Source of the DNA: Acidimicrobiaceae bacterium
GTDB taxonomy: Bacteria; Actinomycetota; Acidimicrobiia; Acidimicrobiales; RAAP-2
NCBI GenBank assembly: GCA_003138855.1
Contig: PLHF01000055.1
Location: 1 to 64,000 of the forward strand
Direction: 5' to 3'
Length of the DNA stretch: 64,000 bases
The notes beneath the pieces were generated by a model. The model saw only the letters and a program-made list of their open reading frames with translations, was not told where the DNA came from and searched no databases. Every line of letters starts with the position of its first letter. Within the stretch, counting starts at the first letter, position 1. Shown one piece after another: positions 1 to 64,000 of this stretch. Position numbers and translations under genes: made by a program.

Positions 1-21
1 CGATGTCTCGCGACATCACAC

Positions 22-106
22 TGGTGCGGGCGAGAGGACTCGAACCTCCACCCCCGAAGGGACCGGGACCTAAACCCGGCGCGTCTGCCAATTCCGCCAC
101 ACCCGC
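22..106 (-). tRNA. tRNA-Leu (UAG anticodon)
   Basis: Read on the minus strand the segment begins GCGGGTGTGGCGGAATTGG and ends with GGTTCGAGTCC followed by CTCGCCCGC and an encoded CCA. The acceptor arms pair (GCGGGTG with CGCCCGC), the T arm carries GGTTCGAGTCC, and the anticodon loop TTTAGGT contains TAG, which reads CUA and related leucine codons. A long variable arm (GGTCCCTTCGGGGGTGG region) fits a class II leucine tRNA. It is transcribed away from the glycan locus. Confidence 0.95.
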
Positions 107-221
107 GTCGGGCCACACTATCGACGGCCCGCGCTGGCGGGTCAGCGCCGCGCCCCACCTCCGGACCGGGGGGAAGGCCCGCGACGCCCGGCATGCCACG
201 GGCCGGCGGCGGTCCCCTGGC

Positions 222-227
222 TATAGT
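222..227 (+). promoter_or_regulatory. -10 element (TATAGT) of a probable leaderless promoter
   Basis: TATAGT lies 6 bases before the GTG at 234. With a transcription start 6-8 bases after the hexamer, the start codon would be at or next to the 5' end of the mRNA. No Shine-Dalgarno sequence precedes the GTG. No convincing -35 is visible. Confidence 0.6.
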
Positions 228-233
228 CGGCGT

Positions 234-1373
234 GTGCCACCCGCACCACCCTCCATGCCCTCGGTGGCTCCCATCGAGCCGGACCCGCCCGTCGACCCCG
301 TCGGCCCGGTCGACACGGGTCCGGCCGCCCGGGCGCGGTACCTCGACGAGGTGATGGCCGAGATCGACGCCGAGGTCAGGCGGAGGCGCGCCTCGGGAGA
401 TCTCCCCGCAGGCCTCGAGCGAGAGCTAGACGAGCTCTTCCTCGAATTCTCCCCGGTGGGACTGCACGGCCGGGCACGGCTCCGCGAGACGCTGGCCCTG
501 GTGGACGGATCCGCCTACGTGGACACCGCTGTCCCGGTCGCATCACAGAAGGCCGTGGGCAGCTACGTCAAGCGCCTGATCCGCAAGGCCATCGGGTGGT
601 ACGTCGGCTTCATCGTCCACCAGATCGTGAGGTTCGCCTGGTCGGTGTCCCGCATGTTCCACGTCGTCGTCGACCACGTGGAGGACCTCGAGGCCGCCGT
701 CGAGTCCCAGCGGACCCCGGAGCTGCCGGCCAGCGCTGTGCCGGTGGCCGGCCCCGGCTGGAGCTGGTGGTCCGGAGCCGCCGTCGATGCCCTGGCCGGG
801 GTCGGCGGCCGGGTGCTCCACGCCGAGTGCGGCGACGGGACCCTGCTGGACGCACTGATCGCCGGAGGAGCGGACGCCTACGGTGTGGACCCAACCGAGT
901 CGGTCATCGAGCCGGCCATCGACCGGGGACTCGACGTTCGAGCCGAATCAGTGCTCGGGCACCTCGAGGTGGTGGCCGACGAGGCGCTGTCCGGCATCGT
1001 GCTGAGCGGATCGATCCAGTGGCTCCACCCCAACGAGCGCGACCGGCTGGAGACTCTGGTCACGTCCCGGCTGGCCATCGACGGCGTGCTGGTCCTCCAC
1101 TCCGCGACACCGGAGTCGTGGACGGCCGGCTCGTCCCACCTGATCAGCGACCTGGCCCCGGGGCGCCCGCTGCACGCCGGGACCTGGAGCCACCTCTTGG
1201 CGCAGCGGGGCTTCCGTCCCACCGCGCTCCTTTACGGGGGCGAGGACCGGCGGCTGGATCAGGTGGCCCCGTCGAACGCCGACGCCGACGCGATCAACGC
1301 CGCCATCGACGTCGTCAACACGCTCCTGTTGGGACCGGGCGAGTACCTTCTGGTCGCCGTTCGAGAGCGGTGA
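234..1373 (+). CDS. SAM-dependent methyltransferase-like protein of a glycan cluster
   Basis: A 379-residue protein. The start was set at GTG 234 because the open frame upstream runs through the tRNA gene and a TATAGT -10 element lies 6 bases before it. The first half is charged and helical with a hydrophobic stretch around residues 115-145. The second half has a class I methyltransferase-like motif I (HAECGDG, near residue 195) followed by an acidic strand end (GVDPTE, near 217), both typical of SAM binding. It is paralogous to the protein at 3713-4693: both share a VLSG strand and a PGRPLH.TW segment near the C-terminus. Its stop overlaps the GTG of the next glycosyltransferase by 4 bases. 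Substrate unknown; modification of a surface polysaccharide, such as O-methyl capping, is an inference from context. Loss of methylation activity cannot be excluded from sequence. Confidence 0.75.
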   Translation: MPPAPPSMPSVAPIEPDPPVDPVGPVDTGPAARARYLDEVMAEIDAEVRRRRASGDLPAGLERELDELFLEFSPVGLHGRARLRETLALVDGSAYVDTAVPVASQKAVGSYVKRLIRKAIGWYVGFIVHQIVRFAWSVSRMFHVVVDHVEDLEAAVESQRTPELPASAVPVAGPGWSWWSGAAVDALAGVGGRVLHAECGDGTLLDALIAGGADAYGVDPTESVIEPAIDRGLDVRAESVLGHLEVVADEALSGIVLSGSIQWLHPNERDRLETLVTSRLAIDGVLVLHSATPESWTAGSSHLISDLAPGRPLHAGTWSHLLAQRGFRPTALLYGGEDRRLDQVAPSNADADAINAAIDVVNTLLLGPGEYLLVAVRER

Positions 1374-2461
1374 CCGGCGTCCACCAATTCGTTCCGGCGC
1401 TTCTGCCCAGGGACGCGACGGGTGATCACACACTGGCGCTGCGCGACACCTTCCGGAGTGCGGGATGGGAGTCGGAGATCTACGTCGAGGCGGCCCATGA
1501 CGAGCTGATCGACCAGGCGACCTACTTCGAGCGCTATCCGGAACGCGCCGAGCCGGGCGACATCCTGCTCTACCAGCTGGGCACCGCGTCGCCGGTGGCG
1601 GACTTCCTCCTGTCGAGGCCCGAGCCCCTGGTGCTCGATTACCACAACGTCACGCCCGCCTCGTTCTACGAGGGATGGGAGGACCACACCAGCGAGAAGG
1701 TGACCCTGGCCCGGAGCCAGGTGGCCGCACTGGCGCCCCTGGCCGTCCTGGGCATCGCCGACTCGGCGTTCAACGCGGCCGAGCTCCGGCGCCTGGGGTG
1801 CCGGACGACGGCGGTCCTGCCCATCCTGATCGGGAGGGACGGGTGGGTCGACCGGGTCGACGAGCGCGAGCTCTCGCGTCTGTTCGCCGACCACGGGACG
1901 GCGACGGTGCTCTTGTTCGTAGGCCGGATCTCGCCCAACAAGGCCCAACACCACCTGGTGGAGGCACTCTGGCTCTACCGCCGCTGGTACGACCCGGAAG
2001 CCCGCCTCCACCTGGTGGGGCCGGCGGTCACCGCCTCCTATGCGGAGGCTGTCTTCGGGTTCGCCGCCGAACTGGGGCTCGAGGGGGCGGTGCGACACGG
2101 CGAGCACCTCACGCCGGCGCAGCTGGCCGCATGGTACGCCGATGCCGACGTCTTCGTGTGCGTCTCCGAGCACGAGGGATTCTGCATCCCGCTGCTCGAG
2201 GCCATGGCGTCCGACCTGCCGGTTGTCGCCTACGCGGCTGGCGCCGTCCCCGAGACGCTGGGTGACGCGGGGATCCTCCTCGACGACAAGCGCCCCAGCC
2301 TGGTGGCGTCCGCGGTCGACCGTGTGCGCCACGACCCGGTGTTGGCCGACCGCCTTGTCGCAGCAGGTCGGGGGCGGTTGGGGCAGTTCGGCGCGGCGGC
2401 CACCCGTGCCCGGTTCGTGGAGGTGCTGGGCGCCCTCGCTGCCGGCCGGGGGGTCGATTGA
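1370..2461 (+). CDS. Glycosyltransferase family 4 (type B copy 1)
   Basis: A 363-residue GT-B fold glycosyltransferase that likely moves a sugar from a nucleotide-sugar donor to a growing surface glycan on the cytoplasmic side. The C-terminal donor-binding half carries LLFVGRISPNK near residue 182 and the E-x7-E motif EGFCIPLLE near 266, followed by a GAVPE loop, all typical of GT4 retaining enzymes. The N-terminus begins TGVHQFVP and contains DYHN.TP. Two further copies of this same type occur at 4707 and 8780, so the family was amplified locally. The start GTG overlaps the upstream stop (GTGA), and the stop overlaps the next ATG by one base, so the genes are translationally coupled. Sugar specificity cannot be read from the sequence. 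Confidence 0.9.
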   Translation: MTGVHQFVPALLPRDATGDHTLALRDTFRSAGWESEIYVEAAHDELIDQATYFERYPERAEPGDILLYQLGTASPVADFLLSRPEPLVLDYHNVTPASFYEGWEDHTSEKVTLARSQVAALAPLAVLGIADSAFNAAELRRLGCRTTAVLPILIGRDGWVDRVDERELSRLFADHGTATVLLFVGRISPNKAQHHLVEALWLYRRWYDPEARLHLVGPAVTASYAEAVFGFAAELGLEGAVRHGEHLTPAQLAAWYADADVFVCVSEHEGFCIPLLEAMASDLPVVAYAAGAVPETLGDAGILLDDKRPSLVASAVDRVRHDPVLADRLVAAGRGRLGQFGAAATRARFVEVLGALAAGRGVD

Positions 2462-3708
2462 TGAAACTGGTCTTCGTGACTCCCCGGTACGGGACTGAGG
2501 TCATCGGTGGAGCGGAGACGGCCGCCCGCATGGTGGCGGAGCGCCTCTGCCTCCGCCCCGACTGGGAGGTCGAGGTCCTGACCAGCTGCGCCCTCGATCA
2601 TCTGACCTGGGAGAACACCGAGCCGGCGGGCACGTCGGTGCTCAACGGGGTCACGGTCCACCGGTTCCCGACGGCAAGCAGGCGCCTGCTCGACTACTTC
2701 GAGCTCGACGCCAAGCTCCGGGTGGCGCCGACGGCCGCCTCGCTGGCCGAGTCCCGTCGTTGGGTGGCGCTGAACGGTCCGATGTGCCCGGGGCTGGTCG
2801 ACGCGGTGGCGGCCACCGACGCCGACGCCCTGGCCTGCTATCCCTACCTGTTCGCCACCACCGTCGACAGCATCGCCGTCTCCAGGGTGCCCACGGTCCT
2901 CCACCCCGCGGCCCACGACGAGCCGGCCATCTACCTGCCGGCGTTCCGGCGCAGCTTCCGGGACGTCGACGGGTTCGTCTATCACACCCAGGCGGAGCGC
3001 GACCTGATGGAGCACGTCTTCACCATCGGGGCCCGACCGCAGATCGTCCTGGGCCTGGGGGTCAACGACCCGGCCGGGGCCGGACGGAGGGGTGGCGACA
3101 TCCTGGGCCTCGGGGAGCGTCCCTACCTCTGCTACCTCGGTCGGGTCGACGAGCACAAGGGGTGCGGAATGCTCGCCGAGTACTTCGAGCGGTACAAGGA
3201 GCGCCACCCCGGTGATCTCGCCCTGGCCTTCGTGGGACCGGTCTCCGACAAGGCCCCCCGGCATCCGGACATCGTCGTGACCGGCACGGTGTCCGAGGCG
3301 GACAAGTGGGACATCCTGGCCGGAGCACAGGTGATGGTCACCCCGTCGGCGTACGAGTCGTTCTCGTTGGTGCTGTTGGAGGCATGGACGCTCGGCGTCC
3401 CGGTGCTGGTCAACGCGGCGTGTGCCGCCACCATGGAGCACTGCCGTCGATCGGGCGGGGGGGTGTGGTTCGACTCGTACCGGACCTTCGAGGTGGCCGT
3501 CGACCGGTTGGCAGCGGATGCGGGGCTCCGGTCCGCACTGGGCGATGCCGGCAACCGCTACACGGCCCGGTACTACCGCTGGCCGTCGATCATCGGCCGC
3601 TACGCCGATTTCCTCGAAACCGTCATCGACCGGGGTCACCGCAGCGCCATCAGGTCGGCCAGGCTCGAGATACCGGTAGGCGGGACCGAGTACGTCCGGA
3701 AAGGATGA
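2461..3708 (+). CDS. Glycosyltransferase family 4 (type C copy 1)
   Basis: A 415-residue GT-B glycosyltransferase. It starts MKLVFVTPRYG with a following GGAETAAR segment that is characteristic of GT4 acceptor domains, and the C-terminal domain has CYLGRVDEHKG near residue 225 and the E-x7-E motif ESFSLVLLE near 299. It resembles the protein at 9900-11255 along its full length, including VLHPAAHDEPA in the middle, so the two are local paralogues of a second kind, distinct from the type B enzymes. The chosen ATG overlaps the preceding TGA by one base. It probably adds a different residue of the same polysaccharide; donor and linkage are unknown. Confidence 0.9.
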   Translation: MKLVFVTPRYGTEVIGGAETAARMVAERLCLRPDWEVEVLTSCALDHLTWENTEPAGTSVLNGVTVHRFPTASRRLLDYFELDAKLRVAPTAASLAESRRWVALNGPMCPGLVDAVAATDADALACYPYLFATTVDSIAVSRVPTVLHPAAHDEPAIYLPAFRRSFRDVDGFVYHTQAERDLMEHVFTIGARPQIVLGLGVNDPAGAGRRGGDILGLGERPYLCYLGRVDEHKGCGMLAEYFERYKERHPGDLALAFVGPVSDKAPRHPDIVVTGTVSEADKWDILAGAQVMVTPSAYESFSLVLLEAWTLGVPVLVNAACAATMEHCRRSGGGVWFDSYRTFEVAVDRLAADAGLRSALGDAGNRYTARYYRWPSIIGRYADFLETVIDRGHRSAIRSARLEIPVGGTEYVRKG

Positions 3709-3712
3709 GCGG

Positions 3713-4693
3713 GTGACAGACGACGAGCAACCGGGGCCGGACGAGGAGGAGCTGCTGGCGGCGTTCGACCGGCTGCAGCCCCAGGGAAGCCTGCGGTGGG
3801 GCTTCGACGACGCCATGCGCAGGGTGGCCAATGCCGACGGTCAGGCTGCAGCGGGCGCGGCCCCGTGGGAGGGCCCTCCCGACGACCTGTGGGAGCGCGG
3901 GAGATCGGCCCGCATCGGCCGGCGCTTCGTAGGCGACGTGGCCGGTGTCCTCGCCGGTCTCCTGGCTGCCGATGCCCGGCAGGTGGCGGATGCCGCCGTG
4001 GCCGGGGTCAACGCCGCCAACTGGGATGCACTCCGCTATCTGGCGGCCCGGGTCGAGCTGCTGGAGGCGCGGGTCGACCCAGTGGGCCTCGAGGTCGCCG
4101 ACCTCTCGGTACCCGCGCCGGACACGGGCGAGTGGGCGGAGGCCGTCGGCACCTGGTTGCACCCGGGCGACTCCGAGTCGACGGTCGTCGTCGGCGAACT
4201 GGGCGACGGGGTGCTGCTAGACGCCCTCAGGGAAGCCGGCCGGCGAGTACGCGGGGTGGACCCCCGGGGGGCGTCGATCTGGGAGGCCTTCGCCCGTGCC
4301 GGCGGCAAGGGGCAGCCGGACGGCGCGGATCGACCTGCCCCGGAGCTGGTGTTCGGCGAGGTGGCCGGGCGACTGGCCACCATGCCCGACGGCAGCGCCG
4401 GCGGTGTCGTGCTGTCGGGGTGTGTCGACCGCCTCGACCTGTTCGGGAAGGTCGGGCTGGTCCACCAGGCGCTGCGGGTCACCGAGGCGGGCGGTGCCGT
4501 CGTGCTCTTGGTCACCGACCAATCGGCGTGGGACCGGTCACTGCCCCTGCCGGCGCGGGATCTCCTGCCGGGACGCCCCCTCCATCCCGAGACCTGGCTG
4601 CTCCTGCTCCGCCGAGCTGGGGCCGCCGATCCGGTGTGGCACCGACCGGTGCAGGGAACCGTGCATGCGGTGGTGGCCAGGGTGGAACGATGA
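3713..4693 (+). CDS. Methyltransferase-like protein, paralogue of the 234-1373 product
   Basis: A 326-residue protein starting at GTG 3713, four bases after the upstream stop. It aligns in its C-terminal 180 residues with the product of 234-1373: a glycine motif GELGDG near residue 163, an acidic GVDP near 181, a VVLSG strand and a PGRPLHPETW segment. The GELGDG version of motif I is less regular than in typical methyltransferases, so SAM binding is probable but not certain. The N-terminus is acidic with no membrane segment. It sits between a type C and a type B glycosyltransferase and most likely acts on, or scaffolds, the same glycan product. Confidence 0.65.
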   Translation: MTDDEQPGPDEEELLAAFDRLQPQGSLRWGFDDAMRRVANADGQAAAGAAPWEGPPDDLWERGRSARIGRRFVGDVAGVLAGLLAADARQVADAAVAGVNAANWDALRYLAARVELLEARVDPVGLEVADLSVPAPDTGEWAEAVGTWLHPGDSESTVVVGELGDGVLLDALREAGRRVRGVDPRGASIWEAFARAGGKGQPDGADRPAPELVFGEVAGRLATMPDGSAGGVVLSGCVDRLDLFGKVGLVHQALRVTEAGGAVVLLVTDQSAWDRSLPLPARDLLPGRPLHPETWLLLLRRAGAADPVWHRPVQGTVHAVVARVER

Positions 4694-4706
4694 TCGGCGG
4701 AGACCG

Positions 4707-5801
4707 ATGAAGGGGATCCACCAATTCGTCCCCATGCTCCACCGCCACGACGCGGTGGGGGAGCACACCCGGTCACTGCGCGACCTGCTCGTCGCCGCCG
4801 GGGTGCCGTCGCACATCTATTCGGAGATCCCCGATCCGGCCACCGCCGGGGAGACGCGTCCCTATCTCGACTACGAATCGGAGGCCGAGGCGGGTGACGT
4901 GCTCGTCTACCAGTTCGCCACGTACTCGGCGATGGCCGAGTGGGTGGCGGCGCGGCCGGAGCCCCTCGTGATCAACTACCACAGCATCACGCCCCCGGAG
5001 TACTTCGGCCCGTGGAACAACGCGATCACCCGCCTGCAGGTCGGGGCCAGGGCCGATCTGGACCTGCTTGCGCCGGGGGCGGCGCTGGGGATCGCCGTGT
5101 CGCACTTCGACGCCGACGAACTGGGTGCGGCCGGATGCAGTCGGACCACGGTCATCCCGGTGGTCAATGTGCAGGTGCCTCCGGTCGAGCCCGACCGCGC
5201 CACCCTGGACCGCTTGCGCGAGCGGTGGTCCGACCGGGGCGGTGCCTGGCTGTCGGTCGGGCGCCTGGCACCGAACAAGGCGCATCAACAGGCGATCGCC
5301 GCCCTGTTCGTCGCACGGGCCACCTCCGACCCCGGTGCGCATCTGGCCCTGGTGGGGTCGCCCTCGGAGCCGGCCTACGCCGCCGCCCTCAGGCGCTACG
5401 CCTCGTCCCTCGGCCTGGCCGATGCGGTCGAGTTCGTCTCGGGCGTCAGCGACGCCGAGCTGGCCGCCCACTACCGGGCCGCAGACGTCCTGGTCATGCT
5501 CTCCGAGCACGAGGGGTTCGGGGTTCCCCTGGTAGAGGCGATGGGGCACGGGCTGCCGATCTTGGCCTTCCGCGCCGGAGCGGTGCCGGAAATCCTCGGC
5601 GACGCAGGGATCCTGCTCGACCACAAGGGCCCCCGCCGGGTGGCCGAGGCGGCGTGCGAGCTGACGTCGGATTCCGGGGAGCGGGACCGGCTGGTGGAGG
5701 CCGGAATGGTGCGGTTGCGAGCACTCGACCTCGGAGGTGCCGGAAAACTGCTGGTCGAAGCCGTTCAGGGCGTGTCGGCATCCGGTGCCACCGGCCCGTG
5801 A
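4707..5801 (+). CDS. Glycosyltransferase family 4 (type B copy 2)
   Basis: A 364-residue GT4 enzyme beginning MKGIHQFVPML, closely related to the copies at 1370 and 8780. It has NYHSITPPE in the acceptor half, WLSVGRLAPNKAHQ near residue 180, the E-x7-E motif EGFGVPLVE near 267 and a GAVPEILGDAG loop. ATG 4707 was preferred over an ATG at 4690 because that one is in another frame and closes at once. It lies 13 bases after the methyltransferase-like gene and is the last gene before the clpP promoter region, so it probably closes the first transcription unit of the glycan locus. Confidence 0.9.
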   Translation: MKGIHQFVPMLHRHDAVGEHTRSLRDLLVAAGVPSHIYSEIPDPATAGETRPYLDYESEAEAGDVLVYQFATYSAMAEWVAARPEPLVINYHSITPPEYFGPWNNAITRLQVGARADLDLLAPGAALGIAVSHFDADELGAAGCSRTTVIPVVNVQVPPVEPDRATLDRLRERWSDRGGAWLSVGRLAPNKAHQQAIAALFVARATSDPGAHLALVGSPSEPAYAAALRRYASSLGLADAVEFVSGVSDAELAAHYRAADVLVMLSEHEGFGVPLVEAMGHGLPILAFRAGAVPEILGDAGILLDHKGPRRVAEAACELTSDSGERDRLVEAGMVRLRALDLGGAGKLLVEAVQGVSASGATGP

Positions 5802-5851
5802 TCGGGGTCGTTCGCCCGACGGCCCTGCGTCCGCGCGAAGGCCCGAGCAAG

Positions 5852-5857
5852 TAGGCT
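5852..5857 (+). promoter_or_regulatory. -10 element (TAGGCT) before clpP
   Basis: TAGGCT ends 8 bases before the clpP ATG at 5866 in the 64-base gap after the glycosyltransferase. There is no Shine-Dalgarno sequence, so a leaderless or near-leaderless clpP mRNA is expected. Confidence 0.55.
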
Positions 5858-5865
5858 CTTGCCTC

Positions 5866-6534
5866 ATGGACGACTCTCGTCATTCGGCCCTGCACGCCCC
5901 CGCCACCGCCTTGCGCAGCTCCACAGTGGAGATGAAGTCAGCGGCAGACGTCGGTCCGAGTTCCGACATCTTCCAACGCCTGTTGAAGGAGCGGATCGTG
6001 TTCATCGGTTCGGCGATCGATCAGAACACCGCCAACCTGGTCTGCTCCCAGTTGATCCTTCTCGAGGCCGAAAACCAGGAGCGGGACATCTCGGTCTACA
6101 TCAACTCCCCCGGGGGCTCGGTGACCGACGGCCTGGCCATCTACGACACGATGCAGTACGTCCGTTGCGACGTGCGCACCATCTGCGTCGGCCTTGCCGC
6201 CTCCATGGGCCAGTTCCTTCTGTGCGCCGGCACCCCGGGGAAGCGCTTCGCCCTTCCCCACAGCCGGATCCTCATGCATCAGCCCTCGGGCCAGATGCAG
6301 GGCCAGGCCTCCGACATCGCCATCCAGGCCGAGCAGATCATCTACCTGAAGCGGATGATGGCCGAGAGGATCTCCTTCCACACTGGTCAGCCGGTCGAGC
6401 GGATCGAGGCCGACTCCGATCGTGATCGCTGGTTCACCGCCGAGGAGGCCCGTGACTACGGCTTCATCGACGAGGTCATTCAGAAGGACGCCATGGAGGT
6501 CCCGACGGCCGGAGCGGGGGCTACCAGCCAGTGA
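5866..6534 (+). CDS. clpP: ATP-dependent Clp protease proteolytic subunit
   Basis: A 222-residue ClpP serine peptidase. Ser in ASMGQ (near residue 113) and His in MHQPSG (near 138) form the catalytic pair, with the Asp in the DRDRWF segment near 187. It would assemble into a 14-mer and degrade proteins unfolded by ClpX or ClpC. The first 30 residues are a variable leader before FQRLLKERIVFIG. Location is unusual: it lies inside the glycan locus, and its TGA overlaps the GTG of the ABC permease by 4 bases, with no tig or clpX beside it. The Gln after SMG, where many ClpPs have Ala, is a minor variation. A housekeeping ClpP is most likely; a dedicated role in the glycan locus is speculative. 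Confidence 0.95.
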   Translation: MDDSRHSALHAPATALRSSTVEMKSAADVGPSSDIFQRLLKERIVFIGSAIDQNTANLVCSQLILLEAENQERDISVYINSPGGSVTDGLAIYDTMQYVRCDVRTICVGLAASMGQFLLCAGTPGKRFALPHSRILMHQPSGQMQGQASDIAIQAEQIIYLKRMMAERISFHTGQPVERIEADSDRDRWFTAEEARDYGFIDEVIQKDAMEVPTAGAGATSQ

Positions 6535-7514
6535 GCCTCAGTGTCGATCGGCCCGCCCACTCGGACCCTGAGCACGTCCAGGCCATCGGGGGAAGCACCC
6601 GCTTCGTCCCCGGCCAGAGTCACGACCGGGTCACCGTCGTCAACGGCAAGGTGCAGCTGGGTCAGAGGCTCAAGGACCTCTGGCTCAATCGTGACCTGTT
6701 GCTTCTGCTCACCCGGTCCGAGCTGAAGGTCAAGTACAAGGACTCGGTCCTCGGCTACGCCTGGTCGATGCTGAACCCGGCACTGGTCCTGACCATCTAC
6801 TTCTTGGTGTTCAAGGTCATCGCCCGGAACCACCAGCCGTTCTTCGCCATCTGGTTGTTCGCCGGCCTGCTGGTCTGGAACCTCTTCAACACCGCGGCCA
6901 TGGGTGCCACTTCGGTGGTGGTGGGCAAGGCCGGCATCGTCAAGAAAGTTGCCTTCCCCCGTGAGCTACTGGCCCTGTCGGTGGTCGGCGTCGCGCTGGT
7001 GTTGTTCGCCATCCAGGTGGTGGTGCTGATCCTCGCCCTGCTGCTCTTCGGCATCCAACCCGACTTCGCATTCGTGGCCATCCTTCCGATGGCCCTGGTT
7101 GCCCTGATCGTGTTCACCGGCGCGCTCTCCATCTTCCTCTCGGCCGTCAACGTCTACCTGCGGGACACCCAGCATCTCACCGAGGTGCTGCTGATGGCAT
7201 GGTTCTGGGGCACACCCATCGTCTACACGTTCGGATTGATCTCCGGTGAGTTGGCCAAGTACCCCTCGCTGGTGTGGGTCAAGTACGTCTATCTGTGCAA
7301 TCCCGTCACTCCGATCGTGATGACCTTCCAGCGGGCCATCTACGGGAAGACCCAGTACACCTATGCAGGTCAGGTGTACCACGTGCTGCCCAATTGGGGA
7401 CCGCTCACGTACGCCGGGCTCGTAGGCATCGTGTTGGCCGTGAGCATCGGGCTGTTCCTGCTGGCGTTGATCGTCTTCGGCCGGCTCGAGGGCAACTTTG
7501 CCGAGGAGCTCTGA
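6531..7514 (+). CDS. Wzm-type polysaccharide ABC exporter permease
   Basis: A 327-residue ABC-2 type membrane permease. After a soluble leader of about 60 residues come the conserved LLLLLTRSELKVKYKDS helix and six predicted membrane segments, with YAWSMLNPALVLTIYFLVF as the first. This architecture matches O-antigen, teichoic acid and galactan exporters that pass undecaprenyl-linked glycans across the membrane together with a Wzt ATPase. The GTG start overlaps the clpP stop by 4 bases, and wzt follows after 3 bases. It is the strongest evidence that the neighbouring glycosyltransferases build a polymer completed in the cytoplasm and then exported. Confidence 0.9.
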   Translation: MSLSVDRPAHSDPEHVQAIGGSTRFVPGQSHDRVTVVNGKVQLGQRLKDLWLNRDLLLLLTRSELKVKYKDSVLGYAWSMLNPALVLTIYFLVFKVIARNHQPFFAIWLFAGLLVWNLFNTAAMGATSVVVGKAGIVKKVAFPRELLALSVVGVALVLFAIQVVVLILALLLFGIQPDFAFVAILPMALVALIVFTGALSIFLSAVNVYLRDTQHLTEVLLMAWFWGTPIVYTFGLISGELAKYPSLVWVKYVYLCNPVTPIVMTFQRAIYGKTQYTYAGQVYHVLPNWGPLTYAGLVGIVLAVSIGLFLLALIVFGRLEGNFAEEL

Positions 7515-7517
7515 CCG

Positions 7518-8783
7518 ATGGCCGTCGCCATCGAGGTCCGGGACATCTCCAAGCAGTTCCGCCTCTACAGTGAAAAGCACACCTCGCTCAAGGAGCGGGT
7601 CATCCACGGCGGCAAGATGCCGTTCACCCCGTTCTGGGCCCTCCGCGATGTCAACGTGGACATCAATCAGGGCGAGACCTTCGGCATCCTCGGCCGCAAC
7701 GGGTGCGGCAAGTCGACGCTGCTCAAGTGCATCGCCGGCATCCTCAAGCCCACCTCCGGCGAGATCCGGGTCCGGGGGAGCCTGGCCGCAATGCTGGAGC
7801 TCGGCGCCGGGTTCCAGCCCGACCTCTCCGGCCGGGACAACATCTTCCTCAACGGCTCGCTCCTCGGGTTGCCCCGCTCCGAGATCGCCAAGCGGTTCGA
7901 CGACATCGTGGCCTTCGCCGAGCTCGAGGACTTCATCGACAACCAGGTGAAGTTCTACTCGTCCGGCATGTACGTGCGACTCGGATTCGCCGTGGCCGTC
8001 AACGTCGAGCCCGACGTGCTGCTGGTCGACGAGGTGCTGGCTGTCGGGGACGCAGCCTTCCAGCGCAAGTGCATGGACCACGTGAAGAAGTTCCAGCGTG
8101 AGGGCCGCACCATCGTGGTTGTCAGCCATGGTACCGACACGATCCGCCAAAACTGCGGCCGTGCGATGGTGATGAACCACGGCCAGGTCATCACCGTCGA
8201 CGAGCCGGGCGAGGCGATCCGGATCTACCTGGCCGACCTGCTCGGCGTGGGCACCCTCGCGGGCTCCGAGTCGGGTGGGATCGAAGGCAACGTACTCGCC
8301 ATCGGTACCGTCCAGGCCGAGCACGGTGGGAGCGGTTCGCGACCTCACATGTACCCCGGGGAATCCCTGACCGTCACCGCCGATGTGGACAGTCTGGACG
8401 CGGTGCCCAACGCCATGGCCACCATCGCCATCCACGACGACAAGAACGAGCTGGTCTTCGCCTCCGATCCCGACGACCCGGCCTGCGCGATGGACATCCC
8501 GGTCGGCGGTGGGGTCGTCCGGTTCTACTTCCCCGAGGTGCCGCTCCTCGACGGCACCTACTCGGTCAGCGTCGGGGTGCGCAGCGCCACCGAGACCGCC
8601 ATCTTCGACTGGAAGGACCAGGTGACCCAGTTCGAGGTGGCCAATCCGGGGCGCTCCACCGGCCGGGTAAGACTTCCGGTCGACGTAAGCTTCCGGCTCC
8701 GGTCCAGCGGCCACACCGGAGAGGTGCCGGCGGTGGGGGCCCAGTTCGCACCGCTGGCCGGTTGGGAGGAAACTGCTTCGTGA
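7518..8783 (+). CDS. Wzt-type polysaccharide ABC exporter ATPase with C-terminal glycan-binding-like domain
   Basis: A 421-residue ATPase. The nucleotide domain has Walker A GRNGCGKST (about residues 59-67), a signature region SSGMYVRLGF (about 149) in place of LSGGQ as is usual in Wzt proteins, and Walker B VLLVDEVLAVGD (about 168-179). Residues from about 255 to 420 form a beta-rich extension with YPGE.LTV and FYFPEVPLLDGTYSVSVG, like the carbohydrate-binding domains of Wzt proteins that read the end of the polymer. That supports a chain-end-recognition exporter, and the methyltransferase-like genes nearby could supply the recognised cap. It overlaps the next glycosyltransferase by 4 bases. 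Confidence 0.92.
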   Translation: MAVAIEVRDISKQFRLYSEKHTSLKERVIHGGKMPFTPFWALRDVNVDINQGETFGILGRNGCGKSTLLKCIAGILKPTSGEIRVRGSLAAMLELGAGFQPDLSGRDNIFLNGSLLGLPRSEIAKRFDDIVAFAELEDFIDNQVKFYSSGMYVRLGFAVAVNVEPDVLLVDEVLAVGDAAFQRKCMDHVKKFQREGRTIVVVSHGTDTIRQNCGRAMVMNHGQVITVDEPGEAIRIYLADLLGVGTLAGSESGGIEGNVLAIGTVQAEHGGSGSRPHMYPGESLTVTADVDSLDAVPNAMATIAIHDDKNELVFASDPDDPACAMDIPVGGGVVRFYFPEVPLLDGTYSVSVGVRSATETAIFDWKDQVTQFEVANPGRSTGRVRLPVDVSFRLRSSGHTGEVPAVGAQFAPLAGWEETAS

Positions 8784-9868
8784 CGGTCGGCCGCATCGAC
8801 CAGGTGATCCCGTCGCTTGCCAGCAGGGACGCCATCGGCGGCCACGCGGTGCAGCTACGGGACCTGTTGCGGTCGAAGGGCTACCAGTCGGACATCTACT
8901 ACGGCACTGCCACGCCGGATCGCCTCGAGTACGGCTTTCCGGTGAACCGCCTCGGTGACCGCCCGTCGTCCGGCCGGGTCCTGCTGTACCAGCTGTCCAT
9001 CGGAAGCGGCGTGGCCGACATCTTCCGCGAGCGCAGTGAACGGAAGTTCGTCAACTACCACAACATCACTCCGGCCGATCTGCTCGAGGCGTGGGTGCCC
9101 GCCGTGGGCGAGGAGGTCCGCTGGGGTCGGTCCCAGCTGCGTGATCTGGCGCCCGTCACCGAGTTCGCCATCGCCGACTCCGTCTACAACGAGCGGGAGC
9201 TGCAGGCCGCCGGATACCGTTCGACCACCACGGTCCCGTTGCTCATCGACCTGGAAGGGTTCGGCGGCTCGCCAGACCCCGCTCTGTCGGCCCGCCTGGC
9301 CGCGGACAAGGCGGAGGGGGGCACCGACCTTTTGTTCGTGGGGAAGGTCTCCCCGCACAAGGGCCAACACGACCTGGTCAAGGCGCTGGCCGCCTACCGC
9401 CGCTTCTACGACCCCGACGCCCGGCTCCACCTGGTCGGCGGGGCGATCAGCGACGAGTATCTCCTCGCCGTCGAGCGCTTCGCCGAGGAGTTGGACCTGC
9501 GTGACGCCGTGGACGTCGCCGGATCGGTGACGCACGAGGAGTTGATCTCCTACTACGCGGCGTCCGACGTCTTCGTGTGCCTCTCCAACCACGAGGGCTT
9601 CTGCGTTCCACTGCTCGAGGCCATGTACCACCGGCTCCCGATCGTGGCCTACACCAACACCGCGGTCCCCGAGACGGTGCAGGGCGCGGGGCTGATCCTC
9701 CCCGACAAGGAGCCGGCACGGGTGGCGGCTGCCATCGACCGGGTGGTGCGGGACAGCCGGCTGCGGGAGGTACTGGCCGAGGCGGCGTCGGAGCGGGTTG
9801 CTTCGTTCGCCCTCCCCCGGGTCAGAGAGCGGTTCGCGTCCGCCCTCGACGCTGCGTGCGCCGCGTGA
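8780..9868 (+). CDS. Glycosyltransferase family 4 (type B copy 3)
   Basis: A 362-residue GT4 enzyme. GTG 8780 was chosen because it overlaps the wzt stop by 4 bases and places GRIDQVIPSLASRDAIGGH at the N-terminus, aligned with HQFVP.L..RDA.G.H of the two other type B copies. The donor half has LLFVGKVSPHKGQHD near residue 187 and E-x7-E as EGFCVPLLE near 271. It is closer to copy 1 than to copy 2 in the catalytic loop. Being coupled to the exporter genes, it is made with them. Confidence 0.9.
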   Translation: MTVGRIDQVIPSLASRDAIGGHAVQLRDLLRSKGYQSDIYYGTATPDRLEYGFPVNRLGDRPSSGRVLLYQLSIGSGVADIFRERSERKFVNYHNITPADLLEAWVPAVGEEVRWGRSQLRDLAPVTEFAIADSVYNERELQAAGYRSTTTVPLLIDLEGFGGSPDPALSARLAADKAEGGTDLLFVGKVSPHKGQHDLVKALAAYRRFYDPDARLHLVGGAISDEYLLAVERFAEELDLRDAVDVAGSVTHEELISYYAASDVFVCLSNHEGFCVPLLEAMYHRLPIVAYTNTAVPETVQGAGLILPDKEPARVAAAIDRVVRDSRLREVLAEAASERVASFALPRVRERFASALDAACAA

Positions 9869-9899
9869 GGTCGGCAGTCGGATCCGTCCGCCGCGTCCG

Positions 9900-11255
9900 A
9901 TGAGGGTCGCGTTCGTCGTGCCGCGCTACGGCCCGGCCATCATCGGAGGTGCGGAGACGGCGGCGCGAGTGCTGGCCGAGCATCTCGTGGCCCAGAAGGG
10001 ATGGGAGGTCGACGTCCTGACCAGCTGCGCCGAGGACTTCGTCACCTGGTCCGACACCTACCCCGAGGGCGTGGAGGTGATCAACGGCGTCCGGGTGGCA
10101 CGGTTCGCCTCCGCCGCGGGCCGCGACCCGTCGTTCCACCCCCTGTCCGCATCACTGCTGGCAGACCCCGAGCATGCATCGCTCGAGGACGCCGAGCGAT
10201 GGGTCGACCTGCAGGGGCCGGTGACGCCGGCACTTGCCGATGCCGCCGTCCACTCCCAAGCGGACGTGCTCGTCTTCTATCCGTACCTCTACTACCCGAC
10301 GGTGAGGGTCATCGACCAGGTGTCGGTCCCGACGATTCTCCATCCGGCGGCCCACGACGAGCCCGCCCTCCGCCTGCCGGTCTTCCCCCGGGTGTTCGAG
10401 GCGGCCGACGGCCTGGTCTTCCAGACAATGGCAGAGCGGGACCTGGTGCAAAGGACGTTCCCGGTGGCAACCCACCACCAGCTGCTCCTCGGCCTGGGCG
10501 TGGACGATCCGGACCTGCGCCCCGGCAATCGTGGCGCCGGAACGGACCCGGGTGGTCGACGGACGCCGTCCGGGAGCGAAGCCCCCTACCTGGTCTGCCT
10601 CGGACGGGTCGATCGCCACAAGGGGACCTCCCTGCTGGCCACGCTGTTCTCCCGCTACAAGGAGAGGCACCCCGGTCCCCTCCGCCTGGTCTTCGCCGGT
10701 CCGGTCGTCGAGCCCCCCGAGACGCACCCGGACATCGAGGTGCTCGGCCCCGTGTCCGACGACGAGAAGTGGGCGCTCCTCGAAGGGGCGGTCGCCCTGG
10801 TGTCGCCATCGTCCTGGGAAGCGTTCTCCCTGGTGGTCGCCGAATCGTGGAGCGCTCGAACGCCCGTCGTGGTCAACGCCGCCTGCGGGGCCACCGTCGA
10901 GCACTGTCGGCGGTCCGGAGGAGGGTTGACCTTCGCCGGCTTTGGCGAGTTCGAGGTGGCGGTGGACCTTCTGAGCGGCGACCGGCGGATGGCCCGGGAC
11001 CTGGGCGCCCGAGGCCGGGCCTATGTCGACCGGCGGTTCCGCTGGCCACTGATCGTCAACCGCTATGCCGCCTTCGTGGAATCGGTGGCGGCCGCGGCCG
11101 GATCGTCAGAGGCCGGTGCCGAGTGGGCGGGGGCCGGCCGCCTCCACCACTCGGACGCCGAGGATGGCCACACCCGGGAGGATCTGCCACACCCGGTACC
11201 CGCCGATGAGCTGCGGGGTGGTGACCGGCAGGGCGTATCCGAGGGCCGTCAATGA
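9900..11255 (+). CDS. Glycosyltransferase family 4 (type C copy 2)
   Basis: A 451-residue GT4 enzyme starting MRVAFVVPRYGPAIIGGAET, paralogous to the product of 2461-3708. It has LVCLGRVDRHKG near residue 240 and E-x7-E as EAFSLVVAE near 307. The alignment with its paralogue ends around FVESV (residue 400); the last 50 residues are read through 150 bases that also encode the C-terminus of the convergent membrane protein. This tail has no match in the paralogue, so an ancestral stop was probably lost. The ATG lies 31 bases after the previous stop. Confidence 0.88.
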   Translation: MRVAFVVPRYGPAIIGGAETAARVLAEHLVAQKGWEVDVLTSCAEDFVTWSDTYPEGVEVINGVRVARFASAAGRDPSFHPLSASLLADPEHASLEDAERWVDLQGPVTPALADAAVHSQADVLVFYPYLYYPTVRVIDQVSVPTILHPAAHDEPALRLPVFPRVFEAADGLVFQTMAERDLVQRTFPVATHHQLLLGLGVDDPDLRPGNRGAGTDPGGRRTPSGSEAPYLVCLGRVDRHKGTSLLATLFSRYKERHPGPLRLVFAGPVVEPPETHPDIEVLGPVSDDEKWALLEGAVALVSPSSWEAFSLVVAESWSARTPVVVNAACGATVEHCRRSGGGLTFAGFGEFEVAVDLLSGDRRMARDLGARGRAYVDRRFRWPLIVNRYAAFVESVAAAAGSSEAGAEWAGAGRLHHSDAEDGHTREDLPHPVPADELRGGDRQGVSEGRQ

Positions 11256-12899
11256 CGCCAGCCCGGGGAGCGCAGGGGACGCGACGAGGAATGCGGACCC
11301 CGACCGGCCGACCGCGGTCGTCGCCCCCGAGGCGTAGTACAACGCGCCGTGGAGCTCGTTGTAGAGGAGCCGGCCGGGGGCCACGAGAGCGATGCGGTCC
11401 TCGGGCAGTTCCCAGCCGGCGTTCCGGTAGATGTTGCTCCCGCCGTCGAGTGTGTCGAACACCACCACGTCGCGGGCAGGCCGGATCGAAGGCCCGAGGG
11501 CACGCAGCGCGTCGTCGATGGCATCGGCGGTGCGAAGGGTGGCCCGGGTGTCGGCATAGGGGGCCTGGTAGCGCGGCTGCTCGAGCCAGACCGTGCCGGA
11601 GCTCCGGAGCAGGCTCTGGGGGAGAACACCGTCACCCTCGAGGAATCGCTGTGCCCCGAGGGCGACGACCAGCGCGACGGCGACCGATGCGAGGGCCAGC
11701 CAGACCCTGGACGGCAGGGGGTGGCGGTCGGAAGATCCGAAGAGCGCGGCAACGGGCAACAGGAGGGCGATGACTGCGGCCGGGAAGTAGGCGAGCAGAT
11801 AGCCGCCCTTGGCGAATTGGACCAGTGCCACCAGCGCCATCGGCGGGACGATGGCCGCACCGAGGATCGCCCATCGCGACTGGTACCACGGCCGAACCCA
11901 TGCCAACGTGACGGGGCCCGGACCATCAGCGGTGGGCAGTCCGCCGGCGGCGGGCGCTCGATCTGTGGTGCCGGAGGCCGACCGGGCCAGGCGCCGGATC
12001 AGGAGCGCGATGCCCGCGAGAGCGGTGACGGCCGCCAGCGGGGCGACGGCCACGACGGTGAATGCGGCGAACGTCCCCAGGTTGGTGGCGCCGCCGGCTG
12101 CATGGTCGAGTACCGAGGTGGACTGCGCTGCACCGGAGGCCTCGATCCGCGTGGCCCGGAGCCAGGCGCTGACACCGCCGGGCTGTTCGAGTGCCATGGG
12201 CACGAACCAGATGCCGACGGCGACGAGACCGGCGAGCGCGGTCACCACGAGCTGCCCCCACCGCCGGGTGGAGCCGACGACGGCAATCAGGGCGAGCACG
12301 GCGAACGACTGGATGATCGACTGCCGAAAGCCGACGAGGAGGCCGAGGGCACCCACGGCGGCCACACCGTGCCAACTGCCGGGACGGGCCCTCCAGGCCA
12401 GGATCACCAGCAAGGAGCAGGCGACCATGTCGAAGGAGTAGGTGGCGACGATCGAGCCGCTGAACCAGGTGAAGGGTGACGCGGCGACGACGCAACCCGC
12501 GGCCAGGCCCACCCACCATCCCCCGAGGTCGCGGCCGGCCACCGCCGTCAGGCCGGCTCCGAGACCGGAGGCCAGTGCGGCCACCACGACCAACGAGTGA
12601 ACGGCGCCCAGCCCGGCCAGACGGCCGACCAGCCGCCCCGATTCGACATAGAGCCAGTAGCCCGGGGGTTGGGGCTGCCCGTGGGTGACGTCGAAGTGGT
12701 CGACCGCCGATGCGTACTGGGCCGAGTCCCAGTCGGTGGGGCCGCTCGCCGCGGTGGCCAGGCGTAGCGCCAGGGTACCGGCGCCGACCAACCAGGGCAT
12801 TGCGGTCGCTCCGGACCGCTCCCGGCCCCGACGGTGCGTCCCGGTGCGGGCCGCACCGTCGGGGCCCGCACCGGCCGGGCCGGGTTGATCCAAGTCCAT
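11106..12899 (-). CDS. Multi-membrane glycosyltransferase-like protein (GT39/ArnT-like)
   Basis: A 597-residue integral membrane protein with a charged 35-residue N-terminus and at least ten hydrophobic segments. The first extracytoplasmic loop reads TDWDSAQYASAVDHFDV followed by QPQPPGYWLYV, the acidic loop expected of GT-C enzymes that use polyprenyl-phosphate sugars. Such enzymes add sugars to lipids, proteins or glycans outside the membrane, which fits the neighbouring export system. A soluble C-terminal region (about residues 450-590) follows the membrane part. It is convergent with, and overlaps by 150 bases, the type C glycosyltransferase gene. Exact family is uncertain; a DUF2723-like membrane protein is the main alternative. 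Confidence 0.7.
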   Translation of the reverse strand: MDLDQPGPAGAGPDGAARTGTHRRGRERSGATAMPWLVGAGTLALRLATAASGPTDWDSAQYASAVDHFDVTHGQPQPPGYWLYVESGRLVGRLAGLGAVHSLVVVAALASGLGAGLTAVAGRDLGGWWVGLAAGCVVAASPFTWFSGSIVATYSFDMVACSLLVILAWRARPGSWHGVAAVGALGLLVGFRQSIIQSFAVLALIAVVGSTRRWGQLVVTALAGLVAVGIWFVPMALEQPGGVSAWLRATRIEASGAAQSTSVLDHAAGGATNLGTFAAFTVVAVAPLAAVTALAGIALLIRRLARSASGTTDRAPAAGGLPTADGPGPVTLAWVRPWYQSRWAILGAAIVPPMALVALVQFAKGGYLLAYFPAAVIALLLPVAALFGSSDRHPLPSRVWLALASVAVALVVALGAQRFLEGDGVLPQSLLRSSGTVWLEQPRYQAPYADTRATLRTADAIDDALRALGPSIRPARDVVVFDTLDGGSNIYRNAGWELPEDRIALVAPGRLLYNELHGALYYASGATTAVGRSGSAFLVASPALPGLASLTALGYALPVTTPQLIGGYRVWQILPGVAILGVRVVEAAGPRPLGTGL

Positions 12900-13113
12900 G
12901 GCTCAGGGTACCGAGCGCCGGACGATTCCCAGGCCATACCCGGGTGGCGCACCACGCGAAATGGGTTCAGTTCGCATTCCGACCGGTCGATACAGGGATT
13001 CACAGAGGTGCCCGCACGCCGTTCGATGCCGGGCCACCTCTCGACCAGCTGGAAAACCGGCTGGGGACAACTGCCGGGCGGCGGACTCGCGCCGCCCGAG
13101 GAGGAGTTGGTGG

Positions 13114-15381
13114 ATGGGCACGGTAAAGTGGCGACGGGTGCATACGGGTTCGGGTTGCGCTACCAAGGTTCTACGGCGTGCCACGGTCGCCTGCGGGGCT
13201 GTCGCCCTCGGGATGGTCGGTGCGCTCGGGGCGATTCCGGCACCGACCGGGGCCGCGGCCCTGCCGCACGCCAGTGTGGGCACGACGCTGGTCTGGCAGC
13301 AGGTTCTGCCCGATGCCGGATCTCCCATCGCCCAGAGTTCTCCCTCGGTGGCCACGCTGGACGGCGGCGGCTCCTCGGTGGTCGTGGGCGACCGGGCCGG
13401 GAATCTGTGGGCCTTCCACCTGTCCGACGGCTCGGCTGTCCCGGGGTGGCCTGCCCACACCGGCGGGGCTCCCATCGACGCGACGCCGTCGGTGACGACC
13501 GACGGGAGCGGTACCGACGCTGTCTTCGTGGGCGCCGGCAATGCCGCCCAGCCCCACGTCGGTGGCTACTATGCCTTCAGCCACTCGGGAGCGCAGACGT
13601 GGTATCGCAGCGCCCCGGACCCCAACGGGGTCTACGGTGTGCAGGCCTCGATGGCGGTGGGCACGCTCAACGGGGTGAACTCGGTGGTGGCACCGTCGCT
13701 CGGGCAGGAGGAGTACGCCTTCGACGCGTCCAACGGCTCAGGACTCCCGGGCTGGCCGTTCTTCACCGCGGACAGCGACTTCACCACACCGGCCCTGGCC
13801 GACCTCTACGGCAACGGGCAGACCGAGGTGGTGGAGGGGGGCGACTCGTCCCCCGGCCTGGCCTACGGGCAGACCTACACCGCCGGCGGCCATCTCCGGG
13901 TGCTCGGTGCCGGCGGCAACCTGATCTGCGACCACGACACCAACCAGACGGTCGATTCGTCACCTGCGGTCGGTAACTTCCTCGCCGGCGGGCAGACGGG
14001 CATCGCCTTCGGCACCGGGTCCTACTATCCGGGGGCCTCGGATTCCGACACGCTGTTCGGCTCGGACTCCCACTGCAACATCGTGTGGCGAACCAACCTC
14101 GGGGGGAGCACCACGGGCAGTCCCGCCATCGGTGACCTCGAGGGCGACGGCAACGTCGAAGTCGTCGAAGGTGCCGACACCGGGTCGGGAGGACTGGTGT
14201 GGGCCCTGAACGGCTCCAACGGCGCGCCGATGCCGGGCTGGCCCCAGGCCACTCCGGGCCGCATCATCGGAGGGATCACGACCGCCGACCTCACCGGGGC
14301 CGGCTACAACGATGTGCTGGTGCCGACCACCGACGGCCTGGTCATCTATGACGGACGCAGTGCACAGGTGGTGGCCGTGCTCGGGGCCGGCACCGTCGCT
14401 CTGCAGAACTCGCCGATGGTCACCGTCGATTCGAACGGCTCCATCGGGATCACCATTGCCGGATACAACGTCCAGAACGCCGGCATCATCCAGCACTACG
14501 AAGTCGTCGGTTCGGAGGGGCGTTCGCTGGGCAAGCGTTCGTGGCCCATGTTCCACCAGAATCCTCAGCTCACCGGTTGGGACAGCCAGGCGGCGCCCGG
14601 TCACCTCAACCAGCCGATCGTCGGGATGGCCGCCACCGGCGACGGCAAGGGCTACTGGGAGGTGGCCTCCGACGGCGGGCTGTTCGCCTTCGGCGATGCC
14701 GGCTTCTACGGGTCGATGGGAGGGCAACGACTCAACAGACCGGTCGTCGGGATGGCCGCCACCGGCGACGGCAAGGGCTACTGGGAGGTGGCCTCCGACG
14801 GCGGGCTCTTCGCCTTCGGCGATGCCGGCTTCTACGGGTCGACTGGGGCGATTACCCTCAATAGCCCGGTCGTCGGGATGGCCGCGACGCCCGACGGCAG
14901 GGGCTACTGGTTGGTGGCCTCCGACGGAGGCCTGTTCGCCTTCGGCGATGCCGGCTTCTACGGATCGATGGGTGCGCACCCCCTGAACCGGCCCGTCGTC
15001 GGGATGGCCGCGACGCCCGACGGGAGGGGCTACTGGTTGGTGGCCTCCGACGGGGGCATCTTCGCATTCGGGGATGCGCACTTCGCCGGATCGATGGGCG
15101 GCCAGCCACTGAACCGGCCCATCGTGGGCATGGCGGCAAACGGAAGGCTCGGGTACTGGGAGGTGGCCTCCGACGGCGGCATCTTCTCCTTCGGGGGCGC
15201 GCCCTTCTACGGATCGACCGGCGCGATCCATCTGGTGTTGCCCGTGGTGGGCATGGCCCCGGTGCCGGGTGGTGGAGGGTACTGGTTGATCGCGGCCGAC
15301 GGCGGGTTGTTCGCCTTCAATGCACCCTTCTACGGTTCGATGCCCGCCCTGTTCGCAGCGGCCACCATCGGAGTCGACTGA
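13114..15381 (+). CDS. Secreted protein with FG-GAP-like repeats and six C-terminal GYW repeats
   Basis: A 755-residue secreted protein. ATG 13114 was chosen for the strong GAGGAGGAG Shine-Dalgarno 7 bases upstream. Residues 1-50 form a signal peptide (basic start, hydrophobic VACGAVALGMVGALGAI, then a PTGAAA cleavage region). Residues 60-480 contain FG-GAP/VCBS-like units such as GSPAIGDLEGDGNVEVVEG and PALADLYGNGQTEVVEGG, suggesting a calcium-binding beta-propeller. Residues about 495-745 are six repeats of about 42 residues with the core VVGMAAT.DG.GYW.VASDGG.FAFGDA.FYGS. The same repeat module ends the next protein. Function unknown; a surface adhesin or scaffold is likely. The gene diverges from the membrane transferase across a 214-base gap. 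Confidence 0.85.
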   Translation: MGTVKWRRVHTGSGCATKVLRRATVACGAVALGMVGALGAIPAPTGAAALPHASVGTTLVWQQVLPDAGSPIAQSSPSVATLDGGGSSVVVGDRAGNLWAFHLSDGSAVPGWPAHTGGAPIDATPSVTTDGSGTDAVFVGAGNAAQPHVGGYYAFSHSGAQTWYRSAPDPNGVYGVQASMAVGTLNGVNSVVAPSLGQEEYAFDASNGSGLPGWPFFTADSDFTTPALADLYGNGQTEVVEGGDSSPGLAYGQTYTAGGHLRVLGAGGNLICDHDTNQTVDSSPAVGNFLAGGQTGIAFGTGSYYPGASDSDTLFGSDSHCNIVWRTNLGGSTTGSPAIGDLEGDGNVEVVEGADTGSGGLVWALNGSNGAPMPGWPQATPGRIIGGITTADLTGAGYNDVLVPTTDGLVIYDGRSAQVVAVLGAGTVALQNSPMVTVDSNGSIGITIAGYNVQNAGIIQHYEVVGSEGRSLGKRSWPMFHQNPQLTGWDSQAAPGHLNQPIVGMAATGDGKGYWEVASDGGLFAFGDAGFYGSMGGQRLNRPVVGMAATGDGKGYWEVASDGGLFAFGDAGFYGSTGAITLNSPVVGMAATPDGRGYWLVASDGGLFAFGDAGFYGSMGAHPLNRPVVGMAATPDGRGYWLVASDGGIFAFGDAHFAGSMGGQPLNRPIVGMAANGRLGYWEVASDGGIFSFGGAPFYGSTGAIHLVLPVVGMAPVPGGGGYWLIAADGGLFAFNAPFYGSMPALFAAATIGVD
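14600..15370 (+). repeat. Six 126-bp coding repeats (first array)
   Basis: Six consecutive units of about 126 bases inside the FG-GAP protein gene encode the 42-residue GYW repeat. Neighbouring units share long identical stretches (for example the ggcgatgccggcttctacgg segment recurs in three successive units), which points to recent duplication or gene conversion. Confidence 0.85.
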
Positions 15382-15472
15382 GCGTGACGTGGCCGTTCGC
15401 CCGCACCCAGTGGTTCCGCTGTCCCCGCGCCCACTGGGAGGGCCGACGGTACTGCGGCGGGAGGGCGGTACG

Positions 15473-17539
15473 GTGACGGACGAGGCGCACGCGGGACGAA
15501 CGAGGGCACGCCCGAGAAGGGCGGGTCTCCGGCGTGGGGCGCGGGCTGCCCTGCTGTCCTCCGCGCTGCTGGCCGGTGCCGCCGGGGGAGTGGTGGCGCT
15601 GTCCCCGCCGGCCGCGGCCTACTCGTCGCCCACGGTGTCCCTCGTCGGCCACGGCTACGGCCACGGCCACGGGATGGGCCAGTGGGGGGCCCTCGGCTAC
15701 GCGCTGGCCCAGACGAGCTACCAGTCGATCGTCGGCCACTACTACGGCGGGACGACCCTGTCCGATCTGTCCACCGCTCAGGAGGCCACCAATGTGAGGG
15801 TGGCCCTGACGGAGAACAACGGGAACTCGGTCATCGTGACCTCCGGCTCTGCGTTCACGGTCACCGGCACGTCGATCACCGTCGCCGCGGGGGGCGCCGT
15901 CTACATGGATCCCAACGGATCGGGCCAGTGGACGGTGCAGACCGGTCCGAACTGCGGTGGCCCGTGGACGGGCCCGACCACGGTGAGCAATCCCACGGCG
16001 GTGCCGAACACCAACCCCGGCCTCGGGGACTCGAACACCGCGACCGAGGCACTCCAGTTGTGCCAGAACCCGACCAACCTGACCGTTCGGGGCTCGATCG
16101 AGGCGACCTACGACTCGACCGGTCAGACCCGCACCGTCAACATCGTGCCGCTCGAGCAGTACGTCTCGGGCGTCGTGCCGAACGAATCGCCCGCCTACTG
16201 GGGGAGCCTGGGCGGATCGGGACCCGAAGGCCAGGCCTGGGGATTCCAGGAGCTCGAGGCCCAAGCGGTGGCAGCCCGGTCGTACGTGATGGCCGGCATC
16301 GGGTCCTACGGCGGTTACGCCGACACCTGCGACCTCTCCTGCCAGACCTATCGGGGAACCCTCAACGAGAGCGCGACGTCCGACCTGGCGGTCACCGACA
16401 CCATGCCCGACGGTGTCGGCCAGGTCATGGAGTTCCCCGGAGGGGCGGTGGCGGCCACCCAGTACTCCGCCTCCACCGGGGGCGACACCGCCCCGGGCGC
16501 GTTCCCCGCGGTGCCCGACGCCGGCGATTCGATCTGTGTCCCGAACGCCTGTAATCCCAACCACACCTGGACGGCGTCGATCGCGGTGACCACCGTCGAG
16601 GCCACCTGGCCGCAACTGGGCACACTCGAGGCGATCGACATCACCGGGCGCAACGGGCTCGGCGACTGGGGCGGAAGGGTCACGGCCATGACCCTGGTCG
16701 GCTCGGACCAGAGCGTATCGCTGACCGGTGATGCCTTTGCCGGAGCTCTGGGCCTGAACTCGGACTGGTTCACCGTGACCAACTCGCTCGGCGGCCCGGC
16801 GGTCGGCACGGCCGCCACCCCCGACGGCAAGGGCTACTGGGTGGTGGGCAGCAACGGATCGGTGGCGATCTTCGGCGATGCCACCTACGACGGTTCGGCC
16901 GACGGCTTACCGCTGTCCCGACCGGTGGTGGGCATGGCCGCCACCCCCGACGGCAAGGGCTACTGGTTGGTGGCCAGCGACGGGGGGATCTTCAGTTACG
17001 GCGAAGCCGGCTTCCACGGCTCGGCCGGAAACCTGGTGTTGAACAAGCCGGTGGTGGGCATGGCCGCCACCCCCGACGGCAAGGGCTACTGGATGGTGGC
17101 CAGCGACGGGGGGATCTTCAGCTACGGCAGCGCCGGGTTCTACGGGTCCACCGGTGCCATCACCTTGAACAAGCCGGTGGTGGGCATGGCCGCCACCCCC
17201 GACGGCAGGGGCTACTGGTTGGTGGCCTCCGACGGCGGTGTCTTCGCCTTCGGTGATGCCGGGTTCCACGGATCGATGGGTGCGCACCCCCTGAACAAGC
17301 CGGTCGTCGGGATGGCCGCGGCTCCCCAGGGCGGCGGCTACTGGTTGGTGGCCTCCGACGGCGGCATCTTCTCCTTCGGCACTGCCGGGTTCCACGGGTC
17401 GACCGGATCGCTGACGCTGGTGCAGCCCATGGTGGGGATGGCCCGCACCCCCGATGGCGGCGGCTACTGGATGGTGGCTGCCGATGGTGGGATGTTCGCC
17501 CTCGGCGATGCCGGTTTCTTCGGGTCAGCGGTCGGCTAG
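15473..17539 (+). CDS. Secreted SpoIID/LytB-domain protein with six C-terminal GYW repeats
   Basis: A 688-residue secreted protein. A signal peptide (ALLSSALLAGAAGGVVAL, then PPAAAYSS) precedes GHGYGHGHGMGQWGA near residue 60, the hallmark of SpoIID/LytB proteins, which cleave or bind denuded peptidoglycan glycan strands. The rest of that domain follows, with VPLEQYVSGVVPNE near 225 and EAQAVAARSYV near 265, both standard SpoIID motifs. From about residue 442 to the end come six 42-residue repeats (VVGMAATPDGKGYWLVASDGG...) matching those of the preceding gene. GTG 15473 has GGGAGGG about 6 bases upstream. The repeats may anchor both proteins to one surface ligand; that is inference. Confidence 0.87.
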   Translation: MTDEAHAGRTRARPRRAGLRRGARAALLSSALLAGAAGGVVALSPPAAAYSSPTVSLVGHGYGHGHGMGQWGALGYALAQTSYQSIVGHYYGGTTLSDLSTAQEATNVRVALTENNGNSVIVTSGSAFTVTGTSITVAAGGAVYMDPNGSGQWTVQTGPNCGGPWTGPTTVSNPTAVPNTNPGLGDSNTATEALQLCQNPTNLTVRGSIEATYDSTGQTRTVNIVPLEQYVSGVVPNESPAYWGSLGGSGPEGQAWGFQELEAQAVAARSYVMAGIGSYGGYADTCDLSCQTYRGTLNESATSDLAVTDTMPDGVGQVMEFPGGAVAATQYSASTGGDTAPGAFPAVPDAGDSICVPNACNPNHTWTASIAVTTVEATWPQLGTLEAIDITGRNGLGDWGGRVTAMTLVGSDQSVSLTGDAFAGALGLNSDWFTVTNSLGGPAVGTAATPDGKGYWVVGSNGSVAIFGDATYDGSADGLPLSRPVVGMAATPDGKGYWLVASDGGIFSYGEAGFHGSAGNLVLNKPVVGMAATPDGKGYWMVASDGGIFSYGSAGFYGSTGAITLNKPVVGMAATPDGRGYWLVASDGGVFAFGDAGFHGSMGAHPLNKPVVGMAAAPQGGGYWLVASDGGIFSFGTAGFHGSTGSLTLVQPMVGMARTPDGGGYWMVAADGGMFALGDAGFFGSAVG
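16794..17535 (+). repeat. Six 126-bp coding repeats (second array)
   Basis: Tandem units with an exact 126-base period (gaacaagccggtggtgggc begins at 17041 and again at 17167) encode the 42-residue GYW repeats of the SpoIID protein. They are related at DNA level to the array at 14600-15370. Confidence 0.87.
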
Positions 17540-17604
17540 CCCTTCTGTCCGACCCGGCCGTCGACCCGGCCGGATGATCGCCATGTTGCGGCCGCCGCTG
17601 GCCG

Positions 17605-17610
17605 TAGTGT
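17605..17610 (+). promoter_or_regulatory. -10 element (TAGTGT) before the pseudokinase-LPTM gene
   Basis: TAGTGT ends 9 bases before ATG 17620 in the 80-base gap after the SpoIID gene. No ribosome binding site is seen, so the mRNA is probably leaderless. Confidence 0.5.
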
Positions 17611-17619
17611 TCAGATTCG

Positions 17620-20286
17620 ATGCCGGAGAACGCGAATACCGAAGATGCCGACCCGGTCCAGATGCATCGCATGACCGGCCCGCCGGACTCCGCCGGGGGT
17701 GACGCGAGCGGCCGCCACGGCGGAGACCGCGGGCCGCTGCGGTGGCAGCGGGGCCGCTCCTGGCGGGCCATCTTCTTCGCTCCGGTCGGGGACGGCCAGA
17801 CTCGACGGCGGGGCTCCGATGCCACCCGGCTGGGCCTGGCGGTACTGGTGGTCATCCTCTGCTGGCTGACCACCCGGGTGAACTCCAGCTCGGAGCACAC
17901 GATCGCGTCGGTGTTGTCTTCGGCCCCGAACGGGATTCGTTGGTTGGTCACCACCATCTGGTGGGTCGGATCGGTGGGACTCATCGTCGTCGTGGCCGTG
18001 CTGGCGCTGCTGGCGAAGCGCTGGTCGGTCATCCGCGACGTCGGGCTGGCCGGTCTGGGCGCCTGGCTCCTGTGCATCATCTCCGGCGCGGTGTTCGGCA
18101 CCACCGGCGGTCGTCCGCCGAGCTCGTCCTTGCACTACTTCGACCTGTCGTTCCCGGTGGCCAGGGTGGCGGCCACCGTCGGCGTGGTGACCGCTGCCCT
18201 TCCCTACCTCAGCCGTTGGGTGCAACGGACCATCGAGACGGTCCTCGGGCTGCTCGCCCTGGCGACGGTGGTCAACGGATCTGGCCTGCCGGTCGCGGTG
18301 CTTGCCAGCCTCGCCGTCGGGTGGGGGATGACCGCCCTCGTGCACATCGTCTTCGGTTCGCCGTTGGGCCTCCAGTCGACCGATGAGGTGGCGTTGCTGC
18401 TGGGCGACCTCAAGATCTCGGCCGTCGACGTCGTGGCCAACGCCCGCCAGGAGTGGGGGGTCGGTCGGTTCACGGGCCGGGTCGACGACCGGAGCATCGA
18501 AGTGTCGGTCTACGGCCGCGACGCTTCCGACGCTCAACTGCTCGCCAAGACGGTCCGGTTCCTCTTCTACCGCGACTCGGGCCCGACCCTGGCGCTCACC
18601 AGGCGCCAGGAAGTCGAGCACGAGGCCTATCTGACCCTGATGGCCGAGCGGGCCGGGGCCCGGGTGCCGGCGGTGCTGGCTGCAGGACCGGCCGGGCCCG
18701 CCCGCGACGCCCTGCTGGTGACCCGGCCGCCTTCGGGTGCCCCGCTGTCCTCCTTCCCCCCGTACGTGCTCCCCACCGGGCCGCCCGACTCCGGCGGCGG
18801 GTCGCCGGGTACCCCGGATGGGGCATCGCCGGGTGCGGCGGCCCCCGGTGCGGTGGCCGAGGGCGGCAGGCGCTCCGAACCCGGGGGCCAGGGCTCGGTG
18901 GCCGACCAGGTACTCCCGTTCGACGAGGGGGTGCTCGACGACGTCTTCCGTCAGGTAATGGCGCTCCGAGAGGCAGGCATCGCCCACGGCTCCCTGTCGA
19001 CCGAGACCATCGTCGTCGACGAGGACGGCTCGACCGGGATGGTCGATTTCCGGGCCGCATCCACCGTGGCCAACGCCGACCAGCTCAACAGCGACATGGC
19101 CGCCACCCTGGCCGCCCTGGCGGTGGTGGCCGGGCCGGAGCGAACCATTGCTGCCGCCGCCCGGATCGTGCCGTCCGAGGCCCTGGTCGATGCATTGCCG
19201 TTCCTGCAGCGTGCGGCACTCGCCCCGGTGGCGTCGAAGGCCCTGCGTGGCAAGAAGGCCATCCTCACCGGTTTGCGCGACCAGGGTGCGGCCGCCGCCG
19301 GCGTGGAGGTTCCCAAGCTCATCGAGCCGCGCCGGGTCAGCTGGGTCAATCTGGCCCTGGTGGTGGGCACCCTGGTCGGGGGGTGGGCCCTCATCGCCGT
19401 CCTGGTCAACGTGACCAAGTCGTGGAGCACCATCACCGGGGCCAAGTGGGGTTGGGTGGCGTTGGTCTTCGTGCTGGCCCAGGCCGCCTACCCGGCCATC
19501 GCCGTCACCACCGTGGGCTCGGTGACCGATCCGCTTCCCTACGGCAGGACGGTGGCCCTCGAAGTCTCCGACACCTTCGTCGGGCTGGCCGGAGGTTCGC
19601 TGGCCGTGCTGGCCACCAGGGTGCGGTTCTTCCAACAGGAGGGGTACGACGCCACCACGGCGGTGACGTCGGGCGTGCTGGTGAGCACGGCCAGCTGGAT
19701 CGTCAAGGGCGCCCTCTTCCTCATTGCCCTGCCCCTGGCATACGGAAGCCTCCACTTCAATTCGTCGCCCACCAGCAACGGCTCCAGCAGCGACTCGAAG
19801 CTGGTCTGGCTCATCGTGATCGCCATCGTGGTGATCGGTGTCGCTCTCGGCCTGGTCTTCGCCGTTCCCCGGTGGCGTCGGCTGGCCGCCGCGAAGCTGC
19901 GTCCCAAAGCTTCCGAGGTGTGGGCACACCTCAAGGTGCTGGCCGCGCACCCGCGCAACCTGGTCGAGATCTTCGGGGGCAATGTCGCCGCCCAACTCTT
20001 CGTGGCCATGGCCCTCGGTGCTTCGCTGCATGCATTCGGCGATCATCTCAACCTTTCCGTCCTGATCGTCGTGCTCACGCTGGGATCGATGCTCGGCGGG
20101 ATCTCGCCGGTGCCGGGCGGGATGGGGGTGGTCGAGGCCGGCATGATCCTCGGCCTGACCGCGGCCGGCATCAACGAGTCCGATGCGGTGGCCGCGGTGT
20201 TCGTCCAACGCCTGTTCACCGCCTACCTGCCTCCGATCTGGGGCTGGTTCGTCCTGGTGTGGATGCGCAAGAAGGAGTACCTCTGA
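17620..20286 (+). CDS. Membrane protein: N-terminal helices, pseudokinase-like domain, C-terminal LPTM flippase-like domain
   Basis: An 888-residue membrane protein in three parts. Residues 60-250 hold about six hydrophobic helices. Residues 270-560 resemble a protein kinase/ABC1 fold, with HGSLSTETIVVDEDG near 452 and MVDFRAAS near 470 where an active kinase would have HGDL....N and DFG; Ser, Thr and Arg replace the catalytic and metal-binding residues, so it is a probable pseudokinase. A low-complexity Gly/Pro linker lies inside it. Residues 570-880 are a UPF0104/LPTM (MprF-like) membrane domain with GSMLGGISPVPGGMGVVEAG near 825, as in lipid flippase-like proteins. Role unknown; lipid or glycolipid translocation is a reasonable inference. 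It ends at a strong hairpin. Confidence 0.78.
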   Translation: MPENANTEDADPVQMHRMTGPPDSAGGDASGRHGGDRGPLRWQRGRSWRAIFFAPVGDGQTRRRGSDATRLGLAVLVVILCWLTTRVNSSSEHTIASVLSSAPNGIRWLVTTIWWVGSVGLIVVVAVLALLAKRWSVIRDVGLAGLGAWLLCIISGAVFGTTGGRPPSSSLHYFDLSFPVARVAATVGVVTAALPYLSRWVQRTIETVLGLLALATVVNGSGLPVAVLASLAVGWGMTALVHIVFGSPLGLQSTDEVALLLGDLKISAVDVVANARQEWGVGRFTGRVDDRSIEVSVYGRDASDAQLLAKTVRFLFYRDSGPTLALTRRQEVEHEAYLTLMAERAGARVPAVLAAGPAGPARDALLVTRPPSGAPLSSFPPYVLPTGPPDSGGGSPGTPDGASPGAAAPGAVAEGGRRSEPGGQGSVADQVLPFDEGVLDDVFRQVMALREAGIAHGSLSTETIVVDEDGSTGMVDFRAASTVANADQLNSDMAATLAALAVVAGPERTIAAAARIVPSEALVDALPFLQRAALAPVASKALRGKKAILTGLRDQGAAAAGVEVPKLIEPRRVSWVNLALVVGTLVGGWALIAVLVNVTKSWSTITGAKWGWVALVFVLAQAAYPAIAVTTVGSVTDPLPYGRTVALEVSDTFVGLAGGSLAVLATRVRFFQQEGYDATTAVTSGVLVSTASWIVKGALFLIALPLAYGSLHFNSSPTSNGSSSDSKLVWLIVIAIVVIGVALGLVFAVPRWRRLAAAKLRPKASEVWAHLKVLAAHPRNLVEIFGGNVAAQLFVAMALGASLHAFGDHLNLSVLIVVLTLGSMLGGISPVPGGMGVVEAGMILGLTAAGINESDAVAAVFVQRLFTAYLPPIWGWFVLVWMRKKEYL

Positions 20287-20289
20287 GCT

Positions 20290-20315
20290 ACCTGCGGGGG
20301 TCATCCCCCGCAGGT
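20290..20315. terminator. Perfect bidirectional hairpin between convergent genes
   Basis: ACCTGCGGGGG and CCCCCGCAGGT form an 11-base perfect stem around the loop TCAT. The loop carries the stop codon of the minus-strand HAD gene, and the arm begins 4 bases after the plus-strand stop. It can end both transcripts. There is no U-tract. Confidence 0.75.
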
Positions 20316-20972
20316 GCCGAGCCAGGCCTCGGTCAGCCCGGGAAACGAGCGGAGCCGGCCGATCGGGCCCAGGCGCCCGACGTTGACGCCGAGGTCGGCC
20401 GCCTCCAGCATGCGCAGGTCACCGCGGCTGTTCCCGTAGGCCCACAGCTTCTCCGGGGCTGCCCCTGACTCGTCTATCCACTGCCGCAGGCGGCGGAGCT
20501 TCTCCTGACCACGGCAGTTGGCCCCCTCGTACCTACCGGTCATCCTCCCGTCGCCACCCACCTCCAGCCGGGTGGCGATGACGGCGTCGGCGGCCAGCCG
20601 GTCACCGACCACCTTTACGTAGGCCTCGGGGGACGCCGAGACGATGACCACCTTGTCCCCCCGCCCGCGGTGCCACTCCAGTCGGTCGCACACATCGGAG
20701 CGGAGATGGCCGGCCAGGTGCTCCTCGGCGAAGACGGTTGCGACCCGCTGGAGGTGCGCGGCGTCGATGCCGGCCAGGACCCGTTCGAAGAGGAGCTCCT
20801 TGGTGGTGTCGGCCGCGCTGCCGCCGGCCAGGGCGGCGTGGACCAGGCGGGGGGACAGGGCCAGGGAGGCGGACAGCACCGAACGGTGGCCGGCCACGGC
20901 GGTGAGGAACCCGAAGACACTTCCACCGTCCGTCAGGGTGCCGTCGAAGTCGAATGCGGCCACATCGGGCAT
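20301..20972 (-). CDS. HAD-superfamily IB phosphatase
   Basis: A 223-residue HAD hydrolase. Motif I is FDFDGTLTD with the nucleophile Asp and acid Asp near residues 7 and 9; motif II is VIVSAS near 107 and motif III/IV is K....YGNSRGD.RML near 180-192. This matches the PSPase/SerB-like IB subfamily that dephosphorylates small phosphomonoesters such as phosphoserine or lysophospholipids. ATG 20972 was taken; GTG 20981 is an alternative and would add three residues. It lies 15 bases after the enoyl-CoA hydratase gene on the same strand, so the two are probably co-transcribed. Confidence 0.85.
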   Translation of the reverse strand: MPDVAAFDFDGTLTDGGSVFGFLTAVAGHRSVLSASLALSPRLVHAALAGGSAADTTKELLFERVLAGIDAAHLQRVATVFAEEHLAGHLRSDVCDRLEWHRGRGDKVVIVSASPEAYVKVVGDRLAADAVIATRLEVGGDGRMTGRYEGANCRGQEKLRRLRQWIDESGAAPEKLWAYGNSRGDLRMLEAADLGVNVGRLGPIGRLRSFPGLTEAWLGTCGG

Positions 20973-20986
20973 CGGCGTCACCCGGC

Positions 20987-21772
20987 TCAGGCAACGGTCG
21001 GATCGACGACCGCCCCGCCCCGCCCGGCACCGGACGCGAACTCGCGGGCGCCGGATGCCGCCTCGGACGATGCCAGGCTGTCGAGGCCGAACCGCGTCTC
21101 GGCCAGCATCGCCTCGGCGGTGGACAGCCCCCACTGGGCGATGACCGAGAGCCGGTCGTTGCGCATGCAGGTCTGGGGGAGCGCGGCCAGCTCGCGTCCC
21201 CATGCGACGGCCGTCTCCCGGGCCGTCCCGGGAGGGACCACACGATTCACCAGGCCGATGGCCAGGGCCTCGTCGGCACCGACCTCGCGTCCGGTCAGAA
21301 TCAGGTCCAGGGCGCGGCCGTGGCCGATGAGCCGCGGGAGGCGAACCGTGCCTCCGTCGATCAGGGGTACCCCGAAGCGCCGGCAGAACACGCCGAAGGT
21401 GGCGTCGGCCGAGGCCACCCGGAGGTCACACCAGACGGCAAGCTCCAGGCCACCGGCGACGGCGTAGCCCTCGACAGCGGCGACGACCGGCTTTGACATC
21501 TGCAGGCGGGTCGGCCCCATCGGCCCCGGGCCGTCCTCGGCCACCCGGTGGCGGTCGCCGGCAGCCAGCGCCTTCAGGTCGGCGCCGGCGCAGAACGTGC
21601 CCCCATCGCCGGTGAGCACCGCCACCGACGACGACGGATCGGCGTCGAACCCGGTGAACGCCTCGAGGAGCGCGGTGGCGGTGGCCGGATCGACAGCGTT
21701 GCGTCGTTCCGGCCGGTCGATGGCTACGATGGTGACCGGTCCCTCCCGGTCCACATGCACGGTGGTGGTCAT
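20987..21772 (-). CDS. Enoyl-CoA hydratase/isomerase family protein
   Basis: A 261-residue crotonase-fold protein. It shows DRPERRNAVD near residue 20, the oxyanion hole strands GGTFCAGADLKAL near 60 and VAAVEGYAVAGGLELAVWCD near 95-115 and a GL.NRVV segment near 180. Family members hydrate or isomerise acyl-CoA thioesters in fatty acid or amino acid breakdown. The first catalytic Glu position is occupied by Glu in GGLELA, while the second is replaced in the FGVPLIDGG loop, so this may be an isomerase or another crotonase subtype and not a true hydratase. Upstream, on its strand, are two 21-base near-repeats (21776-21817). Confidence 0.85.
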   Translation of the reverse strand: MTTTVHVDREGPVTIVAIDRPERRNAVDPATATALLEAFTGFDADPSSSVAVLTGDGGTFCAGADLKALAAGDRHRVAEDGPGPMGPTRLQMSKPVVAAVEGYAVAGGLELAVWCDLRVASADATFGVFCRRFGVPLIDGGTVRLPRLIGHGRALDLILTGREVGADEALAIGLVNRVVPPGTARETAVAWGRELAALPQTCMRNDRLSVIAQWGLSTAEAMLAETRFGLDSLASSEAASGAREFASGAGRGGAVVDPTVA

Positions 21773-21775
21773 CCG

Positions 21776-21817
21776 CTCAGCATGGCATCCCGGCGGCTCA
21801 GCATGTCATCCCCGCAG
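21776..21817. repeat. Two 21-bp near-identical tandem copies upstream of the enoyl-CoA hydratase gene
   Basis: The segment CTCAGCATGGCATCCC recurs 21 bases later as CTCAGCATGTCATCCC. It lies directly before the start of the minus-strand hydratase gene and could be part of its leader or operator. The remainder of the 311-base gap to the peroxiredoxin gene holds the candidate peroxiredoxin promoter and a GC-rich leader. Confidence 0.5.
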
Positions 21818-21909
21818 CACGGTGGAGATGCCGGGCGGGAGCCGGGAGCCCGGTCCGGGCCGTCTTCGGGCGCCTGCGCCCTGCCCGGTCCCTAAACACG
21901 ACTGACTCG

Positions 21910-21939
21910 GTCGACAATTGCCGCGGCGTCGACTAGCCT
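21910..21939 (+). promoter_or_regulatory. Candidate peroxiredoxin promoter with GTCGAC inverted repeat
   Basis: TAGCCT at 21934-21939 is a plausible -10. Immediately upstream, GTCGAC (21910-21915) and GTCGAC (21928-21933) flank 12 bases and form an inverted repeat in the expected -35 to -10 region. The predicted leader to the start codon at 22084 would be about 140 bases and is GC-rich with a small CCGGGC/GCCCGG hairpin. Confidence 0.4.
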
Positions 21940-22083
21940 GGTGCTGCACCGGGGCCCCGGGCAGCGCCCGGCCCGGCTGCGACACCGGCGCACGGTATCG
22001 GCGCATCGCCTCTAAGCACGGCGCACACGAAGCACAGCACCCCCGTCAGCACACCGGAATGAGCACACCCAAAGGAGCAGCGC

Positions 22084-22719
22084 ATGGCAATCCGTCTGGG
22101 CGACACCGCCCCCGACTTCACCGCGGAGACCACCGAAGGAACCATCCATTTCCACGAGTACCTCGGGGACAGCTGGGGAGTGTTGTTCTCCCACCCGAAG
22201 GACTTCACCCCGGTGTGCACCACCGAGCTGGGTGCGTTCTCGAAGGCCAAGGCCGAGTTTGACAAGAGGGACACCAAGTTGATCGGCTTGTCGGTCGACG
22301 ACGTGACCTCCCACAACAAGTGGGCAGGCGACATCGAGGAGACCCAGGGAGAGGCCCTCAACTTCCCGCTCATCGGTGACGAGGACCGCAAGGTCGCCGA
22401 GCTGTACGACATGATCCACCCGAATGCCGACAACACCCTGACCGTCCGGTCGGTGTTCATCATCGGCCCGGACAAGAAGGTCAAGCTGACGCTGACCTAC
22501 CCGGCCTCCACCGGCCGCAACGTGGACGAGGTGCTTCGTGTTCTCGACTCGCTGCAGCTGACCGCCGACTACAAGGTGGCCACCCCGGTCAATTGGAAGG
22601 AAGGGGAGGACGTGATCATCGTCCCCGCCGTCTCCGACGAAGAGGCCAAGGAGCGGTTCCCCAAGGGGTTCAAGGCGCTCAAGCCCTACCTGCGGGTCAC
22701 GCCCCAGCCCAACCTGTAG
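22084..22719 (+). CDS. 1-Cys (Prx6-type) peroxiredoxin
   Basis: A 211-residue peroxiredoxin. The peroxidatic Cys lies in [11 protein letters not shown] near residue 45 with the upstream Pro and Thr of the conserved PxxxTxxC motif, and an Arg near 126 ([10 protein letters not shown]) completes the active site. No resolving Cys is visible, so a 1-Cys mechanism with an external reductant is expected. The C-terminal half ([14 protein letters not shown]) is typical of the Prx6 group. Its role is reduction of hydrogen peroxide and organic or lipid hydroperoxides in the cytoplasm. AAAGGAG sits 5 bases before the ATG. A strong hairpin follows, so it is monocistronic. Confidence 0.95.
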
Positions 22720-22746
22720 CCGCCGCGGCCCGCACCGGGCCCTGTC

Positions 22747-22784
22747 GACCGAGGATCGGATCCGGCCGGAGCCGATCCTCGGTC
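22747..22784 (+). terminator. Hairpin after the peroxiredoxin gene
   Basis: GACCGAGGATCGG (22747-22759) pairs perfectly with CCGATCCTCGGTC (22772-22784) around a 12-base loop, 28 bases after the stop. No U-tract follows, which is common in high-GC actinobacteria. Confidence 0.75.
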
Positions 22785-22818
22785 CGGCCGGGGGACACCT
22801 CGCGACCTGCGATCCTGC

Positions 22819-22824
22819 TAACAT
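22819..22824 (+). promoter_or_regulatory. -10 element (TAACAT) before rpsO
   Basis: TAACAT lies 61 bases upstream of the rpsO ATG. The leader between them could carry S15 autoregulatory structure, but none is obvious by eye. Confidence 0.4.
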
Positions 22825-22885
22825 GAGGGAGCCGACGTGTTCCGTCCGTCGGCCACTACCAAGATTCCAAAGGTCGATCCCCCAC

Positions 22886-23143
22886 ATGCCAGACAAGCAG
22901 GCCACCATTTCCGAGTACCGTCTCCACGAGACGGATACCGGGTCGCCCGAGGTGCAGATCGCCATCCTGAGCGAGCGCATCATCCACCTGACCGAGCATC
23001 TCAAGGTGCACAAGGGCGACCATCACACCCGCCGCGGCCTCCTGATGCTGATCGGCCGTCGCCGTCGCCTGCTGGACTATGTGCGGAACAACGACGTCGA
23101 GCGTTACCGGGAGATCATCGGTCGCCTCGGCCTCCGCCGCTAG
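22886..23143 (+). CDS. rpsO: 30S ribosomal protein S15
   Basis: An 85-residue S15, the normal size. It shows [12 protein letters not shown] near residue 15, [18 protein letters not shown] near 40 and [12 protein letters not shown] near 60, all conserved. S15 binds 16S rRNA helices 20-22 early in 30S assembly. ATG 22886 is the start that places M-P-D-K before the conserved helix. It is followed by pnp, as in most bacteria, with a 264-base gap holding hairpins. Confidence 0.97.
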
Positions 23144-23159
23144 GCGGACACCCTTCGCT

Positions 23160-23181
23160 CCGCCCGGCTTCGGCCGGGCGG
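23160..23181 (+). terminator. UUCG-capped hairpin between rpsO and pnp
   Basis: CCGCCCGGC and GCCGGGCGG form a perfect 9-base stem closed by the very stable TTCG tetraloop, 17 bases after the rpsO stop. It likely ends or attenuates the rpsO transcript and protects its 3' end. Confidence 0.75.
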
Positions 23182-23217
23182 TCGCAATTCCTCCATCGGC
23201 CAAGGTCGATGGACCGT

Positions 23218-23238
23218 AGTCCGGCGCAGTGCCGGACT
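23218..23238 (+). ncRNA. Hairpin in the pnp leader region
   Basis: AGTCCGGC and GCCGGACT form a perfect 8-base stem with loop GCAGT, 170 bases before pnp. In other bacteria pnp leaders fold into a hairpin that is cleaved during autoregulation by RNase III and PNPase. Here the position is compatible, but the mechanism is unproven. Confidence 0.45.
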
Positions 23239-23407
23239 GCAGCAGTAGCGGCCGACCACACCGGTGGCCGGTCGTTCAATCACCACACAGATTGGGCTCC
23301 TGTCGAGGTCAGTCACCAGTTGCCGAACACCCGGTCCCGTTGATCCGGATGGAGTGTTCGACAACTGGGAACTGGCTCGGGGAGTCCCCGAGAAACCAAG
23401 GAGCGTC

Positions 23408-25933
23408 ATGTCAGACGCCATTACCGTTTCGGCGCCCATCAGCGGCACCGACAGAACACTCACCTTCGAAGCAGGCAAGTTGGCCCAACTGGCCGACGGG
23501 GCTGTCGTGGGCCGCATCGGAGACACGATGCTGCTCGCCACCGCCACCACCGCCCGGTCGGTGCGGGAGGGGACCGACTTCTTCCCCCTCACCGTGGACA
23601 TCGAGGAGCGGACCTACGCGGCGGGGAGGATCCCCGGATCGTTCTTCCGCCGCGAGGGCAAGTCCTCCGACCAGGCCATCCTCACCTGCCGTCTCATCGA
23701 CCGGCCGTTGCGCCCGTCGTTCCCCAAGGGATTCCGCAACGAGGTCCACATCGTGGGCACCATCTTCGGGGCGGACCAGGTCAATCCCCACGACGTCCTG
23801 GCCATCAACAGCGCCTCCGCGGCGCTGATGCTGTCCGGCATCCCCTTCGACGGCCCGATCGGCGCAGTCCGTGTCGCCTACTCGACCGACGGCCAGTGGA
23901 TCCCCCATCCCAGCTTCCAGGAGGGTGACGACTCCACCTTCGAGCTCATCGTGGCCGGACGGGCGCTGAGCGAGTCCGACGACACCGACATCGCCATCAT
24001 GATGGTGGAGGCCGGTGGTTCCGAGCGCTCGTTCCAGTACTACGACGAGGGCGCTCCCAAGGTTACCGAGGAAGTGCTGGCCGACGGCCTCGAGGCCGCC
24101 AAGCAGTGGATCCGCGAGTCCATCGTCCTGCAGCGCCAGCTGGTGGCGGCCGTTACCGCCGCACGCGGACCGATCGAGGCGATCGAGTACTCGACCCTGT
24201 CCGACTACGGCGACGACGTTTGGAGCCGGGTGGAGGCGGTGGGCACCGACCCGGTGTCTGCGGCCAACACCATCACCCCCAAGGCGGATCGCAGTGCCGC
24301 ACTGGCCGAGGCGACCGCGACCATCGTGTCGACGCTTTCCGGCGAGTTCCCCGAACGCGAGGGCGAGATCAAGGCGGCGGTGAAGAGCCTCACCAAGAAG
24401 CTCGTCCGCAAGCGGATCGTGGACGAGGGCCTGCGGATCGACGGCCGCACCACCACGGACATCCGACCCTTGTCGGCCGAGGTGGACCTCATTCCGACGG
24501 CGCACGGCTCGGCGCTCTTCCAGCGCGGCGAGACCCAGGTGCTCAACGTCACGACGCTGGGCATGCCTCGCATGAACCAGCTGCTCGACACCATCACCCC
24601 CAATGAGCACAAGCGGTACATGCACCACTACAACTTCCCACCGTTCTCCACCGGCGAGACCGGCTTCATGCGCGGGCCGAAGCGCCGGGAGATCGGGCAC
24701 GGCCTGCTGGCCGAGCGGGCCCTGTTGCCGGTGGTCCCCTATGAGGAGGACTTCCCCTACACGCTCCGGCTGGTCTCGGACGTGCTGGCGTCCAACGGCT
24801 CGACGTCCATGGCGTCGGTCTGCGGCTCGACCCTGTCGATGATGGCGGCCGGCGTGCCCCTGAAGGCACCGGTGGCCGGTATCGCCATGGGCCTGGTCTA
24901 CGACGGGGGCACCTACGTCACCCTCACCGACATCCTGGGAGCGGAGGATGCATTCGGGGACATGGACTTCAAGGTGGCCGGTACGAGGGACGTGGTCACT
25001 GCGCTCCAGCTCGACACCAAGATCGACGGACTGCCCCTCGACGTGCTGACCAAGGCGCTCCTGCAGGCCAAGGACGCCCGGCTGATCATCCTCGACGTCA
25101 TGGCCGAAGCGATCCCCGAGCCGCGGTCCGAGGTTGCCGAGACCGCCCCGAAGATCATCTCCTTCGAGATCCCCATGGACAAGATCGGTGAGGTCATCGG
25201 GCCCAAAGGCAAGGTGATCAACGCCCTGCAGCAGGAGACGGGTGCCGACATCGCCGTCGACGACGACGGCATGGTGGGCACGGTCACCATCGGGGCCAAG
25301 GACGGCACTGCCGTCGAAGAGGCTCGCCGACGGATCGCGACCATCCTCGATCCGCCGCTGGCCGAGGTGGGCGCCACCTACCAGGGCAAGGTGGTCAACA
25401 TCACCAAGTTCGGTGCCTTCGTGAACATCCTCCCCGGACGGGACGGGTTGCTGCACATCTCGAAGATCGGCCAGGGCAAGCGGGTCGAACGGGTGGAGGA
25501 CGTGCTCGAGCTCGGCCAGCCGGTCGAGGTGAAGGTCGACGACATCGACCCTCAGGGCAAGGTGTCCCTGTCACTGGCCGGCGAAGCGCCGGCGCCAGCG
25601 GTGTCAGGCGGCGGCGATCGGCCAGCTCGCAGTGAGGGCGGCGGCGATCGGCCAGCTCGCAGTGAGGGCGGCGGCGATCGGCCAGCTCGCAGTGAGGGCG
25701 GCGGCCGTGGTGGCTCAGGTCGGGGCGATCACGCAGACCCCGACGACCGATCGGACCGTGGGCGCCGTCCGGCGGTGTCCACCGGCGCACCTGCCGGGGC
25801 GGCATCGTTCGAGGAGGCCTTCCAGGTGGAGTTGGTCCAGGAGTTCGGCGATCTGGGCCCGGCCGTGGCCGAGCCGTCGGACCGACCCGGTGGTGGTGGC
25901 GGGGGCGGCCGAGGTGGTCGCCGGCGCCGTTGA
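23408..25933 (+). CDS. pnp: Polyribonucleotide nucleotidyltransferase
   Basis: An 841-residue PNPase, a phosphorolytic 3'-5' exoribonuclease. It has two RNase PH cores (the first with REGTDFFPLTVD near 55 and RPLRPSFPKGF near 100; the second with GRTTTDIRPLS near 350 and the catalytic region DILGAEDAFGDMDFKVAGT near 505-525). A KH domain (IGEVIGPKGKVIN near 600) and an S1 domain (GRDGLLHISKIG near 675) follow. The C-terminus is an actinobacterial-style Gly/Arg/Asp-rich tail containing three identical 10-residue units, ending in a Gly-rich, basic stretch. AAGGAG precedes ATG 23408. The M16 peptidase gene follows closely. Confidence 0.97.
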   Translation: MSDAITVSAPISGTDRTLTFEAGKLAQLADGAVVGRIGDTMLLATATTARSVREGTDFFPLTVDIEERTYAAGRIPGSFFRREGKSSDQAILTCRLIDRPLRPSFPKGFRNEVHIVGTIFGADQVNPHDVLAINSASAALMLSGIPFDGPIGAVRVAYSTDGQWIPHPSFQEGDDSTFELIVAGRALSESDDTDIAIMMVEAGGSERSFQYYDEGAPKVTEEVLADGLEAAKQWIRESIVLQRQLVAAVTAARGPIEAIEYSTLSDYGDDVWSRVEAVGTDPVSAANTITPKADRSAALAEATATIVSTLSGEFPEREGEIKAAVKSLTKKLVRKRIVDEGLRIDGRTTTDIRPLSAEVDLIPTAHGSALFQRGETQVLNVTTLGMPRMNQLLDTITPNEHKRYMHHYNFPPFSTGETGFMRGPKRREIGHGLLAERALLPVVPYEEDFPYTLRLVSDVLASNGSTSMASVCGSTLSMMAAGVPLKAPVAGIAMGLVYDGGTYVTLTDILGAEDAFGDMDFKVAGTRDVVTALQLDTKIDGLPLDVLTKALLQAKDARLIILDVMAEAIPEPRSEVAETAPKIISFEIPMDKIGEVIGPKGKVINALQQETGADIAVDDDGMVGTVTIGAKDGTAVEEARRRIATILDPPLAEVGATYQGKVVNITKFGAFVNILPGRDGLLHISKIGQGKRVERVEDVLELGQPVEVKVDDIDPQGKVSLSLAGEAPAPAVSGGGDRPARSEGGGDRPARSEGGGDRPARSEGGGRGGSGRGDHADPDDRSDRGRRPAVSTGAPAGAASFEEAFQVELVQEFGDLGPAVAEPSDRPGGGGGGGRGGRRRR
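25611..25700 (+). repeat. Three exact 30-bp tandem repeats in the pnp tail
   Basis: Three consecutive identical 30-base units starting gcggcgatcggccagctcgc encode three copies of a Gly-Asp-Arg-Pro-Ala-Arg-Ser-Glu unit in the disordered C-terminus of PNPase. Perfect identity points to recent slippage and possible length variation between strains. Confidence 0.95.
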
Positions 25934-26015
25934 GCGTGTCCGTCCGGCGGGTGGCTGTCTTGAGGGCCGCCCCCCGCCGGCGCGTCCCGCCGATGGTGTC
26001 GACCACAGGGCGCCC

Positions 26016-27272
26016 GTGATCCGGACCGAGGTCCTGCCGTCGGGCCTGTCCCTGGCAACCGAACGGATGGACGATGCACGGTCGGTGTGCATCGGTTTCT
26101 GGGTGGGAACCGGCTCGCGTGACGAGGACCTCGACCACGCCGGGGCGTCACACGTCCTCGAGCACCTTCTCTTCAAGGGAACTCCTGAGCGTTCGCCCTC
26201 GGCCATCGCCGAAGCGGTGGACGAGGTCGGTGGGGACTTCAACGCCTTCACCACCAAGGAGTACACCTCCTTCTACATCCGCCTGCTGGCCGAACACCTC
26301 CCACTCGGTCTCGACATCCTTTCCGACATCATGTGGCGCCCGGCACTGCGCCCGACGGACCTCGACGCGGAGCGGCAGGTCATCCTCGACGAGATCCTCA
26401 TGCACGCCGACGAGCCTGCCGACGAGGTTGCGGAGCTCAGCTCGGCAGCGCTCTTCCCCGACCATCCGTTGGGTCGGGAGGTACTGGGAAGCGAGCAGTC
26501 GGTGTCCGCCATGACCGCAGAAGGGATCCGCGCCTTCTTCGAGGACCACTACCGACCCCGGAACATGGTTGCGGCGGTGGCCGGCGACTTCGACCACGCC
26601 GAGGTCGTGGCGGGTCTCGAGTCCAGGTTCGCCGGACCGGACGGCGGGGCCACGCCCCAGCGCTCCGCACCCGACGACCGGGTGGTGCCGCTGCAGGTGA
26701 CCCGGCGCTCGACAGAGCAGGCCCACCTGGTGCTGGCGGCACGATCCGTCAACCGGTCGGACCCACGGCGGTACGCCCTGGCCGTGCTCAACCACGCCCT
26801 GGGTGGGGGCCTGTCCAGCCGACTCTTCCAGGAGATCAGGGAGCGGCGGGGGCTGGCCTACTCAGTCTGGTCCGAACGGGTGGCGTATCACGATGCCGGG
26901 GCGGTGAGCGTGGGGCTGGGGACCGCTCCCGAACACGTGGCCGAGGTGCTCGACATCGTCTCGACCGAGTTGGCCGTGTTGGGAGCGGAGGGCATCAGCG
27001 AGCGGGAGCTCTCGATCGCCAAGGGGAACCTGCGAGCCGAGACCCTGCTCGCCTGTGAGGACTCCGGGGCTCGGATGAGCCGCATCGGGGCCGGGTTGCT
27101 GCTCCACGGAGAGGTCCTCACGGTCGATGAGGTGCTGGCCCGGGTCGGGGCCCTCACCGTGGAAGAGGTGCACGCCGCGGCCGCCGAGGTGGTGGCCGCC
27201 CCCCGCGCCCTGTCGGTGGTCGGCCCCTTCGACGAGTCCGACTTCGATGTCCGGGCACTCCAGCTGGGGTGA
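26016..27272 (+). CDS. M16 family zinc metallopeptidase (PepR/insulinase-like)
   Basis: A 418-residue peptidase. The inverted zinc motif H-x-x-E-H is seen as SHVLEHLLFKGT near residue 45, with the downstream Glu in the FNAFTTKEYTSFY-to-DEILMHAD region. The C-terminal half is the catalytically inactive M16 partner lobe (GGGLSSRLFQEIRERRGLAYSV near 265). It matches the protease gene that follows pnp in mycobacteria and many Gram-positives. GTG 26016 was selected because it places TEVLPSGLSLATE, the conserved first strand, directly at the N-terminus; no better start exists in the 82 bases after pnp. Confidence 0.92.
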   Translation: MIRTEVLPSGLSLATERMDDARSVCIGFWVGTGSRDEDLDHAGASHVLEHLLFKGTPERSPSAIAEAVDEVGGDFNAFTTKEYTSFYIRLLAEHLPLGLDILSDIMWRPALRPTDLDAERQVILDEILMHADEPADEVAELSSAALFPDHPLGREVLGSEQSVSAMTAEGIRAFFEDHYRPRNMVAAVAGDFDHAEVVAGLESRFAGPDGGATPQRSAPDDRVVPLQVTRRSTEQAHLVLAARSVNRSDPRRYALAVLNHALGGGLSSRLFQEIRERRGLAYSVWSERVAYHDAGAVSVGLGTAPEHVAEVLDIVSTELAVLGAEGISERELSIAKGNLRAETLLACEDSGARMSRIGAGLLLHGEVLTVDEVLARVGALTVEEVHAAAAEVVAAPRALSVVGPFDESDFDVRALQLG

Positions 27273-27294
27273 GGTCGTGAACAACGGTGACGGC

Positions 27295-27357
27295 CCGACG
27301 GTGTCACGTGGCGCCCAACGTGCCGACGGTGTCACGTGGCGCCCCACGTGCCGACGG
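27295..27357. repeat. 28-bp tandem repeat with CACGTG inverted repeats upstream of dapB
   Basis: The unit CCGACGGTGTCACGTGGCGC followed by CCAACGTG occupies 27295-27322, repeats at 27323-27350 with one change, and starts again at 27351 (ccgacggtag), where it merges with the dapB -10. The second copy contains CACGTGG and CCACGTG facing each other. The layout suggests an operator array. Confidence 0.7.
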
Positions 27358-27363
27358 TAGGGT
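27358..27363 (+). promoter_or_regulatory. -10 element (TAGGGT) before dapB
   Basis: TAGGGT ends 7 bases before ATG 27371, with the 28-base repeats immediately upstream. A leaderless dapB mRNA is expected. Confidence 0.55.
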
Positions 27364-27370
27364 GACCGGC

Positions 27371-28186
27371 ATGCGAGTGGGTGTGGTCGGAGCCGGGGGG
27401 AAGATGGGCCGTGAGGTGTGCCGCACGGTCCTGGCCCGGCCGGGCCAGGAGCTGGTGGCAGCGCTCGACCCGCGGCACCGCGGCGCCGACCTGGCCCAGT
27501 TGGTCGGGGTCGACACCGGCGGACTCGAGGTGGCCGACGACCTCGAGGAGTTGACCGCCGCCGGGGTGGAGGTGGTCGTCGACTTCTCCCGCCTGGAAGC
27601 AGCGCGCCGGACGTTGGCGTTCTGCGCCGAGGTGGGCATCCACGCCGTGGTGGGGACCACCGGGTTCACCGCAGGGGATCTCGAGGAGATGGGCCAACGC
27701 TTCGCCGGCCCGGCCGCCGGCGCCCCCAACTGCATCGTGGCCGCCAATTTCGCCATCGGCGCGGTGCTGATGATGCGGTTTGCAGAGCTGGCGGCGCCCT
27801 TCTTCGACGGAGCGGAGATCGTGGAGTCCCACCACGATGGGAAGCTCGATGCCCCGTCGGGAACAGCCATGCGCACCGCCGAGCGCATGGCTGTCGCGCG
27901 GGCCGACGCCGGCGCCGGTGCGTTCCCTCCCGATCGGACGGAGACCTCGCTGCTGGACGGTGCCCGGGGCGGTGCCGGACCCGCTGGGGTCCGCGTGCAC
28001 TCGGTACGACTGCCCGGCCTGGTGGCCCATCAGGAGGTCGTCCTCGGGGCGGTGGGGCAGAGCCTGACCATCCGACACGACTCCTATGACCGGGCGTCCT
28101 TCATGGACGGCGTGGCGCTGGCCGTCGAAGCGGTGGCGACCCGGCCCGGGCTCACCCTCGGTCTCGAGCCCCTGCTCGGGCTCTGA
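27371..28186 (+). CDS. dapB: 4-hydroxy-tetrahydrodipicolinate reductase
   Basis: A 271-residue NAD(P)H-dependent reductase of the lysine and meso-DAP pathway. The nucleotide fold starts at once (VGVVGAGGKMGREV, residues 3-16). VVGTTGFT near 97 and the catalytic ESHHDGKLDAPSGTA segment near 155 (His pair and Lys) follow. C-terminal FMDGVALAVEA is typical. ATG 27371 is preferred because of the adjacent leaderless-type -10. The gene is followed after 17 bases by a TetR gene, so dapA is separated from it by an insertion of three genes compared with the simplest actinobacterial order. Confidence 0.96.
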   Translation: MRVGVVGAGGKMGREVCRTVLARPGQELVAALDPRHRGADLAQLVGVDTGGLEVADDLEELTAAGVEVVVDFSRLEAARRTLAFCAEVGIHAVVGTTGFTAGDLEEMGQRFAGPAAGAPNCIVAANFAIGAVLMMRFAELAAPFFDGAEIVESHHDGKLDAPSGTAMRTAERMAVARADAGAGAFPPDRTETSLLDGARGGAGPAGVRVHSVRLPGLVAHQEVVLGAVGQSLTIRHDSYDRASFMDGVALAVEAVATRPGLTLGLEPLLGL

Positions 28187-28203
28187 GGGTCCGGGCATCG
28201 GCG

Positions 28204-28779
28204 ATGGGGGCCACCCGTCAGCGGATCCTGGTGGCCGCCTATGCCTGCGTGGCCCGATGGGGCATCGCCAAGACCACCGTGGAGGACGCGGCCCGAGAGG
28301 CCGGCATCTCCCGGGCCACCGTCTACCGCACGTTCCCGGGCGGGCGCGACGAACTGGTCGACGCGGTGGTGGCGTGGGCGACCCTCGAGTTCTTCGCCCG
28401 CCTTTACCAGGAGGTCCAGGGGGCCGACGGCCTCGAGGAGGTGATGGAGCGGGGTATCATGTTCGCCCACCGGTCCATCGTCGAGCACGAGGTCCTTCAG
28501 CTGGTGATGCAGACCGAGCCGGAGAAGCTCCTCCCCAGCCTCACGGTCGAGAGCAACCGCATCCGAGCGGGCATCGCCGACTTCCTCGTCCCCTATCTCG
28601 AAGAGCGCGGTGTCGTCGACGGGGTCGACCTGGTGGAGGCCGCTGACTTCCTGGCCCGTATGGTCCTCTCCTACATGTCGGCCCCGGGGCGATGGGACCT
28701 CGACGACCGGGCGCAGGTGGCCCAGTTGGTCCGCTCGGAGCTGCTCGCCGGAGTGCTGGCCGGTCCGGACCGGAGCTGA
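28204..28779 (+). CDS. TetR-family transcriptional regulator (first of a tandem pair)
   Basis: A 191-residue regulator with an N-terminal helix-turn-helix (GIAKTTVEDAAREAGISRATVYRTFPGGRDELV, residues 20-52). The C-terminal ligand-binding half has no recognisable specificity. It is paralogous to the next gene, sharing the unusual FPGGRDE in place of the common F..KE. No Shine-Dalgarno is obvious, and it follows dapB by 17 bases, so it may be read through from dapB. Target unknown; the neighbouring diiron gene is the simplest candidate. Confidence 0.88.
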   Translation: MGATRQRILVAAYACVARWGIAKTTVEDAAREAGISRATVYRTFPGGRDELVDAVVAWATLEFFARLYQEVQGADGLEEVMERGIMFAHRSIVEHEVLQLVMQTEPEKLLPSLTVESNRIRAGIADFLVPYLEERGVVDGVDLVEAADFLARMVLSYMSAPGRWDLDDRAQVAQLVRSELLAGVLAGPDRS

Positions 28780-28818
28780 CCGGGCGCTGCCGCCGGGACG
28801 GCGGTGCGGTGCGGTGCG

Positions 28819-28848
28819 TTGACAGTGAGACAAAAGTCGACCTAACGT
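28819..28848 (+). promoter_or_regulatory. Consensus-like promoter TTGACA-N18-TAACGT inside an inverted repeat
   Basis: TTGACA (28819-28824) and TAACGT (28843-28848) are separated by 18 bases. The -10 ends 7 bases before GTG 28856. A GTTGACA/TGTCAAC inverted repeat (about 28818-28854) frames the promoter and may be an operator, for example for autoregulation by the TetR protein. Confidence 0.7.
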
Positions 28849-28855
28849 GTCAACC

Positions 28856-29674
28856 GTGGTGAACCTGGGGGCGTCGCTTCGTGTGGTCGATGCCGGGGCG
28901 TCCCCTGCTCCGGCCGCCCCCGCCGACCCGGCGAGCCAGCTCTCGCCCCACCGGGAGCGCGTGGTCGATGCCACCCTGGTCTGCCTGGCCCGCCACGGCA
29001 CGCTCAAGACGACGGTGGATGATATCGCCCGCCAGGCCGGGCTCTCGCGGGCGACCGTCTACCGGGCCTTCCCCGGCGGCAGGGACGAGGTGCTGGCCGC
29101 GGTGGTCGACACGGAGATGGCCCGCCTCTTCTCGGCACTCGGGGTCTGCCTGGGTGAGGCGCGCGATCTGACCGAGGCACTGGTGGCGGGCATCGTCGAG
29201 GCATCGTCCCGCATCCGGGACCACGCGGCGCTCGGCTTTCTGGTGGCGCACGAGCCCGAGATGGTGCTCGGCCATCTGGCCTTCGACGAGTCCGACCGCC
29301 TGCTGGCCACCGCGTCACGGTTCACGGCACCGTTCCTGGCCCGCTGGATGAGCCCGGCAGAGGCCGGGCGGGTGGCGGAGTGGGCCACTCGTATCGTGCT
29401 GTCGTACGCCATCGCCCCGTCCGAGCACACCGACCTGACCGACCCAGTGCAGGCCACCCGCCTGGTGGAGACCTTCGTGATGCCGGGGATCAGGGCGCTC
29501 AACGCCTCCGGCGCCCACCCGCCGATCGACATCACACCGTTCGGGCTCCGGAGCGACCCCTCGACCGGAACCCCGTCGCCGGCCTCCAGCACCCGGGGGC
29601 TCGCCCTCGCCGACCAGGACCGGCTCGCGACGGCGGGCCCGAGTACCGATCATCCAGAGGGAGACAGATCATGA
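28856..29674 (+). CDS. TetR-family transcriptional regulator (second of a tandem pair)
   Basis: A 272-residue regulator, longer than usual because of a 30-residue N-terminal leader and a 60-residue disordered C-terminal tail. The helix-turn-helix is TLKTTVDDIARQAGLSRATVYRAFPGGRDEV near residues 47-78. GTG 28856 was chosen as the first codon after the promoter (leaderless); GTG 28847 lies inside the -10. The stop overlaps the ATG of the diiron gene (ATGA), so regulator and enzyme are translated together. Ligand unknown. Confidence 0.87.
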   Translation: MVNLGASLRVVDAGASPAPAAPADPASQLSPHRERVVDATLVCLARHGTLKTTVDDIARQAGLSRATVYRAFPGGRDEVLAAVVDTEMARLFSALGVCLGEARDLTEALVAGIVEASSRIRDHAALGFLVAHEPEMVLGHLAFDESDRLLATASRFTAPFLARWMSPAEAGRVAEWATRIVLSYAIAPSEHTDLTDPVQATRLVETFVMPGIRALNASGAHPPIDITPFGLRSDPSTGTPSPASSTRGLALADQDRLATAGPSTDHPEGDRS

Positions 29675-30792
29675 CCACCGAAATGAGCAGTACCGAGGAG
29701 ATCATCGGGAGGGCGGAGATCGACGACTTCGAGACGATCCTCTCGGTGGTTGGGACCGAGGAGCCCGATGGCCGGCACGTCGTCCACTCCGACTACGACT
29801 CCATCTTCACCTGGGACTACGAGAAGGGCGCCCGCCCGAAGCTGAACAAGCTCTACGAGAAGGCGAAGAACGCCCAGTGGAACGGCGAGACGGACCTGCC
29901 ATGGGAGACCGACGTCGACCAGGAGCGCATGGTCATCGAGCAGGCCGAGGCCACCGGCGGTTTCGGCGCGGGGTTCGACCTTTCCGGCACGCCGGTCGAG
30001 AAGTGGGCGGACAAGGAGTGGATCGCCTTCGGTGTCGAGAGTCAGAACTGGACCCTCTCCCAATTCCTCCACGGTGAGCAGGGTGCCCTCATCTGCACGG
30101 CGAAGATCGTGGAGTCGGTGCCGTGGGTGGACGCCAAGTACTACGCGTCGACCCAGGTGATGGACGAGGCCCGCCATGTCGAGGTGTTCGCCAAGTACCT
30201 CGACGAGAAGCTGTCCGGCCACTACCCGATCAACGCCCACCTGCGGATGCTGCTGGACGACATCATCTCCGACTCCCGTTGGGACATCACCTACCTGGGG
30301 ATGCAGATCATGGTCGAGGGACTGGCCCTGGCCGCATTCGGTTTCATGCAACAGATGACGACGGACCCGCTGCTCAAGCAGCTCCTGCGCTACGTCATGG
30401 CGGACGAGGCCCGCCACGTCGCGTTCGGGGTCCTCAGCCTGCAGGAGTACTACCAGCACCTGTCGGCGGCCGAGCTCCGTGAGCGTCAGGAGTTCGCCTT
30501 CGAGGCGGCGGTCAGGATGCGCGACCGATTCCTCCAGCAAGAGGTCTGGGACCGGATGGGAGTCGATCCCAAGGCGATCGTCCCGGTGGTGCAGCAGGCG
30601 CCCGAGCGCACGCAGTTCCAGGCCCTCCTGTTCTCCAAGATCGTCCCGAACTGCAAGAAGCTGGGCCTCCTCGACGGCGCCGACGGGTGGTTGCGGACCA
30701 AGTTCACCGAGCTCGGCGTCATCGAGTTCGAATCATGGGTGGACACCTCCGAGGAGTACGAGGCCATGGCCGCGGTGCCGACGGAGGACTGA
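29671..30792 (+). CDS. Ferritin-like diiron protein (putative oxygenase)
   Basis: A 373-residue protein with two Glu...Glu-x-x-His halves: Glu in HGEQGAL near residue 135 with MDEARHVEVF near 166, then Glu in VEGLAL near 214 with ADEARHVAFG near 247. That is the metal set of ferritin-like diiron oxygenases (AurF, R2-like and acyl-ACP desaturase-like groups). Reaction unknown; oxidation of a lipid or aromatic compound is plausible. It has GGGAGA ahead of the ATG and overlaps the TetR stop by 4 bases. Its place between dapB and dapA does not suggest a role in lysine synthesis. Confidence 0.82.
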   Translation: MTTEMSSTEEIIGRAEIDDFETILSVVGTEEPDGRHVVHSDYDSIFTWDYEKGARPKLNKLYEKAKNAQWNGETDLPWETDVDQERMVIEQAEATGGFGAGFDLSGTPVEKWADKEWIAFGVESQNWTLSQFLHGEQGALICTAKIVESVPWVDAKYYASTQVMDEARHVEVFAKYLDEKLSGHYPINAHLRMLLDDIISDSRWDITYLGMQIMVEGLALAAFGFMQQMTTDPLLKQLLRYVMADEARHVAFGVLSLQEYYQHLSAAELRERQEFAFEAAVRMRDRFLQQEVWDRMGVDPKAIVPVVQQAPERTQFQALLFSKIVPNCKKLGLLDGADGWLRTKFTELGVIEFESWVDTSEEYEAMAAVPTED

Positions 30793-30901
30793 CCGCAACC
30801 GGGTCCGGACCCACAGCACATCGGAGCACGGGACGCGACTGCGCCGAGGGCGGGGTGTCGGGTCGGCCTGCCGTGCCCTCGGTGGGTCCGGCAGCTGCTG
30901 G

Positions 30902-30907
30902 TAGCCT
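30902..30907 (+). promoter_or_regulatory. -10 element (TAGCCT) of the dapA region
   Basis: TAGCCT ends 8 bases before GTG 30916, the start of a short open frame that ends just before dapA. The dapA start itself is 57 bases downstream of the hexamer. Confidence 0.5.
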
Positions 30908-30915
30908 GCGTGACT

Positions 30916-30957
30916 GTGATGTCCTCCTTGGATCAGTCGTCCCCGACGAGAGGCTGA
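30916..30957 (+). CDS. Possible leaderless 13-residue upstream ORF of dapA
   Basis: GTG-ATG starts a frame of 13 codons (MMSSLDQSSPTRG) ending in TGA six bases before dapA. It sits 8 bases after a TAGCCT -10, the spacing used by leaderless genes in this window. It would couple ribosome entry to dapA. It has no Lys run, so classical lysine attenuation is not indicated. Peptide evidence is absent; it may be only a leader sequence. Confidence 0.35.
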   Translation: MMSSLDQSSPTRG

Positions 30958-30963
30958 GAGAAG

Positions 30964-31872
30964 GTGCCCCGCTTCGGTTCCGTGCTGACGGCCATGATCA
31001 CGCCCTTCGATGCCCACGGGGGGCTCGACCTGGAGGGCGCTGTGGCCGTGGCCCGGCATCTGGCCGGCTCCGGAAGCGACGGACTGGTGGTGGCCGGCAC
31101 AACCGGTGAGGGCCCGGTCCTGACCGACGAGGAGAGGATCGAGCTCTTCCGGGCGGTCATCGGCGCCGTGGGCGTTCCGGTCATCGCCTCGACGGGCACC
31201 AACGACACGGCGCACTCGGTGATGCTGACCAGGGAGGCCGAGGCGAGCGGCGCCGACGGTGTCCTGGTGGTGACTCCGTACTACAACCGCCCCTCGACGG
31301 CCGGCATCTCGGCCCACTTCCGGGCAGTGGCGGAGGCCACCGACCTGCCGGTCGTCCTCTACGACATCCCGGTGAGGTCCGGTCGTCGGATCGGCTCGGC
31401 GCTGGTCGTCGAACTGGCACGGGAGGTTCCGAACATCGTGGCGGTGAAAGACGCCACTGGCGACGTGGCGGCGGCGGCGACCGTGGTGGCCGAGAGCCCC
31501 GCGGGGTTCGAGGTCTTCTCCGGTGACGATTCGCTGACGCTTCCGTTCCTCTCCGTCGGGGGAGTCGGAGTGATCAGCGTCGCCTCCCACTGGGCCGGGG
31601 GCCTGTTCGCCGAGATGGTCGACTCCTACCGTTCCGGGGACGTGGCCCGCGCCACCATCGTGAACCAGCAATTGGCCGAGTCCTACTGTTTCGAATCGAC
31701 GGAGGAGTATCCCAATCCGGTGCCGGCGAAGGCAGCCTGCCGTTCCCTGGGCCTGCCGGCGGGGCAGTGCCGGCTGCCCAACGCACCCGCCCCGGAGGCC
31801 CTGGACGACCAGGCCAGGGCCGTCATCGCGAAGTTGGGCCGGTTGAACCCGGCGCACCAGTCGGTTGCCTGA
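30964..31872 (+). CDS. dapA: 4-hydroxy-tetrahydrodipicolinate synthase
   Basis: A 302-residue aldolase-class enzyme condensing pyruvate with aspartate semialdehyde, the first committed step to meso-DAP and lysine. TTGEGPVLTDEE near residue 45, the catalytic Tyr in TPYYNRP near 107-111 and the Schiff-base Lys in AVKDATGD near 161 are all present. GTG 30964 has GAGAG a few bases upstream. RNase J follows closely, as in other actinobacteria. Confidence 0.96.
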   Translation: MPRFGSVLTAMITPFDAHGGLDLEGAVAVARHLAGSGSDGLVVAGTTGEGPVLTDEERIELFRAVIGAVGVPVIASTGTNDTAHSVMLTREAEASGADGVLVVTPYYNRPSTAGISAHFRAVAEATDLPVVLYDIPVRSGRRIGSALVVELAREVPNIVAVKDATGDVAAAATVVAESPAGFEVFSGDDSLTLPFLSVGGVGVISVASHWAGGLFAEMVDSYRSGDVARATIVNQQLAESYCFESTEEYPNPVPAKAACRSLGLPAGQCRLPNAPAPEALDDQARAVIAKLGRLNPAHQSVA

Positions 31873-31936
31873 CCCGGCGAGGTCCGGGCGGTCCGGCGGG
31901 CGCCCGGGTGGTGCCGGCACGAACAGGAAGTCCTCG

Positions 31937-33859
31937 GTGAAGAACGAACGTCGAACGAGCGAGCCCGGCAAGGGCACCGGCTCGACCAAGGACGGTGCGC
32001 CGCGAAGGGGCTCGGGCAATGCGCTGCCCAAGGAATCGGGCAAGGCTCAGGCAAAGGCTCAGGCAAAGGCTCAGGCAAACAAGGCTGAGGCAAAGAGGTC
32101 GCACAGCGCGGCGGCCAAGTCTTCGGGAACGACGTTGGCCAAGGCTTCGGGAACGACGTCGGCCAAGGGGTCGAGCACGACTGCCGGCGCCGGGTCGCAT
32201 GATGCCGTGCGCATCGTCTTCCTGGGCGGCCTCGGGGAGATCGGGCGCAACTGCGCCTGCATCGAGGTGAACGGTCGGATCCTGGTCCTCGACGTCGGCA
32301 TCATGTTCCCGGACCCGGACATGCCCGGTGTCGATCTGGTGCTTCCGGACTTCACCTACCTTCGTGAGAATGCCGACCGGGTCGACGGGGTCATCCTGAC
32401 CCACGGGCACGAGGATCACACCGGGGGGCTCGCCTACCTCCTTCGTGACTTCCCCGTGCCGGTCTACGGCTCCGAGCTGACCCTGGCATTGGCCCGGAAC
32501 CGGGTGGACGAGGCAGGAATGGCGGATCGGGCGCAGTTCATCCCTGTCCGGGACGGCGAACGGAGGAGGATCGGGCCGTGCGACGTGGAGTTCATTCCGG
32601 TCACCCACTCGGTTCCCCACGCCTTCGCCACGGCGTTCCACACCCCCCAGGGCATCATCCTGCACTCCGGCGACTTCAAGATCGACCTGCATCCGGTCGA
32701 TGGCCGGCGGACCGATCTGGCACGGATGGGAGCCTTGGCATCCGACCCGGGGATCCGCCTGCTCCTGGCCGATTCGACCAACGCCGAGGAGCCGGGTTTC
32801 ACCCCGTCCGAGTCGACAGTGGGGGCAACCCTCGAGAGGGTGTTCCTGGCCCGTCCCGACCAGCGCTTCATCGTGACCTGCTTCGCCAGCCACATTCACC
32901 GGGTCCAGCAGGTGGCCGATGCCGCCATCGCCGAGGGTCGGTTGGTGGCCACCCTCGGTCTCTCCATGAAGAAGAACGTGACACTGGCCAGGCGTCTCGG
33001 TCTGCTCGAGATCCCCGACGACTCGCTGGTCGACATCGAGGACATCGACGACCTCGATCCCGGAAGGGTCTGTGTCATCTCCACCGGCTCCCAGGGGGAG
33101 CCCATGTCGGCGCTGTCCCGCCTGGCCGCCGGTGAGAATCGCTTCTTCCAGCTCCAGGAGAACGACGTCGTGGTGATCAGCGCCCACCCCATCCCGGGCA
33201 ACGAGTGGTCGGTGGGCCGTGTCATCGACAGCCTGTACCGGAGGGGGGTCGAGGTCATCCACTCGGGTGTGGACGCCGTCCACGTGAGCGGCCATGCACG
33301 TCAGGGGGAGCTGGCCATGCTGATGTCGGTGACGAGGCCGGAGTTCTTCATCCCCGTGCACGGCGAGTACCGCCACATGGCCAACCACATCCGCCTGGCC
33401 GAATCCATGGGAATCACCGGCGACCGGGTGCTGCTCTGCGAGGACGGGGACGCCGTGCGTCTGGACGACAGCGGCCTGCACCGTGACGGGACGGTGCCGG
33501 GTGGGTACCTATTCGTCGACGGGAGTTCAGTGGGGGACATCGGCCACGGCGTGCTGCGTGACCGGATGGTGCTGGCGGAGGAGGGCGTGGTCATGGCCGT
33601 GGCCACCGTCGACCTGAAGCAGGGCGAAGTGGTGGGAACCCCCCAGATCGTGACCCGTGGGTGGGCCTACGACCACGACACCGAGGTGTTGCTCGACGAG
33701 GCTCGGGCCGAGGTCACCAAGGCGCTGGAACACGCGCTCTCCAACGGCAGCCACGACCACGAGACGCTCAACCGGGCGGCCCGCAAGGCCCTCGGCCGCC
33801 TGGTGGGTGACCGCACTCGCCAGCGCCCGATGATCGTGCCGGTGATCGTCACCGTCTAG
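31937..33859 (+). CDS. rnj: Ribonuclease J with a Lys/Ala-rich N-terminal extension
   Basis: A 640-residue metallo-beta-lactamase ribonuclease with 5'-3' exo- and endonuclease activity. After GLGEIGRNCACIEV come the metal motif THGHEDHTGG near residue 154, GDFKIDLHP near 248 and the beta-CASP region with ISTGSQGEP and ISAHPIPGNE. The C-terminal domain is complete. The first 90 residues are basic, low complexity and encoded by short DNA repeats. GTG 31937 has AGGAAG 6 bases upstream; a TTG at 31865 overlapping dapA is an alternative and would add 24 residues. Confidence 0.93.
   Translation: MKNERRTSEPGKGTGSTKDGAPRRGSGNALPKESGKAQAKAQAKAQANKAEAKRSHSAAAKSSGTTLAKASGTTSAKGSSTTAGAGSHDAVRIVFLGGLGEIGRNCACIEVNGRILVLDVGIMFPDPDMPGVDLVLPDFTYLRENADRVDGVILTHGHEDHTGGLAYLLRDFPVPVYGSELTLALARNRVDEAGMADRAQFIPVRDGERRRIGPCDVEFIPVTHSVPHAFATAFHTPQGIILHSGDFKIDLHPVDGRRTDLARMGALASDPGIRLLLADSTNAEEPGFTPSESTVGATLERVFLARPDQRFIVTCFASHIHRVQQVADAAIAEGRLVATLGLSMKKNVTLARRLGLLEIPDDSLVDIEDIDDLDPGRVCVISTGSQGEPMSALSRLAAGENRFFQLQENDVVVISAHPIPGNEWSVGRVIDSLYRRGVEVIHSGVDAVHVSGHARQGELAMLMSVTRPEFFIPVHGEYRHMANHIRLAESMGITGDRVLLCEDGDAVRLDDSGLHRDGTVPGGYLFVDGSSVGDIGHGVLRDRMVLAEEGVVMAVATVDLKQGEVVGTPQIVTRGWAYDHDTEVLLDEARAEVTKALEHALSNGSHDHETLNRAARKALGRLVGDRTRQRPMIVPVIVTV
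32042..32190 (+). repeat. Short tandem repeats in the RNase J N-terminal extension
   Basis: Three copies of a 12-base unit (caggcaaaggct) encode Lys-Ala-Gln-Ala repeats at 32042-32090, and two copies of a 27-base unit built on cttcgggaacgacg follow near 32115-32170. Together they make a flexible basic N-terminus. Confidence 0.8.
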
Positions 33860-33892
33860 CCCGGTGTCCCCCTGAAGCTGACGCAGAGCGGG

Positions 33893-33898
33893 TAGCCT
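33893..33898 (+). promoter_or_regulatory. -10 element (TAGCCT) before ftsK
   Basis: TAGCCT ends 10 bases before GTG 33909 in the 49-base gap after rnj. No Shine-Dalgarno is present. Confidence 0.5.
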
Positions 33899-33908
33899 GT
33901 TACCCACT

Positions 33909-36404
33909 GTGACGACCGCCACCAAGCGCCCGGGGGGTCGATCCGGGGCTTCGCGGTCGAAGGGCAGGCCTGGGGCCTCGTCTCGATCGCGCTCGGGCAC
34001 CCCGCAAGTACGCAAGCGGAACCGGGGCAAACCCGGAAGGGGTGGCGCCCGCGCCGCCAAGGGCCGGGGTTCCCGGCAGCAGGCCGGGTTCTCCGCGTCG
34101 ATCTGGGCCGTCGTGGCCGGCCACTCCACCGACCTGTGGGGCGTCGTGCTGGTCACCCTGGGCGTCCTGGCCGCCCTCGCTTTCTACGCCGACTCGCTGA
34201 ACGTGGCCGGGCACGACGCGCGACTGTTCGTCGGCGACCTGCTGGGATGGGGGAGGTTTCTGGTGCCGGCGGCGGCGGTGGCCGTCGGGCTCCGCCTGCT
34301 GATCGGGCGTGGCGACGAGGAGGAACATACGTCCCGCGAGCCGGCGCGTGCGGTGGTCGGGGCCTCCCTGGCCCTCCTGGCCGTAGCGGGACTGGCCGGA
34401 CTGGCCGGGGGATCCCCGCCGTTGGGTGCGTCGACGGAGCGCCTGGCCGCTGCCGGCGGGTGGGTGGGCGCAGTGATCGGCGACCCCTTGCGGGCCGCAC
34501 TCGGGGGCATCGGAGCGGCCACCGTGCTGGTGGCGCTGGTAGTGGTTGCCCTCATCCTGTTCACCGGCGTGTCGATCAGGTCGGCCGCCGGGGCGGTCGT
34601 CCGGATGGCCCGGTGGGTCGCCGAGGCGGCTCGTGGTCGAACGGTCGGCCCCGGTGCGGACGGAGCGGAAGAGACCGACCACCCGACCGATCCGTTCGGT
34701 CGGGCAGTGGCGGCGGGGGGCGGGGCCCAGCCGGCACTCACGGTGCCGGCCGCCGATCCCGTCGCCACCGATCCCGTCGCCACCGATCCCGTGGTGGACG
34801 TGCCCGAGTCCGCCGGGCCGGTCCAGCTTCCGGAGGCCGCCACCCGGCCTGGCAAGGGTGAGCAGCTGGAGATGAAACTGGGCCCGGCCATCGGCGATTG
34901 GCGCCTCCCGCCGTCCAATCTGTTGAAGCGGGGCAAGCCCCAGGCTGTCGACGAGCACGAGGTCGACGCCGCCGGCGTCGCACTGGTGGCAGCGCTGGCC
35001 GCCCACGGGGTGGAGACGCGCCTGGTGGCACGCACCGTGGGGCCGTCGGTCACCCGGTACGAGCTCGAGTTGGGGGCAGGGGTGAAGGTCGCCAGGGTGA
35101 CCTCCCTGTCGAAGGACATCGCCTATGCCATGGCCTCCCCCGACGTCCGCATCCTCGCCCCGATCCCCGGGAAGTCGGCCATCGGGGTCGAAGTGCCCAA
35201 TCGCCGCCGGCAGCTGGTCGCCCTCGGCGACATCCTGGCATCCCCCGAGGCGGCCCAGGCGGTCCATCCCCTCGAGGTGGCCCTCGGCCGGGACATCGCC
35301 GGCCGGGCGGTCATGGTCAACCTGGCGGAGATGCCCCATGTGCTGGTGTCCGGCGCCACCGGATCGGGCAAGTCCTCGTGCATCAACTCGGTGCTCACGT
35401 CGATCCTGACCCGGGCGACACCCGATCAGGTCCGCCTGATCCTGGTCGACCCCAAGCGGGTGGAGCTGGGTCAGTACAACGGCCTTCCGCATCTGTTGAC
35501 CCAGGTCGTCGTGGACCCGAAGAAGGCCGCCAACGCCCTGAGCTGGGCAGTCACCGAGATGGAACGCCGCTACGACCTGCTGGCCGAGGTCGGCATGCGT
35601 GACATCACCGGGTACAACAGTGCCTTCGACAACGGTGGCCTCGCCGAGCTCGAGGAGGCCCACCGGTTCCGGATGCGCGGGACGGGTGCGGACTCCGAGT
35701 CAGGGCCCGCCGACGACGACGGAGAGCCCGAGGCGCACTACGAGCGCCTGCCGTTCATCGTGATCGTCGTCGACGAGCTGAACGACCTGATGATGGTGGC
35801 GGCACGCGATGTCGAAGAGTCGGTGTGCCGTATCGCCCAGATGGCCCGAGCGGTCGGCATCCATCTTGTGTTGGCCACTCAGCGACCGTCGGTCGACGTC
35901 ATCACCGGGGTGATCAAGGCCAACATCCCCTCGCGCATGGCGTTCTCGGTCTCCTCCCTGGCCGACAGCCGGGTGATCCTGGACCAGCCGGGAGCGGAGC
36001 GTCTGATCGGCAAGGGCGACATGCTCCTGCTGTCGGCATCCTCGTCCAATCCCCAGCGCCTGCAGGGTCCCTGGGTGAGCGAGGAGGAGATCCGGGCTGT
36101 GGTCGCCCACTGGAAGCGGCAACGGCCGATGGAGGTGATCGCGGGGATCGAAGAGGTCGTCGGGGCCGCCGGGCACCGGGTCGGCGGCGACGACGGCGAC
36201 GACGAACTGCTCGAACAGGCGATGGAGCTGGTGGTCCGCTCCCAGCTGGGATCCACCTCGATGCTGCAGAGGAAACTGCGGGTCGGGTTCGCCCGTGCCG
36301 GCCGACTGATGGATCTCATGGAGCGCCGTGGGGTGGTGGGGCCGTCCGAGGGCTCCAAGGCGCGGGCGGTGCTGATGACCCCCGAGGAATTGGACGCCCG
36401 CTGA
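33909..36404 (+). CDS. ftsK: DNA translocase FtsK/SpoIIIE
   Basis: An 831-residue translocase that pumps chromosome DNA through the closing septum. A basic 60-residue start is followed by about four membrane helices (residues 75-235), a Pro/Ala/Asp linker with a short DPVAT repeat, then the motor with Walker A GATGSGKSS near 484 and Walker B VDELNDLMM near 620. LATQRPSVDVITG near 657 is conserved. The C-terminal gamma winged helix (about 760-831) can read KOPS-like sequence. It is close to the usual actinobacterial size. Confidence 0.95.
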   Translation: MTTATKRPGGRSGASRSKGRPGASSRSRSGTPQVRKRNRGKPGRGGARAAKGRGSRQQAGFSASIWAVVAGHSTDLWGVVLVTLGVLAALAFYADSLNVAGHDARLFVGDLLGWGRFLVPAAAVAVGLRLLIGRGDEEEHTSREPARAVVGASLALLAVAGLAGLAGGSPPLGASTERLAAAGGWVGAVIGDPLRAALGGIGAATVLVALVVVALILFTGVSIRSAAGAVVRMARWVAEAARGRTVGPGADGAEETDHPTDPFGRAVAAGGGAQPALTVPAADPVATDPVATDPVVDVPESAGPVQLPEAATRPGKGEQLEMKLGPAIGDWRLPPSNLLKRGKPQAVDEHEVDAAGVALVAALAAHGVETRLVARTVGPSVTRYELELGAGVKVARVTSLSKDIAYAMASPDVRILAPIPGKSAIGVEVPNRRRQLVALGDILASPEAAQAVHPLEVALGRDIAGRAVMVNLAEMPHVLVSGATGSGKSSCINSVLTSILTRATPDQVRLILVDPKRVELGQYNGLPHLLTQVVVDPKKAANALSWAVTEMERRYDLLAEVGMRDITGYNSAFDNGGLAELEEAHRFRMRGTGADSESGPADDDGEPEAHYERLPFIVIVVDELNDLMMVAARDVEESVCRIAQMARAVGIHLVLATQRPSVDVITGVIKANIPSRMAFSVSSLADSRVILDQPGAERLIGKGDMLLLSASSSNPQRLQGPWVSEEEIRAVVAHWKRQRPMEVIAGIEEVVGAAGHRVGGDDGDDELLEQAMELVVRSQLGSTSMLQRKLRVGFARAGRLMDLMERRGVVGPSEGSKARAVLMTPEELDAR

Positions 36405-36448
36405 CCGAAGGGGAGCACGAGGAGACGGCGGGCCCGGCGACGCCGGGA

Positions 36449-37843
36449 ATGGTCCTGGCCACGCCTCGGGTGCGCGGCTCCCACGGTCGTCACGCGCGAC
36501 GGCGACGGCGAGGTTGGCTGCCCTGGGCGGTGCTCGGTGTGGCCGTCCTTCTGGCGGGCGCGGTGGCCGCGGTGGCAGCCACCCGGATCAACCAGCCGCT
36601 CGCCCATCCGGCCACCCACTCCGCCCTCCCCACCGAGGTGTCGGCCCACGGGACCGGACCGGCTCTCCCGTGGCCGACCCGGGGCCAGGGAGCGGTGGCG
36701 GTGCCCTCACTGGGCTACGCCGACCAGTCCGGGCCCGAGCCCTCGGTGCCCATCGCCTCATTGACCAAGATGACCAACGCGGTGGCGATCCTGCGTGACC
36801 ACCCGTTGCCGGCCGGGGCCGCTGGCCCCTCGATCACCATCACCACGGCCGACGTCGCCGAGTACGACAACGAGCTGCACAACGACGAATCCACCATCCC
36901 CATCCGGTTCGGCGAAGTGCTGAGCGAGCGCCAGATGCTGGAAGCGATGCTGATCGTCTCGGCCAACGACATCGCCTACAGCCTGGCGGTGTGGGACGCC
37001 GGCTCCGAGCTGGCCTTCGTGGCCAAGATGAACGCGCTGGCCGCGTCGCTGGGGGCGACCGGCACCCACTACGTCGACGCCAGCGGCTATGAGTCCGGCT
37101 CGGTGTCCACCGCTTCGGACTGCCTGCGGGTTGCTGCGGCGGGGATGGCGGACCCCAGCTTCGCCGAGGTGGTGGCCATGCCGTCGGTGACCCTGCCGAT
37201 GGTCGGGACGCTGCCCAACATCGTCACCGAGGTCGGCTCCAACGGTGTGGTCGGCGTCAAGTCCGGGTACACCTCGCAGGCCGGAGCCTGCCTGATCCTG
37301 GCCGGAGTGCGCTCGGTGCAGGGCCGCCCGGTTCTGGTGCTGGCCGCGGTGCTCGGACAACCGACGCCACCCCCCATCGTCCCCGCCAGCACCACCACGA
37401 CCACACGACCAGCGACGGCCCCGCCGTCCAATGGGTCGGGCACCACGACCACGACCACCCCTCCTGACGACCTCCAGATCCCGGACCCGTTCCGCTTCAC
37501 CCGACCGGTGGTGGAGAAGCTGCTCGGCGCCACCGAGGCCGCGGTGGTTCCCGTGACGGTCGCCACTGCCGACCAGGTGGTCGGCGCGGTGACCGTCACC
37601 TGGGGAGGGAGTGCGCACCCGGTGCCCATCGTCACTGCGGACGGCGCATGGCTGCTGGCGTGGCCGGGCCAGACCGTGGCCTCGACCAGTGGGCTCTCCC
37701 CTGTGCCGCCCGGGAGCACCAAGGGGAGCCGGGTCGGGACGGCCATGTTCTCCCTCGGAACCCAGATCGAGGTCGTCTCATTGCGGCTGGCCAGCACTGT
37801 GCCGGAGCCGTCATGGTGGTGGAGGCTCGTCCACGGCCCCTGA
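36449..37843 (+). CDS. Serine-type D-Ala-D-Ala carboxypeptidase-like protein (S11)
   Basis: A 464-residue penicillin-binding-like protein, anchored by one N-terminal helix (LPWAVLGVAVLLAGAVAAVAAT, about residues 29-50). Active-site motifs are S-x-x-K in IASLTKMT near 108, S-x-N in VSANDIAY near 172 and K-S-G in VGVKSGYT near 272. It trims D-Ala from peptidoglycan stem peptides outside the membrane. A Thr/Pro-rich linker (330-355) leads to an extra C-terminal domain of about 100 residues. The start is uncertain: ATG 36449 lacks a good ribosome site; GTG 36470 is an alternative. It follows ftsK by 44 bases. Confidence 0.85.
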   Translation: MVLATPRVRGSHGRHARRRRRGWLPWAVLGVAVLLAGAVAAVAATRINQPLAHPATHSALPTEVSAHGTGPALPWPTRGQGAVAVPSLGYADQSGPEPSVPIASLTKMTNAVAILRDHPLPAGAAGPSITITTADVAEYDNELHNDESTIPIRFGEVLSERQMLEAMLIVSANDIAYSLAVWDAGSELAFVAKMNALAASLGATGTHYVDASGYESGSVSTASDCLRVAAAGMADPSFAEVVAMPSVTLPMVGTLPNIVTEVGSNGVVGVKSGYTSQAGACLILAGVRSVQGRPVLVLAAVLGQPTPPPIVPASTTTTTRPATAPPSNGSGTTTTTTPPDDLQIPDPFRFTRPVVEKLLGATEAAVVPVTVATADQVVGAVTVTWGGSAHPVPIVTADGAWLLAWPGQTVASTSGLSPVPPGSTKGSRVGTAMFSLGTQIEVVSLRLASTVPEPSWWWRLVHGP

Positions 37844-37891
37844 CTCGGGCCGGCGAGCGGAGCGATCCCGCCGGGCGAAGACCGTCCGGAG

Positions 37892-37897
37892 TACCGT
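37892..37897 (+). promoter_or_regulatory. -10 element (TACCGT) before thrB
   Basis: TACCGT ends 6 bases before GTG 37904, the tightest spacing class for leaderless starts in this window. Confidence 0.5.
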
Positions 37898-37903
37898 GTC
37901 GGT

Positions 37904-38791
37904 GTGCGCGCACGAGCTCCAGCGTCGTCAGCCAATCTCGGACCCGGCTTCGACACGCTGGCCATCGCTCTCGATCGGTACGTCGAGGTCGAGGTCGAGC
38001 CTGCCTCCCGGCTCATCGTCCGCTCCGAAGGTGAAGGTGCGGGGATGTCCGACGACCCGTCGCATCTGGCTGCCCGAGTGGCCATCGACGTTGCCGGCAC
38101 CGACCACCTGGCCATCACCGTGCGGTCTCAGATCCCCATCTCGCGGGGCCTCGGTTCCTCTGCGGCCCTTGCGTTGGCAGCAGCGGCAGCAGCCGGTGCC
38201 ACGGACCCTCTGGCCGTCGCCGCCGCCATGGACGGCCATCCCGACAACGCCGCGGCGTCCATGGTCGGCGGCCTAGTGGCGGCCGCACGGGTGAAGGGCG
38301 GGGTCCACGTCGTCCGGCTCCCTCTGGATGTGAGCCTGGCCTTCGTGGTGATCGTCCCCGATGTCACCTTGTCGACGTCCCGGGCCCGCCAGGCCCTGCC
38401 CACCGATGTGAGCCGCGAGAGTGCGGCCTTCAATCTGTCGAGGATGGCCCTCCTGGTCGCCGGCCTGGCCGACAGCCGGGTGTTGATCAGCGAGGCCACC
38501 GAGGATCGGCTGCACCAGGACTACCGCAGCCCGCTCTTCCCGGCCGCCCCCAAGTTGCTGGCCGGCCTGTCCGCCGGGGGGGCACTGGCGGTGTGCTGGT
38601 CGGGAGCCGGGCCCTCCCTCCTCGGTATCTGCCACGGCGTCGATGCCCCCGGCGTGCAGTCGGCAGCGGAGACGGCCCTGGCCGAGGCGGAGATCCCGGG
38701 CCAGGTCCTGATCCTCCACCCTGACATGCACGGGCTGATCGGTGACGTCGAGGCCGCTGCCGACTTCTACGACTTAAACGCCGACCGGTAG
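37904..38791 (+). CDS. thrB: Homoserine kinase
   Basis: A 295-residue GHMP kinase that phosphorylates homoserine in threonine synthesis. The N-terminal [19 protein letters not shown] is diagnostic for ThrB, and the ATP loop is [11 protein letters not shown] near residue 80. [18 protein letters not shown] near 225 forms the third GHMP motif. It is separated from thrA and thrC, which are not in this window. GTG 37904 follows a TACCGT -10 by 6 bases, so a leaderless transcript is likely. Confidence 0.94.
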
Positions 38792-38808
38792 GCCGGAGCA
38801 CACCCGCC

Positions 38809-39159
38809 GTGCCGAGCCAGCCGACCAAGGAGCTCCTGGCTGTGGCCAACCCCCACCCCGGGCGCGACTACGAGGTCCGTTGCGCCACGCCCGAGTTCAC
38901 CTGCCTGTGCCCTCTGACCGGCCAGCCGGACTTCGCCACGGTCACCGTGGCCTATGTCCCGGACCGGTCCCTTGTCGAGCTCAAGTCGCTCAAGCTCTAC
39001 CTGTGGAGCTATCGGAACGAAGGAGGGTTCCACGAGGACATGACCAATCGGATCCTCGATGACCTGGTGGCTGCTATCGCACCCCGCCGGATGACCGTCA
39101 CCACCGACTGGCTGGTGCGGGGCGGGATCCACACCGTCGTCGAGGCGTCCCACCCCTGA
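38809..39159 (+). CDS. queF: NADPH-dependent 7-cyano-7-deazaguanine (preQ0) reductase
   Basis: A 116-residue single-domain (type I) QueF that reduces preQ0 to preQ1 on the way to queuosine in tRNA wobble positions. The active-site Cys lies in [15 protein letters not shown] near residues 30-42 with the catalytic Asp in [23 protein letters not shown] near 67-84 is the family signature with the substrate-binding Glu. It follows thrB by 17 bases and precedes the tRNA modification genes miaB and miaA. queC, queD and queE are not in the window. Confidence 0.95.
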
Positions 39160-39224
39160 GGCGGCGCTGAGGCGGCCGGATCGCACACCTCGTGCCCACG
39201 GACTCCCTCGTCGTGTGGTGGTCG

Positions 39225-39230
39225 TATCCT
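39225..39230 (+). promoter_or_regulatory. -10 element (TATCCT) before miaB
   Basis: TATCCT ends 6 bases before GTG 39237, which decides this start over the upstream GTG at 39192. Confidence 0.55.
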
Positions 39231-39236
39231 GGGACA

Positions 39237-40697
39237 GTGCCCACCGTTTCCCCCTCTCCGGCCGATCGGCCCGTTCCGGACGGTTCGGCCCCGCCGCCGC
39301 GGTCGTTCCACATCCGGACCTTCGGATGCCAGATGAACGAGCACGACTCCGAGCGCCTGGCCGGGGCCCTCACGGCGGACGGCTTGGTCGCTGCACCGGA
39401 TCTCGAATCCGCCGATGTCGTGGTGTTCAACACCTGTTGCATCCGTGAGAACGCCGACAACAAGTTCTACGGGCACCTGGGAAACTTGAAGACCCTCCGG
39501 GAGAGCCGCCCCGGCATGCAGATCGCCGTGGGCGGCTGCCTGGCCCAGATGGACAAGGAGCGGATCCGCGAGCGGGCGTCGCACGTGGACGTGGTGTTCG
39601 GCACCCACAACCTCTCGCGGGCGCCCGAGCTGCTGCGGCAGGCGGCGGAGCAGGGGCCAGTGGTGGAGATCTTCGACGAGCCGCAGCCGGCAGCCGGTCC
39701 GTCGACCGGCGACCAGCAGGCCGTGGCACTCGCCGCCGTGCGGGACCTGCCCTACGCGGCGTGGGTGACCATCCAGATGGGTTGCGACAACTCCTGTGCC
39801 TTCTGCATCGTCCCGTCGGTGCGCGGCCCCGAGGTGTCGCGCCCGATGTCCGAACTGGTGGACGAAGTGGAGGTGCTCGCCCGGCGGGGCGTCAGCGAAG
39901 TGACCCTCCTGGGCCAGAACGTGAACTCCTACGGTCGGGACCTGACCCGACGCCGGCCCCTCTTCGCCGATCTGCTGCGGGCGACCGGGGCGGTGGAGGG
40001 GATCCGCCGGGTCCGGTTCACCAGTCCCCACCCGAAGGACCTCCGCCCCGAGACCATCGCCGCCATGGCCGAGACGGAGGAGGTGTGCAACCACCTCCAC
40101 CTGCCGCTGCAGTCGGGCAGTGACGCGATGCTGGCTGCCATGCGGCGTGGCTACACCGCCGAGCGCTACCTGCAGCGGCTGGCCGAGGCCCGGGCGGCCA
40201 TCCCCGACCTGGCGGTGACCACCGATCTGATCGTCGGCTTCCCCGGTGAGACCGAGGACGACTTCGAGCGCACGCTCGAGGTGGCCGCCGAGACCTCCTA
40301 TGACAGTGCATACACCTTCATCTTCTCGCCCCGACCGGGGACACGGGCAGCGGCCATGGAGGAACGGTTCGTGCCGGCCGACGTGATCGCCGACCGCTTC
40401 GATCGCCTCCGGGTGGTCGTGGAGCGCTCTGCCCTGGCCCGCCACCGCGACCGGATCGGACGGGTGGAGGAGGTGGTGGTCGAGGGGCCCTCCAAGCGGG
40501 ATCCGTCGGTGGTCACCGGCCGGACCGGCCAGAACAAGCTGGTGCACTTCCGGCCCGACGCCGCCAAGGGGATTGCCAGTGGCTCCTTCGCCGAGGTCGC
40601 CATCACCGGTGCCGCCCGCCACCACCTGACCGGCGAGCTACGCGCCGTGACCGCTAGGCCCTGGCACCGGGTCCGCATCCCGGTCATCGCCGGTTGA
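39237..40697 (+). CDS. miaB: tRNA-2-methylthio-N6-dimethylallyladenosine synthase
   Basis: A 486-residue radical SAM methylthiotransferase. The N-terminal UPF0004 domain holds three cluster Cys residues (FGCQMNEHDSER, NTCCIRENADNK, GGCLAQ). The radical SAM cluster motif is C-x3-C-x2-C in GCDNSCAFCIVP near residue 180, and a TRAM domain ends the protein. It converts i6A37 to ms2i6A37, using the product of MiaA, whose gene follows after 28 bases. A start 15 codons upstream was rejected because of the promoter placement. Confidence 0.95.
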   Translation: MPTVSPSPADRPVPDGSAPPPRSFHIRTFGCQMNEHDSERLAGALTADGLVAAPDLESADVVVFNTCCIRENADNKFYGHLGNLKTLRESRPGMQIAVGGCLAQMDKERIRERASHVDVVFGTHNLSRAPELLRQAAEQGPVVEIFDEPQPAAGPSTGDQQAVALAAVRDLPYAAWVTIQMGCDNSCAFCIVPSVRGPEVSRPMSELVDEVEVLARRGVSEVTLLGQNVNSYGRDLTRRRPLFADLLRATGAVEGIRRVRFTSPHPKDLRPETIAAMAETEEVCNHLHLPLQSGSDAMLAAMRRGYTAERYLQRLAEARAAIPDLAVTTDLIVGFPGETEDDFERTLEVAAETSYDSAYTFIFSPRPGTRAAAMEERFVPADVIADRFDRLRVVVERSALARHRDRIGRVEEVVVEGPSKRDPSVVTGRTGQNKLVHFRPDAAKGIASGSFAEVAITGAARHHLTGELRAVTARPWHRVRIPVIAG

Positions 40698-40725
40698 GTC
40701 GTCCCTGCCGGCTCCGCGCACTGCC

Positions 40726-41769
40726 GTGACCGGCCCGCGCCCGGGGCACGCGCCGGACCGGGCCGGGTCGCCGCCGGTGGTGGCCCTGGTCGGTCCCACC
40801 GCATCGGGAAAGTCCGAGCTGGCATTGCGGGTGGCGGAGGCCTCGAGGGCGCAGGGTCGGGCGCACAACGCCGAACGCCTCCCCCCGGTGGAGCTGGTCT
40901 CCGTCGATTCGATGGCCGTCTACCGGGGGATGGACATCGGTACCGCCAAGCCTTCGCGCCAGGTGCGTGCCCACATTCCCTACCACCTGGTGGACCTGGT
41001 CGATCCCTGGGAGGAGTTCACCGTGCAGCGGTTCCAGGGGCTGGCCCGCCGGGCCCTCGGCGGCATCGCGTCACGCGGCCACGGGGCGCTGCTGGTGGGT
41101 GGCACCGGGCTCTACCTCCGGTCGGTGATCGACGACCTGACGTTCCCCGGGCGCTATCCCGAGGTCGCCGCCGCCCTGGCAGCGAAGGTCGACACGGCCG
41201 GCCCCCCGGGCAGCGAAGCGGAGCGGTCGGCACTGGCAGAGCTCCATCGGCACCTGTCCCTCCTCGACCCGATGGCCTCCCGGCGGATCGAGCCGGCCAA
41301 TCGCCGCCGCCTGTTGCGTGCCCTGGAGGTGACCATCGGATCGGGCCACCGGTTCTCCTCGTTCGGCCCCGGTCTCGAGCGGTACCCGCCCACCGATGTC
41401 CGGCTGGTCGGCCTGCGGCGTGACCCGACCACGCAGGACCAGCGGATCACCGAGCGGTTCGGGCTCCTGATGGAGCAGGGGTTCCTCCAGGAGGTGCGCG
41501 TCCTGGCCGGCCGGCCGGAGGGGGTGTCGAAGACGGCCCGCCAGGCCCTCGGCTACCGGGAGCTCCTCGCCCACGTCGAAGGCGGCGTCCCGTTGGCCGA
41601 GGCGGTGGCCGAGGCGGTGCGCCGTACGCGGGCCTTCTCCCGCCGGCAGTGGGCGTGGTTTCGGCGTGATCCCCGTATCGTGTGGCTGGACCCGGATGAT
41701 GCCCCGGAGCGAGCGATCCTGGCCCTGCTCGGGGGGATACCCCGGCAAGGCGCCACGGTGGGAGACTGA
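40726..41769 (+). CDS. miaA: tRNA dimethylallyltransferase
   Basis: A 347-residue enzyme that prenylates A37 of tRNAs reading UNN codons. P-loop VGPTASGKSE near residue 24, DSMAVYRGMDIGTAKP near 62, VGGTGLYLRSV near 124 and the C-terminal RQALGYRELL and RTRAFSRRQWAWFRRD regions are all present. It has a somewhat basic and Pro-rich N-terminal leader of about 17 residues. The stop overlaps the dapF ATG by one base. Confidence 0.95.
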   Translation: MTGPRPGHAPDRAGSPPVVALVGPTASGKSELALRVAEASRAQGRAHNAERLPPVELVSVDSMAVYRGMDIGTAKPSRQVRAHIPYHLVDLVDPWEEFTVQRFQGLARRALGGIASRGHGALLVGGTGLYLRSVIDDLTFPGRYPEVAAALAAKVDTAGPPGSEAERSALAELHRHLSLLDPMASRRIEPANRRRLLRALEVTIGSGHRFSSFGPGLERYPPTDVRLVGLRRDPTTQDQRITERFGLLMEQGFLQEVRVLAGRPEGVSKTARQALGYRELLAHVEGGVPLAEAVAEAVRRTRAFSRRQWAWFRRDPRIVWLDPDDAPERAILALLGGIPRQGATVGD

Positions 41770-42623
41770 TGGGGAACACGATGAACGCACCGATACCCGA
41801 TCTGCCGCCGCTCCGCTTCACCAAGCACCACGGTGCCGGCAACGACTTCCTGGTGCTGGTGGACCAGAAGAACGCCACCTCCCTCGACACCGCACTGGTG
41901 CGGGCCCTGTGCGACCGGAGGTTCGGGATCGGCGCCGACGGCGTGATCCGGGTGCTCGTCGGGGGGAGCGGGGCCGATCTGGCCATGGACCTGCGCAACG
42001 CCGACGGCGGTGAGGCCGAGATGAGCGGGAACGGAATTCGGTGCCTGGCCCAGGCGGCCGTGGGAGCGGGCCTGGTCCACCCGCCGTCCTTCACCGTGTC
42101 GACGCTCGGGGGCGTGAGGTCCGTGGAGTACCACCCCGGGGAGCGCGCCGACGCCGCTGAGGCCTCCGTCGACATGGGCGTGGCCACGCTCGGTCCCGAC
42201 CAGCCCCAACAGTTCCCGGACCGCAGGGCCCGTCAGGTCGACATGGGCAACCCCCACCTCGTGCTCTTGGGTCCGGACCCCGCCGACGGCGACGTGGCCG
42301 TCCTCGGGAGCCGGCTCCAGGACGTGTACCCAGACGGCATCAACGTCGGGTTTGTCACACTCGGGCCCGACCCCGGGGCGATCACCCTCCGGGTGTGGGA
42401 ACGGGGTGTCGGCGAGACCGAGGCCTGCGGAACCGGCAGCGCCGCAGCAGCCGCCGCGGCGCGGAGCTGGGGTCTCGTGGGTGACACGGTGCACGTGCAC
42501 AATCCGGGCGGCACCCTCCAGGTGGCGTTCACCGACGGGCGGGTGCAGTTGCGCGGGCCGGTCCGGAAAGTGGCCGACCTCATGGTCGACCCCCGGTCGG
42601 TGCTGGACGCGGCCCGCCCGTGA
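41769..42623 (+). CDS. dapF: Diaminopimelate epimerase
   Basis: A 284-residue cofactor-independent epimerase that converts LL-DAP to meso-DAP. The two catalytic Cys residues are seen in MSGNGIRCLAQA near residue 93 and EACGTGSAA near 222. FTKHHGAGNDFLV near the N-terminus is diagnostic. ATG 41769 overlaps the miaA stop, and the gene overlaps hflX by 4 bases, which gives the miaA-dapF-hflX order known from mycobacteria. Confidence 0.96.
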   Translation: MGNTMNAPIPDLPPLRFTKHHGAGNDFLVLVDQKNATSLDTALVRALCDRRFGIGADGVIRVLVGGSGADLAMDLRNADGGEAEMSGNGIRCLAQAAVGAGLVHPPSFTVSTLGGVRSVEYHPGERADAAEASVDMGVATLGPDQPQQFPDRRARQVDMGNPHLVLLGPDPADGDVAVLGSRLQDVYPDGINVGFVTLGPDPGAITLRVWERGVGETEACGTGSAAAAAAARSWGLVGDTVHVHNPGGTLQVAFTDGRVQLRGPVRKVADLMVDPRSVLDAARP

Positions 42624-43930
42624 CGCCCACCGAGTCGGCCTTCACCGACACCCTCATCTCCCGGTCGGTCCGGGAGCGGATCGTACTGGTGGGTGTCGTC
42701 TTCCCGCACTCCACCCTGGCCGACACCGAGGCCGGCCTCGACGAGCTGGCCCTCCTGGTGAATACCGCCGGCGCCGACGTCATGGAACGGATCGTGCAGC
42801 GGAGGAGCACCCCCGACCCGGCGACCTACCTGGGGAGGGGCAAGGCCGAGGAGTTGCTGTCGGTGTGTCTGGCGGTCGATGCCGACACGGTGGTATTCGA
42901 TGACGACCTCTCACCTGCCCAGCAGCGGAACCTCGAGAAGATCCTGGGGCGTACCGCCATCGACCGCACCGCGGTGATCCTCGACATCTTCGCCCAGAAC
43001 GCCCGCACCCCCGAGGGTCGGGCCCAGGTGGAGTTGGCGCTTCTCCGCTACCGGTTGCCGCGACTGCGGGGACGGGGCCGGTCGCTCAGCCAGCAGGCCG
43101 GCGGCATCGGCACCCGTGGTCCCGGCGAGACGAAACTCGAGGTCGACCGGCGCCGCTTGGTGCAGCGGATGAGCCGTCTCGAGTCCGATCTGCGTCAGCT
43201 GGACCGCACCAGGCGCACCCAGCGCCGCGGGAGGATCCGGTCCCGCCAGCGGACGGTGTCCCTGGTCGGTTACACCAATGCCGGGAAGTCGACGTTGCTG
43301 AACCGGTTGTGCGGGTCGGATGTCCTGGTCGAGAACCGGCTGTTCTCCACCCTCGACCCGCGCACCCGGCAACTCGACCTCCCAGGGGGAGAGACGGTGC
43401 TCCTGACCGACACGGTGGGTTTCGTGCGCAAGCTTCCCCACCAGGTCGTCGAGGCGTTCCGCTCCACGCTCGAGGTGGTGTGCGAGTCGGATCTGATCGT
43501 CCACGTGGTCGACGGCTCCGGACCGGACCTCGAGGGACAGGTCGATGCCGTTCGGAGCGTGCTCGCCGAGATCGGGGCCGACGGGCTGCCCGAGTTGCTG
43601 GTGGTGAACAAGGCCGACGCGGTGGCCGCTCTCGGCCCGGAGTCATCCGAGGAGGCCCGGCGGATGATGGCGGCTCACGAAGGGTCGGTGATGGTGTCGG
43701 CCCGGTCGGGTGAAGGGCTCGACGAGTTGCTGGTGGCCATGGGAGACCGTCTCCGTGTCGGCGATCGGGTGATCGAGCTGGTCATCCCCTGGGCGCGGGG
43801 CGATGTGCTGGCCGCGGTCCACCGCGAGGGTGAGATCGTGGGCGAGGTGGCCGGCGAGCAGTCGACGCGCATCCAGGTGGTGCTCGACGACGTGGGCAGG
43901 TCACGGTTCGCGGAGTTCGTGGCGTCATGA
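42620..43930 (+). CDS. hflX: Ribosome-associated GTPase HflX
   Basis: A 436-residue GTPase that splits stalled or hibernating 70S ribosomes. The N-terminal ATP/ribosome-binding domain contains DPATYLGRGKAEEL near residue 72 and GGIGTRGPGETKLEVDRR near 160. The G domain has G1 GYTNAGKSTLLNRL near 220, G3 DTVGFVRKLPHQ near 265 and G4 NKAD near 335. The start GTG and the stop overlap both neighbours by 4 bases, so it is part of one operon with dapF and dapC. Confidence 0.95.
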   Translation: MTPTESAFTDTLISRSVRERIVLVGVVFPHSTLADTEAGLDELALLVNTAGADVMERIVQRRSTPDPATYLGRGKAEELLSVCLAVDADTVVFDDDLSPAQQRNLEKILGRTAIDRTAVILDIFAQNARTPEGRAQVELALLRYRLPRLRGRGRSLSQQAGGIGTRGPGETKLEVDRRRLVQRMSRLESDLRQLDRTRRTQRRGRIRSRQRTVSLVGYTNAGKSTLLNRLCGSDVLVENRLFSTLDPRTRQLDLPGGETVLLTDTVGFVRKLPHQVVEAFRSTLEVVCESDLIVHVVDGSGPDLEGQVDAVRSVLAEIGADGLPELLVVNKADAVAALGPESSEEARRMMAAHEGSVMVSARSGEGLDELLVAMGDRLRVGDRVIELVIPWARGDVLAAVHREGEIVGEVAGEQSTRIQVVLDDVGRSRFAEFVAS

Positions 43931-45147
43931 ATGCCGGTCCCCCTTCCGCTCGTGCCGGCGACCCGGCTGGCTTCGCCCCGCCCCCCTATCCCTACGATCG
44001 CCTGTCGCGGATGAGGGCGGAAGCGGTCGAGCGGTTCGGAGATGCAGTCGGGCCCGGAGGCTCGGGCGGAGTGGTGGACTGCTCCATCGGCACACCCTGC
44101 GACCCACCCCCGGTCCCGGTGCTCGATGCCATGGCCCACTCTGGCACCGAGCGCGGGTACCCGACCTCTCCGGGATCGCCCGCCTACCGGGCCGCAGCCG
44201 CCGGCTGGCTGCAACGGAGATTCGGCGTGTCGGTGGATCCGGGGCGCGAACTGGCGGCCTGCGTGGGCACCAAGGAGTTCGTCGCCTCGGTTGCGCAGTA
44301 CCTCCACCTCCGCAACCCCGCCCGTGACACCGTGCTCTACCCGGCGGTGTCGTACCCGACCTATGCCATGGGGGCAACGCTCGGCGGGTGCCGATCGGTA
44401 CCGGTGCGGGAACTGGCCCAGGGCGGACCCGATCTGGGCTCGATCGACCGGTCCGATCTGGATCGGGCCCTCCTCCTGTGGATGAATTCACCGTCCAACC
44501 CGACCGGGCTGCTGACCGACCTGGAGGCCGTGGCCCGGTGGGGGAGGCAGCACGGGATTCCGGTGTTCTCTGACGAGTGCTACGCGGAGTTCACCTGGGT
44601 GGGCCCGCCGGCCACGGTGCTCGCTTCCGGCGTGGACGGGGTGGTGGCGGTGCACTCGCTTTCCAAGCGGTCCAACCTGGCGGGCGTCCGGGCCGGCTTC
44701 TACGCCGGCGACCCCGACCTGGTCGGCTATCTGCTCGACGTCCGACGCCACGCCGGGCTGATGGTGCCGGGACCTGTGCAGGCCGGTGCGGTGGTGGCCT
44801 TCGATGACGACGACCACGTGATCGATCAGCGCCGGCGCTACGAGGATCGCCTGGAGTACCTGCGCGACGCCCTCGGGATCGTGGGGCTCCCGACCCCGAT
44901 GCCGGCGGGTGGGTTCTACCTGTGGGTCCCGGTGCCGGCCGGGATGGCCGGCGGCGGCTGGGAGCTGGCCGAGGCGCTCGCCCTCGAGGCCGGCCTGCTG
45001 GTGAGCCCGGGTGACCTCTACGGCCCCGACGGTGCGGGGTTCGTGCGCGTGGCGGTGGTGCAGCCGATGGAGCGCCTGCAGCTGATGACCGACCGCCTGT
45101 CCCGGGGGGCGCTCGTCGAGAGGCTCGACCGGCAGGGCTCGCGCTGA
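43927..45147 (+). CDS. dapC: Succinyldiaminopimelate transaminase
   Basis: A 406-residue class I/II PLP aminotransferase. The aspartate binding the pyridine N lies in SDECYAEF near residue 221, NSPSNPTG near 186 and the PLP Lys is in SLSKRSNLAG near 249. GTPCDPPP near 55 and the C-terminal RVAVVQP agree with actinobacterial DapC. It converts N-succinyl-2-amino-6-ketopimelate to N-succinyl-LL-DAP. The assignment beyond aminotransferase is supported by dapD and dapE next door. Confidence 0.9.
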   Translation: MNAGPPSARAGDPAGFAPPPYPYDRLSRMRAEAVERFGDAVGPGGSGGVVDCSIGTPCDPPPVPVLDAMAHSGTERGYPTSPGSPAYRAAAAGWLQRRFGVSVDPGRELAACVGTKEFVASVAQYLHLRNPARDTVLYPAVSYPTYAMGATLGGCRSVPVRELAQGGPDLGSIDRSDLDRALLLWMNSPSNPTGLLTDLEAVARWGRQHGIPVFSDECYAEFTWVGPPATVLASGVDGVVAVHSLSKRSNLAGVRAGFYAGDPDLVGYLLDVRRHAGLMVPGPVQAGAVVAFDDDDHVIDQRRRYEDRLEYLRDALGIVGLPTPMPAGGFYLWVPVPAGMAGGGWELAEALALEAGLLVSPGDLYGPDGAGFVRVAVVQPMERLQLMTDRLSRGALVERLDRQGSR

Positions 45148-45179
45148 ATCGCGGGCGGGGACCACCGGCATCCCAGGGC

Positions 45180-45185
45180 TAACGT
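45180..45185 (+). promoter_or_regulatory. -10 element (TAACGT) before dapD
   Basis: TAACGT ends 8 bases before ATG 45194 in the 46-base gap after dapC, so dapDE probably has its own leaderless transcript. Confidence 0.55.
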
Positions 45186-45193
45186 CTGGACCC

Positions 45194-46021
45194 ATGGCAG
45201 ACCTCCAGTCCCGGATCGAAGAGCTGTGGAGTCGCGCTGGCGCGCTGGGACCGACGGACACCGGCGCGCTGGCCGTGGTGACCGAGGCGATCGACCTGCT
45301 CGACCGCGGCGAGGCGCGGGTGGCCGAGGTCGATCCTGTCACCGACCAGGTGGTCGTCCACCAGTGGCTCAAACAGGCCATCTTGTTGCTGTTCCGGCTG
45401 CGCTCGATGGAGACCACGGAGGTGGGCCCGTTCGAATTCGCCGACAAGCTCCCGCTCAAGCGGAACTATGCGGCGTCGGGGGTCCGGGTGGTGCCCGGAG
45501 CCTCGGCCCGGTGGGGCTCGTACCTGGGGAGCGGGGTCATCTGCATGCCGAGTTACGTCAACATCGGGGCCAGGGTCGGGGCGGGCACCATGGTCGATAC
45601 CTGGGCCACCGTCGGGTCGTGCGCCCAGATCGGCGAGCAGGTACACCTGTCGGGCGGGGTCGGCATCGGGGGAGTGCTCGAGCCTGCACAGGCCGCCCCG
45701 GTCGTCATCGAGGACGAAGTGATGATCGGGAGCCGGTGCATGATCACCCAGGGGGCCCGGGTGGGCCGCGGAGCGGTGGTGGGGGAGGGCACCATCTTGA
45801 ACCCCTCCATCCCGGTGATCGACACAGAGACCGGCGAGGAGCTCAGCCGGGGACATGTGCCCGCATGGTGCGTGGCCGTCCAGGCCTCCCGCCGCCGCGC
45901 GTTCCCCGGCGGTGAGTTCTTCCTCCCCTGTGTCCTCGTGATCAAGCGCCTGACCGAGGGACAGCGGCACGACAAGGCGCAGTTGAACGACATCCTGCGG
46001 GCGCACGGGGTGTCCACGTGA
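45194..46021 (+). CDS. dapD: 2,3,4,5-tetrahydropyridine-2,6-dicarboxylate N-succinyltransferase
   Basis: A 275-residue left-handed beta-helix acyltransferase. MPSYVNIGA, GTMVDTWATVGSCAQIG and VHLSGGVGIGGVLEP near residues 118-165 are the signature of the enterobacterial-type DapD, as is the length of about 274. The actinobacterial type known from Mycobacterium is longer (317 in M. tuberculosis) and different in these blocks, so this form is unusual for the phylum. It transfers succinate from succinyl-CoA to tetrahydrodipicolinate. The stop overlaps the dapE GTG by 4 bases. Confidence 0.93.
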   Translation: MADLQSRIEELWSRAGALGPTDTGALAVVTEAIDLLDRGEARVAEVDPVTDQVVVHQWLKQAILLLFRLRSMETTEVGPFEFADKLPLKRNYAASGVRVVPGASARWGSYLGSGVICMPSYVNIGARVGAGTMVDTWATVGSCAQIGEQVHLSGGVGIGGVLEPAQAAPVVIEDEVMIGSRCMITQGARVGRGAVVGEGTILNPSIPVIDTETGEELSRGHVPAWCVAVQASRRRAFPGGEFFLPCVLVIKRLTEGQRHDKAQLNDILRAHGVST

Positions 46022-47100
46022 CCGAGGAGACCCCGAGTGGCCTGTTCGGACTGGCCACCGCCCTGGTCGCCATCCCGTCGGTCAGCCACCACGAGGGACC
46101 GATGGCCGATGCCGTGCAGGCGGCGCTGGCACTCTGCCCGTGGCTCACGGTCGAGAGGGTCGCGAACAATGTGGTGGCCCGAACCGATCTGCAGCGGGAC
46201 AGCCGCATCCTGGTGGCCGGCCACCTCGACACCGTCCCGCCGGTCGGCGGCAACGATGAGCCCAGCGTCGTCGACTCCACCCTCTACGGCGTGGGTTCCG
46301 CCGACATGAAGGGCGGTCTGGCCGTCTTCCTCCATCTCGCCGGCACCATCCCTGAACCCGCCATGGACGTGACGTGGTGCTTCTACGAGTGCGAGGAGGT
46401 GGAGCAGCGCCACAACGGCCTCCTCCGCCTCTGGGAGGAGCGGCCCGAGTGGCTGGAGGCCGACGTCGCCGTCCTCGGGGAGCCCACCGGTGGCGTGGTC
46501 GAAGCAGGGTGCCAGGGGACGTTGCGGATCCGCATCGGCCTGCACGGCGAACGGGCGCACACCGCCCGCCCGTGGACCGGACGGAACGCGATCCACCGTC
46601 TGGCGCCGGTGCTGTCGGCGGTGGCCGACTACCGGGGGCGGCGCCCGGTAGTCGATGGGTGCGAGTACGCGGAGCAGCTCCAGGCCGTGCAGATCGGGGG
46701 TGGCGTCTCGGGCAACGTCGTGCCCGACGACGCGTCGATCGTGCTCAACCACCGGTTCGCTCCCGATCGTACCGTCGAAGCCGCCGAGGCGTCGATCAGG
46801 GAGCTGCTGGGCGGACATCTGGGCCCGGGGGACCACTGGGAGCTGGTCGAAGCCGCCGCCGGAGCCCCGCCCGCGCTCGACCACCCGCTACTGGCCGGGC
46901 TGGTGGCGGCCACCGGTGCGCCAGCGCGGGCGAAGCTGGGTTGGACCGACGTGGCATCGATGTGGGCACACGGAATCCCTGCCGCGAACTTCGGCCCGGG
47001 TGACCCGTTGCTCGCCCACACCCCTGGTGAGCACGTGAGCTGGGCGGAACTGGAGATCGCTGCCACGGTCCTCGGGGCACTTCTTCGCACCGGGCCCTAG
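46018..47100 (+). CDS. dapE: Succinyl-diaminopimelate desuccinylase
   Basis: A 360-residue M20 metallopeptidase. Zinc ligands are seen in VAGHLDTVPPVGG near residue 64, GVGSADMKGG near 95 and CEEVEQRHNGL near 124, and the dimerisation domain starts at GLHGERAHTARPWTG near 175. It removes succinate to give LL-DAP, the DapF substrate. With dapA, dapB, dapC, dapD and dapF in the same 20 kb, it completes the succinylase route. It ends 94 bases from the convergent lexA stop. Confidence 0.93.
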   Translation: MTEETPSGLFGLATALVAIPSVSHHEGPMADAVQAALALCPWLTVERVANNVVARTDLQRDSRILVAGHLDTVPPVGGNDEPSVVDSTLYGVGSADMKGGLAVFLHLAGTIPEPAMDVTWCFYECEEVEQRHNGLLRLWEERPEWLEADVAVLGEPTGGVVEAGCQGTLRIRIGLHGERAHTARPWTGRNAIHRLAPVLSAVADYRGRRPVVDGCEYAEQLQAVQIGGGVSGNVVPDDASIVLNHRFAPDRTVEAAEASIRELLGGHLGPGDHWELVEAAAGAPPALDHPLLAGLVAATGAPARAKLGWTDVASMWAHGIPAANFGPGDPLLAHTPGEHVSWAELEIAATVLGALLRTGP

Positions 47101-47103
47101 GCG

Positions 47104-47166
47104 GCTGCCGGTGCAGGGATCTCCGAAGCGGGAACGTACCGGTCCACAGGGTCTCCCCCCGGCAGC
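47104..47166. terminator. Possible terminator stem between dapE and lexA
   Basis: GCTGCCGG (47104-47111) can pair with CCGGCAGC (47159-47166) across a 47-base loop in the gap between the convergent genes. The large loop makes this weak. Confidence 0.25.
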
Positions 47167-47194
47167 GGGAAGCGGCTGCGTCCGCCCCAGCCGG

Positions 47195-47824
47195 TCAGAG
47201 GCGACGGAGTACGGTGACCACCTTGCCGTAGATGGTGACCTCGGAGGGGTCGAACTCCATGGGGGAGAGGCTGTCGTTGGCGGGGGTGAGGACCACGACT
47301 CCATCCCGCAGGGAGAAGTGCTTGACCGTCGCCTCCTCGTCGGGGATCCCCGCCACCACGATGTCCCCGCGCTCCGCGTCGGGCTGTTGGCGCACGACCA
47401 CGAAGTCACCGTCGACGATCCCCGCGCCGACCATCGAGTCACCCCGCACCTTCAGCATGAACAGTGATCCGGTGCCGGTGAAGTCCTCCGGCAGCGGGTA
47501 GAGCTCCTCCACGTTCTCCTGTGCGAGGACACCGGTGCCGGCGGCCACGTCGCCGACGAGCGGCACGTGGCGGATGGGGCGTGCGTCCATGATGACCTTG
47601 GACGAGGGGTCGTAGCAGACCTCGATCGCCCGGGGCTTCGTCGGGTCCCGTCGGAGGTACCCCTCCCGCTGGAGCACGGCCAGGTGGGCGTGGACCGTCG
47701 ACGACGAGGTGAGCCCCACCGACTCACCGATCTCGCGCACCGAGGGTGGGTAGCCACGATCCCTGACCGACTCGGAGATGCAGTCCAGAATCTGCTTGCG
47801 CTTGGTGCTGAGTACCTGGGCCAT
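47195..47824 (-). CDS. lexA: LexA repressor of the SOS response
   Basis: A 209-residue LexA. The winged helix-turn-helix is at the N-terminus (PSVREIGESVGLTSSSTVHAHL, near residues 24-45). The self-cleavage site lies in DVAAGTGV near 87 (Ala-Gly), and the catalytic dyad is Ser in VRGDSMVGAG near 127 and Lys in ATVKHF near 166. RecA filaments trigger its cleavage. ATG 47824 has AAGGAG 5 bases upstream; the open frame continuing upstream crosses the operators and is not coding. It is autoregulated by the boxes upstream. Confidence 0.96.
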   Translation of the reverse strand: MAQVLSTKRKQILDCISESVRDRGYPPSVREIGESVGLTSSSTVHAHLAVLQREGYLRRDPTKPRAIEVCYDPSSKVIMDARPIRHVPLVGDVAAGTGVLAQENVEELYPLPEDFTGTGSLFMLKVRGDSMVGAGIVDGDFVVVRQQPDAERGDIVVAGIPDEEATVKHFSLRDGVVVLTPANDSLSPMEFDPSEVTIYGKVVTVLRRL

Positions 47825-47857
47825 GACACTCCTTGGTTTGCCCGGCAGGGCCGTCGA

Positions 47858-47871
47858 CGAACGTCTGTTTG
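47858..47871. promoter_or_regulatory. LexA box 1 (CGAAC-GTCT-GTTTG)
   Basis: A one-mismatch copy of CGAAC-N4-GTTCG, 34 bases upstream of the lexA start and over the predicted lexA transcription start. It suits autorepression. Confidence 0.8.
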
Positions 47872-47875
47872 CAAG

Positions 47876-47904
47876 ACCGTACCGGCCCGAACGCCCAAAA
47901 GCAA
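47876..47904 (-). promoter_or_regulatory. lexA promoter (TTGCTT-N17-TACGGT)
   Basis: On the minus strand TTGCTT (47904-47899) and TACGGT (47881-47876) are 17 bases apart. Transcription would begin inside LexA box 1. Confidence 0.6.
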
Positions 47905-47915
47905 ACATTCGTTCG
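47902..47915. promoter_or_regulatory. LexA box 2 (CAAAC-ATTC-GTTCG)
   Basis: A one-mismatch LexA box overlapping the lexA -35 region, between the two divergent promoters. Confidence 0.75.
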
Positions 47916-47924
47916 ACAAACGGG

Positions 47925-47930
47925 TTGACA
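47925..47930 (+). promoter_or_regulatory. -35 element (TTGACA) for the divergent LysM gene
   Basis: Consensus TTGACA directed toward the LysM gene. A perfect LexA box begins two bases after it, in the promoter spacer. The matching -10 is poor (tgagat at 47949). Confidence 0.5.
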
Positions 47931-47931
47931 C

Positions 47932-47945
47932 CGAACAGGTGTTCG
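47932..47945. promoter_or_regulatory. LexA box 3 (CGAAC-AGGT-GTTCG)
   Basis: A perfect CGAAC-N4-GTTCG palindrome in the spacer of the LysM gene promoter. Confidence 0.93.
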
Positions 47946-47964
47946 TGATGAGATGTCGCCATGG

Positions 47965-47978
47965 CGAACACAAGTTCG
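47965..47978. promoter_or_regulatory. LexA box 4 (CGAAC-ACAA-GTTCG)
   Basis: A second perfect palindrome, 33 bases after box 3 and about 57 bases before the LysM gene start, probably near its transcription start. Confidence 0.92.
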
Positions 47979-48034
47979 ATGATCCGACGGCCGAAGGCGA
48001 CCTTCGGATCGGCACAGACACGGAGGTCCACCCG

Positions 48035-48517
48035 ATGAGCGCCCTCCTGCTGGACTCACTGTCCTCCGGCCCCGACCCGGCACCTGCCGAGGCTCGACCC
48101 CGGCTGCGTCTGGTGGGCCAGACGGGCGAGGCGCATTACGCCGGTGGCGCGAAGGAGCCTGGCGAGGCGTACGCCCTCCCTCTGACCGGGTTGCCGGAAC
48201 GACGCCCGGTCGGGAGGGGACGGAGGCGTGCCTCTCCCGCTGTCCGGCGACGGCGCGGGATGTTGGCGCTGACGGGACTGCTGCTGGTCGGGTTGGCTCT
48301 TCCGCTGGGCGGAACCGGTGGTAGCTCCCACGCCGCCGGTTCCGCCCTGGCGGGGAACGGTCACCCGTTCGCGTACACCGTGGAGCCCGGGGACTCCCTG
48401 TGGTCGATCGCACAACGGGTGGATCCGACCGGGGATCCCCGGGCGCTGGTGGCCCGGCTCGCCGCTCGGACGGGATCGGAGACGGTGGTCCCCGGGGAAC
48501 GGATCGTGCTCCCCTGA
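48035..48517 (+). CDS. LysM-domain membrane protein, probable SOS-induced cell-division regulator (ChiZ/Rv2719c-like)
   Basis: A 160-residue protein with a disordered basic cytoplasmic start, one membrane helix (GMLALTGLLLVGLALPLGG, about residues 75-93) and a C-terminal LysM domain (YTVEPGDSLWSIAQRV near 112) outside the membrane. Size, order of parts and position between lexA and nrdR match mycobacterial Rv2719c (ChiZ), which delays division after DNA damage. GGAGGT sits 7 bases before ATG 48035. Two perfect LexA boxes lie upstream. The sequence itself is poorly conserved outside LysM, so the function is by architecture and context. Confidence 0.85.
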   Translation: MSALLLDSLSSGPDPAPAEARPRLRLVGQTGEAHYAGGAKEPGEAYALPLTGLPERRPVGRGRRRASPAVRRRRGMLALTGLLLVGLALPLGGTGGSSHAAGSALAGNGHPFAYTVEPGDSLWSIAQRVDPTGDPRALVARLAARTGSETVVPGERIVLP

Positions 48518-48541
48518 CCCTGCCCATGACCCTGGGCAGGG
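48518..48541 (+). terminator. Hairpin directly after the LysM gene
   Basis: CCCTGCCCA and TGGGCAGGG form a perfect 9-base stem with a 6-base loop beginning at the base after the stop codon. It separates the SOS gene from nrdR. Confidence 0.7.
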
Positions 48542-48599
48542 CGGTGTGCGGGCCGGCCGCCAGGCACGGGAGGTCGGCGTGGACGGATGCGATGGGCAC

Positions 48600-48605
48600 T
48601 AACCT
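48600..48605 (+). promoter_or_regulatory. -10 element (TAACCT) before nrdR
   Basis: TAACCT ends 6 bases before GTG 48612, again a leaderless layout. Confidence 0.55.
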
Positions 48606-48611
48606 CGTACC

Positions 48612-49085
48612 GTGCGTTGTCCATGGTGCCTGGCCGACGACGACCGCGTGGTCGATTCCCGGGTGGCCGAGGATGGTGCCGCCATCAAGCGGCGCCGTGA
48701 GTGCGCCTGCTGCGGGCATCGCTACACCACCTTCGAGCGGATCGACGAGGTCCCCCTGATGGTGGTCAAGCGCTCCGGTGTGCGGCAGCCGTTCGATCGC
48801 GGGAAGGTGATCGACGGGCTCCGCTCGGCGACGAAGAACCGACCGGTGACCGAGGAGCAGCTCGAGGCGGTGGCCCAGCAGGTCGAAGACGCTCTGCGCG
48901 AGGACGGATCAGTGCCCACTTCCGAGCGGGTGGGCCTGGCGGTGCTCGAGCGCCTCCGCTCCCTCGACGAGGTGGCCTATCTGCGCTTCGCCAGTGTCTA
49001 CAAAGGGTTCGAGGGCGCGGACGACTTCCGGCGCGAGGTGGGACTACTGACCAAGACCACCGCCCCCAAGCGACACGAGGGCTGA
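48612..49085 (+). CDS. nrdR: Transcriptional repressor NrdR
   Basis: A 157-residue repressor of ribonucleotide reductase genes. The zinc ribbon is C-x2-C...C-x2-C (MRCPWC near residue 3 and CACCGHRYTTFE near 31-42), and an ATP cone (VVKRSGVRQPFDRGKV near 50) senses dATP/ATP. Full length and complete. It lies downstream of the SOS gene, as in mycobacteria. The PIG-L gene follows after 3 bases and is probably co-transcribed. Confidence 0.96.
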   Translation: MRCPWCLADDDRVVDSRVAEDGAAIKRRRECACCGHRYTTFERIDEVPLMVVKRSGVRQPFDRGKVIDGLRSATKNRPVTEEQLEAVAQQVEDALREDGSVPTSERVGLAVLERLRSLDEVAYLRFASVYKGFEGADDFRREVGLLTKTTAPKRHEG

Positions 49086-49088
49086 GGC

Positions 49089-49799
49089 ATGGCCGAGCTC
49101 CTTGCCGACGTGCCGACGAGTGCGCTGGCGATCTACGCCCATCCGGACGATCCCGACATGTCCTGTGGGGGAACGCTGGCCGCTTGGGCCAAGGCGGGGT
49201 GCGAGGTACGGGTCCTGTTGTGCACCGATGGAGGCAAGGGCACGATGGATCCCGACGTCGATCCTCGAGCACTGGCAGTGCGGCGGGCCGCTGAGGCTGC
49301 TGAGGCCGGTGCTGTGATCGGGCTGTCCGGCCAGGAGCTCCTCGGGTACCCAGACGGCGAACTGGGCGACGATCATGAGTTCCGCGAGCTGTTGGTGGCG
49401 ACGGTGCGCCGGCTCCGCCCCGAGGTCGTGCTGTGCCCCGACCCCACCGCGATCTTCTTCGGCCAGGGGTACTTCAACCACCGTGATCACCGCGTCCTCG
49501 GCTTGGCGGTGCTCGACGCCGTGGCCCCGGCCGCGGCGCTGCCGCTCTACTTCCCCTCCGCCGGGTCAGGCCACCAGGTGGGCACCGTGCTCCTGTCCGG
49601 GACACTCGAGCCCGACGTGTGGGTCGACATCTCGGGGACGGTGGACGTCAAGGGCGAAGCGGTCGGGTGCCATCGCAGCCAGTTCCCCGACGGAGTGGAG
49701 TGGGCCGCCGCCGCGGTGCGGCGTGGTGCCGAGGAAGCGGGCCGGCAGGCAGGTGTTCCCTTTGCCGAAGGGTTCCGGAGGTTGCGCCTCGGTGGGTGA
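49089..49799 (+). CDS. PIG-L/LmbE family deacetylase
   Basis: A 236-residue zinc-dependent N-deacetylase. The AHPDD motif near residue 17 binds zinc and holds the catalytic Asp, with the third ligand in FNHRDHR near 133. The family acts on GlcNAc conjugates, including MshB and Mca in mycothiol metabolism. Substrate here is not determined; it is shorter than Mca. It begins 3 bases after nrdR, and pol IV follows. Confidence 0.88.
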   Translation: MAELLADVPTSALAIYAHPDDPDMSCGGTLAAWAKAGCEVRVLLCTDGGKGTMDPDVDPRALAVRRAAEAAEAGAVIGLSGQELLGYPDGELGDDHEFRELLVATVRRLRPEVVLCPDPTAIFFGQGYFNHRDHRVLGLAVLDAVAPAAALPLYFPSAGSGHQVGTVLLSGTLEPDVWVDISGTVDVKGEAVGCHRSQFPDGVEWAAAAVRRGAEEAGRQAGVPFAEGFRRLRLGG

Positions 49800-49869
49800 G
49801 CGGTCGGGAGCCGGGCCGGCGAAGCGCGGGGATCCCTCCGCTACCACCAATGGCGGGACCGCTGACAGG

Positions 49870-51306
49870 GTGATCCTCCACGTCGACATGGACGCGTTCT
49901 TTGCCTCGGTCGAGGTGCTCGATGATCCCTCACTCGCCGGGCTGCCCGTCATCGTGGGGGGAAGCGGCCGGCGGGGTGTGGTGGCAGCCTGCACCTACGA
50001 GGCGCGGAGGTTCGGCGTGCACTCGGCCATGCCCTCCTCGGTGGCGCGCCGGCTCTGCCCCGCCGCGGTGTTCGTCGACGGCCGATACCACCGGTATGTG
50101 GAGGAGAGCGCAAAGCTGCACGCCATCTTCGACTCGGTGACGCCGTTGGTCGAGGGGATCTCCCTCGACGAGGCGTTCCTGGACGTGACCGGGTCGCAGC
50201 AGCTGCTCGGGGACGGACCTTCCATCGCCGCGGCGATTCGCCGCAGAGTGGTCGACGAGCTCCGCCTCACCTGCTCGGTCGGAGTGGGGCGCTCCAAGCT
50301 GATGGCCAAGTTGGCCTCGAAGGTTGCCAAGCCGAAGGCGACGGCTTCCGGTATCGAGCCGGGCGCCGGCGTGGTGGTGGTCCCGGGTGACGACGAGCTC
50401 GCGTTCCTCCATCCCCTGCCCATCCGGGCGCTGTGGGGTGTCGGGCCGGTCACCGGGCGTCGGCTCAACGCTCTGGGGGTGCAGACGGTGGGGGAGATCG
50501 CCTCACTGCCTCCGAGCACGTTGGAGCGCTACCTGGGAGCAGCGGCAGGGGCCCACCTGGCCGCGCTCTCCCGCGGGGAGGATCTGCGTCCGGTGGTGGC
50601 CGACCACGCCGCCAAGTCGATCGGGCACGAGGAGACGTTCGCATCGGACCTCTGGAACCGCGACGACCTGCGCCGCCATCTGCTGCGGATGGTGGATGCC
50701 TCGGCCACGAATCTCCGCGGGTCCGGGCTGGCTGCCCGGACCATCACCGTGAAGCTCCGCTTCGCGGACTTCTCGCTGATCACGAGGTCCCACTCGATGG
50801 CGGTGCCGGTCGATGCCTCGCAGGCCATCGGAGCCGTGGCCGCGGCCCTGCTCGACTCGGTGGAGCTCGCCCAAGGCGTCCGACTGCTCGGAGTCAGCCT
50901 GTCGGGATTCGCCGATCCCGAGGTGGGGACACAGTTGAGCCTCGACCTCGGTGGCGACGGCACGGACCGGAACGACTTCCGGCCGGAGCCGGGCCACCCG
51001 GGCACGACCGGCCGGGGCCTCGACCACGATGGTGTCGCCGCTGGTGGACGGTCACGGCTGGAGGGGCCCGAGGCGGAGGATCGGCTGGCTCAGGCCCACG
51101 AAGAGGCGGGGCGGCTCCAGGAGTCCTGGGGCTCTGTCACCGCGGCGATCGACGCCATTCGTGCCCGGTACGGGGGAACCTCGGTGGGGCCGGCGTCACT
51201 GGTGGGATCCGGTGGGCCGGGGATCCGGCGCCGGGGAGAGGCCCAATGGGGCCCAGCTGCACCAGACCCCCCTGAATCCGATGGCGAGAGCCGGGGGACC
51301 TTGTAA
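49870..51306 (+). CDS. dinB: DNA polymerase IV (Y family)
   Basis: A 478-residue translesion polymerase. Metal-binding residues are in ILHVDMDAFFASVE near residue 5 and SLDEAFLDVTG near 99; the thumb helix-hairpin-helix is LWGVGPVTGRRLNALG near 188. The little-finger domain ends with a sliding-clamp motif QLSLDL near 357, and a 115-residue disordered tail follows. GTG 49870 puts the first beta strand at the N-terminus; GTG 49792 overlapping the previous gene would add 26 residues. No LexA box is visible upstream. Confidence 0.93.
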   Translation: MILHVDMDAFFASVEVLDDPSLAGLPVIVGGSGRRGVVAACTYEARRFGVHSAMPSSVARRLCPAAVFVDGRYHRYVEESAKLHAIFDSVTPLVEGISLDEAFLDVTGSQQLLGDGPSIAAAIRRRVVDELRLTCSVGVGRSKLMAKLASKVAKPKATASGIEPGAGVVVVPGDDELAFLHPLPIRALWGVGPVTGRRLNALGVQTVGEIASLPPSTLERYLGAAAGAHLAALSRGEDLRPVVADHAAKSIGHEETFASDLWNRDDLRRHLLRMVDASATNLRGSGLAARTITVKLRFADFSLITRSHSMAVPVDASQAIGAVAAALLDSVELAQGVRLLGVSLSGFADPEVGTQLSLDLGGDGTDRNDFRPEPGHPGTTGRGLDHDGVAAGGRSRLEGPEAEDRLAQAHEEAGRLQESWGSVTAAIDAIRARYGGTSVGPASLVGSGGPGIRRRGEAQWGPAAPDPPESDGESRGTL

Positions 51307-51346
51307 TATGGTGTTGATTGGCGATCAAGTGAATTGGCGATCAAGT
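51304..51346. repeat. AT-richer spacer with TAATAT and two ATTGGCGATCAAGT copies
   Basis: The 153-base gap after dinB is less GC-rich than its surroundings. TAATAT at 51304-51309 is a possible -10, followed by ATTGGCGATCAAGT at 51317-51330 and again at 51333-51346 (16-base period), perhaps an operator. The leader to the DUF3040 gene would then be about 145 bases. Confidence 0.45.
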
Positions 51347-51459
51347 AGTGCCCCGTGCGTTCCGATCCTTCGGATGTGCGATGTTTTTCGGTGAAGGTTG
51401 CGCGAGGATGAGATTGGTGATCACTCCTGAGTTCAACGACGGGTGGAGGGAACGAGACG

Positions 51460-51834
51460 TTGCCGCTGTCTGAGCACGAACAACGCATTCTGCATGAGCT
51501 GGAGCAGTCCCTCTACCACGAGGATCCCGACTTCGCGGAGCGGGTGCGGTCCGAGACGGTGTACCGGCATGCCGGGCGGTACTGCATCTGGTCCGCACTT
51601 GTCTTCCTGGCCGCACTGGTCTTCATGTTCTTCACCTTCTCGACCTCCGTGTTCCTCGGATTCGTGGGCGTCGTGGTGATGTTCCTGTCAGGAGTGGTGT
51701 TCGCCAACAACGCCCGACGGATGGGCAAGGCGGGTATCGACGACATCTCGCGGTCACTCCACAGCCGCAATCTCGGAAGCACCGCCCGCGATCCTCGCGA
51801 CTGGATCCGTGGTCGCTTCCACCGCGACGACTGA
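51460..51834 (+). CDS. DUF3040 small membrane protein
   Basis: A 124-residue protein beginning MPLSEHEQRILHELEQSLY, the DUF3040 signature, which decides the TTG start at 51460; GGAGGG lies about 10 bases upstream. Two hydrophobic helices (about residues 45-85) separated by a short turn are flanked by charged soluble ends. The family is actinobacterial and is often found near the division gene cluster. Function unknown. Confidence 0.9.
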   Translation: MPLSEHEQRILHELEQSLYHEDPDFAERVRSETVYRHAGRYCIWSALVFLAALVFMFFTFSTSVFLGFVGVVVMFLSGVVFANNARRMGKAGIDDISRSLHSRNLGSTARDPRDWIRGRFHRDD

Positions 51835-51880
51835 TCCGTCCGCTGCGGCGACATCTCCTGGGGGAGTGGTCGGGCCGGCA

Positions 51881-52795
51881 ATGAGCACTGCACTCCTCTC
51901 CGACGACACACCCGTGGTGCTGGCCGTGGACATCGGCGGCACCAAGTTGGCGGCAGCGGTGGTGGACGGCGCGGGCCGGCTCCTCGATCAGGCCCGGGTC
52001 GACACGCCGTCCTCCGACGATCCGGAGCAGGTATTCGGGGCGTTGACCGCGGTCATCGGCAGGGTCCTCTCCGCGACGCCGCTCCAACCGGTCGTCTGTG
52101 GCGTGGGATGCGGGGGTCCGATGCAGTGGGGGGGTGAGGCCGTGAGCCCCCTGAACATCGGCGCGTGGCGCGGCTTTCCGCTCCGTAGCCGCCTGACCGA
52201 ACTGGTGGGGCTCCCCGTTGCCGTCGACAATGATGCCAAGGCGCTGGCCCTCGGGGAGGGGTGGCTCGGCGCCGCCCGGGGTGTGCCCGATTACCTTGCC
52301 ATTGTCGTATCCACGGGGGTCGGCGGGGGGATCGTGCTCGACAACCGGCTTCTCGATGGCCGCGCCGGCAATGCCGGTCACATCGGGCATGTCGTCGTCG
52401 AGCCGCAAGGCAGGGCGTGTGTGTGCGGCGGACGCGGTTGCCTCGAGGCCGAGGCCTCCGGCTCGTCGATCGAAGTGGCGACGGGCCTCCCCGCGTCGGA
52501 GGCCTCCGACGCGGTCCGCCGGCGGACGGGAACGTTGGTCGGGCGGGCAGCGGCATCGGTGGCCAACCTGCTCGATCTCGATCTTGCGGTGGTGGCCGGC
52601 TCGGTGGCCCTCGGATTCGGTGCGGTGTTCTTCGATGCCGCCCAGGAGGAGCTCGACCTCCGGTGCCACCTCGACTTCTCACGGTCGACCCGGATCGTCC
52701 CGGCAGGGCTGGGCGCCGACGGGCCGTTGACCGGCGCGGCGGCGGTCGGCCGACGCTCCGTGGCCGCGGCGCCCCATCGCGGGGAGGCGGCGTGA
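51881..52795 (+). CDS. ROK-family sugar kinase (probable glucokinase)
   Basis: A 304-residue ROK kinase. The ATP loop is AVDIGGTKLAAAVVD near residue 15, the catalytic Asp is in VDNDAKALALGE near 113, and the zinc motif with the ROK signature is GHIGHVVV then CVCGGRGCLE near 165-185. It probably phosphorylates glucose or a related hexose in the cytoplasm. ATG 51881 is 46 bases after the DUF3040 stop; an in-frame GTG at 51866 is an alternative. It overlaps the next gene by 4 bases. Confidence 0.9.
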   Translation: MSTALLSDDTPVVLAVDIGGTKLAAAVVDGAGRLLDQARVDTPSSDDPEQVFGALTAVIGRVLSATPLQPVVCGVGCGGPMQWGGEAVSPLNIGAWRGFPLRSRLTELVGLPVAVDNDAKALALGEGWLGAARGVPDYLAIVVSTGVGGGIVLDNRLLDGRAGNAGHIGHVVVEPQGRACVCGGRGCLEAEASGSSIEVATGLPASEASDAVRRRTGTLVGRAAASVANLLDLDLAVVAGSVALGFGAVFFDAAQEELDLRCHLDFSRSTRIVPAGLGADGPLTGAAAVGRRSVAAAPHRGEAA

Positions 52796-53109
52796 GGAAC
52801 GACGCCGCTGCGAAGCCGAGCCCCGGCCCGGGCCCGCGCGCCGGCGCCCGTTCCGTCGTGGTGTGGGCGGTGCTCGTCCGACCGGACCTTTGGTGGACGG
52901 CGCTCTGCGCTTTCCGTCGCCTGGTCCCAGCGGGCTGGTGGCGGGCCGGACCCCACCTTCCGCTCCCCGACGGCCGACTGTGGGCGTTCCGCATGGTCAC
53001 GGCATACGGGAACCCCGACGCGGTCCCCCGGGCCCCGGATGTGATCTCCTACCTCGAATGGTGTCGTTCCACAGCGCGGTCCCGCCTGGCGAACGGAAGG
53101 CGATCGTGA
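52792..53109 (+). CDS. Conserved small actinobacterial protein of unknown function
   Basis: A 105-residue protein with a Trp-rich core: RPDLWWTAL near residue 31, GWWR near 48, then [18 protein letters not shown] near 56 and [10 protein letters not shown] near 82. I recognise this pattern from small actinobacterial proteins without assigned function. GTG 52792 overlaps the ROK stop, so translation is coupled. No membrane segment or metal motif is visible. Confidence 0.75.
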
Positions 53110-53150
53110 CCGTCGGGGGGACAAACCGCTACGCCCCGAGCCGGCCAGGC

Positions 53151-53156
53151 TAATTT
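53151..53156 (+). promoter_or_regulatory. -10 element (TAATTT) before the HNH gene
   Basis: TAATTT ends 8 bases before ATG 53165, a leaderless layout. Confidence 0.5.
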
Positions 53157-53164
53157 CCGCAACT

Positions 53165-53791
53165 ATGGATCGACGGTCGAAGGCCGGGGCGAAGGCCGGG
53201 GCGAAGGGGGGGTCGAACAAGAGCTCGCCTCCCGAAGCCGGCGAGCCGGTGCGGTCGCCCATGTCCCCGTCCCGGCGGGCCCTGGTGCTCAATGCCACGT
53301 TCGAGCCACTGGGTATCGTCTCGTCCCGGCGGGCTGTGCTCCTCGTGCTCGACACCAAAGCGGAGCTCGTCCATGCCACCGAACGGGTGTTCCGGGCCGA
53401 GCGGATGAGCGTGCCGGAGCCTTCGGTGGTGCGGCTGGTCCGCTACGTGCACGTCCCCCTCCACTACCGGGTGGCGGTCAACCGCCGGACGGTCTTCGCC
53501 CGTGACGGTTCACGATGCCAGTACTGCGGGTCGGCGGCCGAGAACCTCGACCACGTCATCCCCAGGAGCAAGGGAGGCCCCCACACGTGGGAGAACGTGG
53601 TCGCGGCCTGTCGGCGTTGCAACACACGCAAGGAGGACCGGCTGCCCCATGAGGCCGGGATGGTCCTGCGCTGCACACCGGTCGCCCCCCGGCACCGGGT
53701 GCAGTTGCTGGCCCTGTGCGGTGGGGCCGGCGAGGAGTGGGGCACCTACCTCGGCTCCCCCCTTTCCGATCGGGGCCAGTTGACGGCGTGA
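53165..53791 (+). CDS. HNH endonuclease family protein
   Basis: A 208-residue protein. A basic low-complexity start (repeated Ala-Gly-Ala-Lys) precedes a conserved [19 protein letters not shown] block near residue 40, then an HNH nuclease core with CQYCG near 119, the catalytic His in [11 protein letters not shown] near 128 and [13 protein letters not shown] near 142. Widespread single-copy actinobacterial HNH proteins have this form; their DNA target is unknown. It is not linked to any mobile element here. Confidence 0.88.
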
Positions 53792-53808
53792 GTCTCGGGG
53801 GACCCAGG

Positions 53809-53823
53809 GCCCCGCACCGGGGC
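53809..53823 (+). terminator. Short hairpin after the HNH gene
   Basis: GCCCCG and CGGGGC form a 6-base stem with loop CAC, 18 bases after the stop. Weak alone but in a suitable place. Confidence 0.35.
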
Positions 53824-53899
53824 ATCCACTGGAGCCGGCGGACGGTTCCGGTCGGTACCATCCCGAGGTCCGCAGCGAGCCCGACAGGAGTGTGAACCG

Positions 53900-54613
53900 G
53901 TGACCGGTGGCTGGAGGATCGACGAGCGGAAGGGGGCGGCATCGGAGCTCCACGCCTCGTGGCCGGCTGTCGACGCTGCCCCCGGGGTCCGCGCGGTGGC
54001 GCTCTGCCGGGTGACGGCTCCGGCCGTCGTGCTCGGCTCGACCCAGTCGGAGTCGGTCGTCGACCGTCGGCGGGCCGGCGCCGCGGGCATCTCGGTGGCC
54101 CGGCGCCGATCGGGTGGGGGTGCCGTGCTGGTCACCGCCGACGACCCGGTGTGGATCGATGTCTGGATCCCCTCCGGCGACCCACTCTGGCACGCAGACG
54201 TCGAGCGGGCCTTCGACTGGATCGGAAGCGCCTGGGCCTCTGCCCTCGGCAGCGCGGGCCTCGAGGGGCTGTCCGCCCACCGGGAGGGCTCGGCGGCGTG
54301 CACCCGGTGGTCCAAGCTGGTCTGCTTCGGGGGAGTCGGAGCCGGCGAGGTGGTCACCGGGGACGGGCGCAAGATCGTGGGACTCGCCCAACGCCGAAAT
54401 CGCCACGGAGCCTGGTTCCACGGGGCCTGCGTGCTCCGTTGGGATCCGGCGCTCCTCGTTGACCTCTTGGATCTTCCCGAGGCCGAACGGAACGAAGCGA
54501 CGGCGGATCTCGCTGCCGCCGTGGCCGGTGTGGCCGACCTCGTGGAGGCGGCGGGTGGCACCGCACCTGATGCCTCCACGGTCGCAGCTTGGCTGATCGC
54601 CGCGCTGCCCTGA
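53900..54613 (+). CDS. Lipoate-protein ligase A-like protein (BPL/LplA fold)
   Basis: A 237-residue protein of the biotin/lipoate ligase fold. RRRSGGGAVLV near residue 70 matches the lipoate-binding loop, and DGRKIVGLAQRRNRHGAWFHGACVL near 155-178 matches the second core motif with the catalytic Lys. Members attach or transfer lipoyl or octanoyl groups. It is shorter than LplA (about 340) and lacks the C-terminal accessory domain. GTG 53900 has AGGAG 9 bases upstream, and TACCAT at 53856 may be a -10. A hairpin follows it. Confidence 0.8.
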   Translation: MTGGWRIDERKGAASELHASWPAVDAAPGVRAVALCRVTAPAVVLGSTQSESVVDRRRAGAAGISVARRRSGGGAVLVTADDPVWIDVWIPSGDPLWHADVERAFDWIGSAWASALGSAGLEGLSAHREGSAACTRWSKLVCFGGVGAGEVVTGDGRKIVGLAQRRNRHGAWFHGACVLRWDPALLVDLLDLPEAERNEATADLAAAVAGVADLVEAAGGTAPDASTVAAWLIAALP

Positions 54614-54653
54614 CCCCGGACGCCGCCAAGGGTACTCCTCGTCCCCGTGGCGA

Positions 54654-54673
54654 GCACCGCCCCCCGGCGGTGC
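54654..54673 (+). terminator. Hairpin after the LplA-like gene
   Basis: GCACCGCC and GGCGGTGC form a perfect 8-base stem with loop CCCC, 41 bases after the stop. It isolates the dcw promoter from upstream reading. Confidence 0.65.
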
Positions 54674-54760
54674 GCGCCGGTCGATGCGCCCCGATCCGAT
54701 CGCCGCGTCCCGACCCGGGGACCCGCGCTGCCTGATTGGTCGGATTCGGCGCCCAAGTGG

Positions 54761-54789
54761 TTGACGGGTGGGGGATAGGGGAATAGAGT
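54761..54789 (+). promoter_or_regulatory. mraZ (dcw cluster) promoter TTGACG-N17-TAGAGT
   Basis: TTGACG (54761-54766) and TAGAGT (54784-54789) are 17 bases apart, a good vegetative promoter 80 bases upstream of mraZ. Its -10 overlaps the first of three MraZ-like boxes. Confidence 0.75.
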
Positions 54790-54812
54790 GGCGCAAAGTG
54801 GTGTGAAAGGGA
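54785..54812 (+). promoter_or_regulatory. Three direct-repeat MraZ boxes
   Basis: AGAGTGG (54785), AAAGTGG (54795) and AAAGGGA (54806) are direct repeats spaced 10 and 11 bases apart. MraZ proteins are known to bind short direct repeats of this kind (for example AAAGTG-type boxes) in front of their own operon. The position over the -10 and transcription start fits autorepression. Confidence 0.7.
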
Positions 54813-54813
54813 G

Positions 54814-54833
54814 GGATCTGAACGGTCAGATCC
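54814..54833 (+). ncRNA. Hairpin in the mraZ leader
   Basis: GGATCTGA and TCAGATCC form a perfect 8-base stem with loop ACGG, shortly after the predicted transcription start and 36 bases before the mraZ start. It could affect mRNA stability or translation. Confidence 0.5.
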
Positions 54834-54869
54834 TGGGCACTGCGGGGAGCATTGTGGGAGCAATCACCA

Positions 54870-55289
54870 GTGGCACGGTTCTTCGGCAGGTACGAGCACT
54901 CGCTCGACGACAAGGGAAGGGTGATCCTCCCGGCCAAGTTCCGCGGTCAGTTCGAACACGGGGGCTATCTGACCGAGTACCAGGACGGGTGCTTGTCGCT
55001 GTGGACTCCGGACGAATTCGAGCTGCAGATGGAGTCGATGCTGCAGCGGGCCAACTCGGGGAGGAGCGATCGGAACCTGGTGCGCCTGTGGGCGTCGACA
55101 TCCCACGAGTTGGAGATCGACAGGCAGGGGAGGATGGCCATTCCGGCTCGTCTGCGCGAGTACGCCGGCCTGGTGGGCGACGTCCTGGTGCTCGGAGCGA
55201 TCGACCGGGTCGAGCTGTGGAATCGGGACTCCTGGGACGAGAAGGTCCTGCCCGAAGAGGAACGTCTCACACAGGGCGACGACGGTTGA
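54870..55289 (+). CDS. mraZ: Transcriptional regulator MraZ
   Basis: A 139-residue protein with two SpoVT/AbrB-like halves: RYEHSLDDKGRVILPAKFR near residue 6 and SHELEIDRQGRMAIPARLR near 76, both with the DxxGR motif. It forms a ring and binds direct repeats before its operon. GTG 54870 was chosen to give ARFFGRYEHSL at the N-terminus and has GGGAG 9 bases upstream; TTG 54852 would add six residues. Confidence 0.94.
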   Translation: MARFFGRYEHSLDDKGRVILPAKFRGQFEHGGYLTEYQDGCLSLWTPDEFELQMESMLQRANSGRSDRNLVRLWASTSHELEIDRQGRMAIPARLREYAGLVGDVLVLGAIDRVELWNRDSWDEKVLPEEERLTQGDDG

Positions 55290-55702
55290 GTGACGCGGTG
55301 CGCCTGCATGTCGTGCGACACGGATCCGATGGAGCGGCCGAGGGTGGCCCTGGTGCCGGTGCCGCCAGCTCGACCGCCGACCACGGACTCCGCGGCGTCG
55401 ATGGCCGGAACGGATCGGACAGCTCGGATAAAACGGATGGAAGGAGCCCCATCAGAAGGATCACCACATCGGCCCTGTTCACACAGGTCAGGCCCGCTGT
55501 CGACTTTTCGGGTTCCCCGAGCCGCCCGACGCCTTACCAATCGGGGTTGGCCGCGGTGGCCCGTCACGATGTTCACATCGAACGCGTCTGGCCCATGCGC
55601 AGTCCCTCGACCGGATCGCTGGAAGAATCCTCCTCCGCCTACTTCCAGAGTGATCGTCGCGGCACTCCACCCGCTGGCATCGTGCCGGTCGGGGGACTGC
55701 GG
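55290..55702 (+). other. 413-bp mraZ-rsmH gap with leader RNA structure and two weak open frames
   Basis: No recognisable gene. Two frames stay open: one from GTG 55290 (138 codons, its TGA overlapping the rsmH ATG) and one from GTG 55298, in frame with rsmH and able to add 135 residues to it. Third-position GC is clearly lower than in the neighbouring genes in both frames, and neither product is recognised. The 3' part holds a structured element (see 55600-55660). I favour a long untranslated spacer or leader. Confidence 0.5.
55600..55660 (+). ncRNA. Candidate mraW RNA motif upstream of rsmH
   Basis: CTGGAAG (55619-55625) pairs with CTTCCAG (55642-55648), leaving a 16-base loop that contains TCCTCCTCC. 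It is preceded by gcgcagtccctcgaccggat. A conserved actinobacterial hairpin RNA upstream of mraW (rsmH) operons, the mraW RNA motif, is described with a hairpin and a conserved terminal loop. Position and form agree here, though I could not run the covariance model. The pyrimidine loop could pair with a Shine-Dalgarno sequence, such as GGGGGA before rsmH. Confidence 0.55.
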
Positions 55703-56698
55703 ATGAGCCAGGCATTCCCCCACGAGCCCGTGATGGCCTCCGAAGTGGTCGACCTGTTCGCGCCGGTACCGCCGGGCCTGGTCGTCGACGCCACCCTGGG
55801 AGGTGCCGGTCACGCCGCCGCCCTGCTACGCGCCCATGCCGGGATCCAACTGCTCGGGATCGACCGTGATCCGGCCGCAGTCGCCGCGGCAGGCGATGTC
55901 CTGGCACCGTTCGGGCCCCGGGCCATGGTCCGCTGGTCGCGCTTCGATGCGTTGGCCCAGGTGGTCCGTGAGGTCCAGGCCGAGCTCGGGACGCCCCCCG
56001 AGGAACGGGGTCTCAGTGGCGCCCTGTTCGACCTCGGCGTCAGCTCGCCGCAACTCGATGTGGCCGAACGTGGCTTCTCCTATCGGCGCGACGCCGCCCT
56101 CGACATGAGGATGGACCCGACCTCGGGGCGGACCGCCGCCGACGTGGTGAACGAGTTCGACGAGCAGGACCTGGTCGAACTCTTCGCCGAGAACGGCGAG
56201 GTACGGTTCGGCCGCCGCATCGCCCGTGCGATCATCGCGGCGCGGCCGGTGACGACGACCGGCCAATTGGCCGATGTGGTCCGAGCGGCGATCCCGGCAG
56301 CCACCCGGCGAACCGGGGGCCACCCGGCGCGTCGTGTGTTCCAGGCCATCCGGATCGCCGTCAACGAAGAGCTGGACCAACTGGGCAGCGCTCTCGACGA
56401 TGCGCTGGCCCTGCTCCGGCCCGGTGGTCGGTGCGTGGTGATCGCCTACCACTCCGGAGAGGACCGCCTGGTGAAGACCGCGTTCACCCGGGCCGCCACC
56501 GACAACTGCCAGTGCCCACCCGGTCTCCCTTGCGTGTGCGGTGCCGATCCGCAGTTCCGCCTGGTGGTAAGGGGTTCGCGGCGTCCCACGAGCGACGAGA
56601 TCGAGCGGAACCGGCGCGCCGATGCCGCCCGATTACGGGTGATCGAGCGGCTGTCCGCAACGTCAAGCCCCTCGGAGTCCAGTGGCGAGGTGGCGTGA
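55703..56698 (+). CDS. rsmH: 16S rRNA (cytosine-1402-N4)-methyltransferase
   Basis: A 331-residue SAM methyltransferase acting on C1402 of 16S rRNA. HEPVMASEVVDLF at the N-terminus, SAM motif VVDATLGGAGHAAALL near 26 and LFDLGVSSPQLDVAERGFSYR near 110 are diagnostic, as are FQAIRIAVNEELDQL near 212 and AYHSGEDRLVK near 249 (usually YHSLEDR). ATG 55703 has GGGGGA about 6 bases upstream. ftsL starts on its stop (one-base overlap). Also known as mraW. Confidence 0.96.
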   Translation: MSQAFPHEPVMASEVVDLFAPVPPGLVVDATLGGAGHAAALLRAHAGIQLLGIDRDPAAVAAAGDVLAPFGPRAMVRWSRFDALAQVVREVQAELGTPPEERGLSGALFDLGVSSPQLDVAERGFSYRRDAALDMRMDPTSGRTAADVVNEFDEQDLVELFAENGEVRFGRRIARAIIAARPVTTTGQLADVVRAAIPAATRRTGGHPARRVFQAIRIAVNEELDQLGSALDDALALLRPGGRCVVIAYHSGEDRLVKTAFTRAATDNCQCPPGLPCVCGADPQFRLVVRGSRRPTSDEIERNRRADAARLRVIERLSATSSPSESSGEVA

Positions 56699-57234
56699 TG
56701 GCGCCGCCGGCCACTGCCGCCGCCCGGCGCTCCACCGCCCGGACCCAACCCCGCCCGGCGCCGTCGGGCCCGAGGCGGCCACCGCTGCGGATCTTCGAGC
56801 CGGCGCCGCGTCGGCGACCCGGGATCCGCCTGGTCCGCCGGCCGACGATGTGGATCTCCGGCATCCTCGTGGTCGGGAGCCTCCTGGCCGTCGTGGCCGG
56901 TGACGCCATGGTGGCCCAGGGGCAAGTCCGGCTGTCCACCACCCAGGCCGAGGTGACGGCAGCGGTCACCGCCCAGAAGACACTGCAGAGCGCGGTGGCC
57001 GAGATGTCCGCCCCGACCCGGGTCGTCTTCCAGGCGGAGAACCAGCTGGGCATGGTGGCACCGGCGCAGGTGGTCGATCTCCCCGAGGTACCGCTCGATG
57101 TGCCCCTACCGACCCCGCAGACGGCGCCGCTCCCCGGGGCTGCCCCGGCCGGGGCGGCTGCCGCAGCCGGTGCCACGACGCCGGCATCCACCGGCACCGC
57201 CGGTTCGACCACCACCACCCCGGCCACGCGGTGA
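56698..57234 (+). CDS. ftsL: Probable cell division protein FtsL
   Basis: A 178-residue single-pass membrane protein: basic Pro-rich cytoplasmic start, one helix (MWISGILVVGSLLAVVAGD, about residues 51-69), then a heptad-rich stretch (VRLSTTQAEVTAAVTAQKTLQSAVAEM, about 77-103) and a Pro/Ala/Thr-rich tail. FtsL is poorly conserved, so the call rests on this layout and on its place between rsmH and ftsI. It would pair with FtsB/DivIC and FtsQ in the divisome. Both ends overlap neighbours. Confidence 0.8.
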   Translation: MAPPATAAARRSTARTQPRPAPSGPRRPPLRIFEPAPRRRPGIRLVRRPTMWISGILVVGSLLAVVAGDAMVAQGQVRLSTTQAEVTAAVTAQKTLQSAVAEMSAPTRVVFQAENQLGMVAPAQVVDLPEVPLDVPLPTPQTAPLPGAAPAGAAAAAGATTPASTGTAGSTTTTPATR

Positions 57235-59081
57235 GCCCCTCGGTGCTCCTGGGTCGGCGCGCACGCGCCATGCGCCTGGTGCTGGTCCTGGTCTTCGCGG
57301 CCCTGGTCCTCCGCCTCGTCGCCGTCCAGGAGTTCTCGCACCAGCACTACGCAGCGTTGTCGGCATCCGAGCTGACCCAGACGGTGACGGTTCCGGCCGT
57401 CCGTGGAGGCGTCTACGACCGGAACGGCGAGGTGCTGGCCGAGACGGTGACCAAGCAGACCGTGGTGGCCGACCCCCTCCTGATCACCCACCCGGCACCC
57501 ATCGCCGCCGCCTTGTCACCGGTGCTCGGGGTGCCCACCGACCAGCTGCGCGCCGAGCTCACCGAGAACTCAGGCTTCGTCTACCTGGCCCATCGGGTGT
57601 CCGACGCGGTCGCCGCCAAGGTGACCTCACTCAACCTGACGGGCATCAACCTGATTCCGGAGACCCAGCGGGTCGAGCCCGACGGGCTGCTGGCCCAACC
57701 GGTGATCGGGTCGGTGGGGTATGACGGCAACGGATCCGGGGGCCTGGAGTACCAGTACCAGTCGCTCCTGGCTGGCAAGGCCGGAACCAAGAGCCTGCTG
57801 GAGGCGCCCGATGGGGTCACCCTTCCGGGTAGCACCGGCGCCGCCGTGGCCGCCGTGCCGGGCAGCGGGCTGGAGCTGACCCTCGACGAGTCGGTCCAGT
57901 ACATCGCCGAACAGGCGCTCGGGGCCGAGATCGTCGCCTCCCATGCCCAGGGCGGCACGGCAGTGGTGATGGATGTCAAGACGGGGGACATCCTGGCCAT
58001 GGCCGACCTCCAGGCAACGTCGAGCACATCGGGATCATCTTCGGGAGCCGCCGGAAGCGGCACGTCGGCCGCGGACACGTCGGGCCCGACGCTGGTCTCC
58101 TCGGCGACCACCCTCCCCCCAGGCGTGGAGCAGGCTCCCTCCAACACGGCGGTGACCAAGGTCTACGAGCCCGGATCCGTGTTCAAGCTGGTTACCTTCT
58201 CGGCGGCGCTCGCCTCAGGCCACATCACCCCGAACCAGGTGGTGCAGGTCCCCGGCTCACTCCCGATGGGGCAGTATACGTTCCACGATGCCGAAGCTCA
58301 CGGGACGGAAAGTCTGACGGCGACCTCCATCCTGGCCCAGTCCTCCAACATCGGGACCATCGAGGTGGCCGAGGGGCTCGGGGAGAGTCGTCTCCTCGCG
58401 CAGATCGGCAACCTCGGATTCGGGAAGCCGACCGGCCTGGACTTCCCCGGTGAATCGGAGGGGCTGGTCCCGGGCCCGGCTGCGTGGACCGGCACCTCGA
58501 TCGGCTCCACCCCGATCGGCCAGGATGACGCGGTGACCGCCCAGCAAATCCTCGATGCCTACAACGCGGTGGCCAACAGCGGCGTCTACGTCGCTCCCCG
58601 GCTGGTCCGGGGCGCGGTCAGCCCGTCGGGTTCGGTCACCGCTGCACCACCCTCGCCGACCCGCCGGGTGATCGACCCGACCACCAACGCCGAGCTGGTG
58701 TCGATGCTCGAGGCGGTGGTCTCGACCGGCACGGGCACCAGCGCAGCCATCGACGGGTACACCGTGGCCGGCAAGACCGGTACCGCCCAGATCCCCGATC
58801 CCAATCACCTGGGGTACATCCCCGGCGCGTACGTCGGGTCGTTCGCCGGCTTCGCCCCGGCCGAGCACCCGGTCCTCTCGGCGATCGTGGTCCTCGACCA
58901 TCCCACCCCCATCTACGGTGGGGCCGTGGCGGCTCCGGTCTTCTCGACGATCATGGCCTACGCCCTGCACCATTACGGCATCCCGACCACTGCAGCCGCC
59001 ACGACCTCGGCATCAAGTACGGCCGTCGGCAGCACGGGTACCATCACCGTGCCGGCCGGAGCTGTCACGGAAGGGCCGTAG
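57231..59081 (+). CDS. ftsI: Septal peptidoglycan transpeptidase (class B PBP)
   Basis: A 616-residue penicillin-binding protein. One N-terminal helix (LVLVLVFAALVLRLVAV near 16-32), the dimerisation region with RGGVYDRNGEVLA near 58, and the transpeptidase domain with S-x-x-K in PGSVFKLVT near 322, S-x-N in QSSNIG near 382 and K-T-G in AGKTGTAQ near 514. It cross-links septal peptidoglycan with FtsW. A Ser/Gly/Thr-rich insert lies before the active Ser (about 262-300), and the C-terminus is a disordered Thr/Ser tail. GTG 57231 overlaps ftsL by 4 bases. Confidence 0.95.
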   Translation: MSPSVLLGRRARAMRLVLVLVFAALVLRLVAVQEFSHQHYAALSASELTQTVTVPAVRGGVYDRNGEVLAETVTKQTVVADPLLITHPAPIAAALSPVLGVPTDQLRAELTENSGFVYLAHRVSDAVAAKVTSLNLTGINLIPETQRVEPDGLLAQPVIGSVGYDGNGSGGLEYQYQSLLAGKAGTKSLLEAPDGVTLPGSTGAAVAAVPGSGLELTLDESVQYIAEQALGAEIVASHAQGGTAVVMDVKTGDILAMADLQATSSTSGSSSGAAGSGTSAADTSGPTLVSSATTLPPGVEQAPSNTAVTKVYEPGSVFKLVTFSAALASGHITPNQVVQVPGSLPMGQYTFHDAEAHGTESLTATSILAQSSNIGTIEVAEGLGESRLLAQIGNLGFGKPTGLDFPGESEGLVPGPAAWTGTSIGSTPIGQDDAVTAQQILDAYNAVANSGVYVAPRLVRGAVSPSGSVTAAPPSPTRRVIDPTTNAELVSMLEAVVSTGTGTSAAIDGYTVAGKTGTAQIPDPNHLGYIPGAYVGSFAGFAPAEHPVLSAIVVLDHPTPIYGGAVAAPVFSTIMAYALHHYGIPTTAAATTSASSTAVGSTGTITVPAGAVTEGP

Positions 59082-59143
59082 GTGGCCTCGGACGGGAGCC
59101 GGCCGACACCTCCCAGCCCTCGGAACCCCTGGAACACCCACCT

Positions 59144-60565
59144 GTGCTGATGACCAAGTTGATCAAGGACATCGACGTGGTCGGCGTGCGCGGCGAACCA
59201 GCCACCACCGACGTGTCCTCGATCGAGTTCGACAGCCGCCGGGTGGCGCCCGGTGCGCTCTTCTGCTGCGTGCCGGGGGAGCGGACCGACGGCCACCTCC
59301 ATGCCGCCGACGCAGTCGAGAACGGCGCGACCTCCCTCCTCTGCGACCGGTTCCTCGATCTCGAGGTGACCCAGGTGAGAGTGGCCCCGGGTGCGGTCCG
59401 GCCGGCCATGGCAGAAGTGGCCTCGGCGTTCTACGACCACCCGTCCCGGGCCTTGGCCACGGTGGGCGTCACCGGCACCAACGGCAAGACCACAGTGACC
59501 CAGCTGGTCCGCTCGGTCCTCGACTGCGCCGGGAGGCCGACCGGCGTGATCGGCACGCTCGAGGGCGAACGGACCACGCCGGAGGCGCCGGTGCTCCAGC
59601 GACTGCTGGGCGAGCTCCGCGATGAGGGTCGCACCGCCGTCGCCATGGAGGTGTCCTCGCACGCGTTGACACAACACCGGGTCGACGGCATCGTCTTCGA
59701 CGTAGCCGCCTTCACCAACCTCAGCCGCGAGCACCTCGACCACCACCGCACGATGGAGGAGTATTTCGAGGCCAAGGCCGGCCTCTTCGACCGGTCGAGG
59801 TCCAAGCTGGCGGTCGTCAACGTGGACGATCGCTGGGGCCTGCGGCTCGCCGGGGAGTTGGCGGGAGCGGACGTCGTCCCGGTGCGCCGGTCGGACGCCG
59901 AGGATGTCGTGCTCTCGGTGGGGTCCTCCTCGTTCCGCTGGCGGGGGGTCCCGGTGACGCTGCCGCTCTCGGGGATCTTCAACGTCGACAATGCACTGCT
60001 GGCAGCAGCCATCGCCACCGCCCTCGGGGTCGATGACGAGCAGGTGGCCGAGGGCCTCGGCGTTGCGCCGGTCCTTCCCGGGCGCATGGAGGTGGTTTCG
60101 GCCGGAGCGCCGTTCGTGGTGATCGTCGACTATGCGCACACGCCTGCCGGGCTCGAAGAGGCGCTGCGCGCTGCCCGCGGGCTGGCCGGATCCGGGCGGG
60201 TGATCTCCCTGTTCGGGTGTGGCGGCGACCGCGACCGGGGCAAGCGCCCGGAGATGGGTGCCGCAGCCGCCCGGTGGTCCGACGTGGTCGTCCTGACCTC
60301 CGACAATCCGCGATCCGAGGACCCGGCGGCCATCATCGACCAGGTGCGGGCCGGCATCGGCGCCGGGGTGGACCTCGTGGTCGATCCCGACCGCGGCCAC
60401 GCGATCGTGGTGGCGGTGGGCCTGGCCCGGGCCGGGGACGTGGTGGTCCTGGCCGGCAAGGGTCACGAGACCACCCAGACGGTGGGGGGGCAGCTCCTGC
60501 CGTTCGACGACCGGGCCGAGGCACGGCGGGCGCTCGACGGCCGATTCGGCGGTGGGGTCCGATGA
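59144..60565 (+). CDS. murE: UDP-MurNAc-tripeptide synthetase, meso-DAP adding
   Basis: A 473-residue Mur ligase. ATP loop GVTGTNGKTTVTQL near residue 107, MEVSSHAL near 168 and NVDNALLAAA near 283. The specificity loop has DNPRSEDP near 387, the version that selects meso-DAP rather than Lys. That agrees with the complete dap pathway upstream. GTG 59144 or ATG 59150 are equally possible starts. The stop overlaps mraY by 4 bases; murF, normally next, is absent. Confidence 0.95.
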   Translation: MLMTKLIKDIDVVGVRGEPATTDVSSIEFDSRRVAPGALFCCVPGERTDGHLHAADAVENGATSLLCDRFLDLEVTQVRVAPGAVRPAMAEVASAFYDHPSRALATVGVTGTNGKTTVTQLVRSVLDCAGRPTGVIGTLEGERTTPEAPVLQRLLGELRDEGRTAVAMEVSSHALTQHRVDGIVFDVAAFTNLSREHLDHHRTMEEYFEAKAGLFDRSRSKLAVVNVDDRWGLRLAGELAGADVVPVRRSDAEDVVLSVGSSSFRWRGVPVTLPLSGIFNVDNALLAAAIATALGVDDEQVAEGLGVAPVLPGRMEVVSAGAPFVVIVDYAHTPAGLEEALRAARGLAGSGRVISLFGCGGDRDRGKRPEMGAAAARWSDVVVLTSDNPRSEDPAAIIDQVRAGIGAGVDLVVDPDRGHAIVVAVGLARAGDVVVLAGKGHETTQTVGGQLLPFDDRAEARRALDGRFGGGVR

Positions 60566-61596
60566 TCTCCCTGATGACCTCGGGCGGCATCGCGTTGTGG
60601 GTGGCCGTCCTCTCCACCCCGCTGCTCATCCGTTGGCTGGTGAAGAACAACATCGGCCAGCAGATACGTGAAGACGGCCCCCAGGTGCACATCGCCAAGG
60701 CCGGCACCCCCACCATGGGCGGCATCGCGATCGTGGCCGCCGTGATCGTGGGCTATCTGGCCGCCCACGCCATCCCGGACGTGACCTTCTCGCCCTCGGG
60801 CGCCCTGATCATGATGACCGTGCTCGGCGCCGCGCTGATCGGCTTCGCCGACGATTGGATCAAGGTGCGGCACCGTCGGAGCCTGGGGCTGAACAAGCGG
60901 ACCAAGTTCGGGGCGCAGATCGGGCTCGGGCTGACCTTCTCCCTGTTGGCCGTGTACTGGGCCCATGCGGCGACCACCCTGTCGTTCACCCGCTACAACT
61001 CGATCGGCCTCCACCTGGGTACCGCGGTGTGGGTGGTGTGGGCCACCGTGATCATCGCGGCAGCCGCCAATGCGGTGAACCTCACCGACGGCCTCGACGG
61101 ACTGGCCGCCGGGTCGTCCACCTTCTGCTTCGCCTGCCTGGCCATCATCGGGTACTGGCAGTACCGGCACTTCCCCATCTACCACGTGGGCGATGCCCTC
61201 GACCTGGCTCTCGCCTCCGTGGCGCTGGCCGGTGCCTGCATCGGGTTCCTCTGGTGGAACGCCGCCCCGGCCAGGATCTTCATGGGGGACACGGGCTCGC
61301 TGTCGATCGGGTCGGGCCTGGCCGCGCTCTGCCTCCTGATGAACCTGGACCTGCTGCTGCCCATCATCGGCGGACTGTTCGTCATCGTCACGCTGTCGGT
61401 GGTGATCCAGGTGATCAGCTTCCGGGTCTTCCACAGGCGGGTGTTCCTCATGGCACCGCTCCACCACCACTTCGAACTGCTGGGATGGCCCGAGACCACG
61501 GTCATCGTGCGCTTCTGGATCCTGGCCGGCCTGTTCTCCGCCCTGGGCCTCGGCATCTTCTACGGGGACTTCCTGTCGGTGGCGAAGGTCGCATGA
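60562..61596 (+). CDS. mraY: Phospho-MurNAc-pentapeptide translocase
   Basis: A 344-residue membrane enzyme with ten predicted helices that links phospho-MurNAc-pentapeptide to undecaprenyl phosphate, making lipid I. Conserved motifs: GTPTMGGIAI near residue 48, GFADDWIKV near 94, NAVNLTDGLDGLAAG near 171, RIFMGDTGSL near 238 and MAPLHHHFELLGW near 297. ATG 60562 overlaps murE. Its stop overlaps the ATG of a 49-codon ORF. Confidence 0.96.
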   Translation: MISLMTSGGIALWVAVLSTPLLIRWLVKNNIGQQIREDGPQVHIAKAGTPTMGGIAIVAAVIVGYLAAHAIPDVTFSPSGALIMMTVLGAALIGFADDWIKVRHRRSLGLNKRTKFGAQIGLGLTFSLLAVYWAHAATTLSFTRYNSIGLHLGTAVWVVWATVIIAAAANAVNLTDGLDGLAAGSSTFCFACLAIIGYWQYRHFPIYHVGDALDLALASVALAGACIGFLWWNAAPARIFMGDTGSLSIGSGLAALCLLMNLDLLLPIIGGLFVIVTLSVVIQVISFRVFHRRVFLMAPLHHHFELLGWPETTVIVRFWILAGLFSALGLGIFYGDFLSVAKVA

Positions 61597-61742
61597 GGCG
61601 GGCGGCCCGAGTCGTGCCGGTGCCCAGCCTCCACCACTGGAGGGCTCTGGTGGTGGAGGCTATGGGGATGGAACGGGCAGAACCGCGGTCGAAACCGGCG
61701 GCCACCGTCGCGTCGGCCGCCCGAGGAGTGCGCCGTGGCTGA
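61593..61742 (+). CDS. 49-residue ORF in the murD position (unknown, possible remnant)
   Basis: ATG 61593 overlaps the mraY stop (ATGA), and the TGA at 61740-61742 lies 8 bases into ftsW. The product is basic, MRRAARVVPVPS at the start and SAARGVRRG at the end, with no match to any family I know. GC at third positions is about 80 percent, a little below neighbours. murD usually sits exactly here, so it may be a remnant left by deletion, a small real protein or only a translational bridge. An 11-base-stem hairpin lies inside it. Confidence 0.4.
   Translation: MRRAARVVPVPSLHHWRALVVEAMGMERAEPRSKPAATVASAARGVRRG
61626..61661 (+). terminator. Strong hairpin inside the mraY-ftsW junction
   Basis: AGCCTCCACCA (61626-61636) and TGGTGGAGGCT (61651-61661) form a perfect 11-base stem with a 14-base loop, 30 bases after mraY. 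Within a cluster otherwise joined by overlaps, it may be an internal attenuator or an mRNA processing site. Confidence 0.5.
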
Positions 61743-63033
61743 GCGATCCGCGTCGCCGCGGACCATGACCCGGGGGCGCCATCCCTCGAGTCCTGCACCC
61801 GGCGCCCCGCCGCGGCCGGCGAACCGGCGGGCCCCAGCGGCCGGGCGGAGGTCGGCCGGCCCGAAGCCGACGCCGCGGCCTGCTGCGGTGCACCGGCTGG
61901 CCCGTCTGCACACCGCCACCTCACTGGCCGTCCTGGTGGGGATCCTGTGCGCATTCGGCCTGATCATGGTGGGCTCGGCGTCACCGATCATCTCTCTCGG
62001 ACTGTACGGCTCGCCCTGGGCCATCCTGATCCGCCAGGCGATGTGGATGGGTGTGGGCCTCGGGGCGTTGCTGGCCTGCTCGCGGGTGGACTACCGCAGA
62101 TGGCGCTCCATCCGGGGTCCGCTGGTGATCGTCACTCTCGGACTGCTGGTCCTCGTGCTCGTGCCCCATCTGGGGGTCGCTGCCGGTGGGTCGTCCCGGT
62201 GGATCGGTTTCGGCGAGCTCCGCCTGCAGCCCTCGGAGCTGATGAAGCTGGCCATGGCCGTGTTCGCCGCCGACCTCCTCGCCCGCCGGGCCGATCGGAC
62301 CGCGGATCCGAAGATGGTCCTCGTGCCGGTCCTGGCCGTGCTGGGGATCTCCTCGGTCCTGATCCTGAAGCAACCGGACATGGGGACCGCCCTCGTCCTG
62401 TGCTGCATCGCATTCGGCATCCTCTTCATGGGCGGCGTGCCCATGGGCCCCATCGTGAAGGTCCTGCTCGGCTTCGGTGCACTGGCCGTCGTGGTCGGCC
62501 TCGCCGATCCGTATCGGCGCGACCGCATCCTGTCCTTCCTCAACCCCGGCGCCAACAAGTCGGGTTCCGGCTACCAGGTGTGGCAGTCGCTGATCGGCCT
62601 GGGGTCGGGACATCTGTTCGGCCTCGGACTGGGCGGGGGGCGCCAGAAGTGGGGCCTGTTGCCCAACGCCCACACCGACTTCATCTTCTCCGTGGTGGGC
62701 GAAGAGCTCGGGTTGATCGGGGCCGTCCTCGTCCTGGCCCTGTTCTTCGCCGTGGCCTGGTTCGGTTTCCGGGCTGCCACAAGTGCCCCGGACCGCTTCG
62801 GAAGCCTCCTTGCGGTCGGGGTGACCATCTGGATCACCAGCCAGGCCGTCATCAACATCGGGGCGGTGGTCGGGGTGCTGCCGGTCACCGGTATCCCCCT
62901 GCCGTTCATCTCCTTCGGCGGATCGTCGCTGGTGGTCACCATGGCTGCCGTCGGGATCCTGCTCAACATCGCCGCCCAGGATCGCTCGGCACACACGGTT
63001 CCGCACCTCCGGCGGCGGGCCTCCCACACGTGA
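61735..63033 (+). CDS. ftsW: Septal peptidoglycan polymerase FtsW
   Basis: A 432-residue SEDS-family glycosyltransferase with about ten membrane helices after a 60-residue basic, Pro-rich cytoplasmic start. Motifs include GGSSRWIGFGELRLQPSE near 145, a LKQPDMGTALVL segment near 212 and the GLGLGGGRQKWGLLPNAHTDFIFSVVGEE region near 297. C-terminal GIPLPFISFGGSS near 387 is diagnostic. It polymerises lipid II at the septum with FtsI. GAGGAG lies 6 bases before GTG 61735. It overlaps murG by 4 bases. Confidence 0.95.
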   Translation: MAERSASPRTMTRGRHPSSPAPGAPPRPANRRAPAAGRRSAGPKPTPRPAAVHRLARLHTATSLAVLVGILCAFGLIMVGSASPIISLGLYGSPWAILIRQAMWMGVGLGALLACSRVDYRRWRSIRGPLVIVTLGLLVLVLVPHLGVAAGGSSRWIGFGELRLQPSELMKLAMAVFAADLLARRADRTADPKMVLVPVLAVLGISSVLILKQPDMGTALVLCCIAFGILFMGGVPMGPIVKVLLGFGALAVVVGLADPYRRDRILSFLNPGANKSGSGYQVWQSLIGLGSGHLFGLGLGGGRQKWGLLPNAHTDFIFSVVGEELGLIGAVLVLALFFAVAWFGFRAATSAPDRFGSLLAVGVTIWITSQAVINIGAVVGVLPVTGIPLPFISFGGSSLVVTMAAVGILLNIAAQDRSAHTVPHLRRRASHT

Positions 63034-64000
63034 GCGGTGCGCGGTTCGCTCTGGTGGCCGGAGGTGGGACCGCAGGCCACCTCCAGCCGGCACTTGCCAT
63101 CGCCGAGGCGCTGGTCGATGCAGGGCACGATCGGGGCACCATCGAGTTCGTGGGATCCGAACGGGGGCAGGACCGTGCCACGCTGGAGGGCCGGGGGTTC
63201 CCGTTCACCCTCCTGCCCGGTCGGGGCATCGTCCGCAGCCTGAGCCTCCGGGATCTCCTGCGCAATCTCGGCTCGCTCTGGGAGCTGGGCATCGCCGTGG
63301 TGGGGGGGTTCCGCGTCATGGCCCGAGCCCGACCCCGGGTGGTGGTGTCCGTCGGTGGCTATGCCAGCCTGGCCGCCTCGCTGGCCGCGGTGCTACGGCG
63401 GGTGCCCCTGGTGCTGGTGAACGTCGATGCGGTGCCCGGGGCGACCAACCGGCTGTTCGGCCGCTTCGCTCGGGCCAGTGCGACTGGGTGGGAGGGGACC
63501 CCACTCCCACGGGCGGTGGTCACCGGCACGCCGGTGCGACCGGAGATCGCCGCCGTGCGGCGGGGGCCGGAGGACCGCCGGTCCGCCCGTCGCCTGCTGG
63601 GGCTGCCGGAGGACCGTCCCACGGTGGCCGTGTTCGGCGGTTCCCTCGGGGCACGCAGCATCAACGACGCAGCAGCCGCGTTGGCCGAGCGTTGGAGCGG
63701 GCGCGGCGACCGGTCGATCTACCACATCGTGGGCCGGCGCGACTGGGAGCGGTACGAAGGCCGGGCCGCCGGCGCAGGGGGCAGGGGCGGGTCGGCGAAC
63801 GGGGTCCTGTCCGTGACGCGGGTGCCCTACGAGGAGCGGATGGCCGCCGTCTACTCGGCGGCCGATGTGGTGGTGTGCCGGTCCGGGGCGATGACCGTGG
63901 CCGAGTTGGCGGTGGCCGGCGTCCCGTCGATCCTGGTGCCGCTCCCCGGAGCTCCTGGCGATCACCAGACCGCCAATGCCCGGGTGCTCGAGGCGGCGGG
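63030..64000 (+). CDS. murG: UDP-GlcNAc-lipid I GlcNAc transferase (3' end cut by window)
   Basis: The first 323 residues of MurG, a GT-B enzyme at the inner membrane face that makes lipid II. ALVAGGGTAGHLQPALAIAE at the start is the conserved G loop, VSVGGYASL near 106, and the donor-binding FGGSLGARSIN near 201 and RSGAMTVAELAVAGVPSILVPLP near 283 are intact. DHQTANA near 311 is present just before the window ends. The GTG at 63030 overlaps the ftsW stop by 4 bases. Confidence 0.95.
   Translation, partial: MSGARFALVAGGGTAGHLQPALAIAEALVDAGHDRGTIEFVGSERGQDRATLEGRGFPFTLLPGRGIVRSLSLRDLLRNLGSLWELGIAVVGGFRVMARARPRVVVSVGGYASLAASLAAVLRRVPLVLVNVDAVPGATNRLFGRFARASATGWEGTPLPRAVVTGTPVRPEIAAVRRGPEDRRSARRLLGLPEDRPTVAVFGGSLGARSINDAAAALAERWSGRGDRSIYHIVGRRDWERYEGRAAGAGGRGGSANGVLSVTRVPYEERMAAVYSAADVVVCRSGAMTVAELAVAGVPSILVPLPGAPGDHQTANARVLEAA

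Follow-up and report, generated by a model that had tools for sequence, protein, structure and literature searches.

In the genome of an Acidimicrobiaceae bacterium, mraZ and rsmH are separated by a gap whose 3' part encodes, as the covariation among relatives has shown, a conserved structured RNA. It is best described as a class-wide RNA family, separate and apparently undescribed, that stands at the place of mraW RNA. We analyzed this gap within a window of 64,000 nt (the whole stretch of DNA studied), in which the gene order is mraZ-rsmH-ftsL-ftsI. The cluster is otherwise tight, the ftsL-like ORF ending at 57234 and the ftsI-like ORF starting at 57231, with a gap of 62 nt after ftsI. The 413 nt that the initial annotation gave for the mraZ-rsmH gap, from the mraZ stop at 55289 to the rsmH ATG at 55703, are correct, as is its end at 55702. 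The features that we recognize are the following.

54870..55289, + strand: mraZ (GTG start at 54870, TGA at 55287-55289; Pfam MraZ match)
55290..55706, + strand: second stop-free frame (mraZ frame), a candidate coupling ORF, from GTG 55290 to TGA 55704-55706
55298..55702, + strand: putative N-terminal extension of RsmH in the rsmH frame, with possible starts at GTG 55298 or at TTG 55286, which overlaps the mraZ stop (no stops in 20 loci; third-position excess; tblastn)
55590..55713, + strand: whole structured RNA element (covariance model match of 101.2 bits; covariation; fold z-score)
55590..55614, + strand: 5' strand of P1, GGCCCAU-G-CGCAGUCCCUCGACCGG (fold; 23 of 24 pairs changed on both sides, 93.1% of cells paired)
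55619..55648, + strand: P2 hairpin, the one seen in the initial annotation (sequence, fold, covariation)
55633..55639, + strand: near-invariant loop motif CUCCGCC (CUCCGC invariant in 46 aligned sequences)
55656..55678, + strand: P3 hairpin, approximate ends (fold, covariation helix)
55665..55671, + strand: CUCCACC, a repeat of the motif inside the P3 loop, specific to the family (14 of its loci have it at this place)
55685..55709, + strand: 3' strand of P1, with an SD-like GGGGGA and the rsmH AUG (fold, covariation)
55691..55696, + strand: SD-like GGGGGA of rsmH, 6 nt before the AUG, all bases paired in P1 (sequence)
55703..56698, + strand: rsmH (mraW), core reading from the conserved AUG (Pfam PF01795, E = 4.5e-97)

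Upstream of mraZ, Pfam matches identified an HNH endonuclease-domain protein (53165-53791) and a lipoate/biotin ligase-like protein (53900-54613). Just before mraZ, at 54761-54830, there is a sigma-70-like promoter (TTGACG-17-TAGAGT) that overlaps repeated GTGG units (AGTGGTT, GGGTGGGG, GAGTGGCGC and AAGTGGTGT), which we take to resemble MraZ operator repeats and regard as candidates.

Fold, covariation and the conserved loop

The element has about 120 nt and is predicted to fold as a three-way junction, closed by P1 and with P2 and P3 branching off. The minimum free energy of 55590-55713 was -67.8 kcal/mol (z = -5.1), and none of 200 dinucleotide shuffles was as stable. P1 is a helix of 23-24 bp in which 55590-55614 pairs with 55685-55709, broken by one C.A and one G.G mismatch, and in the predicted fold it takes up both the SD-like sequence and the start codon of rsmH. 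The 7-bp stem described before (CTGGAAG at 55619-55625 with CTTCCAG at 55642-55648, enclosing the loop AATCCTCCTCCGCCTA at 55626-55641) is present exactly as proposed. The idea of a structured spacer stands in that a covarying RNA with a C-rich loop lies just before rsmH, and the hairpin on which it was built turned out to be only one arm of a larger fold.

Compensatory changes were looked for in 46 relatives, aligned with MAFFT and with no structure information (alignment A1). RNAalifold predicted 28 pairs on this alignment, 26 of them changed on both sides. Taking the full structure of 41 pairs (P1, P2 and P3), 33 pairs and 215 cells had changed on both sides in the 46 sequences, as against 19.7 pairs and 68.1 cells in the shuffle controls. 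Paired cells amounted to 90.4% (79.9% in the shuffles), a percentage that leans towards the structure because this was partly derived from the same 46 sequences; the excess of covariation far exceeds that bias. When the partner was slid by 1-3 columns, pairing fell to 33-46% and the cells changed on both sides to 35-57. All five measures were above 500 of 500 shuffles and above all slides, which is what we looked for in a conserved structured RNA. The strand can also be told: GU cells outnumber AC cells (139 vs 61) and the covariance model scores 101 bits on the sense strand vs 46 on the other, indicating an RNA read from the + strand.

The P2 loop has the consensus CUCCRCC, with CUCC(G/A)C(C) as its near-invariant form. 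Over 95 loci, the UCC and the C that follows were invariant, the base between them was G in 91 loci, the other 4 having A, and the preceding C was found in 94. Even genomes of about 1 Mb, in which the stem sequence is different, keep the element with the same loop, UACUCCGCCC, and with the AUG in P1. The initial annotation had read this loop as an anti-Shine-Dalgarno sequence. The first-position C of the CCUCC core is present in only about a third of the relatives (32 of 95 loci), and a conserved anti-SD loop or Shine-Dalgarno decoy was rejected on this ground. A kissing contact between the P2 and P3 loops was also considered, because GGAG, the complement of CUCC, occurs in the P3 loop of many relatives; it is missing from the genus of the window, and CUCC itself never varies. 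The conservation of the loop, together with its second copy in P3, points to recognition of the sequence by a partner, and the loop probably serves to bind a factor by which the structure closed by P1 would be stabilised or released.

Distribution and comparison with mraW RNA

By translated search, 192 of the 198 genomes searched in the order had rsmH, and the same kind of search with the gap alone gave matches in many members of the family of the window. The first 30 loci were followed by the 60 that ranked next, whose upstream regions we fetched; these are less selected for the gap, as their rank came mostly from the rsmH core, and in most of them complementary arms were found before rsmH. 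The covariance model, R1, had matches in 207 of the 298 genomes searched in the order and in 308 of 395 when the search covered the class Acidimicrobiia. This class label rests on the names of close relatives, uncultured Acidimicrobiales/Acidimicrobiaceae from metagenomes, and on general taxonomy; most of the relatives are metagenome-assembled genomes. Filters were strict whenever more than 40 genomes were searched, so that absence in some genomes may reflect lost weak matches. In a sample of 246 genomes from the phylum, the 14 with R1 matches all belonged to the class, and the rsmH regions of other classes and phyla, many of which have short gaps, gave no match better than E = 0.056 (R1 E-values are rough, the calibration having been short). 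The gene context is constant: all 42 distinct R1 matches that were fetched and checked sit between mraZ and rsmH on the same strand. Among 100 loci searched, 9 were devoid of the element and several of these had 2-8 nt between mraZ and rsmH, indicating that the element is dispensable. Four members of the order without it (L073, L089, L097 and L105) have mraZ and rsmH almost touching or overlapping, as if the element and the gap had been lost together.

The initial annotation had compared the spacer to mraW RNA, which Weinberg et al. (2010; PMC2864571) list among the candidate cis-regulators, for Actinomycetales. In C. glutamicum this RNA was observed close to the transcription start of mraW (PMC3890552), and in C. 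diphtheriae it is placed upstream of that start (PMC5784534). The identity did not hold. The model of the family, RF01746, detected its targets in the controls (Corynebacterium and others). At 53500-57500 nothing matched it up to E = 10, and at the gathering score of 50 bits the window was free of matches; the genome itself had none either, nor did ten relatives with E-values up to 5, so membership was rejected. The element is not among the families of Rfam 15. Matches to mir-9195 and SpF59 were far below threshold and taken as chance. Among the papers searched we found none on an rsmH leader other than mraW RNA.

Both RNAs are candidate cis-regulators placed between mraZ and rsmH (upstream of mraW/rsmH) in Actinomycetota, with a long helix and a C-rich terminal loop. 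However, mraW RNA is a single long hairpin with the loop ACUUCCCC on a CCUG...CAGG stem, whereas here we find a three-way junction with a CUCCRCC loop and a P3 arm instead. They also differ in their hosts (Actinomycetales and Acidimicrobiia, respectively) and in their exact location, since in L052 mraW RNA ends about 90 nt before the rsmH homology, while P1 of the element includes the rsmH start codon. That the element might still be a member or a distant homologue of the mraW family is a doubtful proposition. It is favored, besides the shared features, by the fact that some other orders of the class have a form without P3, shrunk to one long hairpin, and by the weak scores that R1 gives on some mraW loci when run without filters. 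Nevertheless, those scores are of the size obtained with unrelated inverted repeats (32 bits for one in L055), and the absence of RF01746 matches here and in the ten relatives means that the element works like mraW RNA at most. In L052 and L054, mycobacteria-like loci with a true mraW RNA, the rsmH frame is also open through this RNA back into mraZ; translation through the leader may thus be shared with mraW RNA loci.

Open frames across the gap

In the family of the window the rsmH frame is open through the entire gap, with no stops in any of 20 members. Most members of the family have ATG or GTG at the position of its candidate start, GTG 55298. Over seven independent species pairs, the substitutions upstream of the element numbered 96/90/202 at codon positions 1/2/3 of this frame (p = 5e-14), whereas inside the element they were 16/24/21 in the pairs compared, with no third-position excess. 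We conclude that the upstream 300 nt or so are protein-coding in the rsmH frame, as an N-terminal extension of RsmH, while the element is held by structure rather than by protein. Pfam gave no match for the extension. Its beginning in the family (55286-55345) reads (M/V)RLH(L/V/I)VRHG, reminiscent of the RHG motif of histidine phosphatases.

The frame of GTG 55290 continues that of mraZ past its stop. As the initial annotation had noticed, it ends on the rsmH start, its TGA at 55704-55706 overlapping the ATG as ATGA, and this is repeated in 20 of 20 family loci. No stops were found in these 20 loci against 32 +- 5 expected from shuffled rsmH-frame codons (the third frame has 47), while the same test on control genes gave 59 vs 75 expected for rsmH and 48 vs 61 for mraZ. 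A substitution simulation over eight independent pairs likewise expected 13.4 stops where none was seen. A coupled ORF had been presented as the competing view to an RNA. The frame is indeed kept stop-free with its ATGA, and the two are not exclusive; constraint of the amino-acid type is found in the rsmH frame.

That the ORF from GTG 55290 makes a functional small protein is improbable: the stop-free frame and the ATGA end in all 20 loci would fit, yet the frame has no third-position pattern and no Pfam match, and its peptides are variable and rich in Pro, Arg and Ser, typical of out-of-frame reading. We give hardly any credit to the whole gap being plain coding sequence, an N-terminal extension of RsmH with an incidental fold, since the open rsmH frame, the third-position excess over the 300 nt that precede the element and the protein-level matches by tblastn are set against the massive covariation and lack of third-position excess in the element, which refute it there although not for the upstream part, and the element persists in 9 of 96 loci where the rsmH frame closes within it. 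A purely protein-level reading of the tblastn conservation was rejected for the element too, the conserved residues (MRSPS...GLRM and SSA) being the P1 arms and the loop.

Beyond the family, the frame statistics omit the first 30 order-level loci because these had been picked by similarity in the rsmH frame. Of 46 less-selected loci, 44 had at least one frame that ran without a stop from the end of mraZ to the side of P1 next to rsmH, when 28.6 were expected from mononucleotide shuffles and 33.9 +- 2.5 (maximum 40) from dinucleotide shuffles. A gap frame fixed relative to mraZ over the whole order was considered and rejected: it appeared in 46 of 49 loci of the sample selected by rsmH-frame matches, but the sample not so chosen split 28/19/12, and the claim is limited to the family of the window.

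A proposed start-site lock and its alternatives

Among the 96 loci with the element, the 3' strand of P1 holds an in-frame rsmH start in 74, an AUG opening a short ORF in 12 and neither in 10. An SD-like motif precedes the start-like codon in P1 in 83 of 86 loci. As P1 buries the start signal, translation of rsmH probably depends on ribosomes that come from upstream. From the structure we infer that the RNA is a cis-acting lock on the start site of rsmH, opened by upstream translation, and we hold this best explanation to be reasonably probable. New 30S subunits would be unable to enter at a start site buried in P1. Ribosomes that have finished mraZ would restart in the leader (at GTG 55290 or 55298), run on and melt the element. 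They might then terminate on the ATGA, with rsmH restarting at AUG 55703, or stay in the rsmH frame and produce an N-terminally extended RsmH; in either way RsmH output would be tied to upstream translation. The open frame in 44 of 46 loci means that a ribosome can nearly always pass from mraZ through the element, as a lock opened from upstream needs. In L069, L078 and L099 the AUG in P1 is not the rsmH start and opens short ORFs of 6, 22 and 37 codons whose stops lie at most a few bases from where rsmH homology begins (with an ATGA overlap in L069), suggesting a detached coupling ORF.

There are known relatives of such an arrangement. Like translational coupling and ribosomal-protein leaders, the element would place a start site in a helix that upstream translation can open, with candidate feedback on a gene of the translation machinery; the leader here differs in having two frames free of stops, of which one runs on into the target protein. 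Against the lock stand the 22 of 96 loci in which P1 has no in-frame rsmH start. Burial of the start is therefore not the sole function of the element, and L093 and L110, with the element upstream and P1 without an AUG, speak for a further role, perhaps with the same partner. The nine loci that do without the element count against it too, and so does the loop, whose conservation suggests a ligand or partner when pure coupling needs none.

A broader reading, to which we assign something less than an even chance, is that in the family of the window one stretch of DNA has three jobs: the lock on the rsmH start, the RsmH extension and the mraZ frame, kept stop-free so that ribosomes coming out of mraZ would terminate right at the rsmH AUG, with the loop read by a dedicated factor, perhaps RsmH. 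A more specific proposal, autoregulation, seems unlikely: RsmH, or another 16S-binding factor, would bind the CUCCRCC loop, perhaps as a mimic of the C1402 strand, and repress its own mRNA. Maintenance of the loop throughout the class, even in low-GC genomes, and the rise of a second copy in P3 in the genus of the window are in its favor. A 7-mer, CCGCCCG, is common to the consensus loop and the 16S strand around C1402, the base methylated by RsmH (a general 16S sequence was used here, not that of this genome), a likeness reached by 3% of shuffles. But the loop of the window shares only 5 nt (24% of shuffles do likewise), and 4 of 95 loci have A in place of the G that matches G1401, so that the case for mimicry, made by sequence likeness, is weak. 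Less likely still would be a processing site, for RNase III or another activity, at which mraZ is cut off from the rsmH-fts mRNA. A helix of 23-24 bp is a plausible substrate for a double-strand RNase; however, processing leaves the start codon paired in 74 of 96 loci, the invariant loop and the open frames without explanation.

Apart from the proposed lock on the rsmH start, the head of the cell-wall and division cluster, for which mraW RNA with its unknown function had been the only RNA described, gains a family that spans the class, covaries very strongly and has a loop that hardly varies. A structured RNA over which two overlapping frames stay open is a further result. What RsmH modifies is the ribosomal decoding site, and the element therefore makes a link between ribosome maturation and the expression of division genes directly testable. 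If the loop were read by RsmH itself, ribosome maturation would feed back on the division operon.
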